This document shows, piece by piece, positions 1-64,000 of a stretch of 64,000 bases of DNA. The position numbers and the translations under genes were made by a program. Every line of letters starts with the position of its first letter. Position 1 is the stretch's first letter. Below the pieces are notes generated by a model that was given only the letters and a program-made list of their open reading frames with translations, did no database searches and was not told the DNA's origin. The DNA comes from Rhodospirillaceae bacterium (GTDB lineage: Bacteria > Pseudomonadota > Alphaproteobacteria > Rhodospirillales > Rhodospirillaceae), in the NCBI GenBank assembly GCA_009693785.1, contig SHWP01000002.1, positions 59,128 to 123,127 of the forward strand, given 5' to 3'.

Positions 1-2084
1 AAAATCTCAATCTTGGCCGGGTCACGCGCCGTTCCTATGCTTCGCCGGGCGGCCGCGTTCTCACGTGTGAGAATCAAATGACCGTCGGCCAGGACCGTGG
101 CCTGCCAACCTGTCTCGACCATTGTTGTTGCGTTTGCTTCGGCGATCAACGCAGGCCCAGTAATTTTTGACCCAACTGAAAGGGCCGCGCGGTCGTGAAC
201 CAGTGCGTCGTGACTCTCACCCTTTGAGATCAACCGCACGCGCGCAACCGGCGAGGGAGTGTTTGCGGTAGCGGGTGGATGAAAGGCCTCAGGCGGTGTC
301 GTGATATGTGTTGCCACTGCTTCGATGTCGGCGCTTTCGCAAATGATGGTTTTGCTGTCTGGAGCAAAGCCAAACTTCTGGCGGTAGACGACTGCGAAGG
401 CTTGTTGCATCTCCAATAACGAGCCCCAAGTCACAGCCAATGGCGTATCGCTGCCTTCGGCCCGCAAATGCAGCCGTTGCGTGATGCTGATTTGTCCTGG
501 CATAACATCGCGCGCAAGTTCATCACGCGCTGTTCGAACCAATGTCTCAAGGACAAGCATGATTGCCGCAAGGTGCGGCTCATCTAATGGTAATTCGATG
601 GTTTGCTGCTTGTTGACGCTTTGCGCGGCCAAGCCGATGCCAAAGGCCGAGAGCACGCCTGCTAATGGATGGATGACAACGGTGGCGATATCCAAGGCTT
701 CGGCCACAAGGCAGGCATGTTGCCCGCCTGCACCCCCGAAACTTGCGAGCGCATAACCCGTGACATCATAACCTTGTTCGATCGATACGCGTTTGATGGC
801 GCGGGCCATGTTATCGACGGCGATGGCAATGAAGTCACTAGCCACATTCTCAGGTGTGCGCGGCTGGCCGGTGGTTGCGCTGATGTCATCGGCCAGCCGC
901 ATGAATTTCTCCCGGGCAACTTGACTGTCGAGCGCTTGATCAGCGCCGGGCCCAAACGCTCGAGGGAAAAACTGCGGCTGAATCTTGCCCAGCAACACGT
1001 TGCAGTCGGTCACGGTTAGGGGGCCGCCCTTGCGGTAACAGGCCGGGCCGGGTTGGGCTCCGGCGGATTCTGGGCCGACACGGAGCCGCAACCCATCGAA
1101 TTGGCAAATCGACCCGCCGCCCGCGGCGACGGTATGAATTTTCATCATCGGCGCGCGCAATCGCACGCCTGCCACCATCGTGTCGTAGGCGCGCTCAAAG
1201 TCACCGGCGATGTGCGAAACATCGGTCGATGTGCCGCCCATGTCAAAGCCGATAATTTTATCGAACCCCGCCGCTCGCGCGGTTTGCGCCACGCCCACCA
1301 CGCCACCAGCCGGACCCGATAGCACCGCATCCTTGCCATGGAACCGCTCGGCAGCGGCAAGTCCGCCACTCGACTGCATAAAGTACAAGCGTGCGCCGCC
1401 GGTTTGCTGAGACAGGCGTTCGACATAGGCCCTCAAGACCGGTGACAAGTAGGCGTCGGCGACTGTGGTGTCGCCGCGCCCGATAATTTTCATGACGGGG
1501 TTGACGCGGTGGGATACAGAAATTTGTGTAAACCCCAGGTCTTTTGCAATCGCTTCGAGGGTCATCTCATGCGCAGGATAGCGGTCGGCATGCATCAAAA
1601 CGATGGCGAGTGATTTAAAACCGGAGGCGCGTAGAGATGCCAACGCTGCGCGTGCGTGCGACCGGTCGATCTCTTGCAAAATTTCACCATGGGCAGAGGT
1701 GCGCTCACGAATCTCGGCAACCTGGTCGTAGATCATCGCGGGCAATTTGATATTCAGATCGAACAGGCGAGGGCGGTGCTGCGTGCCGATGCGAAGCACA
1801 TCGCCGAGGCCGGCCGTGATTGCGAGTGCGGTTGGCTCACCTTTGCGTTCGAGCAACGCGTTCGTTGCGATGGTGGTGCCAACTTTAATGGCATCGATGT
1901 TGCTGGCCGGAAATGGCGCACCCGGAGGTAGTTTCATGATCGAGCGCATGCCGTGCAGCGCTGCATCGTCGTAATGAGCTGGATCGTCCGAAAGAAGCTT
2001 GGCGGTCGTGAGTGCGCCATCTGGGGCAATGGCGACGATATCGGTGAAGGTGCCGCCCCTGTCGATCCAAAACTGCCACCCCAT
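1..2084 (-). CDS. 5-oxoprolinase / hydantoinase A-type ATPase, 3' part outside window
   Basis: Hydantoinase/oxoprolinase family enzyme: ATP-dependent ring opening of 5-oxoproline or hydantoin-like substrates in the cytoplasm. This reading frame is absent from the ORF track because it leaves the window. Reading the minus strand gives IDRGGTFTDIVA near residue 7 (the N-terminal nucleotide-binding signature), then GPAGGVVG near residue 255 and FDMGGTSTDVSH near residue 280. About 694 codons are present. Family fusions of HyuA and HyuB run to about 1200 residues, so a HyuB half may follow outside, but this cannot be seen. I chose ATG 2084 because it directly precedes the conserved start; an in-frame ATG at 2150 would add 22 unconserved residues. 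Substrate (oxoproline or hydantoin) is uncertain. It is divergent from feoA. Confidence 0.85.
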   Translation of the reverse strand, partial: MGWQFWIDRGGTFTDIVAIAPDGALTTAKLLSDDPAHYDDAALHGMRSIMKLPPGAPFPASNIDAIKVGTTIATNALLERKGEPTALAITAGLGDVLRIGTQHRPRLFDLNIKLPAMIYDQVAEIRERTSAHGEILQEIDRSHARAALASLRASGFKSLAIVLMHADRYPAHEMTLEAIAKDLGFTQISVSHRVNPVMKIIGRGDTTVADAYLSPVLRAYVERLSQQTGGARLYFMQSSGGLAAAERFHGKDAVLSGPAGGVVGVAQTARAAGFDKIIGFDMGGTSTDVSHIAGDFERAYDTMVAGVRLRAPMMKIHTVAAGGGSICQFDGLRLRVGPESAGAQPGPACYRKGGPLTVTDCNVLLGKIQPQFFPRAFGPGADQALDSQVAREKFMRLADDISATTGQPRTPENVASDFIAIAVDNMARAIKRVSIEQGYDVTGYALASFGGAGGQHACLVAEALDIATVVIHPLAGVLSAFGIGLAAQSVNKQQTIELPLDEPHLAAIMLVLETLVRTARDELARDVMPGQISITQRLHLRAEGSDTPLAVTWGSLLEMQQAFAVVYRQKFGFAPDSKTIICESADIEAVATHITTPPEAFHPPATANTPSPVARVRLISKGESHDALVHDRAALSVGSKITGPALIAEANATTMVETGWQATVLADGHLILTRENAAARRSIGTARDPAKIEI

Positions 2085-2268
2085 TGCGCGGTCCCGATCC
2101 TGCGAATCGCCTGCTACTGAATTGTGCCGTTTCGATAGCAGTAGGCCCATAAAAACAACAGCGACCGTTGGGGTTGCGCCACCGAAAGACCACGCTAACA
2201 CATTGTTAAATCTATATTTTTAATATGGCATGCAATGGTATTGAGCCAGATCATGGCAAAAACTCTAA

Positions 2269-2297
2269 TTGCGAATAATTCTTAATATCGCTATATG
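2269..2297 (+). promoter_or_regulatory. Candidate sigma70 promoter of feoABC
   Basis: TTGCGA, a 17-base spacer and TATATG lie 57 bases before the feoA start. The spacer is AT-rich (AATAATTCTTAATAT) and is flanked by GCGA/TCGC, which may be part of an operator; iron control is expected for feo genes but no clear Fur or Irr consensus is present. Confidence 0.5.
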
Positions 2298-2353
2298 GTG
2301 GCCTAGTCAGCGGTCGTTCCGCGAAGGCGCTGCCGAAGGTGAATGAGCAGAAA

Positions 2354-2599
2354 ATGTCGGCCAAATTTCATGTTTCTCTCGGCGGGCTAAAGGTTGGCGA
2401 AAGCGGCAGGGTCGTGGCCCTGGCGCGCGCCGACCGGCGTTACCGCGAAAAATTGTTGGCCTTTGGCCTGACGCCTGGAACCTTGGTCTCGGTCGAACGC
2501 GTCGCCCCCATGGGCGATCCCATGGAGCTGCGCGTGCGTGGCTTCGCGCTGAGCCTCAGGCGCGGCGAAGCCGACGCCGTGACGGTGGAACGCGCATGA
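2354..2599 (+). CDS. feoA: Ferrous iron transport protein A
   Basis: FeoA, a small cytoplasmic SH3-like protein (81 residues from this start) that acts with FeoB in ferrous iron uptake. The sequence shows the typical pattern of a short beta-barrel protein: a conserved RREKLLAFGLTPG-like segment (here YREKLLAFGLTPG) and a C-terminal RGFALSLRRGEA stretch. The ORF track starts at GTG 2339; I prefer ATG 2354, which has AAGGTGA about 11 bases upstream. Its stop overlaps the feoB start in ATGA (2596-2599), so the two are translationally coupled. First gene of feoABC. Confidence 0.92.
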   Translation: MSAKFHVSLGGLKVGESGRVVALARADRRYREKLLAFGLTPGTLVSVERVAPMGDPMELRVRGFALSLRRGEADAVTVERA

Positions 2600-4935
2600 C
2601 CGCCCGCATGGACAAACCCTTGACCATTGCCATCGTTGGCAACCCGAATTGTGGCAAGACATCGCTCTTCAATGCGCTGACAGGCTCGCACCAAAAAGTT
2701 GGCAATTGGCCGGGCGTGACGGTCGACCGCAAAGAGGGTTATTTCACACATCAAGGCCGCAAGGTCGCGGTAGTCGATTTACCGGGTGTTTATTCGTTGG
2801 CAGTTTCGGGCGAAAGCTCAATCGACGAACGCATCGCTCGCGATTTCATTCTCTCTCGCGAATCCGATCTCGTCGTCAATATTATCGATGCCTCGAATTT
2901 GGAGCGGAACCTCTACCTCACCACTCAGCTGGCCGAGATGGGTGTGCCGATGATTGTTGTCCTGAACATGATGGACGCGGCGCGCGCCAAGGGTCTGACA
3001 ATCGATTTGGCTGCAATACAAGATCAACTTGGCGTAACGGTGGCGGGCGTCGTGGCGACAACGGGCGAGGGGTTAGCCACGCTGAAGAGCATCCTGATCT
3101 TTACCGAACCTTCGGCCAGCATCCCTCGCCTGAGCATCGACTTTGGCGAGGTTGTGAACAAAGAGATCTCAGCTTTGACAGCGATGATCCCTGCGCGAGC
3201 GGGGAACAATCCAGCTTATGCGCGATGGGCCGCGGTCAAATTGCTGGAAGGCGATGCAGGCGTCATAGGTAGCGTGAATGAAGCTGTTCGAAGTGCGGTC
3301 ATGGTATCTCAAAGACGCATCGCGGCCACCGCTAACGAAGATGCGGACATTCTAATCGCCGACCGGCGGTTCACCATGGCGCACGCATTGGTGCAAACCG
3401 CCGTGACGCGGCACGGCATTGCCAGCAGGTCGATCACCGACCGCATTGATGCGGTTGTGCTCAATCGCGTGCTAGGCATCCCGATCTTTCTCGCTGTCAT
3501 GTATGTGATGTTTTTATTCACGATCGATGTCGGTAATGCGTTCATCGATTTCTTCGACATTCTCGCGGGCACCATTCTGGTCGGCGGTGTTGGCCATGTT
3601 TTGAACGCGCTGGGTGCCCCTGCGTGGTTTGTCACCATCTTGGCTGGTGGTGTTGGTGGCGGGATGCAAACCGTGGCGACCTTCATTCCGATCATCGGCT
3701 GTTTGTTCTTGTTCCTATCTGTCCTTGAAGACAGCGGTTATATGGCGCGCGCGGCTTTTGTGATGGACCGGTTCATGCGCGCATTGGGGTTGCCGGGTAA
3801 ATCCTTCGTGCCGATGATGGTGGGCTTTGGCTGCACGGTACCCGCCGTGATGTCGACGCGCACACTCGATAATCACCGCGACCGCGTGCTGACGGCGGTG
3901 ATGTCGCATTTCATGTCGTGCGGCGCGCGGTTGCCGGTTTATGCCTTGTTTGCGGCCGCGTTCTTCCCGGTTGGCGGGCAAAACATTGTTTTCCTGCTCT
4001 ACATTATCGGCTTGGCCTTTGCGGTGGCCACGGGGCTATTGCTGAAAAACACCATTTTGGCCGGACATTCCGCGCCGTTCTTGATGGAACTGCCGCTGTA
4101 TCACCGACCGACATTACGGGGCGTGTTGATCCGCACCTGGGAACGGTTGAAGGCCTTTGTGTTCAAAGCGGGTAAGTTCATCGTGATGGTTGCGGTGGTG
4201 CTGACGTTCCTGAACTCATGGGGCCGCGATGGCAGTTTTGGCAACGAAAACACACAAAACTCCGTGCTCGCGGCGGTTGGTGAAACACTGATCCCGGTTT
4301 TCAAACCCATGGGGATCCGCGAGGACAATTGGCCCGCTGCGGTTGGGCTATTCACCGGGTTGTTTGCCAAGGAAGTCGTCGTGGGCACGCTTGATGCCCT
4401 TTATTCGCAAATGGCTGCGGATGAAGCGGGTGCCGGGGCCCAGAAGCCTGGATTTGATTTTTGGGCGGGTATCGGCAATGCGTTTGCTTCAGTCCCCACT
4501 AATCTCGCGAGCCTTGCCGACCGCCTGCCCGATCCCTTGGGGCTCAATTTGACAATCGCCGAGAATGTAGAAGATGCCGCCGAGAAGCAGGCCGTGACCA
4601 TCAATACCTTCGGCATGATCGCATCGAAGTTTGACGGAGCTATTGGCGCCTTCGCCTATCTCATCGCGATTCTTCTCTACTCGCCATGCATGTCAGCCCT
4701 ATCGGCCTATTACCGCGAGCTTTCGGGGGGATGGACGGCCTTCGTCGCCCTTTACTCGACTGCTTTGGGGTATGGCTTTGGGGTGCTGACCTACCAGATC
4801 GGCACATTCAGCCGCGATCCGGCCACAGCGAGCATTTGGATCGGTGTGATCCTTGCTTTGATTCTGAGTGGCGTGGGAGCCCTCATCATTACCGGGCGGC
4901 GCGGACGTCCGTCTGTCCTGGCTCCGGCCGAGTGA
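2596..4935 (+). CDS. feoB: Ferrous iron transporter B (GTPase-permease)
   Basis: FeoB, inner-membrane ferrous iron transporter of 779 residues, normal length for the family. The N-terminal G domain shows G1 GNPNCGKTS (residues 15-23), G3 DLPG (61-64) and NMMD in the G4 position (124-127). The membrane part starts near residue 295 and carries the Gate segment with MVGFGCTVPAVMSTRTL near residues 408-425, containing the conserved Cys, and a second Gate region with GLFAKEVVVGTL. Coupled by ATGA to feoA and followed after 15 bases by feoC. All landmark motifs are intact, so the protein is probably functional. Confidence 0.97.
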   Translation: MTARMDKPLTIAIVGNPNCGKTSLFNALTGSHQKVGNWPGVTVDRKEGYFTHQGRKVAVVDLPGVYSLAVSGESSIDERIARDFILSRESDLVVNIIDASNLERNLYLTTQLAEMGVPMIVVLNMMDAARAKGLTIDLAAIQDQLGVTVAGVVATTGEGLATLKSILIFTEPSASIPRLSIDFGEVVNKEISALTAMIPARAGNNPAYARWAAVKLLEGDAGVIGSVNEAVRSAVMVSQRRIAATANEDADILIADRRFTMAHALVQTAVTRHGIASRSITDRIDAVVLNRVLGIPIFLAVMYVMFLFTIDVGNAFIDFFDILAGTILVGGVGHVLNALGAPAWFVTILAGGVGGGMQTVATFIPIIGCLFLFLSVLEDSGYMARAAFVMDRFMRALGLPGKSFVPMMVGFGCTVPAVMSTRTLDNHRDRVLTAVMSHFMSCGARLPVYALFAAAFFPVGGQNIVFLLYIIGLAFAVATGLLLKNTILAGHSAPFLMELPLYHRPTLRGVLIRTWERLKAFVFKAGKFIVMVAVVLTFLNSWGRDGSFGNENTQNSVLAAVGETLIPVFKPMGIREDNWPAAVGLFTGLFAKEVVVGTLDALYSQMAADEAGAGAQKPGFDFWAGIGNAFASVPTNLASLADRLPDPLGLNLTIAENVEDAAEKQAVTINTFGMIASKFDGAIGAFAYLIAILLYSPCMSALSAYYRELSGGWTAFVALYSTALGYGFGVLTYQIGTFSRDPATASIWIGVILALILSGVGALIITGRRGRPSVLAPAE

Positions 4936-4950
4936 TCAAGGTTCCCTAAC

Positions 4951-5232
4951 ATGATCCTCACCGACCTTCGAGATTATCTAGCGTCGCGCAAACGTGCATC
5001 GGTGGCCGAGATTTCCAATCACTTCGGCATGGATGTCCCAGCCCTCGAGGGCTTATTGGCGGCCTGGATCGCCAAGGGCCGCGTGCGGCGGTTGAAGGAT
5101 CACTTGCCGTGCGGAACGTGCGGTAAATGTGAATCAGCAACCACGGATATCTACGAATGGGTGGGCGTCAACGGTTGCCCGGACCCGGTGATCAGTGGCC
5201 GGCGCCTCAGCCAGCAGGTTACCGGTACGTGA
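4951..5232 (+). CDS. feoC: FeoC-like winged-helix protein with Cys cluster
   Basis: Small (93 residues) FeoC-type protein. Residues 1-50 form a winged-helix fold (LTDLRDYLASRKRASVAEISNHFGMDVPALEGLL). This is followed by CGTCGKC (Cys54, 57, 60) and Cys76, matching the FeoC pattern of four cysteines that can hold an Fe-S cluster. It follows feoB by 15 bases and is clearly in the same operon; FeoC proteins are thought to regulate or stabilise FeoB. Its last 14 bases overlap the 3' end of the convergent DUF1800 gene. Confidence 0.88.
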   Translation: MILTDLRDYLASRKRASVAEISNHFGMDVPALEGLLAAWIAKGRVRRLKDHLPCGTCGKCESATTDIYEWVGVNGCPDPVISGRRLSQQVTGT

Positions 5233-6853
5233 ATTCGGGTGCCGCAGAGATGAGTGCAACCAGTCGGCGCAGCTCATTCTCTTGGGTTTGCAAACTCGCC
5301 GTGCCGTTACCAAGATAAGACTGTATGCCACTGCTTGATGCGGCCCATGCGCGGAGCGCGTCGTAACCAGATTTCGATATCTGATAGCCAACGATGCGGC
5401 CGATCCAATCATCCAGTAGTTCTGCGGTCGACTTGGTATCAATCGACTCATTGCGCAACGTCACGCTTAACGCACCGTTTGAAATGGCCGTGAGGTTGGT
5501 ATTCCACTGCGTCATCAAGCCCGTTGTGCTCAGCCAGTAATCACTGTCATCCGGCCAGCCATCAGGCGTGCCCCACAAGAACAGGGCGTCCTTGGTTCCA
5601 GTAAAGGCCGTGGACATCAAACGCGTTGGCTTGATTTTCGAGTTGATGGTGCGTGCAAACGCAATGACCTTCTCATACGGGCGACGCACCTTAACGGCCG
5701 GGCCTTCCATGACTTGAGTGTACCTCAAGATTTCGCGTAACACCGAGGCAATCTGGTCGGGGCTTTGACGGTTGTCGAGCCAAGTTTGGATTGCGAGTTG
5801 CACGACTTCTGAGGGTGGGTTATCGCCAAAAATGCGTATGGCAATTTTGTTGACGACGAACTCGGCAGTCTTTACGTGCTGGGCCGCCAGCTCGATCACC
5901 TTATTGCCCTGCGCCACGCCAGTGGCTGCTTGCGCGTCAGTGACCGGCTGCAAGGGGGCAAGGTCGACACCCAAAAACTTCGCGGCATTGCGGTTATGGT
6001 ATGTGGACTCATACACAAACTGACCATTGGCAGGCAGTGAACGCGTATTCGAAATGCGCTGGTTCATGCCCACCGTCCAGCCTGACAAGGCGCGGCTGGC
6101 TTGCAGGATGTCTTGATCTGAAAACCCACGAGAGTTTGAACCCACGGGCTCAGGGCCTGGGCCATTCCATGGCGGGGTTGTCACCCCGAGGTAAGCGCCA
6201 CGCCCCATAGTGTGAAGTTCCAAGAGTTCACGCCCATAATTCTCGTTGGGTGTTGTCGCGCGGCTCACAGCGTTATCGAGATAGAACAGCATCGCCGTGG
6301 AGCGTGCATTGGCATTCACCAGGTCGGTGAAATTCCCCAAAGCGTACCGGCGCATGACTTGCTGGTCGTAGATTGGCAAGGTGAACATCACCTGCGAGCC
6401 CTCGGCTTGGGCAACGTTAAAATGCCGATGCCAAAAATCCACCATGAGCTCGCGGATCTGCGCGGTATTGTGAACGTTGCGAATCCAGGTCGCTGCGATT
6501 GTCTCCTCAGCGATGCGATTGATTTCGTTTTGCGGCAATGTCCGGGTGCGGGTGACGTCGTCGTAGATGTCGTAGAGTTCCTTTCCAGACATGGACAGGG
6601 TATTGAGCGGGCGGTCCTCGTCAACGGCGGGCCAAATTCCCTGGGCATCATTGCGCTCGCCATACGTAATGCGCAGCGCGGCATCAGCCAGGATTTGGGT
6701 CGTAATGGGATCATCACCTAGGGGCGCGGCAAGCTGTTCTTCAACCCAACCGGCCCAGCCTATGGCTTGAACTCTGGCGATGTCGGTGTCGCGCGCGCCG
6801 AACGTCACGCGGTTCAGGGCAATTAGTTTGGGAGATGGTTTATCGGGTAACAT
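5219..6853 (-). CDS. DUF1800 family protein
   Basis: DUF1800 protein of 544 residues, function unknown. It opens with LNRVTFGARDTDIARVQAIGWAGWVEEQL, the usual start of this family, and continues with LMVDFWHRHFNV and NYGRELLELHTMG(RGAY), both typical DUF1800 segments. No clear signal peptide is seen at this start. It lies 41 bases downstream of a DUF1501 gene on the same strand; the two families are very often neighbours and are presumed to act together at or outside the cytoplasmic membrane. The 3' end overlaps feoC by 14 bases. Confidence 0.9.
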   Translation of the reverse strand: MLPDKPSPKLIALNRVTFGARDTDIARVQAIGWAGWVEEQLAAPLGDDPITTQILADAALRITYGERNDAQGIWPAVDEDRPLNTLSMSGKELYDIYDDVTRTRTLPQNEINRIAEETIAATWIRNVHNTAQIRELMVDFWHRHFNVAQAEGSQVMFTLPIYDQQVMRRYALGNFTDLVNANARSTAMLFYLDNAVSRATTPNENYGRELLELHTMGRGAYLGVTTPPWNGPGPEPVGSNSRGFSDQDILQASRALSGWTVGMNQRISNTRSLPANGQFVYESTYHNRNAAKFLGVDLAPLQPVTDAQAATGVAQGNKVIELAAQHVKTAEFVVNKIAIRIFGDNPPSEVVQLAIQTWLDNRQSPDQIASVLREILRYTQVMEGPAVKVRRPYEKVIAFARTINSKIKPTRLMSTAFTGTKDALFLWGTPDGWPDDSDYWLSTTGLMTQWNTNLTAISNGALSVTLRNESIDTKSTAELLDDWIGRIVGYQISKSGYDALRAWAASSSGIQSYLGNGTASLQTQENELRRLVALISAAPEFTYR

Positions 6854-6894
6854 GACGCCTCGGTTTCATTACAATCGTCATTTTGAATATCGAC

Positions 6895-8142
6895 TTACGC
6901 TTTTTTGCCGCCCAACGTCCCGGCATCGTCGCCGTTAACTATGCCCATCGGCTGGTAGGGAATCGTGGGGAACACTTGATCCAGCCGACGCGCACCGTGA
7001 CGTTTGGCCAAGACTTCGCCGATCACGCGGCGGTAGTCGGTCGTGACGTCAAGGTCGCCGTTGAAGAGTTGATTGGGGGCCAGCCCTGGCCAGGTGCCGT
7101 AAATCTTGCCGCCGTTGACGTTGCCGCCTAGCACGAACATGTACCCGCCCGAGCCATGGTCGGTGCCTTGGCTTGCGTTTTCGCGGAAGCGGCGGCCAAA
7201 TTCGGTCATCGTGACGACTGTGGTTTTCGCACGGAAATTCGAGATCTCGCGCCAGAACGCGCCAAGCGAACGGGCTAAATCTGATGCACGAGCATTAAAT
7301 TCAGCCAGGAGGTTGTTGTGGTGGTCCCAACCACCCATGTCGATGTGGGCGACTTCAAGGCCGATATTCATTTTCATCAGCGACGCAAGCGAACGCAACG
7401 ATGTGGTTAGTGCGCCGCCCGGATAGCCGTAGTTGGTATTATCCGTCGCCAAGTTGCGCAGGCCGGTTTGAACCGAGGCAATGGCATCAAGCGTTTGGGT
7501 GGCTGTTTTTTCATAGCCTGTCGTGCCTTTGTTCATAGCACGTATGATATTGGCATTGGCGTCGCCGCCAGAGACCGTAAAGCTACTGGCATTTGAAATT
7601 GCAATAGACCCGTTAAAGCCCAACAGCGATTCCGGATTATTCGTCGACAGCGCGATGGTTCCAAGCTGCGGGCGAGTGCCTGAGAGCGATTTTAAATGGC
7701 GGGTCAACCAGCCATCAGTTGGCGTTAGCTCATCTTGATTGACACCCAACTCCATAAGCTCTTGGCAGGCGAAATGGCTGCGCTCCTGCATGCGCATGCC
7801 AGCGGAATGAACAATGGCCAGGCTCTTGGCATCGTAAAGCGCCTTGAGTTCAGTTGTTGACGGATGGAGGTAAAAATCCACGCCCTGAAGGGTGCCGACG
7901 CCAAGACCAGCATTGTTGCCGCTCGATAACACGCGGATTGTGGGGCGGTTGCTGATGTAGTTAGCGTCGCCAGCGGGGGCGATCATTTGCAGGCCGTCGC
8001 TGCCAAACCTTAAATACAGAACGATAAGGATGTCTTTCGCAGGCGCTTGCTGCGCAAATGCGACCTTAAGCCCCGGGGTGACGGCTGCAAAAACAGCGCC
8101 CGATGTGGCGGTTCGCAGAACTGAGCGGCGGGACAGGTTCAT
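6895..8142 (-). CDS. DUF1501 family protein, Tat-exported
   Basis: DUF1501 protein of 415 residues. The N-terminus MNLSRRSVLRTATSGAVFA is a twin-arginine signal, so the folded protein is probably exported to the periplasm. The body shows LYLRFGSDGLQMIAP near the start, HMDMGGWDHHNN-like AHIDMGGWDHHNN, and TEFGRRFRENASQGTDHGSGG, hallmarks of the sulfatase-like DUF1501 fold with metal-binding His/Asp residues. Start ATG 8142 has CAGGAGCTAACG before it, a good ribosome binding site. It leads a two-gene unit with DUF1800. Substrate is unknown. Confidence 0.92.
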   Translation of the reverse strand: MNLSRRSVLRTATSGAVFAAVTPGLKVAFAQQAPAKDILIVLYLRFGSDGLQMIAPAGDANYISNRPTIRVLSSGNNAGLGVGTLQGVDFYLHPSTTELKALYDAKSLAIVHSAGMRMQERSHFACQELMELGVNQDELTPTDGWLTRHLKSLSGTRPQLGTIALSTNNPESLLGFNGSIAISNASSFTVSGGDANANIIRAMNKGTTGYEKTATQTLDAIASVQTGLRNLATDNTNYGYPGGALTTSLRSLASLMKMNIGLEVAHIDMGGWDHHNNLLAEFNARASDLARSLGAFWREISNFRAKTTVVTMTEFGRRFRENASQGTDHGSGGYMFVLGGNVNGGKIYGTWPGLAPNQLFNGDLDVTTDYRRVIGEVLAKRHGARRLDQVFPTIPYQPMGIVNGDDAGTLGGKKA

Positions 8143-8433
8143 CGTTAGCTCCTGGCGGACTTTTTCGACTCTCGTATTATCTCATAATCTGAAGAAAGAT
8201 GCTCGATAACAAAGGCTTGTTACACGGCCAATAAGATGAGAAAAACGAGGTAAACCCTCAATTAGGACTATTTTAATCCTCAATGGGTTGCCCTGTTCGA
8301 CCACCGTTTCGTTACAACCCAATAACACCTGACCCTTCGCCATGGTTGCCGCGTTTGCAAGCCTCATAAATGAGATTTTTCAAACTTTTGTCAACGATAG
8401 TTTTACGTATCGCGATGCAGGCGGCTCAAACAA
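8143..8433. other. Intergenic region between receptor and DUF1501 gene
   Basis: About 290 bases without a credible gene. It should hold the promoter of the DUF1501-DUF1800 unit; on the minus strand an AT-rich stretch ATTATGAGATAATAC lies about 40 bases before the DUF1501 start and could be its -10 region. The 61-residue ORF at 8182-8367 has no recognisable features. Nothing else was recognised. Confidence 0.4.
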
Positions 8434-8461
8434 AAGGGCCGGAGGTTTCCCTCCGGCCCTT
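8434..8461 (-). terminator. Rho-independent terminator of the TonB receptor gene
   Basis: Perfect 12-base stem AAGGGCCGGAGG / CCTCCGGCCCTT with a 4-base loop, followed on the minus strand by TTTTGTTTG. It sits 23 bases after the receptor stop and separates it from the DUF1501 gene. Confidence 0.9.
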
Positions 8462-8484
8462 GGCCGATTCGATAGCAACAAATC

Positions 8485-11098
8485 TTAGAAGTTATATTGA
8501 CCGGTAAGGCCAAACTCGCGGCCACGCGGCAGTTGCAGTTCCAGGGCATTTTTCGAGTTGCCCGGGTTCTGCGTAAAGCGCAAGGCCGAGGAATCCGCGC
8601 CACGGAAAATTGCGCCCGGCGTCAGGTCGTTGAGCACGTTGTTTGCATAGAGCGTCAGGTTCCAAGCCTCGGTTTCAACCCCGAGCTTCGTGTTCATCAT
8701 GTATTTGTTGCCTGTCCATGACACGTTGTGAACTTCTCCAAACGCCTTGGACCTGTAAGACAAGTCGCCTCGCAGGAACCATTGTGCATCAGCCGCCAGG
8801 TCGTCTTTCCAACTGGCTGAAACCGTACCGGTATGCTTAGGCGCAAGGATGCTGTGCTTGCCCTTGGCGTTGCCGCCATTGGCCAAGGTAAGGTCCTGCG
8901 GAACGCCAGTGAATAGCTCGATCTGCTGGTCGTTGGCTTTCTTAAAGACGTGATCGGCCAACCCGTAGTTGGCTGACAGAGTCAGCTGTTGCGTTGCCCG
9001 AATCGTGCCGTCCAATTCGATCCCCTGTACGCGGCTAGCGCCAGAGTTGGTTTGAATGTTGAAGCCGGACGGGCCATTCGGCGTCAGGATGTTTTGTACG
9101 ACGTTATTGATTTTCTGTTTCTTCCAATCGATGTAAAATACATCGCCATTAAGTGTGGCGCGACCGTCCATCAAGGTCGATTTCACGCCGAGTTCATACA
9201 CGAGATTCTTCTCTTCATCGAAGATCGTTTGGCCCGCGGCCTCAAGCCTCGCGAACTCTGCGTCGGTTGGGCCAGCGGCGGTCTTATTGAACAGAGGCGT
9301 ATTGAAGCCGCCGGGCAACGAACCCACCGCATACGACGCATACACCAATACATCGTCATTAACTTTGTAGTCCACCGACACGCGTGGCGTGAAGCTCTTG
9401 ATCGACGATTGGACTGGCCGCGCTGTCGCGGCGTTAAACGGTATGCGGCGTTTGTCTTGGCTGTAACGAGCTTCGGTGCTCAATTTCAGTGCATCTGTAA
9501 TGTCGTACTGAAGTTGGGCAAACGCGGCTTTGTACTTAATGAAGCTTCGGCTGAAATCGCGGCCATCTTCAAAAAAGAAGGCGCTCGTGACGACGTTTCC
9601 GCCGAGGGTGCGTCCGCGGGTTTTGGCCTTGCGATTGTAATAATAGACGCCCGCTAAACCGCGCAGGCGATCCTGTTGCGGCGAGGCGACTCTGAATTCA
9701 CCTGAGTAATCGTAGTTGATCTCGTAACTTTGAGATCCGCCACTGGTCTCAACAATCGCGGTCGTGCCCGAGACTGGGTTGAGGAGAGGGAGGCGATCAG
9801 CGTCAATATTGTATGACGCTTTGTCGGTGTTGTAAGTCATCTGGGCGATTGAATTCCAGTCGTTGTAATCCCACTGGATGTCCGACGTGTACATGCCGAC
9901 GGTGCGGTAGTTGCCGGGTTTTACGCCGGCACCGTATATCGTCAACGGAACGCCGGTCGCGAACGCGGGTGACGCGAAACTTAGTGCCGCTGGCTGGGCC
10001 GGTGTTGCAAGGGTACGGTCATTGCGAGCGGCTTCCAGCGCAGTAAAGAAATTCCGCAGGGCTGTCTGGTCGTAACGCAGGATTCGTCCAAATGTCGGAC
10101 TGAGGGGGTTGTTGTCCACGGCCTGGATAGCAACGCCATCTACCAGCGCCGGCAAATTGAGATTCGGAGCCAAGCCCCTGATCTTCACTTCGCCGCAAAA
10201 ATAGCTGCGTGCGGTGTTGGGTACGCCCGCATCAATTCCAGGCCGGAAGCAGTTGTTTTTCGACGCCGGAATGTAGACCGAGGCGAATTGGCTATCGTAT
10301 GACTTGTTGTAATCGACCTTAACATTAAATTGTAGGTTTTCGGTGGGCAGGAACCGCAGTTTAGCCGTCACGTCGCGGTTTTCTTCCTTGCCGAGCCTGC
10401 TGTGGTCGCTGCGTGTCGGCACGCTCACGAAGTTGTTCTCCGGCCCAACTGACCTGCCTGTGCCGCCCGCATATTGGTTGCGCCATTGACCGCCATAGTA
10501 CTCCCAGTTCCCTGAGAGGAAATATTGAAGCTTGTTTTCGATAATGGGACCGCGCGCCCATATCGCGCCCTTGTAGTCGCTGTGGCTACCAACGCGTGTT
10601 GTCAGTTGTCCTTCGGCGTCGTCCGAAGGTTGCTTGGTCACGTAGTTAATGGCGCCGCCGAACGCGCCGCGTCCATACAGGGCTGATTGCGGTCCGCGCA
10701 GAACTTCGATGCGTTCTAGCGCGTCCGTCGAGACGGTGCTGATCGATCCGGAAATATAAACGCCGTCCACGAAGAACGACGCCAACACGTCAGAGGATTG
10801 CACGCTTGATTGAGCACGAAGGATGGGGCGGTCAAAACGTCGTCCGAAGCTTTTATCGAATGAAAAATTGGGCGTAAAGTTTTGCAGTTCATATACGCCG
10901 CGGATACCGAGCTCTTGGATGCTGTTGGCAGAGAACGCGGAAATCGATAGTGGAACCTCTTGCAGGTTTTCCTCGCGTTTGCGCGAAGTGACAACGATTT
11001 CCTCGATGGCGAGGTTCTGCGCGGCGGCGAAGTCGGCAAAGCCCGTGGCAAAAAAAAGTCACTGCGCTCGTGGCCAGCAGTGCATGCTTCAACCTCAT
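8485..11098 (-). pseudogene. TonB-dependent outer membrane receptor, frameshifted in a T8 tract
   Basis: TonB-dependent receptor, an outer-membrane beta-barrel for energised uptake. The ORF track begins only at 10803 inside the plug domain, but the minus strand gives a true start at ATG 11098 (GGGGGAGA upstream) with signal peptide MRLKHALLATSAVTFF. At 11050-11057 the coding strand has eight T; with seven T the frame runs on as ATGFADFAAAQ, TonB box IEEIVVTSRKREENLQ and the plug (VDGVYISG, LRGPQSALYGRGAFGGAINY) to the C-terminal LTGQYNF, giving about 870 residues. The C-terminal aromatic residue and last beta strand are intact. So one extra T is the only lesion seen. It may be a sequencing error, a dead gene or a phase-variable switch. 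Ligand unknown; it lies just downstream of a peptide-type ABC transporter. Confidence 0.9.
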
Positions 11099-11369
11099 CT
11101 TGATCTCCCCCAAAGGTCAGCAGTCGCAAATCAAAAAGATAAAGAGGCCACCCCAAGCAGCCTGCAGATTGCTGAGCGCAAATAGGACAGCGGGCAGCTA
11201 AATCTGGCAAGCACAAATGATGGAAAACGCTATGAGTTTATTGGCCGTGGCATAAATGCGACACTACGCGGGCCGCAAGCCAAAGAAAAAGAGCAATTAT
11301 TTTTCATAATAACGCGATTTAAGGTAATCAGTTCCTACGCAATCTCCTGCAAGGCCTGATCGCCTCGCC

Positions 11370-13115
11370 TTATGCCGCCGCGAACGCGCGCTCAAGGGTG
11401 GGCACAGCGTCCATCAGTGTTCGGGTATACGCATGGGCTGGTCTGCTGAGCACTTGGTCGGCCGCGCCACTTTCGACGATCTTGCCCATGTGCATCACGG
11501 CCACCCGGTCGGAGATATGCCGCACCACGGCAACGTTGTGCGAAATGAAAAGATAGCTCAAGTCGAACTTATCTTGCAGGTCGAGCAGAAGATTCAAGAT
11601 TTGCGCCTGGACCGAGACATCAAGCGCCGATGTAGGCTCGTCCAACAGCAACAAGCGTGGGTGAACCGACAGGGCGCGGCCGATGGCGATGCGCTGGCGT
11701 TGGCCCCCGGAAAATTCATGCGGCAACCGGTCGATGGCGTGTGGGTCGAGGCCAACCATTTCGCAGAGTTCCTCGGCGGTATCGCGCAATTGTTTTTTAC
11801 TGGGTTTTTTGCCGACCGTTAGCGGCTCGGTCATGATGCGCCAAATGGGCCAGCGCGGGTCCAGTGAGCTTTGCGGGTCTTGGAATACGATTTGAATTTC
11901 ACGCCGCGTGATCTCGTCGTGGTCCTTGAGGTCCTTGCCCTTGTACTTGAGTTGTCCCTCGGCTAGCGAGGCAAGGCCGACAACAGTATTGGCGAAGGAT
12001 GTCTTGCCGCATCCGGACTCGCCTACAATCGATAACGTCTCGCCCTCGAACAAACTCAAATTCACGTGGTCGACAGCGGTTTGGTAGCTCACGGGTCGGC
12101 CAAAGAAATCATATTTCTTGGGGTAGCGCACGGTCGCATTCACGGCCTCAAAGATGGGTTGGCCGCGGCCAAAGCGTACAAATTTCGCTTGCGGTGCTGA
12201 TCGCCCAGAATCTTTCAGCGGCGTCAAAGTTTTCACGCCTGCTGGTTTTTCGCCCGTCGCACTTTCGATCATGACGGCGGCCACAGTTTCAAGCCGCGAC
12301 TTCGGCTGCTTGCCCTCGGGAAGCGCGTTGAGCAGAGCCTTGGTATAGGCATGTTGCGGCTTGCCAATGACATCGCGCGTTTTGCCGTGCTCGACGATCT
12401 TGCCCTTATACATCACATAGACGCGGTTACAGAGCTGGGCGACGACCGCCAGGTCGTGCGTGATCAGCATGACCGCGGTACGCGTGGCGGTTGCGCGTTC
12501 CTTGAGCAGGTTCAAAATTTGCGCCTGAACGGTCACGTCGAGCGCCGTGGTCGGCTCATCGGCCAAGATCAGCTTGGGTTGGCAGGAAAATGCCATGGCG
12601 ATCATGACGCGCTGGCGCATGCCGCCTGAGAGTTCGTGAGGATAGGCCATGAAGACCCGTTCGGGGTCTTGAATTTTCATGTCCGATAAAAGTTGCAGCG
12701 AAAGCTTTGCGGCTTCGTCGGGTGTAATTTTCTGGTGGCGCATAATCACGTCGAACATTTGTTCGCGCACGCGCAACACCGGATTGAGCGCCGTCATGGG
12801 CTCTTGGAAAATCATCGAGACTTCGCCGCCCCGGATCTTTCGTAACTCGTTCTCGTTCATCGTCAGCACGTCGCGGTCGAGCACCGAAACCGTACCATGC
12901 GGGATTTTTATTTTAGATCGTGGCAACAGGCGAAGAATGTTCAAGGCCGTGACGGATTTGCCTGAGCCAGACTCACCCACAACGCCCACCACCTCGCCCG
13001 CGCTAATATCGAGCGAGATTCCCTTCAAGGCCTCGACCACATCGCCTTGGCTGATGAAATGGAGCGCCAGGTTGTCGATGCGCAAAACATTATGAGAGGC
13101 CGGCGCCGTGGTCAT
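11370..13115 (-). CDS. ABC transporter, two fused ATPase domains (dipeptide/oligopeptide type)
   Basis: Cytoplasmic ATPase of a peptide/nickel-type (Dpp/Opp/Yej) ABC importer, 581 residues from this start, with two complete nucleotide-binding domains in one chain, like YejF or GsiA. Domain 1: Walker A GESGSGKS, signature LSGGMRQRV, Walker [14 protein letters not shown]. Domain 2: [37 protein letters not shown]. The ORF track starts at 13190 inside the upstream permease; ATG 13115 avoids that 50-base overlap and leaves a 25-base gap. Third gene after two permeases on the same strand. Confidence 0.9.
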
Positions 13116-13140
13116 GCGGGTGTGTGCTTTCGAATACCGG

Positions 13141-14049
13141 TCAAACGTCGATACTGCGGCCGCGCTTACGCGCGAGGCCGGCGATTCCATCGCCCACCAG
13201 ATTCATGGTGATCACGGCCATGACAATGGCGCCTGCCGGAACCAGCAACATCCAGGGGGCTTTCAACAGGTATTGGCGGCTTTCGGCCAGCATGTTGCCC
13301 CAGGTTGGTACGCCCAAGGGCGCGCCGATGCCCAGAAACGACAAGGCGCTTTCAGCGATCAAAAGCCCGGCAAAGTGAAAGGCGAAAATCACGAATAAAC
13401 TTGCCCGCACGCCGGGAAGCACGTGACCAAACATGATGGCAAACCGGTTGACGCCTGCGATGTGCGCGGCCTTCACATAATCGCGCTGGTAGATCGAGCT
13501 CGCCTCGGCGTAGGTCACACGCATATAGACCACCCACGACAAAAGGCCCAACGTTAAAACCAACGGCACAAAACCATGGCCGACGATCACCACAACGACA
13601 ATCGCCACGATAAGAAATGGCAGCGACTGCATCGTGTCGGTGAATTGACGAATGATAGTGCGTGCCCAGCCTTCTTTCTCGGCGGCCATCAAGCCCAAGG
13701 TCGTGCCAATGAATAGATTGATGATGTTTGCGGTCAGCGCGCACGCCATCGACCACTGCAGGCCCGCGACCGCGCGGCTCCACAAATCGCGGCCCAAGTG
13801 GTCACTGCCCAGCAAATAACCCTTCGTTCCAACAGCGGCAAACCTGGCCATCAAATCGCCTTGCATGGGGTCATGGGTTTGCAGCCATTGGCCAAACACG
13901 GCCAGCACGACAATGGTCACGAACAAGATGAAGGCGATGACGATCTCGACGTTCGTGAATTGCTTGATTTTAGAGCGGTTAAACCGCGCAATCACATTGA
14001 ACGGGTTGATGCTCTCTGTCGCATTGTTGGGCGCACTGACGCTACTCAT
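13141..14049 (-). CDS. ABC transporter permease, DppC/YejE-like
   Basis: Inner-membrane permease of a peptide-type ABC importer, 302 residues. The N-terminal HDPMQGDLMARF followed by YLLGSDHLGRDLWSRAVAGL is the usual OppC/DppC start after the first membrane segment (IVIAFILFVTIVVLAVFG). The EAA-like loop near RDYVKAAHIAGVNRFAIMFGHVLPG contacts the ATPase. It follows the DppB-type gene by 3 bases, so the two are coupled. Confidence 0.92.
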   Translation of the reverse strand: MSSVSAPNNATESINPFNVIARFNRSKIKQFTNVEIVIAFILFVTIVVLAVFGQWLQTHDPMQGDLMARFAAVGTKGYLLGSDHLGRDLWSRAVAGLQWSMACALTANIINLFIGTTLGLMAAEKEGWARTIIRQFTDTMQSLPFLIVAIVVVVIVGHGFVPLVLTLGLLSWVVYMRVTYAEASSIYQRDYVKAAHIAGVNRFAIMFGHVLPGVRASLFVIFAFHFAGLLIAESALSFLGIGAPLGVPTWGNMLAESRQYLLKAPWMLLVPAGAIVMAVITMNLVGDGIAGLARKRGRSIDV

Positions 14050-14052
14050 GAC

Positions 14053-15051
14053 TCACGACCCCTTTGTCCGTAGGCGGGGGTCGAGATAGCGGAACACGAG
14101 ATCGGTGCAGGCATTCACGGTGAAGACCATGATGGCGATCATGAAGGCCAGCGCTTGTACGACCGGGAAGTCGAGTGTTTGCACGGACTCCAACAACAGC
14201 CAACCCATACCGGGCCAGGAGAAAATTGTTTCTATAATCGCGCTACCGCCCAGCAGGAATGCAAACTGGGTGCCGATCAGCGCTGCCGCACCTAACAGGG
14301 CGTTGGGCACGGCGTGGCTCCACAGCAATGTCGTTTGACTTGCGCCATTGGCGCGCGCAGTGCGGATGTAGTCCTCGCGCATCGCTTCGGCGACGTTAGC
14401 GGCCACCACGCGCGTGAGGCTCGGGACGAGGAACGAGGCGAGACTGCAGACCGGCAGCACCCATGTGCGGGCATCGAGCGGTTCATAACCCAGTGATGGC
14501 AGCAAGCGCAGGTTCACGGCAAAAATTTGAATCAATATAAGTGCAGTGACGAACCCCGGCACGCCCTGCATCACGAACAGCAAGCCCGAGATCGCTCTGC
14601 GTTCCGGATTTTCCGGTTTAAAGCCCAGCCACGATCCCAGCGGGATGGCGATTGAAGCCGTCAGCAAGATCGCCATGCCAGCCAGGTGCAGCGTGCGGGG
14701 TAGCATGTCCAAAACTTTCAGCATCGCCGGTTCGGCGCTGGCCAACGACTTGCCAAAGTTGAGCTGCAATACATTGAGCATGTAGCGGAAATATTGAACG
14801 AGAAGGGGCTGGTCTAAACCATATTGCGCCCTGATCGCCGCAAGCTGTTCCGGCGTGGCGTCATTTCCTGCCAGGACCAAGGCGGGGTCGCCTGCCTGAC
14901 GCATCAAAAAGAATAAAAGTGTCGTGACCGTGAACAGCAGCCATGCCAATTTTCGCAATTGGAAAAGCAACGGCATGAGGGCCGTCATGATGTCGCTGAC
15001 CGCTGCCTTTGCGGCAGGCGGATTGGGGGCGTTATCGGCAACCGAACTCAT
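14053..15051 (-). CDS. ABC transporter permease, DppB/YejB-like
   Basis: Inner-membrane permease of the same importer, 332 residues, DppB/OppB type: membrane segment near residue 35, then ATPEQLAAIRAQYGLDQPLLVQYFRYM, the family hallmark after the first helix, and a C-terminal EAA-type loop REDYIRTARANGASQTTLLWSHAVPNAL. Start ATG 15051 has GGGAG five bases upstream. It is the first gene of a permease-permease-double ATPase operon. No periplasmic binding protein gene is found next to it, so the substrate (peptide, nickel, opine or other) cannot be named. Confidence 0.92.
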   Translation of the reverse strand: MSSVADNAPNPPAAKAAVSDIMTALMPLLFQLRKLAWLLFTVTTLLFFLMRQAGDPALVLAGNDATPEQLAAIRAQYGLDQPLLVQYFRYMLNVLQLNFGKSLASAEPAMLKVLDMLPRTLHLAGMAILLTASIAIPLGSWLGFKPENPERRAISGLLFVMQGVPGFVTALILIQIFAVNLRLLPSLGYEPLDARTWVLPVCSLASFLVPSLTRVVAANVAEAMREDYIRTARANGASQTTLLWSHAVPNALLGAAALIGTQFAFLLGGSAIIETIFSWPGMGWLLLESVQTLDFPVVQALAFMIAIMVFTVNACTDLVFRYLDPRLRTKGS

Positions 15052-15243
15052 GCCACTCCCATACGTCCCTGTTTTGAGTCTGGCTATTTAAAGCCTGTTT
15101 CGTCGTTTCTTGGCCCTATGTAAGGCGCGCGGAGACTATACCAAGCAAAGAGCACGCTTCTAGGGGAATCTCACCCTGCTCAAAAGCCGCATCCTGGGCA
15201 TTACGATTATATCTGCTGGAATGACGAGCGACTAAATATCCGC

Positions 15244-16007
15244 CTAGGACATGGCCTTGGCCGGAAGGCGCGCTAAGGCGGCTTCCATGGCTTTTGATAC
15301 GGTCTGTAACACCTTGACCCGTGCATAACGTTTGTCGTTGGCGGCGACCAAATGCCAGGGCGCGGCTGCCGTCGAGGTGCGGCTGATCATGTCGTTCACT
15401 GCCTCTTCATAAAGGTCCCACTTTTCGCGGTTGCGCCAATCGTCCGCGGTGAGTTTCCAGCTTTTATGTGCGGCCTTGCCTCGATCCTTAAAGCGGCGTT
15501 TTTGTTCGTCCTTGGTAATGTGGAGCCACATTTTGACGACCACACCGCCCGTTTCGGCCAGTTGGCTCTCGAAATCATTGATCTCGGCATAGCCGCGCAT
15601 CCAAGCTTCTTCATCGATTAGATTCTCAACGCGCTCCACAAGTACGCGGCCGTACCAACTCCGGTCGAAAATCGTCATATGCCCGGCGCGGCCAAGGTGG
15701 CGCCAAAACCGCCAAAGGTAATGGTGCGCACGTTCTTCATCGGTGGGCGCGGCGATCGGCACAATGCGGTAATCGCGCGCGTTCAATGCGAAGGTCAGTC
15801 GGCGAATGGCGCACCTTTACCTGCGGCATCCCATCCTTCCAATAACACCACGCCCGCTCCTTTGACCCCGCTAATGATGATCAGGGTGGGAAAGTCCGCC
15901 GCCCGGGCGCGCTGCTGCAGGTCGATCAGGTCGAGGCGCAGCCGGTCGCGAACCTCGCGGAATGCCGCGTCCGATAGCTTTGCCCCAACCTCGGCAGTTT
16001 CAAACAT
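15244..16007 (-). pseudogene. Polyphosphate kinase 2 family protein, frameshifted
   Basis: PPK2-family phosphotransferase (polyphosphate to nucleotide, or the reverse). The ORF track splits it into 15795-16061 and 15244-15786. The first part ends in LLEGWDAAGKG, the Walker A loop (near residues 57-65); reading continues one frame over as AIRRLTFALNARDYRIVPIAAPTDEE and FDRSWYGRVLVERVE, the lid region. Adding one G in the GGTG at about 15809-15814 restores GKGGAIRRLT and a 254-residue protein of family length. ATG 16007 is preferred over the longer start because AGAGGAGA precedes it. Whether the missing base is real or a read error cannot be told. The sequence resembles the second domain of polyphosphate:AMP phosphotransferases. 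Confidence 0.85.
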
Positions 16008-16189
16008 GCGCAATTCTCCTCTTTGGCGGCCCTCGGATTTATTGTATGTCCGCCCCTTCACCCGTCGCGGGTGGGCTTTATATGTGCCGCTCAGTCTGAC
16101 CTTTGCCGCCAGCCAATTCTTTGATCGGGCGCAAGTCCAGACCTACCGGCAAGATATAGGCTAAACCCGCCAATTTGAGGACATGATCC

Positions 16190-17197
16190 ATGGCAGTTCG
16201 CGTTGCCCTGAACGGATTTGGCCGCATTGGCCGCATGGTGTTCCGGGCGCTAATCGAATCAAAGCGCACCGATATCGAGGTGGTGGCCATCAACGACCTG
16301 GGCCCGCCTGAGTCCAACGCGCACCTTTTAAAGTGGGATTCCGTCCACGGGCCCTTGCCCGAGGATGTGAGCGTGACTGGCGATGTCATGTCGGTGGCGG
16401 GCCGCCAGTTCAAGGTGCTCAAGGAAAGAGACCCCACCAAGCTGCCCTGGAAAGACCTCAAGGTCGATATCGTCGCCGAATGCACAGGCATATTCACCGA
16501 TAAAGACAAGGCGCAGGTCCATCTCGCCGCGGGTGCAAAACGGGTGCTGGTCTCCGCGCCATCGGCAGGCGCGGATTTGACCGTGGTCTATGGCGTCAAT
16601 CACCAAAAGCTCACCTCAGCGCACACCATTGTCTCGAATGCGTCGTGCACGACCAACTGCCTGGCCCCGGTAGCTTATATTTTGCAAAAAGCCTTTGGCG
16701 TGAAGCACGGCTATATGACCACGATTCACGCCTACACCGGCGACCAGGCCACCGTTGATACGCTGCACAAAGATCTTCGCCGCGCTCGCGCCGCAGCCAT
16801 CAGCATGATTCCCACATCAACCGGTGCGGCTAAGGCTGTGGGCGAGGTGTTGCCTGAATTGAAGGGTAAGCTCGACGGCACGGCCATTCGCGTGCCCACG
16901 CCCAATGTCTCGGTGGTGGATTTTAAGTGCGTGCTGGCCAAAGATGTCACTGAAGCTGATATCAACGACGCCATGGCTGCTGCAGCCGCCGGCGAGTTGA
17001 AGGGCGTTCTGATGGTCAACAAGCTGCCGTTGGTGTCCATCGACTTCAATCACAACCCTTACAGTTCGATTTTCGACGCCACACAAACCAAAGTTCTCGA
17101 AAAAAACTTCGCCCGCGTGCTCAGCTGGTACGATAACGAGTGGGGCTTTTCGAACCGCATGCTTGATACACTGGCCGTGATGGGCAAACTGCTCTAG
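16190..17197 (+). CDS. gap: Glyceraldehyde-3-phosphate dehydrogenase
   Basis: Type I GAPDH, 335 residues, cytoplasmic; oxidises glyceraldehyde 3-phosphate to 1,3-bisphosphoglycerate with NAD(P). The N-terminal [12 protein letters not shown] is the dinucleotide-binding loop, [12 protein letters not shown] contains the catalytic Cys (residue 153), and [16 protein letters not shown] and [14 protein letters not shown] are standard. pgk follows after 16 bases on the same strand, the next step of glycolysis, so the two are cotranscribed. Divergent from the broken PPK2 gene. Confidence 0.98.
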
Positions 17198-17213
17198 GCG
17201 CCACTGCAAACCG

Positions 17214-18407
17214 ATGGCGAAATTCAAGACACTCGATCAGGCCGATGTCGCGGGCAAGCGGGTGCTGGTCCGTGCTGACCTGAATGTGCCGATGAAGGAC
17301 GGCCGTGTCACTGACGCGACGCGGCTTGAGCGCCTCATGCCGACATTGACAGATCTTGCGGCCAAGGGCGCGAAGGTCATCGTGATCTCGCACTTCGATC
17401 GGCCGAAGGGTAAGCGCGTGCCTGAGATGTCGCTGCGGCCCGTGGCGCAAGCGCTTGAAAAAATCGCGCGTCAGCCGGTCGCCTTCGCCGATGATTGCAT
17501 CGGTCCGCCAGCGGCGAGTGTGATTGCGGCATTGCAGGGCGGCCACATCGCGGTGCTGGAGAACCTTCGCTATCACAAGGGCGAGGAAGCCAACGACAGC
17601 GTTTTCATCAAAGATCTGGCCGCGCTCGGCGATGTTTATGTGAACGACGCCTTCTCCGCCGCGCATCGCGCCCACGCCTCGACGGAAGGGCTCGCCCACA
17701 TGTTGCCTGCGTTTGCGGGTCGTCAAATGCAGGCCGAACTGGAAGCGCTGGCCGCCGCGTTGGAAAATCCCAAAAAACCCGTCATGGCCATTGTTGGCGG
17801 CTCGAAGGTATCAACCAAGCTCGACGTGCTTTCAAACCTCGTGAAGCGGGTGAATGTACTGGTGATTGGCGGCGGCATGGCCAACACATTCTTGCACGCT
17901 CAAGGCATCGATGTGGGCAAGTCGTTGTGCGAGCGCGATTTGGCTGAGACGGCGGAACAAGTGCTGGCGAAGGCCACCGCACACGGTTGTCAAATCGTGC
18001 TGCCGCAAGATGCGGTGATTGCCGATACGCTCAAAGCCGGGGCGCCAGCCGAAGTGTGCGCCATCGACGCGGTTCCGGCAGACCAAATGATTCTCGATCT
18101 CGGCCCCGCCAGTACGAAGTCGATTGAGCAGCATCTGCGCCAATGTAAGACATTGTTATGGAACGGTCCGGTCGGCGCCTTCGAGACCAAACCCTTCGAT
18201 GAGGCCACCATGTCCATCGCCAAGGCAGCGGCTGCATTGACGAAGAAGGGCGAGCTTGTTTCCATTGCCGGTGGTGGCGATACCGTTGCCGCCCTCAACA
18301 CGGCTGGCGTGACCGGTGACTTTACGTATGTGTCCACCGCTGGCGGTGCATTCTTGGAATGGATTGAGGGCAAAGACCTGCCGGGCGTCAAGGCACTGGC
18401 GCAATAA
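17214..18407 (+). CDS. pgk: Phosphoglycerate kinase
   Basis: Phosphoglycerate kinase, 397 residues, cytoplasmic, transfers phosphate from 1,3-bisphosphoglycerate to ADP. Landmarks: [15 protein letters not shown] near the N-terminus, SHFDRPKG (substrate binding), [29 protein letters not shown], and the C-terminal nucleotide site WNGPVGAFE plus GGGDTVAAL. Operon partner of gap, 16 bases upstream. Its last 20 bases overlap the end of a convergent gene. Confidence 0.98.
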
Positions 18408-19416
18408 CGTTCATCGCAAGCAACACCAGAATCGAATCCACACTCGCCCAGACATTCTCACAGCCTGGCAATGAGCGTTGCGCAAGCTCCATCGCAGATG
18501 CTGAGCCTTGTGCGAGGCCAGCGAAGACACACTTGGCGGCTTCGTTCAGTTTAATATCCGCAAATGCGGTTTGTAGCGCGGCGGTCTCAAGGGCCGATGA
18601 GTCTGCTATGGTTATAAATGGCATGGCCGCGATGCGTTGGGCCGCCTTCTGCTGATCGATACGCCGGGGATTGCGGGCAAAAATATCCCATCGCCGCGCG
18701 CGGTTGAGGAAAAAATCCTTGATGGTCTCGCGCGCGATGAGGTCGGGCTCGTCTGCCAGCATTTTCGCAGCAGTCTTGGAAAAATTAAATCGCGCTATCG
18801 CATCGGCCAGCCGCACGGGCCCGGCATACGCAAGATCAATGGCGCCAAGCTCACTGGCGACACAACGGAAGGATAACGCATGACCCGCAGCAGGGGCAGG
18901 CGATGCCCCCTGCATTGCCGCCAGTGCGGACTGCGCCTGCGGGTTCACCGCGAAGAAGTTACTCCGCGAATCTCGAACACGGGCGGCGAAATCAATGCCG
19001 CTTATTCGATCGGCGGCGTTGTTTGCCAGGGCCAATCGCTTGACGGCAGCCGCCACCGAAGCGCCGGGCGTTGTGTCGTAGTCGAGAATGACAACGCCCT
19101 CTGGCGCGAGCTTCGTTTTAATCGCCCGCGACATGGCGGTGCGTGCGTCAGTGTCGAGACGTGACCACAACTCATCAATCACCAACACATCAATCCGAGC
19201 GCGATCATCACCGATATCGGTGTCGTTGACGGTGACGAAATGGGTAACTTGTGCCTGGGGGCAAGCCGCCCTCAGCTTGGCCAAGCGGTTCTGATCGCAC
19301 GGTCCCAATACCGCGTATGTCAGAGTGCCTGAAAAATCCGGTGGTTCAATTTGGTTGAACAGCAATGTAATCGCGAGACGGCGTGGGCTTAACAAGGTCA
19401 AATCGCACGCGGTCAT
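18388..19416 (-). CDS. Degenerate class I methyltransferase-like protein with regulatory domain
   Basis: 342 residues from ATG 19416 (the track uses a TTG four codons earlier). The N-terminal half follows the layout of SAM methyltransferases that carry a methyltransferase regulatory domain: [19 protein letters not shown], then the place of motif I, and [17 protein letters not shown]...[16 protein letters not shown], which matches a usual HGVWSWV...LKPGGLVYVSYNALPG. The glycine-rich motif I is lost (AVLGPCDQ instead of LELGCG), so SAM binding is doubtful. The second half, with [22 protein letters not shown], resembles the regulatory domain. It is convergent with pgk and overlaps it by 20 bases. 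Function unknown. Confidence 0.6.
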
Positions 19417-19449
19417 TGCTGGGCCCAAGTCAGTTTCCCGTCGGTATCA

Positions 19450-20124
19450 TCAATTCAGGCGCAATTGAAACGTCATCCACGCGGCAAAGCCCAGCAAAAT
19501 AACCGCCGAGGATTTGTTGATCAGGCCCAGCGTCGACGCGCCAATCTTGGCACGAAAGGCTGCCACGGACCCGCTCAACAACAGCCACCAGGCCATGGAA
19601 CCAACAAAAGCACCGCTGACCAAGGCGATAGCTTGGCCGAAGGCGGTTGCAGCCTCAGTGTTTGCGGGTGCAGCCAGCCCCGCGCCAGCAAAGATCGCCG
19701 CGAACGACAAGATCGTCATGGGGTTGGTGAGCGTGAGCGCGCAGGTGCTGGCAAACGCCACCCATAACGAACCGCCCGGTTGATTCACGTTGCCCGCGTC
19801 GGCATCGCGGGGTGTCTGCCGCCACGTGCTCGACGCGATCCACAACAGCACAGCAATACCGGCGATGCGTAAATAGGGCCCCGTGCTTTGAAGAATCAGC
19901 GTCACCGCTGTAATGCCGAACGCACCAAGGGCAGCGTACATGGCATCGGCTGTGGCCGCACCCAACCCGGTCACAAAACCCGCGGCCATCCCCGATGCTA
20001 AAGTGGTGCGCATGCACAGAATGCCGATGGGCCCCACCGGCGCTGCAATAGACACGCCGATAAGCAGGCCTTTAGCGAAATCTGTGAGGAACTCAAACAG
20101 GGCGATTCTCCCAAACAAGATCAT
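19450..20124 (-). CDS. LysE/RhtB family amino-acid exporter
   Basis: LysE-type translocator, 224 residues from ATG 20124; the track start is a TTG six codons upstream. The opening FAKGLLIGVSIAAPVGPIGILCMRTTLASG is the family hallmark (the usual aPGP loop reads APVGPIG), followed by about six membrane helices. LTNPMTILSFAAIFAG in the middle matches the conserved NP loop. Expected to export amino acids or related metabolites across the inner membrane; the substrate cannot be predicted. It lies between the degenerate methyltransferase and accA on the same strand. Confidence 0.88.
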   Translation of the reverse strand: MILFGRIALFEFLTDFAKGLLIGVSIAAPVGPIGILCMRTTLASGMAAGFVTGLGAATADAMYAALGAFGITAVTLILQSTGPYLRIAGIAVLLWIASSTWRQTPRDADAGNVNQPGGSLWVAFASTCALTLTNPMTILSFAAIFAGAGLAAPANTEAATAFGQAIALVSGAFVGSMAWWLLLSGSVAAFRAKIGASTLGLINKSSAVILLGFAAWMTFQLRLN

Positions 20125-20176
20125 GTTGCCGGTGTCATCCAACCGGCTTTGCGGGTTTTGGAGAACCGGGGAGCGG

Positions 20177-21130
20177 CTAAGCGGAGGCGGTGCGGCCCAT
20201 TTGCGCGAATTTTTCGCGGCGTCGGGCGCGTAATTGGCCAGCGTCGACTTTGACCAACTGATTCAATTGAGTTTCAATCGCATCGCGCACGGCCGAAACG
20301 GCTGCTTCGGGTGAGCGGTGCGCCCCGCCCACGGGTTCGTGAATAATGCCGTCGATAATGCCGAGTTTTTCTAAATCCTGCGCTGTCAACTTCAGCGCTT
20401 CGGCGGCGGACTTGGCTTGTTCGCCATCGCGCCACAAAATCGAGGCGCAGCCCTCGGGCGAGATCACCGAATATATCGAATGCTCCAGCATCAGCACCAC
20501 ATTGCCGGTGGCCAGCGCAATCGCACCGCCCGAGCCGCCTTCGCCGATGATCACGGCGATGAGCGGCACGCGCACATCAAGGCAGGTTTGAATACACCGC
20601 GCGATGGCTTCGGCCTGGCCGCGCTCCTCGGCGCCCACACCGGGGTATGCGCCTGCGGTATCGACGAGGGTAATGATCGGCACGCCGAATTGGTCGGCCA
20701 CCTGCATCAGGCGGCGAGCCTTGCGGTAACCCTCGGGGCGCGCCATGCCGAAGTTGTGTTTGATGCGTGTCTCGGTGTCGCGGCCTTTCTCAAGCCCGAT
20801 CACCATGACGCTGCGGCCCTTGATGCGGCCCAGGCCGCCCACGATAGCCGCGTCTTCGCCGTACAAGCGGTCACCCGCCAGCGGCAGGAAATCTTCGATC
20901 AACGCTTTGATGTAATCGACTGCATGGGGGCGGTCGGGGTGGCGCGCGACTTGCGTTTTCTGCCAGGGCGTCAGCCTGGCATAGGCCGAGGTCAGGTCGC
21001 GTTCGACCTTGGCCTGCAGGCGGCCGACTTCCTCGGCGATGTTCATGCCATCCGAGTCAGACAGATGCCGCAGCTCGGCAATCTTGCCTTCGATTTCGGC
21101 AATGGGTTTTTCGAAGTCGAGAAAGTGCAT
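20177..21130 (-). CDS. accA: Acetyl-CoA carboxylase carboxyltransferase subunit alpha
   Basis: AccA, 317 residues (family about 318), cytoplasmic; with AccD it transfers carboxyl from biotin to acetyl-CoA, making malonyl-CoA for fatty acid synthesis. Visible landmarks: N-terminal [18 protein letters not shown] coiled helix, [50 protein letters not shown], and the CoA-site region [33 protein letters not shown]. No motif is missing. accD and other acc genes are not in the window, as is usual. Confidence 0.97.
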
Positions 21131-21312
21131 CGCGCGATCGGTCCCTAGCTCGAAATGCGGTGCTCGTGGCCCGCAATTTTATTGATGAATTGGCGCGGTT
21201 CTATGTAATGACGGCGCGCGGGGCATCAATGCCCAAGGAGGGTTAACAAGTCAACCAATGGCCAGCAATTTTACCGCTTTACAAAACATAATGCATTGAT
21301 TTTAAACGATAA

Positions 21313-22167
21313 TTATGGGCTCTCATGGAGCCCCGCGATGATCGCCTCAAGGTCTGGTTCTTGGGTGGGCCCGATGATGCCATGGCGAATGGCAAAATCG
21401 ATGATCACCAAATTGACGTTGAATTTGAAGCGGCTGGTCTCGCGCACCCCGGCCAAAATTTCATTGAGCGGAACCAACTCAAACGATGAAATTTCTCCAT
21501 CGCGGTTGATGGGCACAACGGCCTCGGGCATCTCAAGGTCGAAGCAGAATAATGTATCGACCTTCAAACCCTCGGGCGCATCGAAGCTATAGGTGATCGT
21601 GCCGGTGGGCTGCGCCTGCCGGGCAAACGATTCATCCAGCCCGGCCTCTTCGCCGCATTCCTTGACCAGGTTGTCCATGAGGCTCAGGTGTGCGGGTTGC
21701 CCGCCCGCGACCATGTTGTCGAGCTTGCCCGGTTCCACACGGCAACTCATGGCGCGCGTGCCAATCCACAAATGAATGCCCGATGGGCGGCGGACAAACC
21801 CATTCACATGCACACCAAACGCGCGGAAACCAAAGCCCGGAACCAGCGCGCGGTCGATGCGCAGTTGCTCAGGTTCGGCCCAATTATTTTTCACACCATA
21901 AAGTTCGCCGCTTGGTTTCAAGAACGCGCCGGACGCAGATAGTTCGGGCACGATGGCGGCCAGGGCTTGGGTGCGCTTGTCCACTGTGTCGAGGGGTGGG
22001 GCGAATGTCACATGATCGGCGCGCACATCGAAGACAGCGCCAAACTGTGTCAAACCCGCGCAGCGTTCGGGCGTGACAAAACCAAAACGCGCGCCCTCGA
22101 TCAGAAACGGGCGATAGCGTGCCAGGTCGCGGGCATTGCAGCGTTTGATTTTATCGAGAAAGCTCAT
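21313..22167 (-). CDS. Nudix hydrolase with DUF4743 N-terminal domain
   Basis: 284-residue protein. The N-terminal half (IKRCNARDLARYRPFLIEGARFGFV) matches the DUF4743 domain, which precedes a Nudix domain in thiamine-pyrophosphokinase-related proteins. The Nudix box GGQPAHLSLMDNLVKECGEEAGL deviates from the consensus: Leu replaces the first Glu and Lys the Arg, while the EExxG core is kept. Such proteins hydrolyse nucleoside diphosphate derivatives, in some cases damaged thiamine pyrophosphate; the substrate here is unknown. ATG 22167 is the only plausible start. Confidence 0.85.
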   Translation of the reverse strand: MSFLDKIKRCNARDLARYRPFLIEGARFGFVTPERCAGLTQFGAVFDVRADHVTFAPPLDTVDKRTQALAAIVPELSASGAFLKPSGELYGVKNNWAEPEQLRIDRALVPGFGFRAFGVHVNGFVRRPSGIHLWIGTRAMSCRVEPGKLDNMVAGGQPAHLSLMDNLVKECGEEAGLDESFARQAQPTGTITYSFDAPEGLKVDTLFCFDLEMPEAVVPINRDGEISSFELVPLNEILAGVRETSRFKFNVNLVIIDFAIRHGIIGPTQEPDLEAIIAGLHESP

Positions 22168-22274
22168 GGGGGCATCCGACCCTTGGCCGACGGGGGAACA
22201 TACCTTTCAATAGGATGCTCTGGTCCTTATCTTCTGTCCTCACCGCTAAGCTGACAAGCATTAACGTGAGCGCC

Positions 22275-22985
22275 ATGATTCAGAAAACCGCGATTGCCAC
22301 CGCAATCATTTCGATCTTCGTCGTGCAGCAAATGTCGCCGTCACGCGCGGTAGCGCAACCATTGCCTGCGAGCAAATCGCCGCAGTTCTGCATCATGGTT
22401 CAACAGAAGTTAGCAGCCACCGCGCTGGTGGGTGAAAACACCATCTTCGACGACATGCCATCGTACCGGCATTCAAAGCCAGCCGTGCAGCCGTTGAAGA
22501 TTTATCAGGTTGTCACCTTTGCAAATCAAAAGCCCATCGTCGTGTCGTGCAAAATGAAAACGTCTGCGCACCTGCGCGAAATTTTTGGCGCGAACGCCGC
22601 GGGCCAACAGCTCTTCTGCCCTGACATCGCGCGGCTGCTGCAACAACAAGCCGTCGACGAGCTAACCAGCGCTGGCCAAGCCGATGCTGCAACGTTGGCT
22701 GCAAAATTTGTGATTGATGTTGATAAGCCGTTTGTCGCGGGCAAGGATTACCTCGCAGACTTTCGCACCATTTATCGCGCCGAGGACGGCGTGGTGCACG
22801 TGAGCTCGCCCGGGCTCTACCAAGACCCCGAGAGTTGGTACACCCCACTGCTGCCGGAGTTCTTGAAGGGCCAAAGCTATTGCCACTTGGCGACGGTTGA
22901 GTATTTGAAGGCGGTGGCCACCGGCGAGATGGTGCCGGGAACAATCATCACGACCCACGACGATGCGCCGACCAAGCCTCATTGA
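22275..22985 (+). CDS. Secreted protein of unknown function
   Basis: 236 residues from ATG 22275; the track start (22215) precedes the signal peptide. MIQKTAIATAIISIFVVQQMSPSRAVAQ is a signal peptide with AVAQ cleavage site, so the product is periplasmic or secreted. I do not recognise the mature domain. It has about five cysteines (FCIMVQQK, VSCKMKT, LFCPDIARLL, SYCHLATVEYL) that could form disulfides. It lies upstream of an NmrA-like gene and an alpha/beta hydrolase on the same strand, with a 77-base gap, so the three may form one unit. Confidence 0.7.
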   Translation: MIQKTAIATAIISIFVVQQMSPSRAVAQPLPASKSPQFCIMVQQKLAATALVGENTIFDDMPSYRHSKPAVQPLKIYQVVTFANQKPIVVSCKMKTSAHLREIFGANAAGQQLFCPDIARLLQQQAVDELTSAGQADAATLAAKFVIDVDKPFVAGKDYLADFRTIYRAEDGVVHVSSPGLYQDPESWYTPLLPEFLKGQSYCHLATVEYLKAVATGEMVPGTIITTHDDAPTKPH

Positions 22986-23062
22986 ACGTTGCTGTTCACG
23001 CAGGGGTTAGGTGCGCGCGATCGGCTTGTGAGCGCTAATACCTGTGAAATAGGGTTAGTGCC

Positions 23063-24247
23063 ATGAACCGCGACACAGCCGTTAAACTCGCTCAGCAGGC
23101 CATCAAGGCCAATAACAAGCGGCTCGTGGACGCGCTGTTCGCACGCAAGGCTGAGCGATCACAAGCCCCGCCCGCATCCGCACCATCACAACTGCCGACC
23201 ATCGCTGTCACCTGTGCCACCGGGTGGGAGTGCTATGCGATTGTCGAGGAGCTTGTGGCCACGAAACGCTTTCGGGTACGCGCCCTGTACCGCACGCCTG
23301 GCACGCAAGCCGCCGCACGTCTGGAAGCGCTGTTGAAAAAAACCGAAACCGAGAGCCCGGGCATCCTTACGCTGCAATCGGGCGTGGATATGAACTCGAC
23401 CGAAACACTCACCCGCGCTTTTGCGGGTTGTACGAGCGTGGTGCTGTATAACACCGCCAACACCAGCCAGGCTGGCAAAATCACAAACCACGGCAATGAT
23501 CCGGTGGGCGGGCGCCCCGTGGTGATGCGCCAAGTTCTAGCCGCGCTTGAAGCGTTGCGGGCCAACCCATCGGTGCGCCAAGTCATCACCCTGATTTTCC
23601 CGACCGACAAAGTCACCGGCATCGCCGATGACGCGCCGGCCATTCCGTGGTGGATCGACCAAAAACTGCGCCTGTCGGATTTCTTGCGCGCCCAGGGCGT
23701 CAACGTCACCTGCATTTACCGGCCCGCGTATTATTATGCCATGCACCGCGTCGATTATACCGCTCAAGCGCATTTCCGCGGCAGCGGTGCGTTGTCGCGA
23801 AACATGATTACCGAGAACAACATCCCCGGCATTACCGACCCCGATTTCATGGTGAACTGGATTGATGTGCGCGACGTGGGTAAATGGGTTGGCACGTGCT
23901 TCGAATACCCCGAGGTTTTTATGAACAAAGATCTGTCGCTGGCCTCAGCTGCGCTCACCGGCCACCAACTTGTCGAGATCGCCGAGCGCTGTAACCGGCA
24001 CGGCACGAAATTCCGTTATCGCCAATTCCCGCTGTGGCTGATGAAAGTGCTCAGCCGTGTCTCGGAAGAAGTGGTTTATCCGCTGCGCTACGCCGAGTGG
24101 TACAACGCGAAGGGCAACGGTTATGACTTCGCGTGCCAGGATGACTTGGCCGACCTGAACCGCGTTCATCCGCTCTGGACATTCGAGCGCGAGCTTGAAT
24201 TTTGGGGCATCAACAACATCAAACCCTCTGCGGGTGCGAAGGCTTAA
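23063..24247 (+). CDS. NmrA-like NAD(P)-binding Rossmann protein
   Basis: 394 residues. After about 45 N-terminal residues a Rossmann fold begins (IAVTCATGWECYAIVEELVATKRFRVRALYRTP), as in NmrA/NAD(P)H sensor-type proteins of the atypical SDR group. The glycine motif is degenerate (TCATGWEC instead of TGATGxxG), so cofactor binding is uncertain. The middle RQVITLIFPTD and FLRAQGVNVTCIYRPAYYY fit the family layout. No membrane segment is evident. It is followed by an alpha/beta hydrolase after 5 bases. Confidence 0.75.
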   Translation: MNRDTAVKLAQQAIKANNKRLVDALFARKAERSQAPPASAPSQLPTIAVTCATGWECYAIVEELVATKRFRVRALYRTPGTQAAARLEALLKKTETESPGILTLQSGVDMNSTETLTRAFAGCTSVVLYNTANTSQAGKITNHGNDPVGGRPVVMRQVLAALEALRANPSVRQVITLIFPTDKVTGIADDAPAIPWWIDQKLRLSDFLRAQGVNVTCIYRPAYYYAMHRVDYTAQAHFRGSGALSRNMITENNIPGITDPDFMVNWIDVRDVGKWVGTCFEYPEVFMNKDLSLASAALTGHQLVEIAERCNRHGTKFRYRQFPLWLMKVLSRVSEEVVYPLRYAEWYNAKGNGYDFACQDDLADLNRVHPLWTFERELEFWGINNIKPSAGAKA

Positions 24248-24252
24248 AGGTT

Positions 24253-25035
24253 ATGCGTTGGGTTCGTTGGACAATCGTTGCCGTATTAGCGCTGGTGGTC
24301 ATCGCCTATGGGGCGATGGTGCAGCAACAGTTTGCGCGTCATGCCGACGCATCGCCCATCGCGGCGATTGCCGCAACCTCCGATGATAACGTCAAGGTCG
24401 ATGAAGGCCGCTATCTCACGTTCCGGCCGCTGCATGTCAAAGAACGCTTGGGTCTGATTTTTTATCCCGGCGCTTATTGTGATCCGCGCGGCTATGCGCC
24501 GACATTGAAGCCACTGGCGGCGGCGGGCTATCGCGTCATCGTGGTGCCGATGCCATTCGAACTGGCCATTCTGGGAATCGAGCGCGCGGCCGAGGTCCAG
24601 GCCGCAAACCCTGATTTGAAAAACTGGGTGATCATGGGCCACTCGCTTGGCGGTGCATCGGCGTCCGTGTTCGCCAACAAACATGGAGAAACATTGGATG
24701 GCGTGGTGATCTGGGATTCATACCCGCCAACGTTCGCAAGCTTGGCCGACTTTCAAAAGCCGGTGTGGCACATTCATCGCGCGACACCGGATGGCGCGCC
24801 GCCAGAGTCGTTTGTGAAGCAGCGCGGTTTGTTTCCGCGCGACAGCCACTGGGTGCCCGTTCCCGGCGGCATTCACATGAACTTCGGCTCGTTCACAGGC
24901 GGTGGTTATCAAGAGGACTGGGCGCCGAGCATCAGCCGGGCGGACCAACACAAGATCGTTATCGCCGCGACATTGCAAGCGCTGGCCGATATCGAGCGTG
25001 GTGGAAAAGCAGCCCCGGCTGATGACGTGCATTAG
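24253..25035 (+). CDS. Membrane-anchored alpha/beta hydrolase
   Basis: 260 residues from ATG 24253, with AAAGGTT before it; the track start at 24202 lies inside the NmrA gene. Residues 1-22 (MRWVRWTIVAVLALVVIAYGAM) form a membrane anchor, so the catalytic part faces the periplasm. GHSLGG is the nucleophile elbow, and a D(S)YPP and GGIHMNFG supply the likely Asp and His of the triad. The domain resembles the alpha/beta hydrolase group that includes PF12695. Substrate unknown. Starts 5 bases after the NmrA-like stop. Confidence 0.82.
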   Translation: MRWVRWTIVAVLALVVIAYGAMVQQQFARHADASPIAAIAATSDDNVKVDEGRYLTFRPLHVKERLGLIFYPGAYCDPRGYAPTLKPLAAAGYRVIVVPMPFELAILGIERAAEVQAANPDLKNWVIMGHSLGGASASVFANKHGETLDGVVIWDSYPPTFASLADFQKPVWHIHRATPDGAPPESFVKQRGLFPRDSHWVPVPGGIHMNFGSFTGGGYQEDWAPSISRADQHKIVIAATLQALADIERGGKAAPADDVH

Positions 25036-25050
25036 CCACGCGTCGTCGCT

Positions 25051-25136
25051 TCACGTTTCGCATCGCGTCATACCGGACATGAATAATCATGCCGCTGCAG
25101 TATATCCGCGCCTGTTAAAAACCCTGTTATAACAGG
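25051..25136. repeat. Dispersed intergenic repeat, copy 1
   Basis: A 25-base block ending in CGCGTCATACCG (25051-25075) matches 54756-54780 at 22 of 25 positions. It is followed 35 bases later by CCTGTTAAAAA and the perfect palindrome CCTGTTATAACAGG (25123-25136); the second copy also has a CCTGT...AACAGG element. No transposase is near. Confidence 0.55.
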
Positions 25137-25258
25137 CGGAACAGGTGCCAGCCGACGGCCTTGCCGTCTGGCCAATAGACGGCGCAATTCAGCTCAAGCT
25201 ATAGTCCTGCCACGCGGCGGCAACTTGGACCGCGACATCGCCTAGATCCGGAAGCATC

Positions 25259-26029
25259 GTGGCCCCACCCTCATCGTCAAATGTCTGGTCCGAGATTCGC
25301 GAGCGGGCAACCTTTGTTGTGGTGGTGGCGCTCACAACCGCATGGGCGGTGATCGTGCTGGCCTACCTCTCGAAACTTGGCGCATCGGCACTCATGCAAT
25401 TACCCGTCGGCGACATGGCGGCCTTGCTGGTGGCCATATCGGCGCCCGTGGTGGGGTTGTGGCTGGTGGCTGGCGTGCTCGGCCAGCGTCATGAACTTGC
25501 GAGCCTGCGGCGCAGGTTGGGCGAGATCACATCGCAAGCCCGCAACAGCATGCAACACACCGAAGTGCAGTCGCGCGCGATTTTGGAAATGGAGTCACAG
25601 CTCAAACGAAGTGCGGCCGCGGGCACACGCACACTCGTGCTGCAAGATCTGGCCGCACAGGCTGCCATCGTGGGCGAACGGCTTGGCATCATGAAAAGCG
25701 ATGCCATCGATATGGCCTGGGCGCGGTTTGGCTCGGGGGATGTCGGGGCTTTTGTGCAGCCGCTGATTAGTTATCAGGGGCAACATCCCGACCTGGCCGA
25801 ACGCATGGGCGATGCGGTGGTGCGCGATCACCCCGCGCGTGCTGCACTGACCGGGTTCATCCGCCGCTATGACCGTCTGATCGCAGCGCTGGCCGATGAC
25901 AAGCTCGCCCAAGAAACGCTGGAAGAGGGACCCTTGGGCCGTGCGGTCAGTTTATTCAGAACCGCCGAGGCCCGAGCGCAATCCATACCAGCCGATGCAG
26001 CTAACCCAGCAGGCGAGGCCTCGGCATAA
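25259..26029 (+). CDS. Hypothetical inner-membrane protein
   Basis: 256 residues from GTG 25259, with GGAAG before it. Residues about 18-40 (ATFVVVVALTTAWAVIVLAYL) and 52-74 (AALLVAISAPVVGLWLVAGVL) are membrane segments; the rest (residues 78-240) looks soluble and helical, with QRHELASLRRRLGEITSQ probably a coiled coil. I recognise no family. Four bases separate it from the next gene, so the two are coupled. Confidence 0.75.
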   Translation: MAPPSSSNVWSEIRERATFVVVVALTTAWAVIVLAYLSKLGASALMQLPVGDMAALLVAISAPVVGLWLVAGVLGQRHELASLRRRLGEITSQARNSMQHTEVQSRAILEMESQLKRSAAAGTRTLVLQDLAAQAAIVGERLGIMKSDAIDMAWARFGSGDVGAFVQPLISYQGQHPDLAERMGDAVVRDHPARAALTGFIRRYDRLIAALADDKLAQETLEEGPLGRAVSLFRTAEARAQSIPADAANPAGEASA

Positions 26030-26032
26030 AAC

Positions 26033-26431
26033 ATGCCGTCATTCACAAAGAAGGTTCTGGGTGCGTTGGGTGTGAAAGCTGCACCTACGGCCCCGGCGGC
26101 AAAACCAAAACCCCAACATAAATCAGTTCTGCCACCGACTGACCGCGAGGCCTTGGTGAAAAACGCCATGGCCCTCTATCGCAAAAACGCTGCGGGCATG
26201 CGTGGCCGGATCGACGAAGCGTTGAAGCAACTCAAGGATGAACCGCTCAATCTGCGCGATGTCGATTCCATGACCCGCCTGCTGAGTATTCGACGGGCCT
26301 TCCTTGATCTGCGCCGATTGATGAATCACCGCGACCGGCGCTACCTCGTCCTGGCGGGTTTGCGCGAGTGGTTGGAGCAAACGCCCAAAGTGGCCCCGCC
26401 AGGCGTCAAAAAGCTGGTGGTAAAGCGTTGA
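26033..26431 (+). CDS. Hypothetical protein
   Basis: 132 residues, basic, no membrane segment. The first 35 residues are Ala/Pro/Lys-rich and low complexity (APTAPAAKPKPQHK); the rest is charged and helical (REALVKNAMALYRKNAAGMRGRIDEALKQLKD). No domain is recognised. It starts 4 bases after the membrane protein and probably works with it. A possible weak terminator follows at 26459-26479. Confidence 0.7.
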   Translation: MPSFTKKVLGALGVKAAPTAPAAKPKPQHKSVLPPTDREALVKNAMALYRKNAAGMRGRIDEALKQLKDEPLNLRDVDSMTRLLSIRRAFLDLRRLMNHRDRRYLVLAGLREWLEQTPKVAPPGVKKLVVKR

Positions 26432-26458
26432 TAAGACGCTGGTTTTTAGGACGTTCCA

Positions 26459-26479
26459 GGGCCATTCTGGTGGCCTTTT
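26459..26479 (+). terminator. Possible weak terminator
   Basis: GGCCA and TGGCC flank a 6-base loop (TTCTGG) and are followed by TTTT. The stem is only five pairs, so this is a tentative call. It would separate the two hypothetical genes from rpmB. Confidence 0.35.
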
Positions 26480-26483
26480 CACC

Positions 26484-26512
26484 TTGACGGGGCGGGGGTG
26501 GAACGGTAAAAC
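26484..26512 (+). promoter_or_regulatory. Candidate sigma70 promoter of rpmB
   Basis: TTGACG, a 17-base GC-rich spacer and TAAAAC, ending 57 bases before the rpmB start. The -35 is close to consensus and the spacing is ideal; the -10 is less good. Confidence 0.6.
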
Positions 26513-26569
26513 CCGCGCCTTCCAAGCGGTTGGCTTTGGCCTGCCGAATCCGAATTTATGAGGTTTCCC

Positions 26570-26866
26570 ATGGCCCGCCGTTGCGCCGCCTCCGGCCGAG
26601 GCGTTCAGTCTGGCAATAACGTCAGCCACGCCAACAATAAAACCCGCCGCCGGTTTTTACCCAACCTGCACGCGGTGACGATGGTGAGCGACACCCTGCG
26701 TGTGAAAATCCGCCTGCGCCTGACCTCGCATGGTTTGCGCACGGTGGAAAAGCGCGGCGGCATCGATGCCTTCTTGCTCTCAACACCCGATGCCAAGTTG
26801 CAGCCCGAAGCGCTGACGATCAAGCGCCGGGTGAAAAAGGCCAAAGCGGCTCAAGCCGCCGCCTAA
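26570..26866 (+). CDS. rpmB: 50S ribosomal protein L28
   Basis: Ribosomal protein L28, 98 residues from ATG 26570 (the track start 26558 adds MRFP). It opens MARRCAASGRGVQSGNNVSHANNKTRRRFLPNL, the standard L28 signature, and shows a conserved LRVKIRLRLTSHGLRTVEKRGGID. The start is preceded by AGGTTTCCC. It has its own candidate promoter (26484-26512) and terminator (26887-26911). Location near cobST is typical of alphaproteobacteria. Confidence 0.97.
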   Translation: MARRCAASGRGVQSGNNVSHANNKTRRRFLPNLHAVTMVSDTLRVKIRLRLTSHGLRTVEKRGGIDAFLLSTPDAKLQPEALTIKRRVKKAKAAQAAA

Positions 26867-26886
26867 TCCAGGCAAACAGAAATTCG

Positions 26887-26915
26887 AAAGCCCGCCGGTT
26901 TGGCGGGCTTTTTTA
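26887..26915 (+). terminator. Rho-independent terminator of rpmB
   Basis: Ten-base stem AAAGCCCGCC / GGCGGGCTTT with a 5-base loop, followed by TTTTATTTT. It starts 20 bases after the rpmB stop. Confidence 0.9.
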
Positions 26916-26917
26916 TT

Positions 26918-27358
26918 TTACACGTGCGCCAATAGACTCCGGGCGATCTGAACCCAAAGCACTGTCAAAGCAATCCAGCCTAAGAAAAAAGCATAAGCAC
27001 GGTGGCGCACGTTGTTATACGTCAGGTGAATGGCGCTTTGAGCGAGGCGGAAAACCACATAAGCCCAAGCCGTGAAATAAGTGCCGGGCGTAACGGCCTC
27101 GACGGCATAGGCCGTGAGGCAGGCCAGATAAAAAACCACCGGCGCCTCGAACAAATTCATGTAGTGACGCGCGGCGATCGTCACATATTCGGGTTCGGTA
27201 CCGCCTTGAAATGCCGTGTAATATTTCAGCGGCATCTCGCGCATGCGCAACGTTCGCACCCGAACGTACGCCAGCCGGATGAAGGCGGCGATGGTCAGCG
27301 CCACGACCATGAGCATCGGCACGAAGATCAAAGCTTGATTGAACGTCATCTCGACCAC
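26918..27358 (-). CDS. MAPEG family membrane protein
   Basis: 146-residue MAPEG-type integral membrane protein with four expected helices. The residue pattern (GGTEPEYVTIAARHYMNLFEAPVVFYLACL and YVVFRLAQSAIHLTYNNVRHRAYAFF) is characteristic of the bacterial MAPEG members, which bind glutathione or lipids; the enzymatic role is unknown. Start GTG 27358 is chosen because GGGAGAGAG sits just upstream. Faces rpmB tail to tail across the L28 terminator. Confidence 0.85.
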   Translation of the reverse strand: MVEMTFNQALIFVPMLMVVALTIAAFIRLAYVRVRTLRMREMPLKYYTAFQGGTEPEYVTIAARHYMNLFEAPVVFYLACLTAYAVEAVTPGTYFTAWAYVVFRLAQSAIHLTYNNVRHRAYAFFLGWIALTVLWVQIARSLLAHV

Positions 27359-27371
27359 GGCTCTCTCCCGC

Positions 27372-27803
27372 TCACGACGCGACTGCTGGGGCTATTTTAG
27401 TGGCGTCTTGGCTAGTGCCTAGGGTTTTACCCGCCGCATGAGCCGGGCTTGGATGTTTAACGGGCGAGGTTTTGCCATGCGTGGCCAGTTGCCGCTCGGC
27501 TTCGTTCCAACTGGGCAACGAATCGCCCGTCCAATCGAAACGTGCCGTGGCGGCCTCGTCACACCAGTTCACCAGATGCGGCATGGCCTTGCGGTGCGCG
27601 CCCGACAGCATGAAAGCGCGCATAGCAGCGACATCTCGCCACATCGTTAGTGTCCAGTAAGCCCCATTCGACTGGCGTACAAACGCGCCGAGGTTTCCCT
27701 CAGCGCGTTTGGCTTGTTGGATTGATGTCACGGAGTACCAAAGAAACGCTGGGGCATACCAAGCTGATCTCAGTCTAAGGCGTGTTACAGAAACGGTAGG
27801 CAT
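27372..27803 (-). CDS. DUF3291 / ABM-like protein
   Basis: 143 residues. The region VTRLRLRSAW ... YWTLTMWRDVAAMRAFMLSGAHRKAMPHLVNWCDEAATARFDW matches the layout of small dimeric alpha-beta barrel proteins of the DUF3291 or antibiotic-biosynthesis-monooxygenase group. The C-terminal 40 residues are low complexity (ThrSerProAla-rich). No enzymatic residue can be assigned. It lies 13 bases upstream of the MAPEG gene on the same strand, possibly cotranscribed. Confidence 0.7.
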   Translation of the reverse strand: MPTVSVTRLRLRSAWYAPAFLWYSVTSIQQAKRAEGNLGAFVRQSNGAYWTLTMWRDVAAMRAFMLSGAHRKAMPHLVNWCDEAATARFDWTGDSLPSWNEAERQLATHGKTSPVKHPSPAHAAGKTLGTSQDATKIAPAVAS

Positions 27804-27827
27804 TACGAATCTTCTCCAAGCTGACTG

Positions 27828-28280
27828 TTATTGGCCAGTTACACCTGCGGCAGTGGCAACCTGCGGGCTGTAGGCGTCACGGGTGAGCTGGATGTTGGCC
27901 TTGACCACATCTAATGTCGAGTAGCCGGTCTTGGCGCGCGATGGCGATAGTACGCTTGCGGCGGTTACCGCAGAGTCGCAATAGGAAGCTGCGCGCTCGG
28001 CATTCTGCAAACGCAACCAGCCGAGGCACAAATTTTGCAGCGCTACAACGCGGTCATAATCGCGCACCTTGTCGAGCGCTCGTTCGGCATGGCTGATGGC
28101 GCGTTCGTCACGTCCCATCATGAGTGCCTTGGTCGACTGCGCCACGGGAATCGATTTGTCAGGCCATAACCAGTTTGGCTCGATTGGGCTCTTGGCAAAG
28201 GCCGATCCCATGGCCGCCAAGGACATGATCAAGACGAGTGTTAACGTGATGATATCCAACGAGTAATTGACGCGGTTCAT
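27828..28280 (-). CDS. Secreted TPR-like hypothetical protein
   Basis: 150 residues from ATG 28280, which has AGGAGG five bases upstream; the track start at 28379 is too long. A signal peptide (LTLVLIMSLAAMGSAFAKS) predicts export. The mature part has a helical repeat pattern (SHAERALDKVRDYDRVVALQNLCLGWLRLQNAERAASYCDSAVTA) that looks like one or two TPR units with two cysteines. Function unknown. It is divergent from a LysR gene across a region of 20-base-phased repeats, which suggests LysR control. Confidence 0.75.
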   Translation of the reverse strand: MNRVNYSLDIITLTLVLIMSLAAMGSAFAKSPIEPNWLWPDKSIPVAQSTKALMMGRDERAISHAERALDKVRDYDRVVALQNLCLGWLRLQNAERAASYCDSAVTAASVLSPSRAKTGYSTLDVVKANIQLTRDAYSPQVATAAGVTGQ

Positions 28281-28337
28281 GACAACCTCCTGTTTTGCCA
28301 GGCGTGGGCCGGTGTTGGAGGGGAATCTAAGATACCA

Positions 28338-28391
28338 ATAAAACGAATAGTAGACGGATAAAACGAATATGAGATACATAAAAAATGAATA
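28338..28391. repeat. Phased direct repeats in the LysR divergent promoter
   Basis: ATAAAACGAATA occurs exactly at 28338-28349 and 28358-28369, 20 bases apart. A third, imperfect copy (ATAAAAAATGAATA) starts at 28378, again 20 bases on. They lie between the LysR gene and the secreted TPR-like gene. Confidence 0.7.
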
Positions 28392-28412
28392 CCTTAGAAG
28401 GGAGCATTTCCC

Positions 28413-29333
28413 ATGACCGAAATGGATTGGAGCGTGCTGCGTGATTTTTTAATCGTCGCCAAAACCGGCAGTCTGTCACGCGCGGCCAAGACGTTGAAGA
28501 TCAGTCAACCCACACTCAGCCGGCGCATCGTTGCCCTTGAGGAGCAATTAAACGCGCGTCTGTTTGTGCGCACACCACGCGGATTGTTGCTGACAGACGA
28601 CGGCGAAGGGGTGCTGGAAGGCGCGCGCCGGGTCGAGCAAGAAGCCTTGGCCATTGAGCGCAAGGCCGATGCCTCACAACAAGCACTCACGGGTACTGTT
28701 CGCATTTCCCTCACCGAAGGCTTGGGCACCTCGTGGCTGCCTAAAAAGCTCGCGGCGTTTCATACCCGCCAACCCGGTTTGTGCGTGGAGATCATGGTGG
28801 ATAACCGCGCGGTCGATTTGGTGCGCCGGGAAGCCGACATTGCCGTGCGGATGTTCCGGCCCAACCAGCCCGATCTGATCGCCAAACATGTTGGCGATGT
28901 GGTGATGGGGCTTTATGGCGCCAAGAGTTATCTCAAAAAAAATGGCCGGCCGGAGCGAACTGAGGAACTCAAGCAGCACAAGCTGGTCGGCTTCGAGGAC
29001 AACATGGCAAAAAACCCGGCCGTGCAGAAATTAGAAAGCCTGTTTTTGCGTGAAAACATTGTGCATCGCTCTAACAGTTTTATCGGCCAACTCACGGCAA
29101 CACGCGCGGGTATCGGTTTGGGTGTGCATGATTGTTTCTTGGCCGACGCATGCCCTGATCTCGAACGCCTGATGCCGCGTTATTTTCAGCACAAGCTTGA
29201 GGTTTGGCTGGTGACACACCCCGATGTGCGCCGCAGCGCACGTATCCGTGCGGTGTATGATTTCATTTCCGAGGCGTTTGCCGCTGATAAAGCGATGCTG
29301 TTAGGTGAAGAGTCGGTGAAGAAAGCTGCTTAA
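28413..29333 (+). CDS. LysR family transcriptional regulator
   Basis: 306-residue LysR regulator. The N-terminal helix-turn-helix is clear ([42 protein letters not shown]), followed by the effector-binding domain ([21 protein letters not shown]). Start has GGGAGCATTTCCC upstream. Divergent from the secreted TPR-like gene, which it may regulate through the phased repeats. Its stop interlocks with the cobT stop in TTAA (29330-29333). Effector unknown. Confidence 0.92.
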
Positions 29334-31240
29334 GCCACAGCCGCCGCGCGCAAGGACATCGCCGTGCGGTCGTCTTCCTCGAACAGATCGGTTAGTTCGG
29401 CAATCACTGCGCCGCCCAGTTCATCGGCATCCATCAGCGTCACGGCGCGACGATAATAGCGGGTTACGTCGTGGCCAATGCCGATGGCCAGTAACTGCAC
29501 GGGGGAATAATTTTCGATGTAGGCAATCACATCGCGCAAGTGCTGTTCGAGGTAATTGCCGGGGTTCACCGACAGCGTGGAATCATCCACCGGCGCGCCG
29601 TCGGAAATGACCATCAAGATACGCCGTTGTTCGTGGCGTTGGATCAGCCGGTTGTGCGCCCAGGCCAAGGCTTCGCCATCGATGTTTTCTTTCAGAATGC
29701 CTTCGCGCAGCATCAGCCCCAAATTACGCCGCGCCCGCCGCCAAGGGGAATCCGCCGCCTTGTAAATAATATGGCGTAAATCATTCAAGCGGCCAGGGTT
29801 GGCGGGCTTGCCGTGTTCGGCCCAGGCCTTGCGCGATTGCCCACCCTTCCATTGGCTAGTGGTGAAACCCAAAATCTCCACCTTCACGCCACAGCGCTCT
29901 AAGGTGCGGGCCAAAATATCGGCAGTCATGGCGGCAATGGTAATGGGCCGCCCGCGCATGGACCCGGAGTTGTCGATCAACATTGATACGACCGTATCGC
30001 GGAACTGTGTTTCCTTCTCACGCTTGAACGACAGCGAATGCGTTGGATTGGCGACGATGCGGGCCAAGCGGCTCGCGTCTAACAAGCCTTCTTCCAGGTC
30101 GAAATCCCAACTGCGGGTTTGTTGCGCCATCAAGCGGCGCTGCAAACGGTTGGCAAGGCGCGCGACTACGCCCTGTAGATGGGCAAGCTGACGGTCAAGC
30201 TGGAGGCGCAGGCGCGCCATCTCTTCCGGATCACACAGGTTGGCCGCATCCTCAACTTGGTCGAACTGCGTGGAGTAAACTTTGTAACGCGCTTGGCCGC
30301 GCTTTTCGTTATGGCCGGGCTTGGGCCGGATCTGTTTGCCCTCAGAGCCCGGTTCCATGGCCGCCTCAAGCATGGAAGCGGTCTGGCTATCCTGGTCGTC
30401 GTCGGCCGCCTCACCATCCACTTCTTCGGCACCGGTTTGGCTCTCGCTTTGGCCCTTCGCTGATTCGGATTCTTTTTCCTGCTGTTCGTCGGATTCTTTT
30501 TGCTCGGCGTTCTTGTCGGACTCATCGCCGGTTTCGGTTTCTTCCTCGTCCAACTCCCGGCCGCCATCGTCCTTTTCCAGTTCGAGCGCTTCGATCAATT
30601 GGCGTTCAATATCGGCATAGGCTTTCTGGTCGTGCAGTGCGCCCTTCAGGGCGTTAAGGTGTGCATCAAGCTTATGGCCGAACTCGGATTCGTAGATGTC
30701 TTTGACATGCTTGCAGGTGGGCCCCAATTCGAAGCCACCACAGCGGTCATGAATCAGAACCTTCAGCGCATCGCCCATCTGAATTTGGAAGTGTTGGCGC
30801 GCCATGGCGTAGCCTTCCAAGGTCAGGCGCTGTTCCAAAGCTAGGCCAATGTTCTGCGCCACACCCTGGAAGTGCTCGACACCCAAAGCCTCGACCCGGG
30901 TTTGTTCCATCGCGTTGTAGGCATCGATGGCGTCCTTGCCGTTGGGCATGCGCCGGGCATGAACGCCGGCATTATGATGCTTCAAACGCAGTGCCATGGC
31001 GTCCGCTGCGCCCCGCAATCGCACCACATTCTCTTTGGTGAGTTTTTGCGGGGGCAAGGGCAGGCGGACTTCGCCACTGGCGGCCGCACCGAATTTTTGA
31101 TTGTTGGCGATCGGCGTGAAAACCACCGTGGCGTCTTCGCGCCCTGAAATCGCTTTCACAACCGCTGCGGTCGCGGTCTTGAACGCCTCGGTCTTAGACG
31201 GCCCGCGGTCAGGGTAGCTTTGATATTGGTTCGAGGCCAC
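29330..31240 (-). CDS. cobT: Cobaltochelatase subunit CobT
   Basis: CobT of the aerobic cobalt chelatase, 636 residues. It has N-terminal sequence [32 protein letters not shown], a long acidic region near residues 220-300 ([14 protein letters not shown]...), and a C-terminal von Willebrand A domain with [13 protein letters not shown] near residue 420. With CobS it forms the AAA+/VWA part that drives cobalt insertion into hydrogenobyrinic acid a,c-diamide by CobN. The start is GTG 31240. cobS lies 15 bases upstream; cobN is not in the window. Confidence 0.95.
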
Positions 31241-31255
31241 GGGCGGCGCGGCCGC

Positions 31256-32251
31256 CTACGCCGCTTCGATGGCCGCACCCGCCACGTCGTGGCCGAAGCA
31301 GCGCTGATAATACTCGGCGATGGTCGCACGCTCGGTTTCATCGCACTTGTTGAGGAACGTCACCCGAAACGCGTAGCCGATGTCTTTGAAGATCGAATTA
31401 TTCTCGGCCCAGCTAATCACCGTACGTGGCGACATGACGGTGGAAATGTCGCCCGCCATGAAACCCTGACGCGTCAGGTCGGCCACGTCGACCATGGCTG
31501 AGATGATCTTCTTGCCTTCCTTGGTGTTGTAGCCGGGGACCTTGGACAGAACGATATTGGTCTCGGCATCGTGCTCAAGATAATTGAGCATGGCGACGAT
31601 GTTCCATCGATCCATCTGGCCTTGGTTGATCTGCTGCGTGCCATGATAAAGGCCTGTGGTATCGCCCAAGCCAACGGTGTTGGCGGTGGCGAATAGGCGG
31701 AACGCTGGGTGCGGGCGGATGACTTTGTTTTGGTCAAGCAGCGTCAGCTTGCCTTCCACTTCCAGCACGCGCTGGATAACAAACATCACATCGGGGCGGC
31801 CTGCATCGTATTCGTCGAACACCAAGGCCACCGGGTGCTGCAGCGCCCAAGGCAACAAGCCTTCACGGAATTCCGTGACCTGAACGCCTTCCCGAATAAC
31901 GATGGCATCCTTACCGATCAAATCAATCCGGCTGATATGGCTGTCGAGATTGATGCGCAAGCACGGCCAATTCAAACGCGCGGCCACCTGCTCGATATGC
32001 GTTGACTTGCCGGTGCCATGATACCCTTGAATGAGCACACGCCGGTTGTGGGCGAAACCCGCCAGGATCGCCATGGTGGTATCGCGGTCGAAACGGTAGG
32101 CCTTATCGATGTCGGGTACATGTTCGTCGCGCTCGGAGAACGCCGGCACCTTCATATCGAAGTCGAATCCGAACACATCGCGTACCGAGACCTGACGGTC
32201 AGGCAAGCGCACGCCCATGTCTGCCCGAGGGATCTCGGATTTCTTACTCAT
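31256..32251 (-). CDS. cobS: Cobaltochelatase subunit CobS
   Basis: CobS, 331-residue AAA+ ATPase of the aerobic cobalt chelatase. Opening residues [32 protein letters not shown] are typical. Walker [10 protein letters not shown] lies at residues 76-84, Walker B is [11 protein letters not shown], and sensor-type [21 protein letters not shown] follows. Upstream of cobT by 15 bases in the same operon. No cobalamin riboswitch is visible upstream. Confidence 0.96.
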
Positions 32252-32403
32252 CTCGATGCTCCAGATTTAGCGTCGCGGCGGCCTGTAGGGCCTAGGTCGG
32301 GGCGCGTTTATGACACGCCCGCGCTTTGCCGCGCAATGTACCTCTCAGACAGGCTCAACCCCAAAGAATACAAGGCTATATGGCTATTTTAGGCTGGTTA
32401 CGA

Positions 32404-33183
32404 TTAGCCAATCCCTTTGGTCCAGCCACCATCGGCGGTCACAGAAGCGCCGATCAGGTTGGCCGCTCTGTCCGATGCCAAGAAGACGATCAATCCGGCA
32501 ACCTCTTCAGGCTCGGCGAGGCGGCCTAAGGGGATCTGGCTGGTATAGTCTTTCTCGACCTCTGCAATGCTGCGCCCAGAGCTTTGCGCCAGGCGGTTCA
32601 TCAAGGTTGACCAGCGCTCGGTACGTGTCGGGCCGGGGTTGATGGCATTCACGGCCACGCCATGGGGCGCGGCTTCTTCGCCAACCCCGCGTGTGATGGC
32701 CAGTAGCGCCGCGTTGGCGGCAGCACCAGGCAACATGCGCGGTGAAGGTTGCAGGGCCGTATTGCCGACAATGTTGACGATGCGGCCATATTTTTGCGCG
32801 ATCATGATGGGCAGTACCGCACGCATCATGCGAATGGTGCCCATGACCTTCAGCTCGAAACTGTCTTGCCACACACGGTCAGCCAGTTCCCAGAACAGTC
32901 CGCCTTGCGATGCGCCAGCCGAGTTGATCAAAATATCGATGCGTCCGAATGTTTCAGCCGCGTGTTTGGTAACGTGGTCCGCGGTGCCGTCCTGGGTTAG
33001 GTCGAGCGGCATCACCAGCGTTTCCGTTCCATGCTGGGCGTGCAGGTCGGCGGCGAGTTTCTCAAGGTCAGCTTTGTTGCGCGCGGTGAGCACCAACTTC
33101 GCACCTTCGGTTGCAAGCAACCGCGCGCTCATGGCGCCAAGTCCGCGGCTCGCGCCCGTGATCACCGCGACTTTATTTTTCAA
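32404..33183 (-). CDS. Short-chain dehydrogenase/reductase family protein
   Basis: SDR protein of 259 residues. The nucleotide-binding motif TGASRGLG lies near residue 10, INSAGAS gives the NNAG position, and NAINPGPTRTER the C-terminal loop. The catalytic YxxxK is missing: the segment reads LPGAAANAALLAIT where YxxxK would be. Such non-canonical SDRs exist, so the reaction is uncertain. It sits between the DnaJ-like gene and cobS, an insertion into an otherwise conserved alphaproteobacterial order, on the same strand. Confidence 0.85.
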   Translation of the reverse strand: MKNKVAVITGASRGLGAMSARLLATEGAKLVLTARNKADLEKLAADLHAQHGTETLVMPLDLTQDGTADHVTKHAAETFGRIDILINSAGASQGGLFWELADRVWQDSFELKVMGTIRMMRAVLPIMIAQKYGRIVNIVGNTALQPSPRMLPGAAANAALLAITRGVGEEAAPHGVAVNAINPGPTRTERWSTLMNRLAQSSGRSIAEVEKDYTSQIPLGRLAEPEEVAGLIVFLASDRAANLIGASVTADGGWTKGIG

Positions 33184-33219
33184 ACGCAGGTCGATGACAC
33201 ATTCTCCCTAAACCGGAAT

Positions 33220-33840
33220 CTAATTTCTCGCTGCGCGCCGCAAGGCGGTTTGTAATAACTGATAGGCGCCATTGATGGCCTTCATGCGCGTTTCCGCCTC
33301 GCGGCTGCCGCCATGTTTATCCGGGTGGTGGCGCTTCACCAACTCTTTATAGCGAAGCTTCAAATCCGCCAAGGTGATGGGGCCATCTGTGTCGAACACA
33401 CGCAGGGCCTTGCGTTCCTCCGGCTTCATGCCCATGTCGGTGGCCCAAGACTGAGCCCGTTTCATTTTGGCTTGCTTGGGATCGAACGCTGTGCCAGCTC
33501 CTAAATCCATCGGGTCGCGAATATCGGCGCGCAACCAAGGCCGGGCCTTTTTAACGCCGGGACCGTTGCCGCTCATAGGCCACGTCGGCCTGTCCCATGT
33601 CGCCATGCGGCGGATTTCAGCCTCGATATCGGCGGGCGCCATGTGGATGTGAAAGTCCCACTTGGCGTTATAGGCGCGCACATGATCGAGGCAGAACATG
33701 ACGTAACTGGATAACGTGCGGTCTTGTGGCGCACGAAAAACGCCCTTGGCCGTGCAGCCCTTCCAGGCGCACATGCATGAAGCGTGTGCGCCACTTCGGC
33801 TGCGCAAGGTCTCAATGGTGATGGGCTTGAACCGGGTCAT
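33220..33840 (-). CDS. DnaJ domain protein
   Basis: 206-residue J-domain protein. The J domain is at the C-terminus (ITLADLKLRYKELVKRHHPDKHGGSREAETRMKAINGAYQLL), with intact HPD, so it can stimulate an Hsp70 partner. The N-terminal 130 residues carry CSCMCAWKGCTAKG-like cysteines (CMCAWKGC) and resemble the alphaproteobacterial family found beside bolA and cobS. No membrane segment. Client proteins unknown. Divergent from bolA. Confidence 0.9.
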   Translation of the reverse strand: MTRFKPITIETLRSRSGAHASCMCAWKGCTAKGVFRAPQDRTLSSYVMFCLDHVRAYNAKWDFHIHMAPADIEAEIRRMATWDRPTWPMSGNGPGVKKARPWLRADIRDPMDLGAGTAFDPKQAKMKRAQSWATDMGMKPEERKALRVFDTDGPITLADLKLRYKELVKRHHPDKHGGSREAETRMKAINGAYQLLQTALRRAARN

Positions 33841-33940
33841 GCCTAAAATATCGTGCGTTCGGCGTCATGTTCCAATCTTGTTTCTTCAGGTGCTTTGTGC
33901 TTCCTCAGGCAGGTCTTTTCCACCAACTGAAAGAGCACTC

Positions 33941-34219
33941 ATGGGCCAATATCGCGATCGGATGACGGCCAAGCTCAACGCGGGATTGGCGCCTTCAAGT
34001 CTTGAGATTCACGACGATTCGATGCGGCATATAGGGCATACTGGCGACAACCCCGATGGCCATGGCGAAACTCACTTCAAGGTCACGGCGGTGTCGGCGG
34101 CCTTTGCAGGCAAATCCCGCGTTGAACGCCAACGATTGGTTTATGGCCTTTTAGCCGATGAGCTTAAGGAACGGGTGCACGCTTTGGAATTGGTATTGCG
34201 CGCACCAGGTGAAGGTTAG
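33941..34219 (+). CDS. bolA: BolA family protein
   Basis: BolA-type protein, 92 residues from ATG 33941; the track start (33716) includes unrelated upstream codons. HIGHTGDNPDGHGETHFKVTAVSAAFAGKSRVERQRLVYGLL is the class II KH-like BolA core with the conserved ETHFKV and RVERQRLVYGLL. BolA proteins work with monothiol glutaredoxins on iron-sulfur cluster handling and on regulation. Its stop interlocks with the convergent DUF2889 gene in TTAG (34216-34219). Confidence 0.95.
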   Translation: MGQYRDRMTAKLNAGLAPSSLEIHDDSMRHIGHTGDNPDGHGETHFKVTAVSAAFAGKSRVERQRLVYGLLADELKERVHALELVLRAPGEG

Positions 34220-34854
34220 CTATTGGCCTTTGTTTCTTCTTTATTAGCGCCCGAATAAAATTGTGGAAACTCACGCTGCACGATGGGCCCATTTGTATCC
34301 CACGAATGGCAGGTGTCGAGTAACGGCGGCCTGATAGTGGTCTCTTTGCGTTTGGCTGCGTTTATTCGCTCGAAGCGTTTGCTGGCAATGGTTTGAAACG
34401 CCGTCGTGGCAATGGTCCCCAACATTTCCACAAGGTGAGTACAGCCATTCACACCGCCGAACTTCTCTTTCACTGCGCGTGTGAAGCCCGGCACCATCCG
34501 CATACCAATCAATTCTTTGAATTTTGGCGTGATGTCGCCGCAAATGCGGAAGGGTGCGAATTCCGTCACGGCCAGCGCATCGACGATGGTCATGCGGTCG
34601 TCATAGGTGATGCGAAAGCCCATGCCGTGCAAGGGCTCGCCGACGGGAACTTCGCCGCGGTCGCGATTGGGAAAGCTGTAGGTCTTGACGTCGGTCATCC
34701 AACCGTCGACGTCCCATAGGCCGTCGGCGCGCTCATAGCCTTCGCATTTCACCGTGCGGGTATGGAGTAGTTTTCGGTCGGCGGTCGAGGCAGGCAACGG
34801 CATGGGCGATTCCAGTCCAAGGTGAAGGGTGCCCCAATGCGGAGCATCCGTCAT
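34216..34854 (-). CDS. DUF2889 family protein
   Basis: 212 residues of DUF2889, function unknown. LLHTRTVKCEGYERADGLWDVDGWMTDVKTYSFPNRDRGEVPVGEPLHGMGFRITYDD is the family core, and FGGVNGCTHLVEMLG with LDTCHSWDTNGPIVQREFPQF forms its C-terminal part. The C-terminal Cys-His region hints at metal or cofactor binding. Same strand as the CBS gene 75 bases upstream. Confidence 0.88.
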   Translation of the reverse strand: MTDAPHWGTLHLGLESPMPLPASTADRKLLHTRTVKCEGYERADGLWDVDGWMTDVKTYSFPNRDRGEVPVGEPLHGMGFRITYDDRMTIVDALAVTEFAPFRICGDITPKFKELIGMRMVPGFTRAVKEKFGGVNGCTHLVEMLGTIATTAFQTIASKRFERINAAKRKETTIRPPLLDTCHSWDTNGPIVQREFPQFYSGANKEETKANS

Positions 34855-34929
34855 TTAGGCCAGAAACCATCATTCTGGTAGAGCGTTTTGTGCGAGGGCC
34901 CTATGCAGCAAACGCCATGCTGTCAGCCT

Positions 34930-35379
34930 TTAGGCCGTTCCGTAGTTCTCGCCATAAATAAAGGCGTTACGGTCTTTCAGGTCCTGCTCCAGTTCGGTGT
35001 TGTAGACTGCATAGAGATCGCGCACGGACACCATGCCGACCACCTTTTTGCCCTCGACCACCGGCAAGTGCCTGTAATTACGCTCGCGCATCATTCGGAT
35101 GGCGTCTGAGGCCTTGTCGTCTGGCCCTAAGGTGTCGGGGTTTGCCGTCATGATATCGCGGGCGAGCGCCGTATCGGGGTTCAACCCGGCTGCGATCACG
35201 CGCGTCGTCATATCGCGCTCGGTGATGATTCCAACCAGCCGGTCGGCTTCCATCACCACGACGGCTCCGATTTTCTTTTCGCGCATCATGCGCGCAACAT
35301 TGCGCACCGTTTCGCTTGGCGCGGCTTTTTGAATGGTTTGGCCACTGATCACGTCGGGAACGATCTTGCGGTACATCAC
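34930..35379 (-). CDS. CBS-domain protein
   Basis: 149-residue protein made of two CBS motifs, the usual size for stand-alone CBS pairs: motif 1 VRNVARMMREKKIGAVVVMEADRLVGIITERDM and motif 2 SDAIRMMRERNYRHLPVVEGKKVVGMVSVRDL. It probably binds an adenine nucleotide and regulates a partner, which is unknown. It follows the CorC gene by 134 bases on the same strand. Confidence 0.9.
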   Translation of the reverse strand: MMYRKIVPDVISGQTIQKAAPSETVRNVARMMREKKIGAVVVMEADRLVGIITERDMTTRVIAAGLNPDTALARDIMTANPDTLGPDDKASDAIRMMRERNYRHLPVVEGKKVVGMVSVRDLYAVYNTELEQDLKDRNAFIYGENYGTA

Positions 35380-35513
35380 AGTCCTCCCTGCTTTAAGACA
35401 GCGGATGGGGTCGTGATCCCAGCAACAATCAATCGGGATCGCATAGACCCCTCAAGATCTCAAGTCTGCGCGCCTGGGCGTTGCCTGGCAAGACGCCGCG
35501 GCTAACGGTTTGA

Positions 35514-36806
35514 TTAAGCTGCCTTATCCGATTTCCGTGGAACGGCGCGCGGCGGTGAAACCCGGATTAATGTCAATTGATTGCGCTGACGGCGTAAGAC
35601 TTCAAAGCGGAAACCATGGAATAAAAACTTCTGGCCTGGTTCGGGGATGGCGCGTGATTCGTGCAGCACCAAGCCTGCCAACGTGGCGGCTTTCTCGTCG
35701 GGTAATTGCCAATCCATTTCGCGGTTCAAGTCGCGCAAGGTCACGCTGCCATCCATCAGGTACGACCCATCGGCCTGTGGCCGAACACCCGCCACGGGCA
35801 AGTCATGCTCGTCACGAATATCGCCGACGATTTCCTCGATGATATCTTCGAGCGTGACGATGCCCATCAGCGCGCCATATTCGTCGACCACCAAGGCGAA
35901 GTGTTCGCGCCGCTCGCGGAAAGCATTCATCTGATCGAGCAACTTGGTGGTGTTGGGAATGAACCAAGGCGGTGTTGCTAAGGCTGCCACATCGACGCGG
36001 TCGGTTTTCCCATCGGCGGAATCGATGGCGCGCAGCAAATTTTTTGCGTGTAGCACGCCGACAATGTTGTCAGGCTGTTCGCGCCACAGCGGAATTCGTG
36101 AATAGGGGCTGGCCGCGACTTGTTCGATGATGTCACTGATGGGCAGGTCAGCGTCGATGGTCACGGCTTTCTTGCGGTGCACGATAATTTCGCTGACCTC
36201 AACGTCGGTCAGGTCCAGCACGCTGCGTAACATGGCGCGCTCGTGCTTGACCTCCTCCTTCACTTCTTTCTCGCCCATTTGCATTTCGATAGTGCCACGC
36301 AATTCGGCAATAATTTGCTGGGCCGACATGGTTTGCTCGGTGGCGATGCCAAACAGGCGCAGCGCTCCGTTAACGAAAAATTCCACGGCGATCGTATACG
36401 GCCGACACACCCATACCAGCGCCGAAACCAGCCCAGCAGTGCGCAACGACATGTTGTTGGCATTTAACAAGGCATAGGTCTTTGGCAAGATTTCGCCGTA
36501 AACAACCACGACCACGGTGATCAGGCCGGTGGCGTAGGCCACGCCATGCTCGCCAAAGGTTTCAATCATGACGCTGGTGGTCAAGGCACCTGCAGCCGTA
36601 TTGGACAGAATATTGCCAAGCAACATGGTCGAAATGAGCCGTTCGCGGCGCTCCAGAAGGCGGGTCACCGTAACAGCGCGTTCATCGCCATCGTCTTTGA
36701 GTTGGTGCATCAACGGCTTCGAGGCAGCCGTCAGCGCGGTCTCGGCCCCGGCAAAAAACGCGCCCGCCGTGAGCAGAAACAGAATCACGATGGCTAAAGA
36801 CATCAT
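35514..36806 (-). CDS. HlyC/CorC (CNNM) family membrane protein
   Basis: 430 residues. N-terminal DUF21/CNNM membrane domain with FFAGAETALTAASKPLMHQL and several helices, two CBS domains (VNIDADLPISDIIEQV and MNAFRERREHFALVVDEYGALMGIVTLEDIIEEIVGDI), then the C-terminal CorC_HlyC ligand-binding domain. Such proteins are thought to handle magnesium or cobalt transport. It follows aroB by 52 bases, an order known from other alphaproteobacteria. Confidence 0.93.
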   Translation of the reverse strand: MMSLAIVILFLLTAGAFFAGAETALTAASKPLMHQLKDDGDERAVTVTRLLERRERLISTMLLGNILSNTAAGALTTSVMIETFGEHGVAYATGLITVVVVVYGEILPKTYALLNANNMSLRTAGLVSALVWVCRPYTIAVEFFVNGALRLFGIATEQTMSAQQIIAELRGTIEMQMGEKEVKEEVKHERAMLRSVLDLTDVEVSEIIVHRKKAVTIDADLPISDIIEQVAASPYSRIPLWREQPDNIVGVLHAKNLLRAIDSADGKTDRVDVAALATPPWFIPNTTKLLDQMNAFRERREHFALVVDEYGALMGIVTLEDIIEEIVGDIRDEHDLPVAGVRPQADGSYLMDGSVTLRDLNREMDWQLPDEKAATLAGLVLHESRAIPEPGQKFLFHGFRFEVLRRQRNQLTLIRVSPPRAVPRKSDKAA

Positions 36807-36858
36807 GGCATTCCTCTTAATCTCTTCGACTGGTTCAATCGGTTGTCCGTGGCCGCGG

Positions 36859-38007
36859 CTAGCTGGCCAGCGCTTGGGCCAGCGTGGCGCGCAGGGCCGG
36901 TTCGCTCACCTCACGGCTCAGAAACGCTTGGCCGATGCCGCGCGCGAGCACGAAGGTCATTTTGCCGTCGGCTACTTTTTTGTCTTGAGCCATATGCGCC
37001 ATCAGGGCCTCGGGCGTGATCTTGCCGCGTGGCCCCGTTTTGGGCGGGGATACGGGCAACCCGATGCTGGCGAGATGGCGTTTGGCGCGCACAGCGTCGT
37101 CCTTAGAACACAATCCCATCCGTGCGGACAGTTCAAACGCTAGCACCATGCCAATGGCCACGGCTTCACCATGGAGCAGTTGGCCGCCGTAGCCCATCTC
37201 GGCTTCCAAGGCATGGCCGAACGTATGTCCGAGATTAAGCAACGCCCGCGCACCCGACTCTTTTTCGTCTTCGGCCACGATCTTGGCTTTGGCGCGGCAA
37301 CTGGTGGCGATAGCGTGAATCAAGGCGGTTTGATCGTTGGTCCCCAGCGCCAAAGCCGTTTGTGCATTGGCTTCTAACCAAGCGAAGAGCGCGGCATCGC
37401 CCAGTAAGCCGTACTTGGCGACCTCGGCATAACCGGCCAGGAGTTCCCGGCGTGGCAAGGTGGACAGAGTTTCGGTATCGGCCAAGACCAATCGTGGCTG
37501 GTGAAAACTGCCGACCAGATTCTTCCCGGCGGACGTGTTGATGCCAGTCTTGCCGCCGACGGAGCTATCCACCTGCGAGAGCAAGGTCGTGGGGATTTGA
37601 ATAAAATCGACACCGCGCAGCAAAATCGATGACGCCAAGCCTGCAAGGTCGCCGACCACGCCGCCACCCAACGCGACGATCATTGTCTTACGCTCGCACT
37701 TCGCTGCCAGCATGGCGTCGAGCACCTGAGCGAGGTGGTTGATATCCTTGCTAGCCTCGCCAGCGGGCACAATCACATGGTCGGTCTTGATGCCGCTTTG
37801 CGACAAGGTAGTTGCAAGGGGGCTCAGGTAAGTCGCCGCTACGTTCGCATCGGTCACGATGAAGGCGCGTTTTTGCGAGAGTACCGGCAAGATAAAATGT
37901 CCGGCGTGCGCCAAAAGGCCCCGGCCAATCAGAATTTCATAGGAGCGTTCCCCGAGCGCGACTAGAACTGAGGTCGAGGCGATGGATGTATGACCGTCGG
38001 GGCTCAT
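36859..38007 (-). CDS. aroB: 3-dehydroquinate synthase
   Basis: AroB, 382 residues, cytoplasmic, NAD- and metal-dependent; converts DAHP into 3-dehydroquinate, second step of the shikimate pathway. Landmarks: VPAGEASKDINHLAQVLDAM, ALGGGVVGDLAGLASSILLRGVDFIQIPTTLLSQVDSSVGGKTGIN, and the metal ligands in LLNLGHTFGHALEAEMGYGGQLLHGEAVAIGM. Its start overlaps the aroK stop in ATGA (38004-38007), so aroK-aroB are translationally coupled, the classical arrangement. Confidence 0.98.
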   Translation of the reverse strand: MSPDGHTSIASTSVLVALGERSYEILIGRGLLAHAGHFILPVLSQKRAFIVTDANVAATYLSPLATTLSQSGIKTDHVIVPAGEASKDINHLAQVLDAMLAAKCERKTMIVALGGGVVGDLAGLASSILLRGVDFIQIPTTLLSQVDSSVGGKTGINTSAGKNLVGSFHQPRLVLADTETLSTLPRRELLAGYAEVAKYGLLGDAALFAWLEANAQTALALGTNDQTALIHAIATSCRAKAKIVAEDEKESGARALLNLGHTFGHALEAEMGYGGQLLHGEAVAIGMVLAFELSARMGLCSKDDAVRAKRHLASIGLPVSPPKTGPRGKITPEALMAHMAQDKKVADGKMTFVLARGIGQAFLSREVSEPALRATLAQALAS

Positions 38008-38576
38008 GGTGTGGTCGCGAGGGGTTGACCGAGGTGTTGTTCCAAGGCCTCCAGGGCGCGTGCTGCCGTAACGTTCGGGTTGTCCGCCCCGGTATCCACG
38101 GCCACATCCGCTTCGGCATAGACCGGGTAACGGGTTTGCATCAATTGTTGCAATGTCTCGCGCGGGTCGCCGGTATTCAGCAATGGGCGGTGCGAGCGGC
38201 CCTTGGTGCGCGAGATCAAGGTGTCTAATTCAGCACGCAGCCACAACGAGACGGCCTGTTCCTTGATCAGCTTGCGGGTCTCGGCATCCATGAACGCTCC
38301 GCCACCGGCGGCAAGAATGCAAGGAGCACCTTGCAGCAAGCGCGACATAACCCGGCGTTCCCCATCGCGAAAATATCCTTCGCCGTATTTTTCGAAGATC
38401 TCGGCGACTGTTAGGCCCGCTGCCTTTTCGATTTCGGCATCGGCGTCGACAAACGGCACATCGAGGCGTGCGGCTAAACGACGGCCGATGCAGCTTTTGC
38501 CAGCACCCATCAAACCCACCAAAACGATGGTTTTGGCGAGGGGTTGTCCGGGGGATGTGTCGCGCTGGTCGTTCAT
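38004..38576 (-). CDS. aroK: Shikimate kinase
   Basis: AroK, 190 residues from ATG 38576; the track start at 38702 is 42 codons too long. The P-loop VLVGLMGAGKSCIGRRLA near residue 22 and RDGERRVMSRLL and ILAAGGGAF are standard. It phosphorylates shikimate with ATP in the shikimate pathway. Coupled to aroB by ATGA. It is divergent from a small membrane protein gene and xerD lies beyond, as in other alphaproteobacteria. Confidence 0.97.
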   Translation of the reverse strand: MNDQRDTSPGQPLAKTIVLVGLMGAGKSCIGRRLAARLDVPFVDADAEIEKAAGLTVAEIFEKYGEGYFRDGERRVMSRLLQGAPCILAAGGGAFMDAETRKLIKEQAVSLWLRAELDTLISRTKGRSHRPLLNTGDPRETLQQLMQTRYPVYAEADVAVDTGADNPNVTAARALEALEQHLGQPLATTP

Positions 38577-38833
38577 GGGCTCGATGCTGCTCAGGCCTTG
38601 TCTGGACGTAATGTAGCCGTGATTTCGCCATTCGCCCACTTTAGGGTTATTAACCGGCTGAAACCGAAGCGCTTGAATGCAACAAAAGACCTGATAAACC
38701 AAGGACTTTCGTGGACTTTTACCTACCCGTTGCTTACTCTCAAGGCAGGTGGTTCAACGGCCCGCGAAGACCGCCCTGCGGCGGACCGGCCCGCTTGGGC
38801 AGGGTGAACGTTGAATGAAGGACCTGAACTGCG

Positions 38834-38962
38834 ATGGCGAAGCTTCTTCTGGGGACTGTGGCATTGATCGTTCTCGGCGGGGTCGTGTTCTTGGCGACAT
38901 GGGATATGCCACCGCCAACCGCCACCACCGAGAAAGTCATTCCGAATGAGCGTTTCCAATAA
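38834..38962 (+). CDS. Small membrane protein (42 aa)
   Basis: A 42-residue ORF too short for the ORF track: start ATG 38834 with AAGGA about 12 bases upstream. The first half (MAKLLLGTVALIVLGGVVFL) is one membrane helix; the tail has DMPPPTATTEKVIPNERF. The Pro-rich end after a single helix, and its position between aroK and xerD, recall a small protein found at this place in related genomes; that comes from memory and should be checked. Its last 17 bases overlap the next gene in another frame, which suggests coupling. Confidence 0.7.
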   Translation: MAKLLLGTVALIVLGGVVFLATWDMPPPTATTEKVIPNERFQ

Positions 38963-40844
38963 ACGCCTAAACATCTGCTACCGCACGCTTTTAGGTGGCG
39001 CTGCCTTGTTGCTGACCGCTCCGGCGTGGGGCCAAGCCGCCCCGCCGCGGGCTGCCCCACTGACGCTGATGCCGCCAGCCGCCCAAGCACCCGTTGCTGC
39101 TCCGGCGAGTGTTACACCCGGAATCACCGTTGGCACGCTTGATGAGGTGGGCACGGACCGCATCGGCCTGATTGACGAATCTTCTGGCGCCTTGCCTGGC
39201 ACCATGTGGCAAGACAGCGACCCAGTATTCGTGCGATCGATTTTACCACAGATACCCCGAAAAATGCCCTCGCTGGCGATGCGAAAGCTCGCGCAACGTT
39301 TGTTGCTGCCACAGGCCAAACAACCCGAAGCCAAATCCGATCCATTCGCACTGGATGTAACGCCCACTGCGGCGGAGCCGCCGACGGGCGAAGCGCAAAC
39401 CGCCGCGGCTCAGCAGTCGGCCTGGCTATTAGAGGCTCGCCTGAACGCGCTCGCGGCCATGGGCGACTGGAATAGCGTCGCGGCATTGTTGGAACTGGTG
39501 CCGCAAGATCGCGTCAGCGAAGCCATGGCCCGTCTCAAGGTTGACGGTCTGCTTGTCGAGGGCAAGACCGACGCAGCTTGCACCGAAGCCCAGGCCGCCC
39601 TTGCCCGCCAACCCGACACGCATTGGCAGAAGCTATTGGTGTTCTGTCAATTCGCCACCAAACAAACCAGTGCGGCGCAATTGGGCTTGTCGCTGTTGCG
39701 CGAGCAAGGCGTGGAGGACCCCGCGTTTTTCTGGGCGGCGGAACTGCTGCAAGGCAATCGCCCGCTCACACCCAATGGATTACAACGCATTGCACCGCTG
39801 GAGCTCGCGATGTTGCGGGCCACCGGCCGCGCGTTCCCCGATGCGGTGGTGCGCGATGGCGACCCCACCATGCTGCGTGTGCTGGCCGAAATGCCGCTGC
39901 CCGCGATTGAGGACGAGAAGCTGACGGAAGCTGAGAAAAAAGACCGCGCCCGATTGATGCAAGATAGCCGCATTGTCACCGCCGAGCGCGCCGCTGCCAT
40001 GGGCGCGCTCGACCCCGAGGTCGTGCGCACGCTCTACGTCGCGCTCGACCTCAGCCAAGATACACAACCCGTACAATTAGCCCAAGCCACCGCCGATAAC
40101 GTGCGCGCCCGGGCCTATATGTTCCAAATCGCCAAGGCGCAGACCGTGCCCACCGCACGCGCCGAAGTCATGGCGAAGGCGATTGATCTGGCGCGTGCCG
40201 ATAAAGGCGAGAAGGGGCCAGACCTGGTGACTGTGGCGCGCATCTATGCGCCGTTCTTGAGCGAACTCACCCCATCGCCCGATTTGATTTGGTTTGCGGG
40301 TCACGCGGCGCGTGGGTTGCTCGCCGCAGGCGCGCGCGATGCGGCGCTTCCATGGTTCGAACTCACCCGTCAGATGTCGCGTACCAGCATCGAGGCTGCG
40401 GGCATCGCCGACGGCCTTTGGGCGGTCGAGCATATGGCCGAAAAAGGCTCGCGCGGCAACATAACGCCGCAAAACATTCGGGCCTGGCAGGCGACCATTC
40501 CAGCGGCGGGTGCCATTGCACCGCGCGAACGGTTGCTCAATTTGCTCATGTCCCTGGGTGATCCTATTTCCGCCACCGATTGGCTGCCGGTTGTTACCGC
40601 GCCGGTCAAACATGCCGCCATGACACCCTTGTCATCGCACCTGTGGCACGCACTATCGCTCGCCGCGCGCGATGCCAATCTTGGCGATACGGTGGCCCTG
40701 GCGTTGGTGGCGTTGGGCGACGACGGGCCCACGGGCGCATCGCCGCTGACACTGAATAAGGTCATTGAAAGCCTGATGATCGTTGGCCGCGAAGACGATG
40801 CACGCGCGCTGGCCGCCGAGGCCGCGCTGGTTCTGGGCCTCTAA
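38946..40844 (+). CDS. Large secreted Ala-rich protein of unknown function
   Basis: 632 residues. A signal-like N-terminus (LLGGAALLLTAPAWGQA) is followed by a Pro/Ala-rich linker (APLTLMPPAAQAPVAAPASVTPG). From about residue 150 it is helical and repetitive, in style like solenoid TPR/SEL proteins, without identifiable catalytic motif. It overlaps the 42-residue gene by 17 bases and is followed 7 bases later by xerD, so the three genes may be one unit. I do not recognise the family by function. Confidence 0.8.
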   Translation: MSVSNKRLNICYRTLLGGAALLLTAPAWGQAAPPRAAPLTLMPPAAQAPVAAPASVTPGITVGTLDEVGTDRIGLIDESSGALPGTMWQDSDPVFVRSILPQIPRKMPSLAMRKLAQRLLLPQAKQPEAKSDPFALDVTPTAAEPPTGEAQTAAAQQSAWLLEARLNALAAMGDWNSVAALLELVPQDRVSEAMARLKVDGLLVEGKTDAACTEAQAALARQPDTHWQKLLVFCQFATKQTSAAQLGLSLLREQGVEDPAFFWAAELLQGNRPLTPNGLQRIAPLELAMLRATGRAFPDAVVRDGDPTMLRVLAEMPLPAIEDEKLTEAEKKDRARLMQDSRIVTAERAAAMGALDPEVVRTLYVALDLSQDTQPVQLAQATADNVRARAYMFQIAKAQTVPTARAEVMAKAIDLARADKGEKGPDLVTVARIYAPFLSELTPSPDLIWFAGHAARGLLAAGARDAALPWFELTRQMSRTSIEAAGIADGLWAVEHMAEKGSRGNITPQNIRAWQATIPAAGAIAPRERLLNLLMSLGDPISATDWLPVVTAPVKHAAMTPLSSHLWHALSLAARDANLGDTVALALVALGDDGPTGASPLTLNKVIESLMIVGREDDARALAAEAALVLGL

Positions 40845-40851
40845 CACTATC

Positions 40852-41814
40852 GTGCCTCGCACGCGGTCTCAACGGCAGGCGGCCAAGCACGGGCAAGCTT
40901 CCGCGCATGTCGATGCGTTTCTCGAAATGATGTCGGCCGAACGTGGCGCAGCAGCACACACACTTGCGGCCTACCGCGAAGACTTGATGACGCTTGAGTG
41001 CTACCTTGCCGCGCGCGGCCTTACCCCCGCCGCTGTCTCGTCGAAAGATTTGCGAGATTTTTTGGGTAGCCTCCATCGTGCAGGGTTGGCGCCGCGCTCG
41101 GCGGCCCGGCATTTATCGAGCCTGAGGCAGTTCTTTCGTTTTCTCTATGGCGAGGGCATACGCAAGGACGACCCCACCAGCGCACTTGATCCGCCGCGGC
41201 TGCCCAAACCCTTGCCGAAGTATCTCAGCGAGCGCGAGGTGAATGGGCTGCTCAAGGCCGCCCGCAAGATCGAGGGCGCGGATGGGTCCCGTGCCAGCGC
41301 GCTGTTGGAAATTCTGTATGCTGCGGGCTTGCGTGTATCGGAACTTGTGGCCCTGCCGGTGGCGGTCGCCCGCAATTCCTCTGTCCTGATCGTGCGTGGC
41401 AAGGGCGGCAAGGAACGCATGGTGCCCGTGGGCGAGGCGGCACAAGCCGCCCTTAAAGCCTATATGAAAGTTCGCGACGAATTTCTGCCCTCAAAAAAGA
41501 ATACGAAAAAAGCTGTATCTCCGTGGTTGTTTCCATCCCGTGGCAGTTCCGGGCATATGACGCGCGATGGTTTTGCCAAGTTGCTGAAGGATATTGCGGT
41601 GTCGGCGGGGCTCATGCCCTCGCGCGTATCGCCCCACGTGTTGCGCCATTCGTTCGCCACACACTTGCTCGCTCACGGCGCTGACCTGCGCACGTTGCAA
41701 CAACTGCTGGGCCACAGCGACATCTCCACCACGCAGATTTACACGCATGTGCTGGACGAACGGCTAAAGAAGCTGGTGCAAACCCATCACCCGCTGGCGG
41801 GGTTCAAGCTTTAG
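40852..41814 (+). CDS. xerD: Tyrosine recombinase XerD
   Basis: XerD-type recombinase, 320 residues from GTG 40852 (the track start 40783 lies inside the previous gene). The N-terminal core-binding domain (VDAFLEMMSAERGAAAHTLAAYREDLMTLECYL) is normal. Catalytic residues: Arg in AGLRVSELVAL, HxxR in HVLRHSFATHLL, His in LLGHSDIS and Tyr in TTQIYTHV. It resolves chromosome dimers at dif with XerC and FtsK. Housekeeping, not an integrase of a mobile element. Its stop interlocks with the convergent gluQ in TTAG. Confidence 0.95.
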   Translation: MPRTRSQRQAAKHGQASAHVDAFLEMMSAERGAAAHTLAAYREDLMTLECYLAARGLTPAAVSSKDLRDFLGSLHRAGLAPRSAARHLSSLRQFFRFLYGEGIRKDDPTSALDPPRLPKPLPKYLSEREVNGLLKAARKIEGADGSRASALLEILYAAGLRVSELVALPVAVARNSSVLIVRGKGGKERMVPVGEAAQAALKAYMKVRDEFLPSKKNTKKAVSPWLFPSRGSSGHMTRDGFAKLLKDIAVSAGLMPSRVSPHVLRHSFATHLLAHGADLRTLQQLLGHSDISTTQIYTHVLDERLKKLVQTHHPLAGFKL

Positions 41815-42662
41815 GCTTTTCCAATCATCGCCCGCACCTCGTCTGCTGTTCGTCCTGCCTCACGCAAGGCACGCAGGGTTGGGGCCTGGTCGCGTTTGGA
41901 GAATTTCTTGCCATCGGGGCCCAACAGCAACCCATGATGATGGTAGGCGGGTGTCGGCAAGTTCAGCAGATGTTGCAGCAGGCGATGCACATGGGTAGCC
42001 GCGAACAAGTCTTCGCCGCGTGTGACTAACGTCACGCCTTGCAACGCATCGTCCCACGTACAGGCGAGGTGATAGCTGGTGGGCGTGTCTTTGCGGGCAA
42101 TCACCACATCGCCGAAAATTTCCGGTGTGACGATTTGCTTGCCGCGCACTCCATCGCGCCAGGTCAATGAGCCCGCCCCGCGCGCCGCGTCGTCCATGCG
42201 CAGGCGCAAGGCATAACTTTCGCCAGCATCGATGCGCTTTTGTGCGGCGGCGCTCGACAGCGCCCGGCACGTGCCGGGGTATAAGGGGCCATCGGGTCCG
42301 GTTGCGATCAATCCATGGGGCGCGGCCGATGCGTTGGCGATATCGGCACGCGTGCAAAAGCACGGACAGACCAAGCCTAATTTTTTGAGTGTGCCAATGG
42401 CGCCCTCGTAGTCGGCCATGTGTTCCGATTGGCGGCGCACGGGCTGTTCCCAGGTTAGCCCTAGCCAGGTCAAGTCCTCGTAAATCGCCGCCTCGAACTC
42501 GGGCCTACAGCGGCCCCGGTCGATGTCCTCGATGCGCAATAAAAACTGCCCGCCCCTGGCGTGCTGGGCTGCGAATAGCGCAGCCTTGGCGGTGCCCAGG
42601 TGCAAATACCCCGTCGGGCTGGGGGCAAAACGGGTCACAACGGGCGAATCGGAAGTTGTCAT
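41811..42662 (-). CDS. gluQ: Glutamyl-Q tRNA(Asp) synthetase
   Basis: GluQ-RS, 283 residues from ATG 42662. It is a GluRS-like catalytic domain without anticodon-binding domain: RFAPSPTGYLHLGTAKAAL holds the HIGH-type motif (HLGT), LRIEDIDRGRCRPEFEAAIYEDL follows, and KKFSKRDQAP is the KMSKS counterpart. CPCFCTR and a downstream Tyr and Cys (LYPGTCR) form the zinc site. It glutamylates queuosine at position 34 of tRNA(Asp), which links it to the queCDE genes at 45.6-47.3 kb. Convergent with xerD, stops interlocked. Confidence 0.95.
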   Translation of the reverse strand: MTTSDSPVVTRFAPSPTGYLHLGTAKAALFAAQHARGGQFLLRIEDIDRGRCRPEFEAAIYEDLTWLGLTWEQPVRRQSEHMADYEGAIGTLKKLGLVCPCFCTRADIANASAAPHGLIATGPDGPLYPGTCRALSSAAAQKRIDAGESYALRLRMDDAARGAGSLTWRDGVRGKQIVTPEIFGDVVIARKDTPTSYHLACTWDDALQGVTLVTRGEDLFAATHVHRLLQHLLNLPTPAYHHHGLLLGPDGKKFSKRDQAPTLRALREAGRTADEVRAMIGKA

Positions 42663-42783
42663 GCAAACGTCAGATACGGGCCATGATGGTGGGCCATAAG
42701 CCCCAATAGCGTACCAGAGTTTGTATTCCACACGGAACTTGCTAGAGTGGCCTCAGCAGTTTTTTCAGGAGCATGCGGCCATC

Positions 42784-43347
42784 GTGGGAGTCTCGCTTGA
42801 AGCTTCCCCAGCGCTTGTTTTGAACGCGGACTTCCGTCCGCTGAGCTACTTCCCATTGTCTGTATGGTCCTGGCAGGAAGCCATCAAGGCGGTATTTCTG
42901 GGCCGCGTGAATGTCGTCTCCGAGTATGACCGCGTCGTGCACTCGCCCAGCTGGGCGATGAAACTGCCCAGCGTCATTTCGCTTAAAAAATATGCGCCGA
43001 TGGAACGTTCACCCGCATTCACGCGGTTCAACGTGTTCCTGCGCGACAAGTTCATGTGCCAATACTGCGGCACACCGCACCCCACAAATGATCTGACGTT
43101 CGATCACATCATTCCGCGTTCGCGCGGCGGGCGTACCACCTGGCAGAATGTTGTCACGGCCTGTGCGGATTGCAACTTGATGAAAGGCAACCGGCTGCCG
43201 GAAGACGCGCATATGTTTCCCAGCCAGCGGCCGTTCCGGCCCACGTCATTCCATCTGCAAGATATCGGGCGCGGTTTCCCGCCCAATTATCTGCACGAAA
43301 GCTGGCGCGATTATCTCTACTGGGATACGGAACTGGATCCGAGTTAG
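42784..43347 (+). CDS. HNH endonuclease
   Basis: 187-residue HNH protein from GTG 42784, which has CAGGAG about 12 bases upstream; the track start (TTG 42721) is not supported. C92 and C95 (CQYCG), H108 (FDHIIPRSRGG), and CADCN (C127, C130) make the zinc-stabilised HNH motif. The N-terminal half (ALVLNADFRPLSYFPLSVWSWQEAIKAVFLGRVNVV) is the domain found in this common alphaproteobacterial family. Single gene between gluQ and coq7, so not obviously part of a defence system; function unknown. Confidence 0.88.
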   Translation: MGVSLEASPALVLNADFRPLSYFPLSVWSWQEAIKAVFLGRVNVVSEYDRVVHSPSWAMKLPSVISLKKYAPMERSPAFTRFNVFLRDKFMCQYCGTPHPTNDLTFDHIIPRSRGGRTTWQNVVTACADCNLMKGNRLPEDAHMFPSQRPFRPTSFHLQDIGRGFPPNYLHESWRDYLYWDTELDPS

Positions 43348-43362
43348 ACCGCTCGTTCGCCG

Positions 43363-43908
43363 TCAAATCCGTTTCGACAACCAAATCGCGAGCCTGGTTC
43401 CGGCTTTGATCGCACCTGTCAGGGCTGCATAAGCAGGCGCCTGTTCGGCACCATTCTCTAGGCTGACATCGCGGTGGTGCATTTCATCGGCGCGGAAGGA
43501 TTCGATGGTGGATTTTAATTCCGACTCATCCTCGCCCAGGCTTGCCGCTTGTTCGGCGTAATGCTCGCCAATCACGTCTTCCACTGCGACCGTGCAGGCC
43601 ATGGCTGCTTCACGCCCCATCAGCGCCGTCGCTGCACCCAGCGCGAAACCTGCCGCATGCCATAACGGTTCCAACGCGGTCGGGCGCACACCGCGTTGGC
43701 GCATGATCGTGTTGAAGCGCTCTAGGTGCTTTTCTTCTTGGGCGAGCATTTCGGTCAGCACCGGCGCGCTATCGGTTTTGCCGAGCACGGCCAACTGGCC
43801 TTCATAGATTCGCTTGGCGCCATACTCGCCCGCCTGATTGACGCGAATCATCCGCGCCAATTTTTCCTCTGGGCTCAGATCGCCGGGCAGGGGGCGTGCC
43901 GAAGTCAT
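43363..43908 (-). CDS. coq7: Demethoxyubiquinone hydroxylase Coq7
   Basis: Coq7-family carboxylate-bridged diiron hydroxylase, 181 residues, inserting the last hydroxyl in ubiquinone synthesis. Landmarks: MIRVNQAGEYGAKRIYEGQLAVL with the first Glu ligand, EEKHLERFNTIM (Glu and His), PLWHAAGFALGAATALMGREAAMACTVAVEDVIGEHYAEQ and EMHHRDVSLENGAE near the end. The C-terminal helical AGTRLAIWLSKRI is probably membrane-associated. Downstream of dsbB on the same strand by 3 bases. All ligands present. Confidence 0.95.
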   Translation of the reverse strand: MTSARPLPGDLSPEEKLARMIRVNQAGEYGAKRIYEGQLAVLGKTDSAPVLTEMLAQEEKHLERFNTIMRQRGVRPTALEPLWHAAGFALGAATALMGREAAMACTVAVEDVIGEHYAEQAASLGEDESELKSTIESFRADEMHHRDVSLENGAEQAPAYAALTGAIKAGTRLAIWLSKRI

Positions 43909-43911
43909 GAT

Positions 43912-44406
43912 CTATTTCCACCAAGCGTCGCGGCGTGTAGCCATCCAAGAACCAAAGGCCAAAACGAGGCAGGCGATGATGTTATATCCCGCCATGGAAA
44001 GCCCCAAGAACCTGAAGGCCGCATCTTCGCAACTGGTCCGGCCAGGCTGATTGAGCGCGGCAAGCAGGTCGGTGGGGCTGAGCTCTTGCGGTTTGCCTGC
44101 GCAGGCCGTTGGCCCTTGCCACCAGCGCTCCTCGACACCGGTGTGATAAAGCGCGATCCCGGCGTTGAGTAGGAACAGGCCAGCGCACAGCAGAACGATC
44201 ATTCGGCGCGAAGGCCCATCGACCACGGGCATCATGGCCAGCACTGCCAGCGCCAGTGTCAGGCCATAGGGTACTCGTTGCCAGTAGCAGATGGTGCAAG
44301 GCCACAGATCGAAGCCGTACTGCGCCACCAGGGCCAGGCCCAATGCGCCAGCCGAGGCCAGCGCGATGCCAAAAATGGCGAAAAAAGAGCGATTCTGTAA
44401 AGTCAT
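43912..44406 (-). CDS. dsbB: Disulfide bond formation protein B
   Basis: DsbB-type inner-membrane quinone-dependent oxidase, 164 residues from ATG 44406. First redox pair CTIC at residues 37-40, in a periplasmic loop after the first helix; the second pair is in TACAGK and SCEDAAF. Four membrane helices are expected. It reoxidises DsbA and passes electrons to ubiquinone. Coq7 follows after 3 bases, a functional link, since Coq7 makes the quinone acceptor. Confidence 0.9.
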   Translation of the reverse strand: MTLQNRSFFAIFGIALASAGALGLALVAQYGFDLWPCTICYWQRVPYGLTLALAVLAMMPVVDGPSRRMIVLLCAGLFLLNAGIALYHTGVEERWWQGPTACAGKPQELSPTDLLAALNQPGRTSCEDAAFRFLGLSMAGYNIIACLVLAFGSWMATRRDAWWK

Positions 44407-44471
44407 GGTCCGAAGTTTAGGCGATCGGCCGCTCAAGCACAAAACCGGCAAAAATGAGGCGGCTAGGCGCT

Positions 44472-44500
44472 TTGACAGAGCCCCCCTCGCTAGTTTATGT
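44472..44500 (+). promoter_or_regulatory. Sigma70 promoter of tRNA-Leu
   Basis: Perfect TTGACA, 17-base spacer, and TTATGT, ending 12 bases before the tRNA. The best promoter in the window by eye. Confidence 0.8.
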
Positions 44501-44512
44501 CCCTGCCTCTTC

Positions 44513-44598
44513 GCGGGTATGGCGGAATGGTAGACGCAGTAGACTCAAAATCTACCGGTCGCAAGGCCGTGGGGGTTCAAGTCCCTCTACCCGCACCA
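44513..44598 (+). tRNA. tRNA-Leu (CAA)
   Basis: Eighty-six-base tRNA with acceptor GCGGGTA/TACCCGC, discriminator A and encoded CCA. The anticodon stem GTAGA/TCTAC encloses the loop CTCAAAA, giving anticodon CAA for leucine codon UUG. The long variable arm (CGGTCGCAAGGCCG) marks a class II tRNA. T-loop GGTTCAAGTCC is normal. Confidence 0.96.
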
Positions 44599-44624
44599 TC
44601 CTCATCTGGAATCAAAGAAAATAT

Positions 44625-44987
44625 ATGCGCCTTTCAGCACTTCTAACCACGCTGTTCGTGCTGTCGACGGGGGCTAATGCCGCTGAATGCGTGCAGGTTG
44701 TCTTCCGCGATCTCAATGGCGTGATCGTGAAATCCGACATCCCGGTGATCGGCTTGGTGGTCGAGGGAATCGAACCGGTGGTGAATATTCCCTACGAGCC
44801 CACCATGAAGAAAGAAAAGGGTGCGCCGGCGGCCTGCCCGGCAGACTTGATCGAGATGGTGCGCGGCTGGTTCACGACCACCTGCATTTCTGAGCAAGGC
44901 CGGGCCGCGGCCATCCAGGGCGATGCCAAGGGCGACGCCGAGTTGGTCAAGACGCGCTGTGCGGCGATGTATAAAGCGATCAACTGA
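44625..44987 (+). CDS. Small secreted protein of unknown function
   Basis: 120 residues from ATG 44625; the track ORF from 44454 wrongly reads through the tRNA gene. MRLSALLTTLFVLSTGANAAEC is a signal peptide; the mature part has four Cys (AECVQ, APAACPAD, TTTCISE, KTRCAAM). No domain is recognised. It may be cotranscribed with the tRNA, 27 bases downstream. Confidence 0.7.
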   Translation: MRLSALLTTLFVLSTGANAAECVQVVFRDLNGVIVKSDIPVIGLVVEGIEPVVNIPYEPTMKKEKGAPAACPADLIEMVRGWFTTTCISEQGRAAAIQGDAKGDAELVKTRCAAMYKAIN

Positions 44988-45006
44988 TTCGTTGGCTTGG
45001 CAACAT

Positions 45007-45306
45007 TCAGACGGTAGCGATTAGCCCAAAGCTCATGGCCTTGGCGGCCGCGTGGGTTTTGTTGTGTACGCCGAATTTGGACATCACGTTCTGGAGGTGA
45101 AAATTAACGGTGCGCTCCGTGATTTTCAGGATTTTGGCGACTTCCCAGGCCGTCTTGCCATCAATCGTCCAGCGTAAAATCTCAACTTCGCGATCTGTCA
45201 GTGAAGTTGGTTTGTCCGATTTCGATTTTAGCGTCTCAAGGTCTGCTCCAGTCTCTTCAGATTGGAACGCTAAGATGGGCATCCCATACACGACATCGTC
45301 CCTCAT
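45007..45306 (-). CDS. Orphan LuxR-type DNA-binding domain protein
   Basis: Only 99 residues: LTDREVEILRWTIDGKTAWEVAKILKITERTVNFHLQNVMSKFGVHNKTHAAAKAMSFGLI is a complete LuxR C-terminal helix-turn-helix of the autoinducer-binding type, but the N-terminal sensory domain (about 150 residues in full proteins) is absent. Just upstream on the coding strand an in-frame TGA and an 11-copy heptamer repeat are found; no remnant of the missing domain was recognised. It may be a truncated quorum-sensing regulator or a short stand-alone regulator. No luxI was seen. Confidence 0.7.
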   Translation of the reverse strand: MRDDVVYGMPILAFQSEETGADLETLKSKSDKPTSLTDREVEILRWTIDGKTAWEVAKILKITERTVNFHLQNVMSKFGVHNKTHAAAKAMSFGLIATV

Positions 45307-45313
45307 CCCTCAT

Positions 45314-45390
45314 CCCCCAGCCCCCAGCCCCCAGCCCCCAGCCCCCAGCCCCCAGCCCCCAGCCCCCAGCCCCCAGCCCCCAGCCCCCAG
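45314..45390. repeat. Tandem heptamer repeat (CCCCCAG)x11
   Basis: Eleven exact copies of CCCCCAG plus a partial twelfth (CCCCCT); two degenerate heptamers (TCCCTCA) lead into it. On the minus strand it reads CTGGGGG, with G5 runs separated by two bases, so the leader of the LuxR-like gene can form a G-quadruplex. Copy number may vary between strains. Confidence 0.95.
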
Positions 45391-45603
45391 CCCCCTACAA
45401 CTACTTCTGTCGGCACCATCGTCCTTGATCGGCGATTGGTTGTGTCTCTTCGCGGATACGATTTTGGGCTGAGTCGAAACTAGAATCAATCGACTCAAAA
45501 CTATTTGGGCTGGATTTGTTCTGACAGTCAAAAGCCGCCCCGATGAGCCATTGGATCAGGACCGGTGGGTAGCGAACCCACCAAGCTTAATTCAGGCTAA
45601 TTT

Positions 45604-45630
45604 ATTAGATACCTACTGTATGTATCTAAT
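45604..45630. repeat. Inverted repeat after queC
   Basis: ATTAGATAC and GTATCTAAT, nine-base perfect arms around a 9-base spacer, just after the queC stop. No T-run follows, so a terminator role is uncertain; operator or attachment site are alternatives. Confidence 0.5.
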
Positions 45631-45636
45631 TATTTC

Positions 45637-46308
45637 CTAGGGAATCTCTGGCCTAGCGGGGGGTGTCGCTGCCGCCTCCGCCCAGGCATGGGTGTGCAGA
45701 ATGCAAGCATCGCAGACCCCACAGGGCTTAGGTTCAGGCCCTGTGGTATCGGGTGCGTAGCAGCTCCAGGTGTCACCTGGGGCGAGCCCCAGCTCCTTGG
45801 CCAGGGCTGCAATTTGGGGCTTAGAGAGGTGCACTAAGGGGGCGACTACCTGGGGCGGGTTGGGCACGGCTTCGGCCCACATGCGCCGGAAGGCGCTGAG
45901 GAAGGACTCCCGGCAGTCGGGGTAGCCTGAATAGTCTACCGCATTCACCCCAATCCAGACCTCTTCGGCCCCCGCCCCGGCCGCCTCGGCGCAGGCCAGG
46001 GCTAAAAACACGGCATTACGGCCCGGAAGGAAGGTGGGGGCAATACCCCCGCCGCGCATCTCGGCCATGGTCCGGCCCGTGGGAATGGTGATGGCAGGCT
46101 TATCCCAGCCCACGTCGATCAGGTGGCGCTCAAAACCGAAGCGCTCGCACTGCTTTTGGGCATAGGCGATTTCGACATCGTGGCGCTGGCCGTAACTAAT
46201 CCCGAGGCTGCGCGGGTTACGCCCGTGCTGGCGTGCCAGCAGCAGGCATACGGTGGAATCAAGACCGCCCGAATGCAGCACCACGCAGCGCTTGGGGGAC
46301 ACAGCCAT
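45637..46308 (-). CDS. queC: 7-cyano-7-deazaguanine synthase QueC
   Basis: QueC, 223 residues, converts 7-carboxy-7-deazaguanine to preQ0 with ATP and ammonia. N-terminal PP-loop SGGLDST lies near residue 14. The C-terminal part carries the zinc site cysteines in WSCYAPDTT and PCGVCDACILH. It is the third gene of queE-queD-queC on the minus strand, and its start overlaps the queD stop by one base. Complete. Confidence 0.96.
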   Translation of the reverse strand: MAVSPKRCVVLHSGGLDSTVCLLLARQHGRNPRSLGISYGQRHDVEIAYAQKQCERFGFERHLIDVGWDKPAITIPTGRTMAEMRGGGIAPTFLPGRNAVFLALACAEAAGAGAEEVWIGVNAVDYSGYPDCRESFLSAFRRMWAEAVPNPPQVVAPLVHLSKPQIAALAKELGLAPGDTWSCYAPDTTGPEPKPCGVCDACILHTHAWAEAAATPPARPEIP

Positions 46309-46679
46309 TAGCCCACGGTATAGCGGCAGGATTCACCGCAGCTAGGCCTGCGGACCGTCACGCCCACCAGTTGGGGAAAAACGGCCTTGAGTTGTTCGGC
46401 GATCCAGCGTGCCAAGTGTTCGAGCGAAGGTTTTTCAAGGCCCGGAACGCTGTTGAGCAGGTGATGGTCAAGCCGCTCGCGCACCTTGGCGATCTCGCGG
46501 CCGATATCTTCGAAATCAACCACGCAGCCCGTAGCGGCTTCGGGTTCGCCCGCCAGTTCCACTTCCACACGGAACGAATGACCATGCATGCGTGTATTCT
46601 CATGGCCGTCGGGCTTATGCGGAAAGTGGTGCGCCGCCTCGAAGCCGAACTCCTTAACAATGTGAAATCGCGTGCTCAT
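46308..46679 (-). CDS. queD: 6-carboxytetrahydropterin synthase QueD-like
   Basis: QueD-type enzyme, 123 residues; makes 6-carboxy-tetrahydropterin from 7,8-dihydroneopterin triphosphate, first queuosine-specific step. Zinc ligands are seen in AAHHFPH and MHGHSF. The catalytic Cys of the classical motif (CGRLHGH) is replaced (ENTRMHGH), and the C-terminal end reads RRPSCGESC where a Glu is usual before the Cys. Alphaproteobacterial variants with this pattern may exist, so it may be a subfamily rather than a dead enzyme. Position between queE and queC supports the role. Confidence 0.85.
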   Translation of the reverse strand: MSTRFHIVKEFGFEAAHHFPHKPDGHENTRMHGHSFRVEVELAGEPEAATGCVVDFEDIGREIAKVRERLDHHLLNSVPGLEKPSLEHLARWIAEQLKAVFPQLVGVTVRRPSCGESCRYTVG

Positions 46680-46683
46680 GAGG

Positions 46684-47319
46684 TTACGGAATGCCCAGAA
46701 ATTTGTGTGTCTGCAAGCTCAAGCGCCACTCGGGATGCGCCAGGCAATAGGCGACGGCAGCTTGAGTATTAGCTTCGCGCGCGGTTCCGTCCATGGGTTG
46801 CAAGAAGTGGTGCACAAAATCAAGCGCGCGATAGCGTTCAGGCTCGCCACGCTCTTGCGGATAAACCAACTTGAGTTCATCGCCCTGCTTGACCACCAAG
46901 CTGGCATCGGCCTTGGGGCTGACGCAAACCCAATCCACGCCCTCTGGCACGGCGAGCGTGCCATTGGTTTCAATGGCGATCATGAACGCATTACCATGCA
47001 CCGCCTCGATTAACGCGCGATCTAATTGCAGCAAGGGCTCGCCGCCCGTGAATACGACAAAGCGTTGTGCGCTGCCATTTCCACGCCAAGCTTTTGAAAT
47101 CGTGGCGGCCAAGTCATCTGCGGTCGTGAACTTGCCGCCACCTAAGCCACCGGTGCCCACAAAATCCGTGTCGCAAAATTTGCACATCGCCTGGGCGCGG
47201 TCGCGCTCAAGCCCGCTCCACAAATTGCAGCCCGCAAAGCGGCAGAACACGGCCGGGCGGCCGGCATGGGCGCCCTCGCCTTGCAGCGTGTAGAACAATT
47301 CTTTGACGGCGTAGGTCAT
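46684..47319 (-). CDS. queE: 7-carboxy-7-deazaguanine synthase QueE
   Basis: QueE, 211-residue radical SAM enzyme that converts carboxy-tetrahydropterin to CDG. The cluster site reads CNLWSGLERDRAQAMCKFC, that is C-x14-C-x2-C, the unusual arrangement described for Burkholderia-type QueE rather than Cx3Cx2C. EGAHAGRPAVFCRFAGCN precedes it. FTGGEPLLQLD is the SAM GGE motif. First gene of queECD operon; queF or tgt not in the window. Confidence 0.95.
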   Translation of the reverse strand: MTYAVKELFYTLQGEGAHAGRPAVFCRFAGCNLWSGLERDRAQAMCKFCDTDFVGTGGLGGGKFTTADDLAATISKAWRGNGSAQRFVVFTGGEPLLQLDRALIEAVHGNAFMIAIETNGTLAVPEGVDWVCVSPKADASLVVKQGDELKLVYPQERGEPERYRALDFVHHFLQPMDGTAREANTQAAVAYCLAHPEWRLSLQTHKFLGIP

Positions 47320-47388
47320 GGTGGTGATGGTCCAAAAGCGGCGCTGACATAGCCCCTTCGACCCAAAGAATCTAGGGCCGAGGCCGGT

Positions 47389-48657
47389 TTAGGGCCACAT
47401 CAGAACGCCCACCACAGCGCCTGTCATGCAGGTGGCCAAGGTGCCTGAAATCAACGACTTATAAGCCAGTTCGACAATTTCGGCACGACGTTCAGGCACC
47501 ATGGCACCTAATCCGCCGATCATGATGCCGAGCGAGCCGAAACTGGCAAATCCGCACAGGGCATAGGTCATGATCAATCGGCTGCGCGGACTCAAAGCAT
47601 CGGGTGGCAACTGCGACATGTCGATATAGGCAATCAGTTCGTTGAGGACGGTTTTGGTGCCAAGCAGCGCGCCCGCTGCGGGCAATTCCGACCACGGCAC
47701 ACCAAGGCACCAGGCCAGCGGCGCCATGACCCAGCCCAGAATGCGTTGCAACGACAACGGTGCCCCAGCCACATCGGGTAATAGTGCGATGATTTGGTTG
47801 GCCAAGCTGACGAGTGCAATGAGCACGATCAGCATGGCGATGACGTTGATCACCAGCTGTATGCCATCGGTGGTGCCTCGCGTGATCACCGACATCATGT
47901 TATCGCCAGGCTCTCCCACGCTGAGCACGGTTGCGTTGTTATCGACCAATCTTGCGCGCTCGGGGTCTTCGGGGATCATGATGAAGGCCATCACGATGGC
48001 CGCGGGCGCGCTAATGATCGAGGCGATCAAAATTTGCCCCAGCGCGTTGGGAATCACGTTGGCCAGGAACTTGGCGTAAAGCACCATCACCGTGCCTGAG
48101 ACCGTGGCCATACCCGCCGTCATGATCACGAACAGCCCCGCTCTCGATTCCGCACGCAAATAAGGGCGCACCACCAAAGGTGACTCGGTCATGCCGACAA
48201 AAATGTTCATGGTGGTCGCCACGCCCGCTGGTCCGCTCACCCCCAAGGTCCGTTGCAGGATCCAAGTAAAGCCGCGCACGACGGGCTGAATAATATTGAA
48301 ATGGAACAGCAGCGCCGATAACGCGCTGATGATGAGGATGAGCGGCAAGGCTTGGAAGCCCAACACGAACGTCGAGGCGCTTTCTTTGGTGAGAAACGGG
48401 GAATCGCCCCCGCCGAGGTAGCTAAACACAAATGAAGTACCCGCCCGCGTCGCAGTATCGAGCGCGTCCACCGCACTATTAAGAGTGATCAGGAAATTCT
48501 GTCCGGCCTGGAATTTTAGCAACAGCCCGGCTAGCAGGAATTGCAAACCTAGCCCCCAGGCCACGGTCTTCCAACGCACATTCTTGCGGTTTTCGCTGAT
48601 CGCCCAGGCGAAGGCGATCATCAGGCCAAGGCCGAGCAGACTTTGGGCAGCAAGCAT
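47389..48657 (-). CDS. nupC: Concentrative nucleoside transporter (NupC family)
   Basis: CNT-family permease, 422 residues from ATG 48657 (AAGGAAATCCAA upstream), probably taking up nucleosides with protons or sodium. It shows the family layout: QSLLGLGLMIAFAWAISENR start, FVLGFQALPLILIISALSALLFHF, the conserved GMTESPLVVRPYL loop, LIAYIDM, and CGFASFGSLGIMIGGLGAMVPER. About 10 helices. Upstream of a molybdenum hydroxylase gene that is divergent. Confidence 0.92.
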   Translation of the reverse strand: MLAAQSLLGLGLMIAFAWAISENRKNVRWKTVAWGLGLQFLLAGLLLKFQAGQNFLITLNSAVDALDTATRAGTSFVFSYLGGGDSPFLTKESASTFVLGFQALPLILIISALSALLFHFNIIQPVVRGFTWILQRTLGVSGPAGVATTMNIFVGMTESPLVVRPYLRAESRAGLFVIMTAGMATVSGTVMVLYAKFLANVIPNALGQILIASIISAPAAIVMAFIMIPEDPERARLVDNNATVLSVGEPGDNMMSVITRGTTDGIQLVINVIAMLIVLIALVSLANQIIALLPDVAGAPLSLQRILGWVMAPLAWCLGVPWSELPAAGALLGTKTVLNELIAYIDMSQLPPDALSPRSRLIMTYALCGFASFGSLGIMIGGLGAMVPERRAEIVELAYKSLISGTLATCMTGAVVGVLMWP

Positions 48658-48735
48658 TTGGATTTCCTTGTCTTGCGCCCAGTGCACGGATGGGTCGTGC
48701 GGGGCATCGTAACCGTTGCGGCTCAGGAACGAGAG

Positions 48736-50984
48736 ATGGATACTAGGGTGAATAGCAATCTAAGCAAGCTGGCCGCGACCATGACCCCCCTGACGACCCC
48801 CACGTCTGTTACCCGGCGTAGCGCGATTACCGCTCTCGCCGTGGCTGGTGGCGGGGTCATCTTTGGCGTGCCGCTTGGCAGTACCGAGGCAGGAGCCCAG
48901 CAGGCCAAGACGGACTATGGCCCTGGCGGCCCGACCGAGGCGTTCAAATACTGGCTGAAAATCGGCGCTGACAATTCGGTGACGGTCAACGTGCATATGG
49001 CCGAGATGGGCCAAGGTGTGACGACCGCGCTTCCCCAAATCGTCGCTGAGGAATTGGGCGCCGATTGGAAAGACGTGCGCTTTGAGTCCCGGCCAATGGC
49101 AAAGTTTATTACAACCGCGGATATAGCGGCGGCTTTACCGAGGGTACGGGCGGAAGTGTTTCGATCCGCGGCCAGTTCCAAATGTTTCGCGAGTTGGGGG
49201 CAACCGCGCGCGAAATGTTCAAAGCCACCGCGGCCGCCAAATTCAAAATTCCTGCCTCAAGTTTGACGGCCGAGCATGGCCACATTGTTCACGCTGCTTC
49301 CGGGCGCAGTTTGAGTTTTGCGGCATTGGCCGAAGCTGCCGCCCGGCAGCCACCACCAAACGAAGTCACCCTCAAACCCAAGGCCCAGTGGACGCTGATG
49401 GGCACGTCTGCTGCGCGCCTTGATACGCCTGCCAAGGTCGATGGCTCGGCCGGCTTTGGCGTCGATGTCATCCTGCCCGATCTGCTGGTTGCGACTATCC
49501 AAGCAGCTCCCGTGTTTACCGCCCGATTGCTGAGCGTGGACCCAGCCCCGGCCATGAAAATTCCTGGCGTGCAGCAAGTCGTGGCGCTCGATAACGCTGT
49601 CGCTGTGGTGGCAACTGGCTATTGGCCCGCGCTGCGGGGTTTGAAGACTTTGGCCCCGGTATGGGACACGCCCGCGCGTGCCCACTATGGCGCGAGCGAT
49701 TTAGCGCTTGATCTTGAATCCGGTCTGAACCGTGCGAATGCGCCGGTATTGCAGTCCATTGGCGATGTGGACAGTGCCATGAAAGCTGCCGCCCGCACGG
49801 CGGTATTCGAGTACACCGTGCCTTACCTCACACACGCTTGCATGGAACCCATGAACGCCACCGCCCATGTGCGCGCCGACAGCGTCGACATTTGGATGCC
49901 AGGCCAGGGGCATACGACAGTCATTGAAGGCGTGGCCAAAGCCTTGAGCATCGATCCGCTCAGTATCCACGTCCACCGCACTTTCTTGGGCGGCGGGTTC
50001 GGACGGCGCGGCGAGGGCGATGTGGCGGTGCAAGCCGCACTCATCGCCAAGCAAGTTGGCCGTCCGGTCAAACTGATCTGGTCGCGCGAAGAAGATATCC
50101 GGCAAGATTTTTACCGCCCGGCCGCGAAGATGCGCATTATGGCTGGTCTTGATGCCAACAACTTGCCCGTGGCCCTCGATATATCGAACGCCGTACCCTC
50201 CATCTCCAAGCGCCGCTTTCCCGATGCGGTCAAGGATGGCAAGGATATGTCGGCGTTGGCAGCCTTCAACGACAGCCCCTATGCCATCGCCCATTCGCGC
50301 ATGCGCTTTGGTTTGGTCGATAACGGTATTCCGGTTGGCTATTGGCGCTCGGTCAATCACAGCCAGAATGTGTTCTTCCGTGAGCCGGCGATCAACGAGC
50401 TGGCCGCGCGCGCCAAACAAGATGGCCTTACATTCCGCAAAGCCTTGCTGGCGGGCAATACTCGCATCCTGACGTTACTTGATGCCCTGATCAGGTTAGC
50501 TGCTTTTGACAAGCCCATGGCCGCGGGCATACCTGGCACGCGGCGTGGGCGTGGCGCGGCATTGTCGACGTCGCACGGCTCAATTGTTGCGCAAGTCGTC
50601 GAAGTCAGCGTGGCGGCCGACAACGCTATTACAATTGACCGTGTCAGCTGCGTGGCCGATGTGGGCACCATCGTCAATCCGGGCATTGTCAGCGCGCAAA
50701 TGGAAAGCAGCATCATCGACGGCCTTTCGGCGGCGATGTTTGGCGGCATGACGCCCAAAAACGGCGGCATGGCGGAAGGCAATTTCAGCGAGCTGCGTTT
50801 CATGCGCTTGGCCGAGGCCCCCGAGATGAGGGTCGAGGTGCGCGATTGGCCCGAGGCGGCGCCCGGCGGTGTGGGCGAGCCGGGCCTGCCGCCCGTGGCC
50901 CCGGCACTGATCGCGGCCCTGGCCCAAGCCACCGGCGTTTGGTTGCGCACGCTGCCGGTGGTCAAGCAGGGATTTAGCGTCTAG
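48736..50984 (+). pseudogene. Molybdopterin-dependent oxidoreductase large subunit (IorB-like), frameshifted
   Basis: Xanthine dehydrogenase-family large subunit of the isoquinoline 1-oxidoreductase beta type. A twin-arginine signal (VTRRSAITALAVAGG) predicts export. The ORF track splits it into 48643-49266 and 49182-50984. Near 49105 the sequence has TTTAT where TTTTAT is needed; one T restores KFYYNRGYSGG and GTGGSVSIRGQFQMFREL, and joins the halves to about 749 residues, normal length. Cofactor-binding landmarks such as HRTFLGGGFGRRGEGDVAVQAALIAKQ are present in the second half. No small [2Fe-2S] subunit is adjacent. The start at 48736 has AGGAACGAG upstream. Confidence 0.88.
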
Positions 50985-50987
50985 AGT

Positions 50988-51836
50988 CTATTGAGCCATT
51001 GATCGCGCGATCGCCTGGGCGATCAGCGTCATCTTGCAAATATTGGGCGGGAATAGATCGATCAATTCTTTCAATGTCGCGGCAGCCGCTTCGCTGGGCG
51101 CGGCCAACGGCACCACCGGGCAATCGAGGTAAAGGGCGCTGGCCTGATGATTGGCCTGATGGTCCATGGCTGCCGCCGCCGTGCCCAAGGTGCCGTTATC
51201 GATAATCAGCTGCAACTGGCGCAGCAGCAGCTGCAGAAATTGCGGCCATGCGGTGAAGTGACGATAAAACGAAGGAATCACGCGGCCATCGGGGCCGTGG
51301 AGTTGATGAGCCAGCGCGCGCAATAATGCTTTTGTGTCATCGGCAAGTGCAGCCATTTCCGCCATGGGTGGCAAAGCCGTGACGTTCGCAATGGGCGGGC
51401 GCGTCAAAGCCCCGGGCGTGGGTTTGCGTTGCGCGCGGGCTTGGGGTGTTTCATCTAACATCAATCGCAACGCCTTCAGCGCAAGCAGGTTGGCCGGGTT
51501 GGCGCTGCTGTAAGCGCGGCAAGTGGCGCGCACAGCTGCCAGCGTTTCGGCACTCATGTCGCAGGCGGTGATTTCGTCAGAGCTGAAATTCAACGCCAAT
51601 GGCTGCTGTTTGGCCAGCAAGGCTTGGGCGACTTCCGCCACCCGCCCCGAGACATACAATGGCCCCACACTGGCCCACGCCCACTCCAGGCAGCCAGGCA
51701 CCGTGGCCATGTGCCGGAAGATCAGGTTGACCATCGGCACGCGTAATGAGTTTCGAATGTCGTTGTAAATATCGGCGATAACCCCGGTCGCGTCGGCCTC
51801 TTTGATCTCGGCGAGAGCGGTGTTGGCCATGGTCAT
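50988..51836 (-). CDS. DehI-like (2-haloacid dehalogenase family) protein
   Basis: 282 residues. Two similar halves are seen: YNDIRNSLRVPMVNLIFRHMATVPGCLEWAW (residues about 22-52) and GRVIPSFYRHFTAWPQFLQLLL in the second half, the pseudo-twofold layout known from DehI-type haloacid dehalogenases (PF10778). The assignment is a judgement by eye; the catalytic Asp was not confirmed. It starts with ATGA overlapping the stop of the GGDEF/EAL gene, so the two are translationally coupled. Tail to tail with the molybdenum hydroxylase gene, 3 bases apart. Confidence 0.55.
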   Translation of the reverse strand: MTMANTALAEIKEADATGVIADIYNDIRNSLRVPMVNLIFRHMATVPGCLEWAWASVGPLYVSGRVAEVAQALLAKQQPLALNFSSDEITACDMSAETLAAVRATCRAYSSANPANLLALKALRLMLDETPQARAQRKPTPGALTRPPIANVTALPPMAEMAALADDTKALLRALAHQLHGPDGRVIPSFYRHFTAWPQFLQLLLRQLQLIIDNGTLGTAAAAMDHQANHQASALYLDCPVVPLAAPSEAAAATLKELIDLFPPNICKMTLIAQAIARSMAQ

Positions 51837-53515
51837 ACGCAGCTTTTTACGCGGCGCGCTTGGCTAGCATTTTTTCGAAATCCTTGGCGCTGAGGGGGCT
51901 TCGAGTAATAAAACCCTTGTATGCTGTCGCAGCCATTGTCGCGCAGGAAATCGACGTGCTCTAAAATTTCCGCGCCCTCGGCCACCACTTCCAGATTCAA
52001 TCCACGCGAGAGGCCAATGATCGCGCGCGCGATTTCGGCGGTGTTGGAGTTTTCCTGCACGTCACGCACAAACGCGCGGTCGATCTTCAAGGTGGTGATG
52101 GGGAACCGCCCCAAATAGGACAGGCTTGAATAGCCGGTGCCAAAATCATCAATCGACAGGCCGCAGCCAAGGTCGCGCACTTTTTGCATGCGCGCGATGG
52201 CCGCATCGATGTCGTTCATCAACATGCTTTCGGTGATCTCGAGCTCCAGCCATTTAGCGTCGAGGCCGCAGGAAGACAAATTGGCGACAACCTTGTCGAT
52301 TAGGTCCTTGGCACGGAATTGATGCGCCGAAACGTTCACCGACATTTTGATCGGCTCATAGCCCATGTCTTGCCAGGCCTTGGTTTGGCGGCAGGCTTCC
52401 TTCATCACCCAGGTGCCGATATCGACAATCAGTCCGGTTTCTTCAGCCACGGGAATGAACTCACCCGGCCCGATCATGCCGCGCACCGGGTCCATCCACC
52501 GGATCAACGCCTCACCGCCCCTCACCTGATTATTTTTTGGATTGACCTTAGGCTGGTAAAACAAAACAAATTCATTGTTAGCCAGCGCACCGCGAATACG
52601 CTTTTCCAACTCAAGCCGGTTCTTGGCCTTGGTGTTCATATCGGAGGCAAAGAAACGGTATTGATCGCCGCCCGCCTGCTTGGCAAACGACATCGCGCTG
52701 AGTAAGCCCTTCAACAACTCGTCGAAGTCTTTACCGTCGGTAGGGAAGATCGACAGGCCCACCGATAGCGTGGCGAAAATATCCTCGCCCTTAAGGTGAA
52801 AGGCCTGGCGCATGCCTTTCAATACTTTCTCGGCCACGATCACGCTGTCGTCGATGGCCGAGATCGGCGTCATCACCGCGAACTTATCGCCATCGAGCCG
52901 GGCGGCGGTGTCGGACTGGCGCACCACCTTGCTCAAGCGCTCGCCAAATTCTTTCAGCAACTGATCGCCCGCGGCATAGCCCAAACCTTCGTTGATGATC
53001 GTGAAGCGGTCGATGCCCATGACCAGCATGGCGATGGATTTGCTGGCGCGCTTGGCGTTGAAAATCGATTGCCCCACGCGGTCAGATAACAAACCTCTGT
53101 CAGGCAGGCCGGTGAGGGGGTCGTGGCCCACTTTGCGTGTTGCCCCCGATGCGGCATCGCTCTGGAATGTTTCCGACAAAATCAGCGCGACGAATTAGCT
53201 GGGCTCGCCGCTCGCGTCGCGGATCGGCGTCATGGTCAGCGAATGTAACTGCGCCTTGCCGTCGGCGTGCTTGGAGCGCACGGATTCATAATGCTGGCGC
53301 TCTTTCGTGCTCCACAAGCCCTCGCAAAATTCTTCGTCGTTGTACTCGCGGAACAAATCGCGCGCATTCATGCCCTCAAGGGCGGGCAAGGCGTGGCCGG
53401 TCAATTTGGTGAAGGCGGTGTTGGCGCGCCGGATGATGCCCGCGCGGTCGGTCACCATCACGGCATCGGAGGTCGCATCCAGCACGGCCTGAAACAAGGC
53501 ATCGGGTGACGTCAT
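51833..53515 (-). pseudogene. PAS-GGDEF-EAL signalling protein interrupted by TAA
   Basis: One gene of 560 residues broken by a stop. The PAS part (53195-53515 in frame, from ATG 53515) runs FQAVLDATSDAVMVTDRAGIIRRANTAF...PIRDASGEPS then TAA (53195-53197), then the same frame continues FVALILSETF to HDPLTGLPDRGLL. The usual ending is GEPSYFVAL, so TAC or TAT became TAA. GGDEF is degenerate (RLDGDKF), while the EAL domain keeps EALIRW, NVSAHQF, LEITES, DDFGTGYSS and AEGAE, so phosphodiesterase activity was possible. The track ORF 51833-53179 uses an unsupported TTG start. Coupled to the DehI-like gene downstream. Confidence 0.85.
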
Positions 53516-53809
53516 CGGCGCGGGTATCCCCCTGAAAACAAATGCTTTTTGTGCGCCAGCCCGGCGCAAGGGCTCCTTTATAGCCCTCCCGGATGGGAAT
53601 GGGGAGGGGGAAGCATCGGGTCGCGACCGCAGTCGTGGATGATCGCCGACGCCATGACGCCGCGCGAGATTCTCAACGCAGACCCAACCACGAATCCGAT
53701 GACATCGGCCGGGCGATGCGTTCATCGCCCCGGTCGTGAGCCCTGCCTAAAGTGCATCAGCTTTTGCCATGCCCTTGCTTAAGGGTTTGCATAATTCCCA
53801 CCGATCAAG

Positions 53810-54343
53810 TCAATCAATGTTGTCTTCAGATTTGACTATTATCACGCTCAAGGAATAGTCGATTGGTGTGAAGTTACCTGAAACATATTTTTTTGCTGCG
53901 ATGTCTTCGATCCAAATTCGATGTTTCTCGAAGGCAGCCATTGCGCCTTGTTCATCTAGCGACCCGGCTTGCTCAAGATCTTCCAGGAGTTCAAGCGAAG
54001 CCCTGCATATTTGCACGTCTTGCCCGACTGACATATCAAAGCGAACATATTCACCTTCCCATCTGGGGCGGTTAGAAATTAGCCTCGTGAAATTCGGTTT
54101 CACTATTTCCTCCTTTTGTGTTGACGTTTTACGCCCCCTCTTTATCTGGACTTTCTCAGCCAGTTGTTCTTTATCGATGGCTACAGCCAATGAGTGTTCG
54201 TTAAATCCAAAGATTGCCGCGATAGCTGCATTTGCATCGGTGTGTTTGATGTCTACCTTGCAACGCTGCGCAAGAAATAATCGTAGGCTTTTTGCAGCCG
54301 CTCTACGGCGATCATCGGTAAGTATAAAGCTAGGGTATGCCAT
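53810..54343 (-). CDS. DUF1488-like protein in an AT-rich island
   Basis: 177 residues. The second half (WEGEYVRFDMSVGQDVQICRASLELLEDLEQAG...AAFEKHRIWIEDIAAKKY) resembles DUF1488. The first half (AAAKSLRLFLAQRCKVDIKHTDANAAIAAIFGFNEHSLAVAI) resembles a helical N-terminal region seen in some alphaproteobacterial glyoxalase-superfamily-related proteins. Both are by-eye matches. Codon use is much more AT-rich than the neighbours, and about 700 bases upstream lack genes, suggesting transfer. Function unknown. Confidence 0.6.
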   Translation of the reverse strand: MAYPSFILTDDRRRAAAKSLRLFLAQRCKVDIKHTDANAAIAAIFGFNEHSLAVAIDKEQLAEKVQIKRGRKTSTQKEEIVKPNFTRLISNRPRWEGEYVRFDMSVGQDVQICRASLELLEDLEQAGSLDEQGAMAAFEKHRIWIEDIAAKKYVSGNFTPIDYSLSVIIVKSEDNID

Positions 54344-55042
54344 AAGACCTTCTTCTCCCAGATTCGCCTCAATAAGTCAGTGCTCCCATTTCTGACCGCG
54401 AACCCGTGAAAGAAGATCGGGGCGATTCAGAGGCAGGTTTTCCGTCCGCATGTTGCGGGGGAGCGGAATGCTATCTGCAGGCATAACTTTACATAGCGTT
54501 TTTCTGCTTCACGATCAACTAGATAAGGCAAAAAATTCCGGAAGATTCTAAACCTACAAGCATGCCCATGATTTTTCCCAGACCGCCCCGGTATGCTTAT
54601 TCATATTTTTTTTCGAACTATCTCTTTGCGGCATGAATAACACCTGCCTTGAGCCTAAACATGAGCGCGACCTAACTGTCGCTCTCCATCATTCGCGGCC
54701 TGCCAATTCAACCATCTGTTCGTGTTGCTATTCTTCGCTGGCGCAAATCGCTTCCTCACGCTTCGCTCCGCGTCATACCGCCTCTGCATAAAAATACCTC
54801 AGCGGCATAACAAGCCTTCGCGTTCACCAGGCGGGCCTGTATTTTTCCTGTAAGAACAGGGATACAAAATATTTTCCACGGCTGACGTGACGCAGGCTTG
54901 GCCAATCAGGGGCGCGAATTTTTCATGACCTTGCGCTCGGGTTTTCCCCAACATTCTCCATGCTCTTCGGCAATTTTTCTTGGCTGTGGCTTATACAGCG
55001 CGCATCATCATGGCTGATGATTCGTGATGATGCAGGATGGTC
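54344..55042. other. Gene-poor AT-rich region
   Basis: About 700 bases with no convincing gene on either strand. It contains copy 2 of the dispersed intergenic repeat (54756-54860) and several T-runs. It must include the promoter of the cytochrome c operon. No RNA gene was recognised. Confidence 0.5.
54756..54860. repeat. Dispersed intergenic repeat, copy 2
   Basis: Block 54756-54780 ends in CGCGTCATACCG and matches 25051-25075 at 22 of 25 bases. After 55 bases follows CCTGTATTTTTCCTGTAAG and AACAGG (54836-54860), resembling CCTGTTAAAAA plus CCTGTTATAACAGG in copy 1. Confidence 0.55.
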
Positions 55043-55459
55043 ATGAGACGTGCCTTTGAAATTTTTCTAGTGATGGCTTTGGTTCTTGATGTTGGCGCGG
55101 CCATCGCTGCCGAGCCGCCAGCAATCCCGCGCGATGTGCTCGCTAAGGCCGATTACGTGAAGGGCCGCGCTGCGTTCCAAAGCCGTTGCAGTGCTTGCCA
55201 CGCTCTTGCAGAAGGCTCAGCCGATCTTGCTGGCCCCGCGCTGTTTGGCATGTTCAAGCGCACCGTGGGCACTAAGCCCGGATTCGATTTTTCACCAACC
55301 CTGAAAAAAGCGGGGCTTACTTGGACGCCTGCGTACTTGGCCGCGTGGCTGGCCGACCCCAAGGGTTACTTGCCTGACAACAACATGATGATCCCCGAAG
55401 CCGTGCCCGAACGCGACCGGGTGAACATGATCTCGTTCATGATGGTGCCACCCGGATGA
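55043..55459 (+). CDS. Class I cytochrome c
   Basis: 138 residues from ATG 55043 (AGGA just upstream; the track uses ATG 55037). The signal peptide (FEIFLVMALVLDVGAAIAAE) sends it to the periplasm. The haem motif CSACH is at residues 49-53 and an NMMIPEAVP segment near the C-terminus supplies a Met ligand. Its stop overlaps the next start in ATGA (55456-55459), so it is coupled to a YdeP-type molybdoenzyme. Probably an electron carrier for a redox reaction, but the partner enzyme has no export signal. Confidence 0.93.
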   Translation: MRRAFEIFLVMALVLDVGAAIAAEPPAIPRDVLAKADYVKGRAAFQSRCSACHALAEGSADLAGPALFGMFKRTVGTKPGFDFSPTLKKAGLTWTPAYLAAWLADPKGYLPDNNMMIPEAVPERDRVNMISFMMVPPG

Positions 55460-57768
55460 GCGAGCAGCGCCCATCGCCGTCGTTCTTAGGCCCCGCTGGC
55501 GGCTGGGCGTCGCTGAAGGCCAGCGCGCAGCATTTGCTCAGCGGCGGGGCCCCGGTCGCTGGGGCCAAAACGCTCCTCAGCCTCAACCAACCCGAGGGCT
55601 TTGACTGCCCCGGGTGTGCCTGGGGCGATCCCAAGCATACCTCGTCCTTTGAGTTTTGCGAAAACGGCGTTAAGGCCGTGGCCTGGGAAGCCACCGCGAA
55701 ACGCTGCACGCCCGAGGTGATGGCGGCGCATAAAGTGTCCTGGCTGGCCGCGCAAGATGACCATGTTCTGGAGTCTTTGGGCCGCCTGACGCAGCCCATG
55801 ATTTATGATGCGGGCGAAGACATATACAAAGTTATCAGCTGGGATGATGCCTTCGCGCTGATTGGCGCGGAGTTGCGGAAACTCGAGAATCCCGACCAAG
55901 CGATTTTTTATACTTCTGGGCGCACGTCCAACGAGGCGGCGTTTTTGTGGCAGCTGTTCGTGCGCGAATTCGGCACCAACAATCTGCCCGACTGCTCCAA
56001 CATGTGCCACGAGGCCTCGGGTGTGGCGCTGAGCGAGTCCATTGGCATCGGCAAGGGCACGATCCTGTTGGAAGACATGAAACTGGCCGATGCGATTTTT
56101 ATTTTTGGCCAGAACCCCGGCACCAATCATCCGCGCATGCTGGGTGACCTGAAAGAGGCCGCCGCACGTGGCGCCAAAATTGTCACCATCAACCCCTTGC
56201 GCGAACGTGGGCTGGAACGCTTCGCCGACCCCAAGAACCCGCTCGATATGGCCGCCAATGCCATGGGCGGGCCGGGTGCGTCACTCACCAGCCTTTATTT
56301 GCAACTCCAAATCGGCGGGGATTTGGCGCTGCTCAAAGGCATGATGAAGGTGATCATCGCTGCCGACGAAGCCGCACGTGCGGCGGGTGACAAGCCGGTG
56401 CTCGATCATGAGTTTATCGCTGCCCATACCCAAGGCTTGGATACCTTGATCGCCGACCTCGAGGCCGAACCATGGGAACGCATTTTGGCGCAGTCGGGCC
56501 TCACGCGTGCCGAGATCGAAGCCGCGGCCGAAATTTATATGAACGCCGAGCGGGTGATTTGCACCTGGGCCATGGGACTCACCCAGCACGCGATGGGTGT
56601 GGAGACCATTCAGCAGATCGCAAACTTGCTGATGCTGCGCGGCAACCTGGGGCGGCCCGGCACCGGCCCGTGCCCCGTGCGCGGACATTCCAACGTGCAA
56701 GGCGACCGGACCATGGGCATCACCGAATTGCCCAAGGCCGAGTTCCTCGACAGCTTGAAGCGTGTGTTTGGTTTCGAGCCGCCGCGCAAGCCAGGCGTCA
56801 ATACCGTCGAGGCCATCCGCGCCATGAGCGAGGGCCGCGCCAAGGTGCTGCTGGCCATGGGCGGCAATTTCGCGGCTGCGTGCCCTGACTCGGATGTGAC
56901 GTGGGCAGCGTTACGTGGCCTCAATTTGACCGTCCATGTTTCGACGAAACTCAACCGCAGCCATCTCATTCACGGCCACAAGGCGCTGATTTTGCCCGCC
57001 CTGGGCCGCACCGAAATCGACACTCAGAAGACCGGCCGCCAAGCCATCACCGTGGAAGACTCCATGAGCATGGTGCACGCGAGCCAAGGCATCAACCGCC
57101 CGGCGTCGGAGCATTTGCGCTCGGAACCCTGGATCATTGCTGGCATCGCGCTGGCGACTATGCCGCAGTCAAGAATTCCTTGGGCAGAGTTGCGCGAGGA
57201 TTACCGGTTGATCCGCAGCAAAATTGAAGCGGTGTTTACCGATTTTGAGAATTACAACCAGCGCATAATGCGCGCGGGCGGATTTTATTTGGGGAATTCG
57301 GCCAAAGAGCGCGTATGGAAAACCAAAACCGGCAAGGCCAATTTTATCGCCACGCCATTGCCGCCTGAAACTGTCGGGACCGCTGCGCAAAAACTGACGG
57401 CGGAAAAGGTCTTCACGCTGATGACCTTCCGCGCCCACGACCAATACAACACCACCGTATATGCCCGGAATGACCGCTATCGCGGCATCGCCAACAAGCG
57501 CCGGGTGGTGTTCATCAATCCAGCCGACATGGCGGAGTTGAAATTGAGTGCCGGTGATATGGTGGACCTGGCCACGGTTTGGCATGACCGGCGTGCGCGC
57601 GTGGCACGTGGTTTCGAGATCACGCCCTACAACATTCCGCGCGGCTGCTTGGGCGCCTACTTTCCAGAAACGAACGTCCTCGTGCCGCTTGATAGCCACG
57701 GCGCGCGCTCGGGCACGCCCACCAACAAATCCATCCCCATTACGTTGCATAAAGTGTCCGTCTCATGA
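55456..57768 (+). CDS. FdhF/YdeP-family molybdopterin oxidoreductase
   Basis: 770-residue molybdopterin bis-guanine dinucleotide enzyme of the YdeP group within the formate dehydrogenase-like family. GFDCPGCAWGDP (near residue 50) is the truncated N-terminal cysteine motif, FEFCENGVKAVAWEAT follows, and DCSNMCHEASG holds the likely molybdenum ligand Cys; no selenocysteine TGA is involved. FIFGQNPGTNHPRMLGDLKEAA binds the cofactor. No Tat signal, so cytoplasmic. Natural substrate of YdeP proteins is unclear. Coupled by ATGA to cytochrome c and to the following ABM gene. Confidence 0.92.
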   Translation: MSEQRPSPSFLGPAGGWASLKASAQHLLSGGAPVAGAKTLLSLNQPEGFDCPGCAWGDPKHTSSFEFCENGVKAVAWEATAKRCTPEVMAAHKVSWLAAQDDHVLESLGRLTQPMIYDAGEDIYKVISWDDAFALIGAELRKLENPDQAIFYTSGRTSNEAAFLWQLFVREFGTNNLPDCSNMCHEASGVALSESIGIGKGTILLEDMKLADAIFIFGQNPGTNHPRMLGDLKEAAARGAKIVTINPLRERGLERFADPKNPLDMAANAMGGPGASLTSLYLQLQIGGDLALLKGMMKVIIAADEAARAAGDKPVLDHEFIAAHTQGLDTLIADLEAEPWERILAQSGLTRAEIEAAAEIYMNAERVICTWAMGLTQHAMGVETIQQIANLLMLRGNLGRPGTGPCPVRGHSNVQGDRTMGITELPKAEFLDSLKRVFGFEPPRKPGVNTVEAIRAMSEGRAKVLLAMGGNFAAACPDSDVTWAALRGLNLTVHVSTKLNRSHLIHGHKALILPALGRTEIDTQKTGRQAITVEDSMSMVHASQGINRPASEHLRSEPWIIAGIALATMPQSRIPWAELREDYRLIRSKIEAVFTDFENYNQRIMRAGGFYLGNSAKERVWKTKTGKANFIATPLPPETVGTAAQKLTAEKVFTLMTFRAHDQYNTTVYARNDRYRGIANKRRVVFINPADMAELKLSAGDMVDLATVWHDRRARVARGFEITPYNIPRGCLGAYFPETNVLVPLDSHGARSGTPTNKSIPITLHKVSVS

Positions 57769-58097
57769 CTCAATCCAATGCCATCGCGACCACGCCCAAG
57801 CCGCCCTATTACGCGGTGATCTTCACCTCGTTGCGAACCGAGGGCGACAATGGCTATGCAGCCACCGCCGATCGCATGGTCGAGATCGCCCAAACCATGC
57901 CGGGGTTCTTGGGCGTTGAGTCCGCCCGCGATGGTTTGGGAATTACGGTATGTTACTGGGATAGCTTAGCCGCGATTGCCGCCTGGAAGGCGCAAGCCGA
58001 ACACCAAGAGGCTCAGCGACGCGGCAAGACAGAGTGGTACGCCAGCTACCGTACGCGTATTGCCAAAGTCGAACGCGACGACAATACCCATGCCTGA
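57765..58097 (+). CDS. ABM-fold (antibiotic biosynthesis monooxygenase-like) protein
   Basis: 110 residues. YYAVIFTSLRT ... YAATADRMVEIAQTMPGFLGVESARDGLGITVCYWDSLAAIAAWKAQAEHQEAQR is the ABM dimeric alpha-beta barrel layout. Members include quinol monooxygenases and haem-degrading enzymes; no haem ligand can be assigned. The start overlaps the YdeP stop in ATGA, and its end overlaps the next gene. Confidence 0.85.
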   Translation: MTQSNAIATTPKPPYYAVIFTSLRTEGDNGYAATADRMVEIAQTMPGFLGVESARDGLGITVCYWDSLAAIAAWKAQAEHQEAQRRGKTEWYASYRTRIAKVERDDNTHA

Positions 58098-58395
58098 ATC
58101 CGGCTCCGCCGAAACCGAGGCTGCGATCGCCACGGTGCTGGCACGTTATCCAGCGTTGGATGGCCCTTCGGCGCTGGTGTTTCTCGCGCTCTGCGCGGCT
58201 CCTTCGGGGGGCAGGGCCCTATCGAAAAAGCTTGGCCTGGCGCAAAGCGATTTATTCCGCAGTCTTGCCACGCTGGAAGAGGTGGGGCTGGTCTCTGCGG
58301 CGGATCCGCCTGTCGATGATGACCCCCTGCGGCGGGTTCTGACTCTGACCACGGCTGGCTTTCAATTGAAGCTGGATCTGCAAGTCAGCTCGTAG
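58090..58395 (+). CDS. Small winged-helix protein
   Basis: 101 residues from ATG 58090 (the track start 57976 lies inside the ABM gene). ALVFLALCAAPSGGRALSKKLGLAQSDLFRSLATLEEVGLVSAADPP...RRVLTLTTAG is a MarR-like winged helix-turn-helix. It overlaps the ABM gene by 8 bases and ends the operon. Possibly a local regulator; no operator could be identified. Confidence 0.75.
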   Translation: MPESGSAETEAAIATVLARYPALDGPSALVFLALCAAPSGGRALSKKLGLAQSDLFRSLATLEEVGLVSAADPPVDDDPLRRVLTLTTAGFQLKLDLQVSS

Positions 58396-58403
58396 GCGCA
58401 AAA

Positions 58404-58431
58404 AACGCCGCCAAGTTGCCCTGGCGGCGTT
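58404..58431 (-). terminator. Terminator between the YdeP operon and the TonB operon
   Basis: Ten-base stem AACGCCGCCA / TGGCGGCGTT with an 8-base loop; on the minus strand a run of six T follows, so it terminates the TPR/TonB operon. On the plus strand the T-run is weak, but it may serve both. Confidence 0.85.
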
Positions 58432-58455
58432 CGTGATCGTCTCGGGTCTGGCTGG

Positions 58456-59778
58456 TTAGTCAGCCTTGGCCAACTGCGCTTCTTTGTTGCGGCTGTCGAT
58501 GTACTTCTGCCACTGGTCGGCGTCTTTGGCTTTGTCCTTGAACTTTCCTGCGCTATTGCACGAGGCGCGCGCGGCACCCCATTTCTTCTGTTCGATCTGG
58601 GCGATGCACAGCGTGATCCAAGCCGCGCCTTCGTCCTTCAGGCCCTTCTTGTCGATGGCCGTTTTGCAGGACTCTTCGCCGTCCTTATACAAATTCAGCT
58701 GTAACTGCGCCTGGCATAGCCGCATTTCTAACGTGCCGTTAGTCGACTTACCTGCCGCTTCGCTCAGCCAGGGAATCGCCTTCTTGTATTCGCGGGCATT
58801 AAAGAACGCGTTCGCGACGGCCTCCAGGTTCTCGGGCGTGCGCTGAATCTGGTTAGCCTTGAAGGACTTCTCCATCAGTACCGCGCCCTTGTAGGGGTTC
58901 TCATGGTACATATAGAGCCGGGCGAGACGGACAATGTCCTTTTCTTCGGTGATAAAGCCTTGCCTATGGGCGGCGTCGTAAATGACGAATGATTCTTTTT
59001 CTTTGCCGAGTTCGTTATAGATCGCCGACAGTTGGATCCAATAGGTCTTGTTGCCGGGGAATTTGGGCAGGATCGTCTCCAACAGCGGGGCGGCCTCTTT
59101 GTAGTTGTCCTTTTCCAACAGGATGGCCAACTCAAGCTGGTACCAGTTTTCCTTGGGATCCGGCGTGGAGGCGATGGCTTGCTTGATCAGCGACAGTGAT
59201 TTATCGAAATTCTCGATTTGGTAGTAGGCGGTCGCGAGCATCGCCAGGCCCTGGCCGTTGATCGCGCCGCCGGCTTTCACACGCCAGGCCTCAAGCATTT
59301 GCACTGCCTCGCGGTACTGCTCAACCACCATGTAAAGCTGGCCGAGGTTATACATGGTCGAGAGGAGCTGGGTCTCTGGCAGGCCCTTGCCCTCTGCGGG
59401 GTTGGAGACATCGATGCTCTTCTTGAACGAGTCGATGGCGCCCTTGTAGTTCTCTTGCTCGGCATACATGTAGGCGTAGGTCTGGAACACCGAGGCGCGT
59501 TCGTATTCGTTTAGCTTGTCGCTCGCGCTGACCGTATCGAGCACCGTCTTAGCTTCGGCGTAGTTTTTTGCCTCAATCGCTGCCTGGGCCTTGGTGAGTG
59601 CCTCGAACGTCGGTTTGTTCATCGCCTGGACTTTTTGGGTCTTTGGCTTGGGTGGCGGCGGCGCTTTTTCTTGCGCGATGGCAGGCGTCGCGGTGGTAAG
59701 GGCCACAATGGGGCCCATGGCAACGGCGAGCCCGATGGCTGCAGTGAATAAGCCGCCTACAATCCGGAACTTGGTCAT
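58456..59778 (-). CDS. TPR protein of the TonB operon
   Basis: 440 residues, last gene of the TonB operon. Signal-like N-terminus (GLFTAAIGLAVAMGPIVALTTATPAIAQE) predicts a periplasmic protein. It then carries TPR-type helical repeats, for example FEALTKAQAAIEAKNYAEAKTVLDTV and LYMVVEQYREAVQMLEAW. In TonB2-type systems a TPR protein is commonly the last gene and helps uptake; the exact role is unknown. Starts 23 bases after tonB. Confidence 0.9.
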   Translation of the reverse strand: MTKFRIVGGLFTAAIGLAVAMGPIVALTTATPAIAQEKAPPPPKPKTQKVQAMNKPTFEALTKAQAAIEAKNYAEAKTVLDTVSASDKLNEYERASVFQTYAYMYAEQENYKGAIDSFKKSIDVSNPAEGKGLPETQLLSTMYNLGQLYMVVEQYREAVQMLEAWRVKAGGAINGQGLAMLATAYYQIENFDKSLSLIKQAIASTPDPKENWYQLELAILLEKDNYKEAAPLLETILPKFPGNKTYWIQLSAIYNELGKEKESFVIYDAAHRQGFITEEKDIVRLARLYMYHENPYKGAVLMEKSFKANQIQRTPENLEAVANAFFNAREYKKAIPWLSEAAGKSTNGTLEMRLCQAQLQLNLYKDGEESCKTAIDKKGLKDEGAAWITLCIAQIEQKKWGAARASCNSAGKFKDKAKDADQWQKYIDSRNKEAQLAKAD

Positions 59779-59801
59779 GGTGATGCTCCTCTGTCCCGAG
59801 C

Positions 59802-60422
59802 TTACTGATTTTCGAGGTCGAAGGTGATCACGACCTGTTGGTTGTATTGTTTCACGGGGCGGCCATCATCGATCTTGGGCTTATAGCGCCAGCGTTCCAG
59901 CGCGCGGATGGCAGCCTTATCGAAAATTTCCGGGGGTTGTGCCGTGATGATCTTAATGTCCTCGCAGCCGCCCGTTTCGTTGACGGTGAAACCCAACTGC
60001 ACCCAGCCCTCAATCCCGCGGGTTGCTGCACGTTCAGGGTATTGGGGGGGCACACGTACCAACGGAATAGCATCACCGTCGGATGGGGCTTCCAGGTTGT
60101 TCCTACCTAAGTTGAGATTCTTGCCCATGTTGGGGGCGTTCATGCCAATCGCCATGGAGCCAGTGGGCGTCTTCGAGGCGTCGGCCGATGGCGGCGGCGG
60201 CGGCGGGGCATCTTGCTGTTGGGGCTTTTCGGGCGCTTTGCGTTCTTTGGTTTGTACCGTCTCGTCGCGTTGTTGGCGTACGAACTCAATACTCGCCGAT
60301 TTGCTAGCGTCCGTCAGCGCGGGAATGCCTTGAGAGATCAAGTATTGCATCAGCCAGAACAGAAAAATTGTCGCAACGACCGAACCGACCAGGGCGCTGC
60401 CCATCCGCATGGTGTTGTTCAT
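59802..60422 (-). CDS. tonB: Energy transducer TonB
   Basis: TonB, 206 residues from ATG 60422 (GGGAGGACTCCTGCG upstream); the track start adds 19 residues. One N-terminal membrane helix (SALVGSVVATIFLFWLMQYLI), a short proline region (DAPPPPPPSAD), then the C-terminal domain with VRVPPQYPERAATRGIEGWVQLGFTVNETGGCEDIKI and AIRALERWRYKPKIDDGRPV. It transmits proton-motive force from ExbBD to outer-membrane receptors. Confidence 0.94.
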   Translation of the reverse strand: MNNTMRMGSALVGSVVATIFLFWLMQYLISQGIPALTDASKSASIEFVRQQRDETVQTKERKAPEKPQQQDAPPPPPPSADASKTPTGSMAIGMNAPNMGKNLNLGRNNLEAPSDGDAIPLVRVPPQYPERAATRGIEGWVQLGFTVNETGGCEDIKIITAQPPEIFDKAAIRALERWRYKPKIDDGRPVKQYNQQVVITFDLENQ

Positions 60423-60488
60423 CGCAGGAGTCCTCCCGACGTCAAAAGCGATGCGCGGCGGGTCGCCGCCACGCCCCATTATATCAGA

Positions 60489-60896
60489 TTATTTATCGAC
60501 CGTCGCGATGGCGGTGCCCTCGGCTCCGGCTGCCTTAATTTGGTTCATAACCGAAATCACGTCGCCGGACTTGGCGCGCTTGTCAGCCTGAATAACAACC
60601 GTCCCTTGGGGGTTTTCCGCCAACAGTTTTTCGACCCCGGCGCGCACCGACCGAATGTCGAGCTTTTGATTATCCATGTAGACTAGGCCGTCTGCAGATA
60701 CCGCCACCAGCACCGCCGCGCGGGCTTGCTGATCGCCGGTTGAGGCATCGGGTCGTTCCACTGTGATGCCAGATTCCTTAACGAATGAGGCAGTCACGAT
60801 GAAGAAGATCAGCATGATAAACGTGACGTCCAACATGGGCGTCATGTCGATTTCCGCTTCTTCCTTCTTGCGGTCGGCGAATTTTTGCTGAGCCAT
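60489..60896 (-). CDS. exbD: Biopolymer transport protein ExbD (second copy)
   Basis: 135 residues; EAEIDMTPMLDVTFIMLIFFIVTASFVKE is the membrane helix with the key Asp of ExbD/TolR proteins, followed by a periplasmic domain. Nearly identical in its N-terminal 35 residues to the upstream ExbD, so a tandem duplication, but the periplasmic parts differ. Sixteen bases from the first copy and upstream of tonB. Confidence 0.94.
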   Translation of the reverse strand: MAQQKFADRKKEEAEIDMTPMLDVTFIMLIFFIVTASFVKESGITVERPDASTGDQQARAAVLVAVSADGLVYMDNQKLDIRSVRAGVEKLLAENPQGTVVIQADKRAKSGDVISVMNQIKAAGAEGTAIATVDK

Positions 60897-60912
60897 GATT
60901 TTTTCCTAAGGC

Positions 60913-61320
60913 CTAACCGCCAAGTTCGCTGATGACCACGCCTGAAACGCCGGCCAAGCGCGCTTGATCAACTACTGTTACCAGAGTCTGCGCCTTGGCT
61001 GCCGCCGCCGCGCGAACCACGACGTTGGCTTCGGGGTTTTCAGCCCGCAGTCGCTGCACGTTTGCTTGCACAGAACGTGGGTCGACCGTGCGCCCCTCCA
61101 TCACCACTTCATCGTTACCGTTGATATCGATGACGATAGAAACGTTTTTCGTATTCTGTTGTTGCAGCGTGTCGTTGTTTGATTGCGACAGATCGATGCC
61201 GTTTTCCTTAGTGAAGGACGCCGTGACGATGAAGAAGATCAACATGATGAACGTGACGTCCAACATGGGCGTCATGTCGATCTCGGCCTCGTCGGGGGCT
61301 TTACGTGCGCGCTTTGACAT
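60913..61320 (-). CDS. exbD: Biopolymer transport protein ExbD (first copy)
   Basis: 135 residues with EAEIDMTPMLDVTFIMLIFFIVTASFTKE, the proton-channel helix with its Asp. The periplasmic domain is distinct from the other copy (LSQSNNDTLQQQNTKNVSIVIDINGND). It lies 30 bases after the short exbB. The two ExbD proteins could form a heteromeric stator; two-ExbD operons are known in other bacteria. Confidence 0.94.
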   Translation of the reverse strand: MSKRARKAPDEAEIDMTPMLDVTFIMLIFFIVTASFTKENGIDLSQSNNDTLQQQNTKNVSIVIDINGNDEVVMEGRTVDPRSVQANVQRLRAENPEANVVVRAAAAAKAQTLVTVVDQARLAGVSGVVISELGG

Positions 61321-61350
61321 GGGTGGCCTCAGTCCTGTTAGTCTTCGATC

Positions 61351-61875
61351 TTATTTGTGCTCAATTTCAAGTTGGTCGGCGAGTTGCTTGACCTCAAACT
61401 CTGCGCGCCGGGCAAGTTGAACGCGGAAATACATGCCAGAAAGCGCCGCCACCATTCCCGACATGGTCGGAACTGTGGACTGAGAAACACCGCTGGCCAT
61501 GGCGCGAGGGTTCGATGACCCGGTTAGGGCCATAACGTCGAACACCGTCACCATGCCGGTCACTGTTCCCAGCAAGCCTTCCAATGGGCACAGCGCCACC
61601 AAGGTTGTGACCATCAGAAGATTGGAGGTCGCCTCCAAGCGCGTATTCGAGATCAGCTTGTCGCGAATCTTATGGGCTATCCAAGAGTGGTGATCCGTGC
61701 GCGCGTGCCAAGCATCCAACGCGTCCTGGCAAACTTTCCTGTGGTTGAAGGAAAAATAAATATAACGCTCTACAATCAATACCCACATGAAAAACGTGGT
61801 GACCCCGATGATATAAAGCACGGGGCCGCCACGCTCCATAAACCGTTGAATTGCTCCAAAGAGGTCGATCTCCAT
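61351..61875 (-). CDS. exbB: MotA/TolQ/ExbB proton channel protein (short)
   Basis: 174 residues. FMERGGPVLYIIGVTTFFMWVLIVERYIYF gives the first helix, and PLEGLLGTVTGMVTVFDVMALTGSSNPRAMASGVSQSTVPTMSGM the ExbB/TolQ core with GTVTGM. It is the channel subunit for ExbD. It starts 3 bases after the long ExbB stop, so it is coupled to it. Confidence 0.93.
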   Translation of the reverse strand: MEIDLFGAIQRFMERGGPVLYIIGVTTFFMWVLIVERYIYFSFNHRKVCQDALDAWHARTDHHSWIAHKIRDKLISNTRLEATSNLLMVTTLVALCPLEGLLGTVTGMVTVFDVMALTGSSNPRAMASGVSQSTVPTMSGMVAALSGMYFRVQLARRAEFEVKQLADQLEIEHK

Positions 61876-61878
61876 GGC

Positions 61879-63300
61879 TTATTTGCCTTTTTCCATGTGC
61901 TCGGCGACGATGCCGGCTGACTGCTCTTCCAGAATTTCCACCACCGCGCGGCTACGGCCCGTGGCCAAGCTGTGCAGCAGGAGAAGCGGGATGGCGGTAA
62001 CAAGGCCCTGCACAGTGGTGACGAGGGCTTGCGAGATACCGCCCGCCATCATCTTAGGATCACCCGAACCGAACAGGGTGATTACCTCAAAGGTGGTGAT
62101 CATACCAGTCACGGTGCCGAGCAGTCCGAGCATCGGGGCGATAGCGATGATGACTTTAATAGTCGACAAGCCACGCTCCAAACTCGGCAACTCCTTCAGA
62201 ATGGCCTCGTCCAGTTTGAGCTGCAGGGTCTCGGTCTCGCGGCCCTTATTCTCTTGATAGGCCAATAATACGCGGCCTAAGGGGTTGCTTCCGCTTGGTG
62301 TGCGGCTCTTGGTTTGCGTCATCACTTTGCTCGCGACCATTGACAACGTGATGATCCGCTCCAAGGACATTAACGTTCCAATGACCAGAAGCACCATGAT
62401 GACCCAGCCGACAGTGCCGCCTTGGTCGAGCCGCTCGCGGAAGCTCGCAGTCTGCACCAACAGGCTCAACAATGCGCCGCGCGACGGGTCTACCGCAGAA
62501 TCGACCATTCCTGAAGTTGCGTCTGCTAGATCTTGGCCAGCGCTAACTGCTGCGGCCGACGGTTGGCGACCGAGAACCGCCAAGCGCTGTGTGCTCGAGA
62601 GGTAGTTGAGGTACTTGCCGTCTGAGACCGCCGTGAAGGGCCCAATGCGGACCACTTCGCTGTTGTTTTCCTTGCCATCGATTGACACAACGGGTGCCGT
62701 GAAGCGCGCGATCTTGCCCTGCTCAATGGCTTCTTCCAACAGCACAGCCCACATCGACTCAAGCTGTTTCAACTCGGGCAGTTCCTTGCTTTGCGCCAAT
62801 TTGTCGATGACGACATCGCGGCCGGATCTTTGGGCGCTAATGATCGAGTTGCGCAACTGGCCGCGGGTATCGCCCGCCGCCTGACGCACGACGCCGAACA
62901 ATTCACCGAATGAGCCCAAGCGCTCCTGCAATTGGTTTTGCAGATCGGTTAATTTCAACTCGCCCTTTTGGAAATCGGCCTCAAGCTTGGCGCCATCGGC
63001 TTCGGCCGACGCCACGCTGGCTTTGGCTTGCTGTAGCAGGCGCTGCTGGTCGGCCTGGGCGCGGCGGAACTCGTCCTCTCGCTGTTTGTTGACTGTGGAG
63101 TCTTCAGCACGGCCTTGACGGACGCGCTCCAACAACTCTTGCAGAGACTTCGAGGCCCCTGCGGCTGGCGCCGCCGCGGTTGCCGCTGGGTTGGCGGCTG
63201 GAGCCGTCGGTTTGGCTTGCTGTGCAAAGGCAACAGGAGCAATCGCCATTCCGAGCGTCAGGGCGGCAATGGCCGTGACTGTTTTCAAGGAATTCTTCAT
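61879..63300 (-). CDS. Long ExbB/TtpC-like protein with periplasmic coiled coil
   Basis: 473 residues. Signal peptide (VTAIAALTLGMAIAPVAFAQ), then a Gln/Ala-rich coiled-coil region (RVRQGRAEDSTVNKQREDEFRRAQADQQRLLQQAKASVASAEADGAKLEADFQKGE), and a C-terminal TolQ/ExbB domain with GWVIMVLLVIGTLMSLERIITL, PMLGLLGTVTGMITTFEVITLFGSGDPKMMAGGISQAL. This is the TtpC-type component described for Vibrio TonB2 systems. Overlaps the DUF3450 gene by 4 bases (63297-63300). Confidence 0.93.
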   Translation of the reverse strand: MKNSLKTVTAIAALTLGMAIAPVAFAQQAKPTAPAANPAATAAAPAAGASKSLQELLERVRQGRAEDSTVNKQREDEFRRAQADQQRLLQQAKASVASAEADGAKLEADFQKGELKLTDLQNQLQERLGSFGELFGVVRQAAGDTRGQLRNSIISAQRSGRDVVIDKLAQSKELPELKQLESMWAVLLEEAIEQGKIARFTAPVVSIDGKENNSEVVRIGPFTAVSDGKYLNYLSSTQRLAVLGRQPSAAAVSAGQDLADATSGMVDSAVDPSRGALLSLLVQTASFRERLDQGGTVGWVIMVLLVIGTLMSLERIITLSMVASKVMTQTKSRTPSGSNPLGRVLLAYQENKGRETETLQLKLDEAILKELPSLERGLSTIKVIIAIAPMLGLLGTVTGMITTFEVITLFGSGDPKMMAGGISQALVTTVQGLVTAIPLLLLHSLATGRSRAVVEILEEQSAGIVAEHMEKGK

Positions 63301-64000
63301 TTCGCTGACTCCGGAGCATCCATGGGAACATAAACGAGATCAGGTGCGACTTGCTGACGGGCCACGGCAAGGCCCTTTTTCACGCTGGTGACGTAGCCGT
63401 TATCGATTTCTTCCCACTTCTTTTCTTTGATGTTCCAACGGCCGACTTCACTATCGTCCAGTGTTTTATAAAACAAGGCGACGCGGCCCAAGCGAAGGAA
63501 TTCCACATTGGTGTTGTTGCCTCCCTTATTCAGGACGCCCGTATAACCCTCAATCGTGCGGCCGTATTCGTTCTCGATCTGGTAGGCTTCAAGTACGCGG
63601 CGGTATTTTTCGGCCGGGCTGGCATCTGAACGGCCCATGAGCTGTTTCAAGCCAGCGACGCGGTTGGTGCGCTCTTCGGCCAAGAAGGGCACATCGAGAG
63701 CTACGAACTGCGCGAAGGCATCGACCATGCGCAACATCAAGGGGACGATTTCGCGGTCGATGGTGGCGACGCGCAAGATGTCTTTTTCGATGCTCGCCGA
63801 TTCAGACTGTTGGCTGTTCAACAGGGACTTGAGCTGGTTGTTGTAAACCTGCAGCGAGTCGAGCTGCTGCAACACCGATTTGTATTCGGACTCGATGCTG
63901 CCAGTGGCGTCATCAATCTTATTGATGCGGTCTTGCGACTGCTGATTTTCCTGCTGCGCGGCGATCAATTGTTCCTTGGCGGCATTCAGCTCCTGCGCCG
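63297..64000 (-). CDS. DUF3450 protein, 5' part outside window
   Basis: The frame continues to the right edge, so the N-terminus is missing; the ORF track start at 63968 is an internal TTG. The body (LQVYNNQLKSLLNSQQSESASIEKDILRVATIDREIVPLMLRMVDAFAQFVALDVPFLAEERTNRV) is the DUF3450 family, a periplasmic coiled-coil component of TonB2-type operons. ASPAEKYRRVLEAYQIENEYGRTIEGY and EFLRLGRVALFYKTLD follow. Coupled to the long ExbB. Confidence 0.93.
   Translation of the reverse strand, partial: AQELNAAKEQLIAAQQENQQSQDRINKIDDATGSIESEYKSVLQQLDSLQVYNNQLKSLLNSQQSESASIEKDILRVATIDREIVPLMLRMVDAFAQFVALDVPFLAEERTNRVAGLKQLMGRSDASPAEKYRRVLEAYQIENEYGRTIEGYTGVLNKGGNNTNVEFLRLGRVALFYKTLDDSEVGRWNIKEKKWEEIDNGYVTSVKKGLAVARQQVAPDLVYVPMDAPESAK

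Follow-up and report, generated by a model that had tools for sequence, protein, structure and literature searches.

In the account of Di Nocera et al. (2013, PMC3733652), the CGTC-tagged REPs of alpha-Proteobacteria are small palindromes, often arranged as dimers or mosaics, in intergenic DNA; they lie mostly in convergent or codirectional gaps, have no linked transposase, and carry a CGTC or similar tag preceding a stem that starts with AT. The repeat described here, from an uncultured Rhodospirillaceae bacterium, is alike in these respects, the tag perhaps included. Its unit, however, is ATACCGC-N-GCGGTAT with a CGTC or CATC tag, a 7-bp stem, a one-base loop and no CCA tail, whereas the published repeats have a stem of 8-9 bp, a loop of 4-5 bases and a CCA tail. 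The tag before ATACCG is CGTC in 14, CATC in 11 and CCTC in 3 of 72 occurrences, many of which are internal units. Despite the resemblance, stem, loop and tail do not match, and the repeat is therefore not filed under CGTC-tagged REPs. The available text on these REPs (PMC3733652) yielded no description of a CCTGTT hairpin with a tandem arm or of a parS cargo, both found in the present repeat. Ordinary TGTC-type REPs (TGTCATTCCCGC..GCGGGAATCCA) are also present in the home genome (L085, L089 and L090; also L006 and L041), and one pair of them adjoins a parS-bearing copy.

RAYT-mobilised GTAG REPs, REPINs and BIMEs are similar mosaics of palindromic units, present in dozens of copies at 3' ends; unlike them, the home repeat has no GTAG tag. 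A linked transposase, which the first-pass annotation had proposed to look for, was not found for the repeat. The sole Y1/RAYT-like gene of the genome bears its own unrelated palindrome, and a link to RAYT was rejected; this transposase gene (L061, G000:C6:39856-40182) is flanked by three copies of TTATGTACCCGGTACATAA. The CIR of Caulobacter (Chen and Shapiro 2003, cited in PMC10969869), compared by description, are long and strictly intergenic alpha-Proteobacterial repeats like ours; they are associated with CcrM (GANTC) sites, and of the parS-bearing modules of the home repeat only about one in two contains GANTC.

The parS cargo resembles the chromosomal parS of ParABS systems in being a 16-bp palindrome, in having the canonical mnmG-rsmG flank and in the presence of an intact ParB. 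The mnmG-rsmG-parAB region is the usual parS locus of alpha-Proteobacteria. Chromosomal parS sites normally number 2-5 and are clustered in this family (most of its other genomes have such numbers, clustered where listed), in contrast to the 15 extra sites carried here by a dispersed repeat.

Two copies in the window

The window is the whole stretch of 64,000 nucleotides that was analysed. A 25-base block and a palindromic element had been noticed twice in it, in the same order and in gene-free DNA. The block is real: 25051-25075 matches 54756-54780 in 22 of 25 positions, and the best other 25-mer of the window, on either strand, has fewer than 18 of 25 matches to it. The palindrome CCTGTTATAACAGG was confirmed at 25123-25136, and its counterpart in copy 2 is CCTGTAAGAACAGG at 54847-54860. 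Both copies are intergenic by gene calls and show an identical order of elements, and their end-to-end alignment reaches a local score of 54 (40 at the best unrelated place in the window). Their boundaries had been drawn only roughly, as the conserved parts span 25060-25146 in copy 1 and 54770-54863 in copy 2. The 25-base block is partly flank, and only its second half (approximately GCRTCATACCG and a few preceding bases) is common to most of the family. Copy 1 consists of modules L and M, and copy 2 of L and M-prime:

24253..25035, + strand: called gene upstream of copy 1, stopping ~25 bp before module L (gene calling); the product has a GHSLGG motif and appears alpha/beta-hydrolase-like, as read from sequence
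25060..25107, + strand: module L of copy 1, GCATCGCGTCATACCGGACATGAATAATCATGCCGCTGCAGTAT, a degenerate ATACCGCNGCGGTAT palindrome unit (alignment A1, 21 copies)
25110..25146, + strand: module M hairpin of copy 1, GCCTGTTAAAAACCCTGTTATAACAGGCGGAACAGGT, with arms 1, 2 and 3 and the tandem arm 4 (alignment, arm pairing)
25123..25136, + strand: the 14-bp palindrome CCTGTTATAACAGG, made up of module M arms 2 and 3 (sequence)
25259..26029, + strand: called gene downstream of copy 1, codirectional (gene calling)
54770..54811, + strand: module L of copy 2, GCGTCATACCGCCTCTGCATAAAAATACCTCAGCGGCATA (model R1 match G000:C38:113893-113961)
54821..54863, + strand: module M-prime of copy 2, CGTTCACCAGGCGGGCCTGTATTTTTCCTGTAAGAACAGGGAT, the second subtype (also in L032-L036, L038, L039 and L043)
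55037..55459, + strand: called gene downstream of copy 2, with a CxxCH motif, cytochrome-c-like by sequence (gene calling)

A third short match follows both copies (25172-25191, GGCCAATAGACGGCGCAATT; 54900-54920, GGCCAATCAGGGGCGCGAATTT) and was not noticed in other copies of the repeat.

Copy number and modular structure

The genome-wide search suggested by the first-pass annotation was run on the home assembly of this bacterium (2,949,105 bases, or 2.95 Mb, in 72 contigs; 86% complete). BLASTN with each window copy and a model search detected about 45 dispersed intergenic copies, with the order of modules conserved; model R1 (L+M) identifies ~42 distinct places at E <=0.001 and ~45 altogether. 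The lack of further copies and of a conserved order had been named as evidence against a repeat, and both further copies and conserved order were found. The count of two copies thus holds for the window, and the family is far larger genome-wide.

A full copy is a mosaic of ATACCG-type palindromes, a CCTGTT/AACAGG hairpin that has a third arm in tandem, and a further module that ends in parS. The palindromic unit has the form CRTC-ATACCGC-N-GCGGTAT, imperfectly kept, and the hairpin the form CCTGTT...AACAGG...AACAGG. The consensus of module L is tgcrctGCRTCATACCGssCGTGAATAAT-n-ATACCGCAGCGGTAT, that of module M is GCCTGWTAAAAACCCTGTTATAWCAGGCGGAACAGGC, and that of the second subtype, M-prime, is CGTTCACCAGGCGGGCCTGTATTTTTCCTGTTATAACAGGGAT(AACAGG). 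Module R (TGCRCTGCRTCATACCGCAGCGGTGTAGATTTCGACYCGCTCAATTGTTCCACGTGGAACAATT), present in about a third of the copies, terminates in TGTTCCACGTGGAACA, which is a parS site. Some copies consist of module M only, while others replace the end of R with a further repeated stretch.

In several copies this further stretch (CTTCGGACTGCGCGG / GCTAAGCTCGTGGCCTTCGGCC; CCGGGGGAT lies close by) takes the place of the R end or comes after it, and it is itself joined to parS; it was seen in L081 (~6900-7060), L085 (~7970-8120), L091 (~4390-4470) and L084 (~9710-9790). Copies with M and without L (L017, L019, L023, L036, L043) tend to have a CCCGTCATTCACA-like stretch and a C run (TCCCCACAACTCCCGTCATTCACA) 40-50 bp upstream, perhaps another module. 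Copy L044 (C14:45779) has a similar gene on either side, the two being tandem paralogues (MARPHIEPFVDRDVGFKK...).

The elements are 100-220 bp long, and their ends vary among copies. Their size, intergenic position and the empty sites of relatives described below would also suit a classical MITE, that is, a deletion derivative of an insertion sequence, bounded by terminal inverted repeats and mobilised by a DDE transposase. The MITE-like reading of the first-pass annotation, taken strictly, was not borne out: no terminal inverted repeats were recognised in the aligned copies, nor any target duplication, which few copy boundaries and few empty sites were sharp enough to reveal; the ends differ from copy to copy and no related insertion sequence was found. 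We consider a MITE origin very improbable.

Gene context and empty sites

Gene calls were made with a hexamer-based caller trained on the window, and both neighbours were called for 37 copies. Twenty of these copies lie between convergent genes, 13 between codirectional and 4 between divergent ones, which places 33 of the 37 at a 3' end. As background, the sampled DNA has 170 gaps that measure 100 bp or more, 23 of which (13.5%) are convergent, and the excess is significant (binomial p ~6e-9; 9e-7 with length weighting). This distribution bears on the proposal that the repeat is a regulator site. The four CCTG/CAGG half-sites are spaced near-helically, by 12, 10 and 9 bp, as could be expected of operators for a DNA-binding regulator. 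However, divergent gaps hold just 4 of the 37 copies, the placement is at 3' ends, copies are numerous, orthologous sites are empty, and the repeat is species-specific and forms a mosaic with other modules. Operators are therefore a scarcely credible explanation.

Comparison with relatives distinguishes occupied from empty sites. At L018 about 220 bp separate the genes in the home genome, whereas the stop codons are 8 and 5 bp apart in two relatives, and the sites of L003, L006 and L082 are empty in one or both relatives. Elsewhere relatives carry an element of their own subtype: behind lpd (L036) and ftsK (L043), genes named from their translations, and at L031, the site of window copy 2, where the orthologous gap in G009 is occupied by G009's own type. 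The sites behind ftsK and lpd are filled in three species, each with its own subtype. Copies are therefore gained and lost, and preferred positions are either used again or homogenised; the occupancy behind ftsK and lpd fits in-place homogenisation or selected 3' hairpins as well as it fits repeated insertion.

Hairpin arms in related genomes

The home genome has 20 occurrences of the palindrome ATACCGCNGCGGTAT; of the four other genomes of the genus, three have 4, 1 and 7 and the remaining one has 0. The palindrome is present in 4 of the 5 genomes of the genus and in 0 of 68 genomes of the family's other genera. BLASTN with one full copy against 73 genomes of the taxonomic family recovered the home genome only, and the subtypes of sister species were detected only by searches with the shorter palindrome and the models. 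An exact-pattern scan of GTDB contigs for the core of module M gave two matches (L062 and L063). Both lie within a transporter-like gene in AT-rich genomes, have the same sequence around them and were judged to be due to chance.

In G006 and G009 the hairpins next to the palindrome keep this layout but differ in the sequence of their arms. They read GCCTGTTAAT..ATTAACAGGC.GG.AACAGGC, GCTTGTTAAT..ATTAACAAGC.AT.AACAAGC, CCAGTAAA..TTTAACTGG.TGG.AACTGG and CGGGTAAA..TTTACCGG.TGA.AACCGG. In an alignment of 19 hairpins, 92.6% of cells are paired between arms 1 and 3 and 96.8% between arms 1 and 4, percentages favoured by the choice of these sequences for their hairpin look. Shifting the partner arm abolishes the pairing. 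The covariation of arms 1 and 3 is 0.344 (0.160 shuffled) and that of arms 1 and 4 is 0.430 (0.183 shuffled), values reached in 0 of 500 shuffles with kinship left in the data. The informative changes, in which both sides are altered, are CCTG to CTTG, CCAG and CGGG. Therefore, the three arms change together between species.

Single-strand folding is far above shuffles for the G006 copy, for one G009 copy and for L003, mildly better for window copy 1, and no better for window copy 2 and the G009 copy L124. Hairpins of this kind could be selected at RNA 3' ends, as bidirectional terminators or mRNA 3' stabilisers kept uniform by gene conversion within species, and the bias to convergent gaps, the covarying arms and the filling of the ftsK and lpd 3' positions in three species would all agree with this. 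We nevertheless regard such selection as an unlikely explanation of the family: the hairpins have no U-tract, the two copies named last fold no better than shuffles, a search of the elements against Rfam gave no match, several sites in relatives with the same genes lack the element, and the ATACCG palindromes and the parS module would be left unexplained.

parS sites carried by the repeat

Seventeen parS sites with at most 2 mismatches to TGTTCCACGTGGAACA were found in the home genome, and 0 with the reversed control. They are 16-bp palindromes of the TGTTYCACGTGRAACA kind, and the canonical site shares its spelling with repeat-borne ones. Two sites form the canonical pair (C40:113479 and 113552, 73 bp apart) between mnmG and rsmG, beside parA-parB, as these genes are identified by reading their translations; G006 and G009 have a counterpart pair, likewise 73 bp apart. 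All 15 non-canonical parS-like sites are in copies of the repeat, 14 of them in or just beyond L-M-R copies and one in a solo R (C54:13021).

The preservation of these sites was examined with a search that used only the flank, with no parS letters. It recovered 11 repeat copies and the canonical site, with parS directly abutting in each, and in addition the C13 copy, in which another stretch separates the flank from parS, as well as two weak matches that are probably chance. The intactness of parS is therefore not merely an effect of the search. Over the 11 copies, 6 of the 176 cells of parS differ from the consensus, mostly at the tolerated fifth and twelfth bases, compared with 93 of 440 in the preceding 40 bp.

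A stretch like ATCCACAGG occurs ~10 bp after parS in L003, L004, L010, L012, L015, L020 and the C13 copy (L084); it resembles the end of a DnaA box and could either belong to the captured piece or have arisen by chance. A genome of another genus of the same family, G044 (L100-L114), has 14 single parS sites (TGTTTCACGTGAAACA) on 14 contigs and a canonical cluster of three. The common flank of these dispersed sites is just a few bases (~GTAATC before parS), with no longer repeat, and G044 is an independent case of dispersed parS.

The presence of parS in all 11 copies found by their directly adjoining flank, the rarity of departures within it and the G044 sites would be in keeping with a selected array, in which dispersed ParB/SMC loading organises the chromosome and the repeat is a mere vehicle. 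However, the copies may just be recent, those without parS outnumber the parS-bearing ones two to one, and in Caulobacter extra parS sites outside the origin region are harmful, worst at mid-arm and best tolerated within ~500 kb of the origin (PMC5815017). We thus find it improbable that such an array accounts for the repeat.

The chromosomal distribution is relevant to the same comparison. The repeat-borne sites occupy 15 places on 14 contigs, none of them the contig with parAB. In a query with concatenated genes, the flanking genes of L003 and L015 lie 210 and 148 kb from the canonical parS on a 530-kb contig of G006, and those of L006, L011, L020, L021 and L082 map to other G006 contigs. 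If gene order is conserved, the repeat-borne sites would thus not be confined to the immediate origin region. Placement of the copies relative to the origin on the complete genome G029, with 27 concatenated gene fragments as the query, found too few flanking genes conserved.

Proposed direction of capture

The flank of the second canonical parS, TTTCGAGTCGCTCAATTG, is the same as that of module R. The flank is conserved at the canonical site of G009 (TTTCGGGTCGCTCGATTG-parS), so that it belongs to the chromosomal locus and the repeat has probably acquired it from there, and not the reverse; transfer from the canonical site to the repeat appears the likelier direction. The TGTTCCACGTGGAACA spelling is rare, being found in 2 of 226 genomes of the order, with 9 of its 10 occurrences in the home genome and one in the other. 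It is used by both canonical sites and by 7 repeat copies, and points to ongoing exchange between canonical and repeat-borne sites or to common descent. The association of the repeat with parS predates the home species, as G009 has an exact parS 16 bp from the palindrome (L123) and G006 a one-mismatch site near a copy (L120). The ParB protein is intact and has a recognition helix similar to the one in relatives using TGTTTCACGTGAAACA; therefore no new ParB specificity need be assumed.

Discussion

The repeat is REP/BIME-like and non-autonomous in its behaviour, as indicated by the bias to convergent gene ends, the covariation of hairpin arms and the empty sites in relatives. The REP-like label of the first-pass annotation therefore suits it, being a short palindromic mosaic in dozens of intergenic copies. 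Neither window copy contains parS, so the window alone gave no view of this cargo.

We consider it probable, taking the account as a whole, that this is a genus-restricted REP/BIME-like mosaic spread by way of its hairpins, one subfamily of which disperses a captured parS. The repeat would insert, or be retained, right behind stop codons, chiefly between convergent genes, where the cost is presumably lowest. The copies would most likely spread in trans by an enzyme acting on single-stranded hairpins, an enzyme that may have been lost or not recognised. In the home species one subfamily would have acquired the chromosomal parS together with ~20 bp of flanking mnmG-rsmG sequence, and distributed it to 15 or more places. 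We infer from the common flank and the site sequences that the repeat captured parS and spread it, parS most likely being a recent passenger to which ParB probably binds. ParB would then probably be able to load at many dispersed positions, with whatever effect on segregation this may have. That the repeat captured a centromere site and dispersed working ParB loading sites, and that the cell tolerates or uses dispersed parS, is plausible, and we put it forward tentatively.

The kind of repeat is familiar; its parS on about 15 copies is unexpected. No literature linking REP-type repeats with parS was found in a search concentrated on papers outside subscription. The family is a clear example of hairpin arms that change together between sister species. 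The expansion of bacterial centromere regions is an open question in work on Caulobacter parS (PMC5815017), for which a parS-carrying repeat would offer a concrete mechanism and a natural test case. If the proposed account is true, such a repeat would be a natural route for centromere sites to multiply and move.
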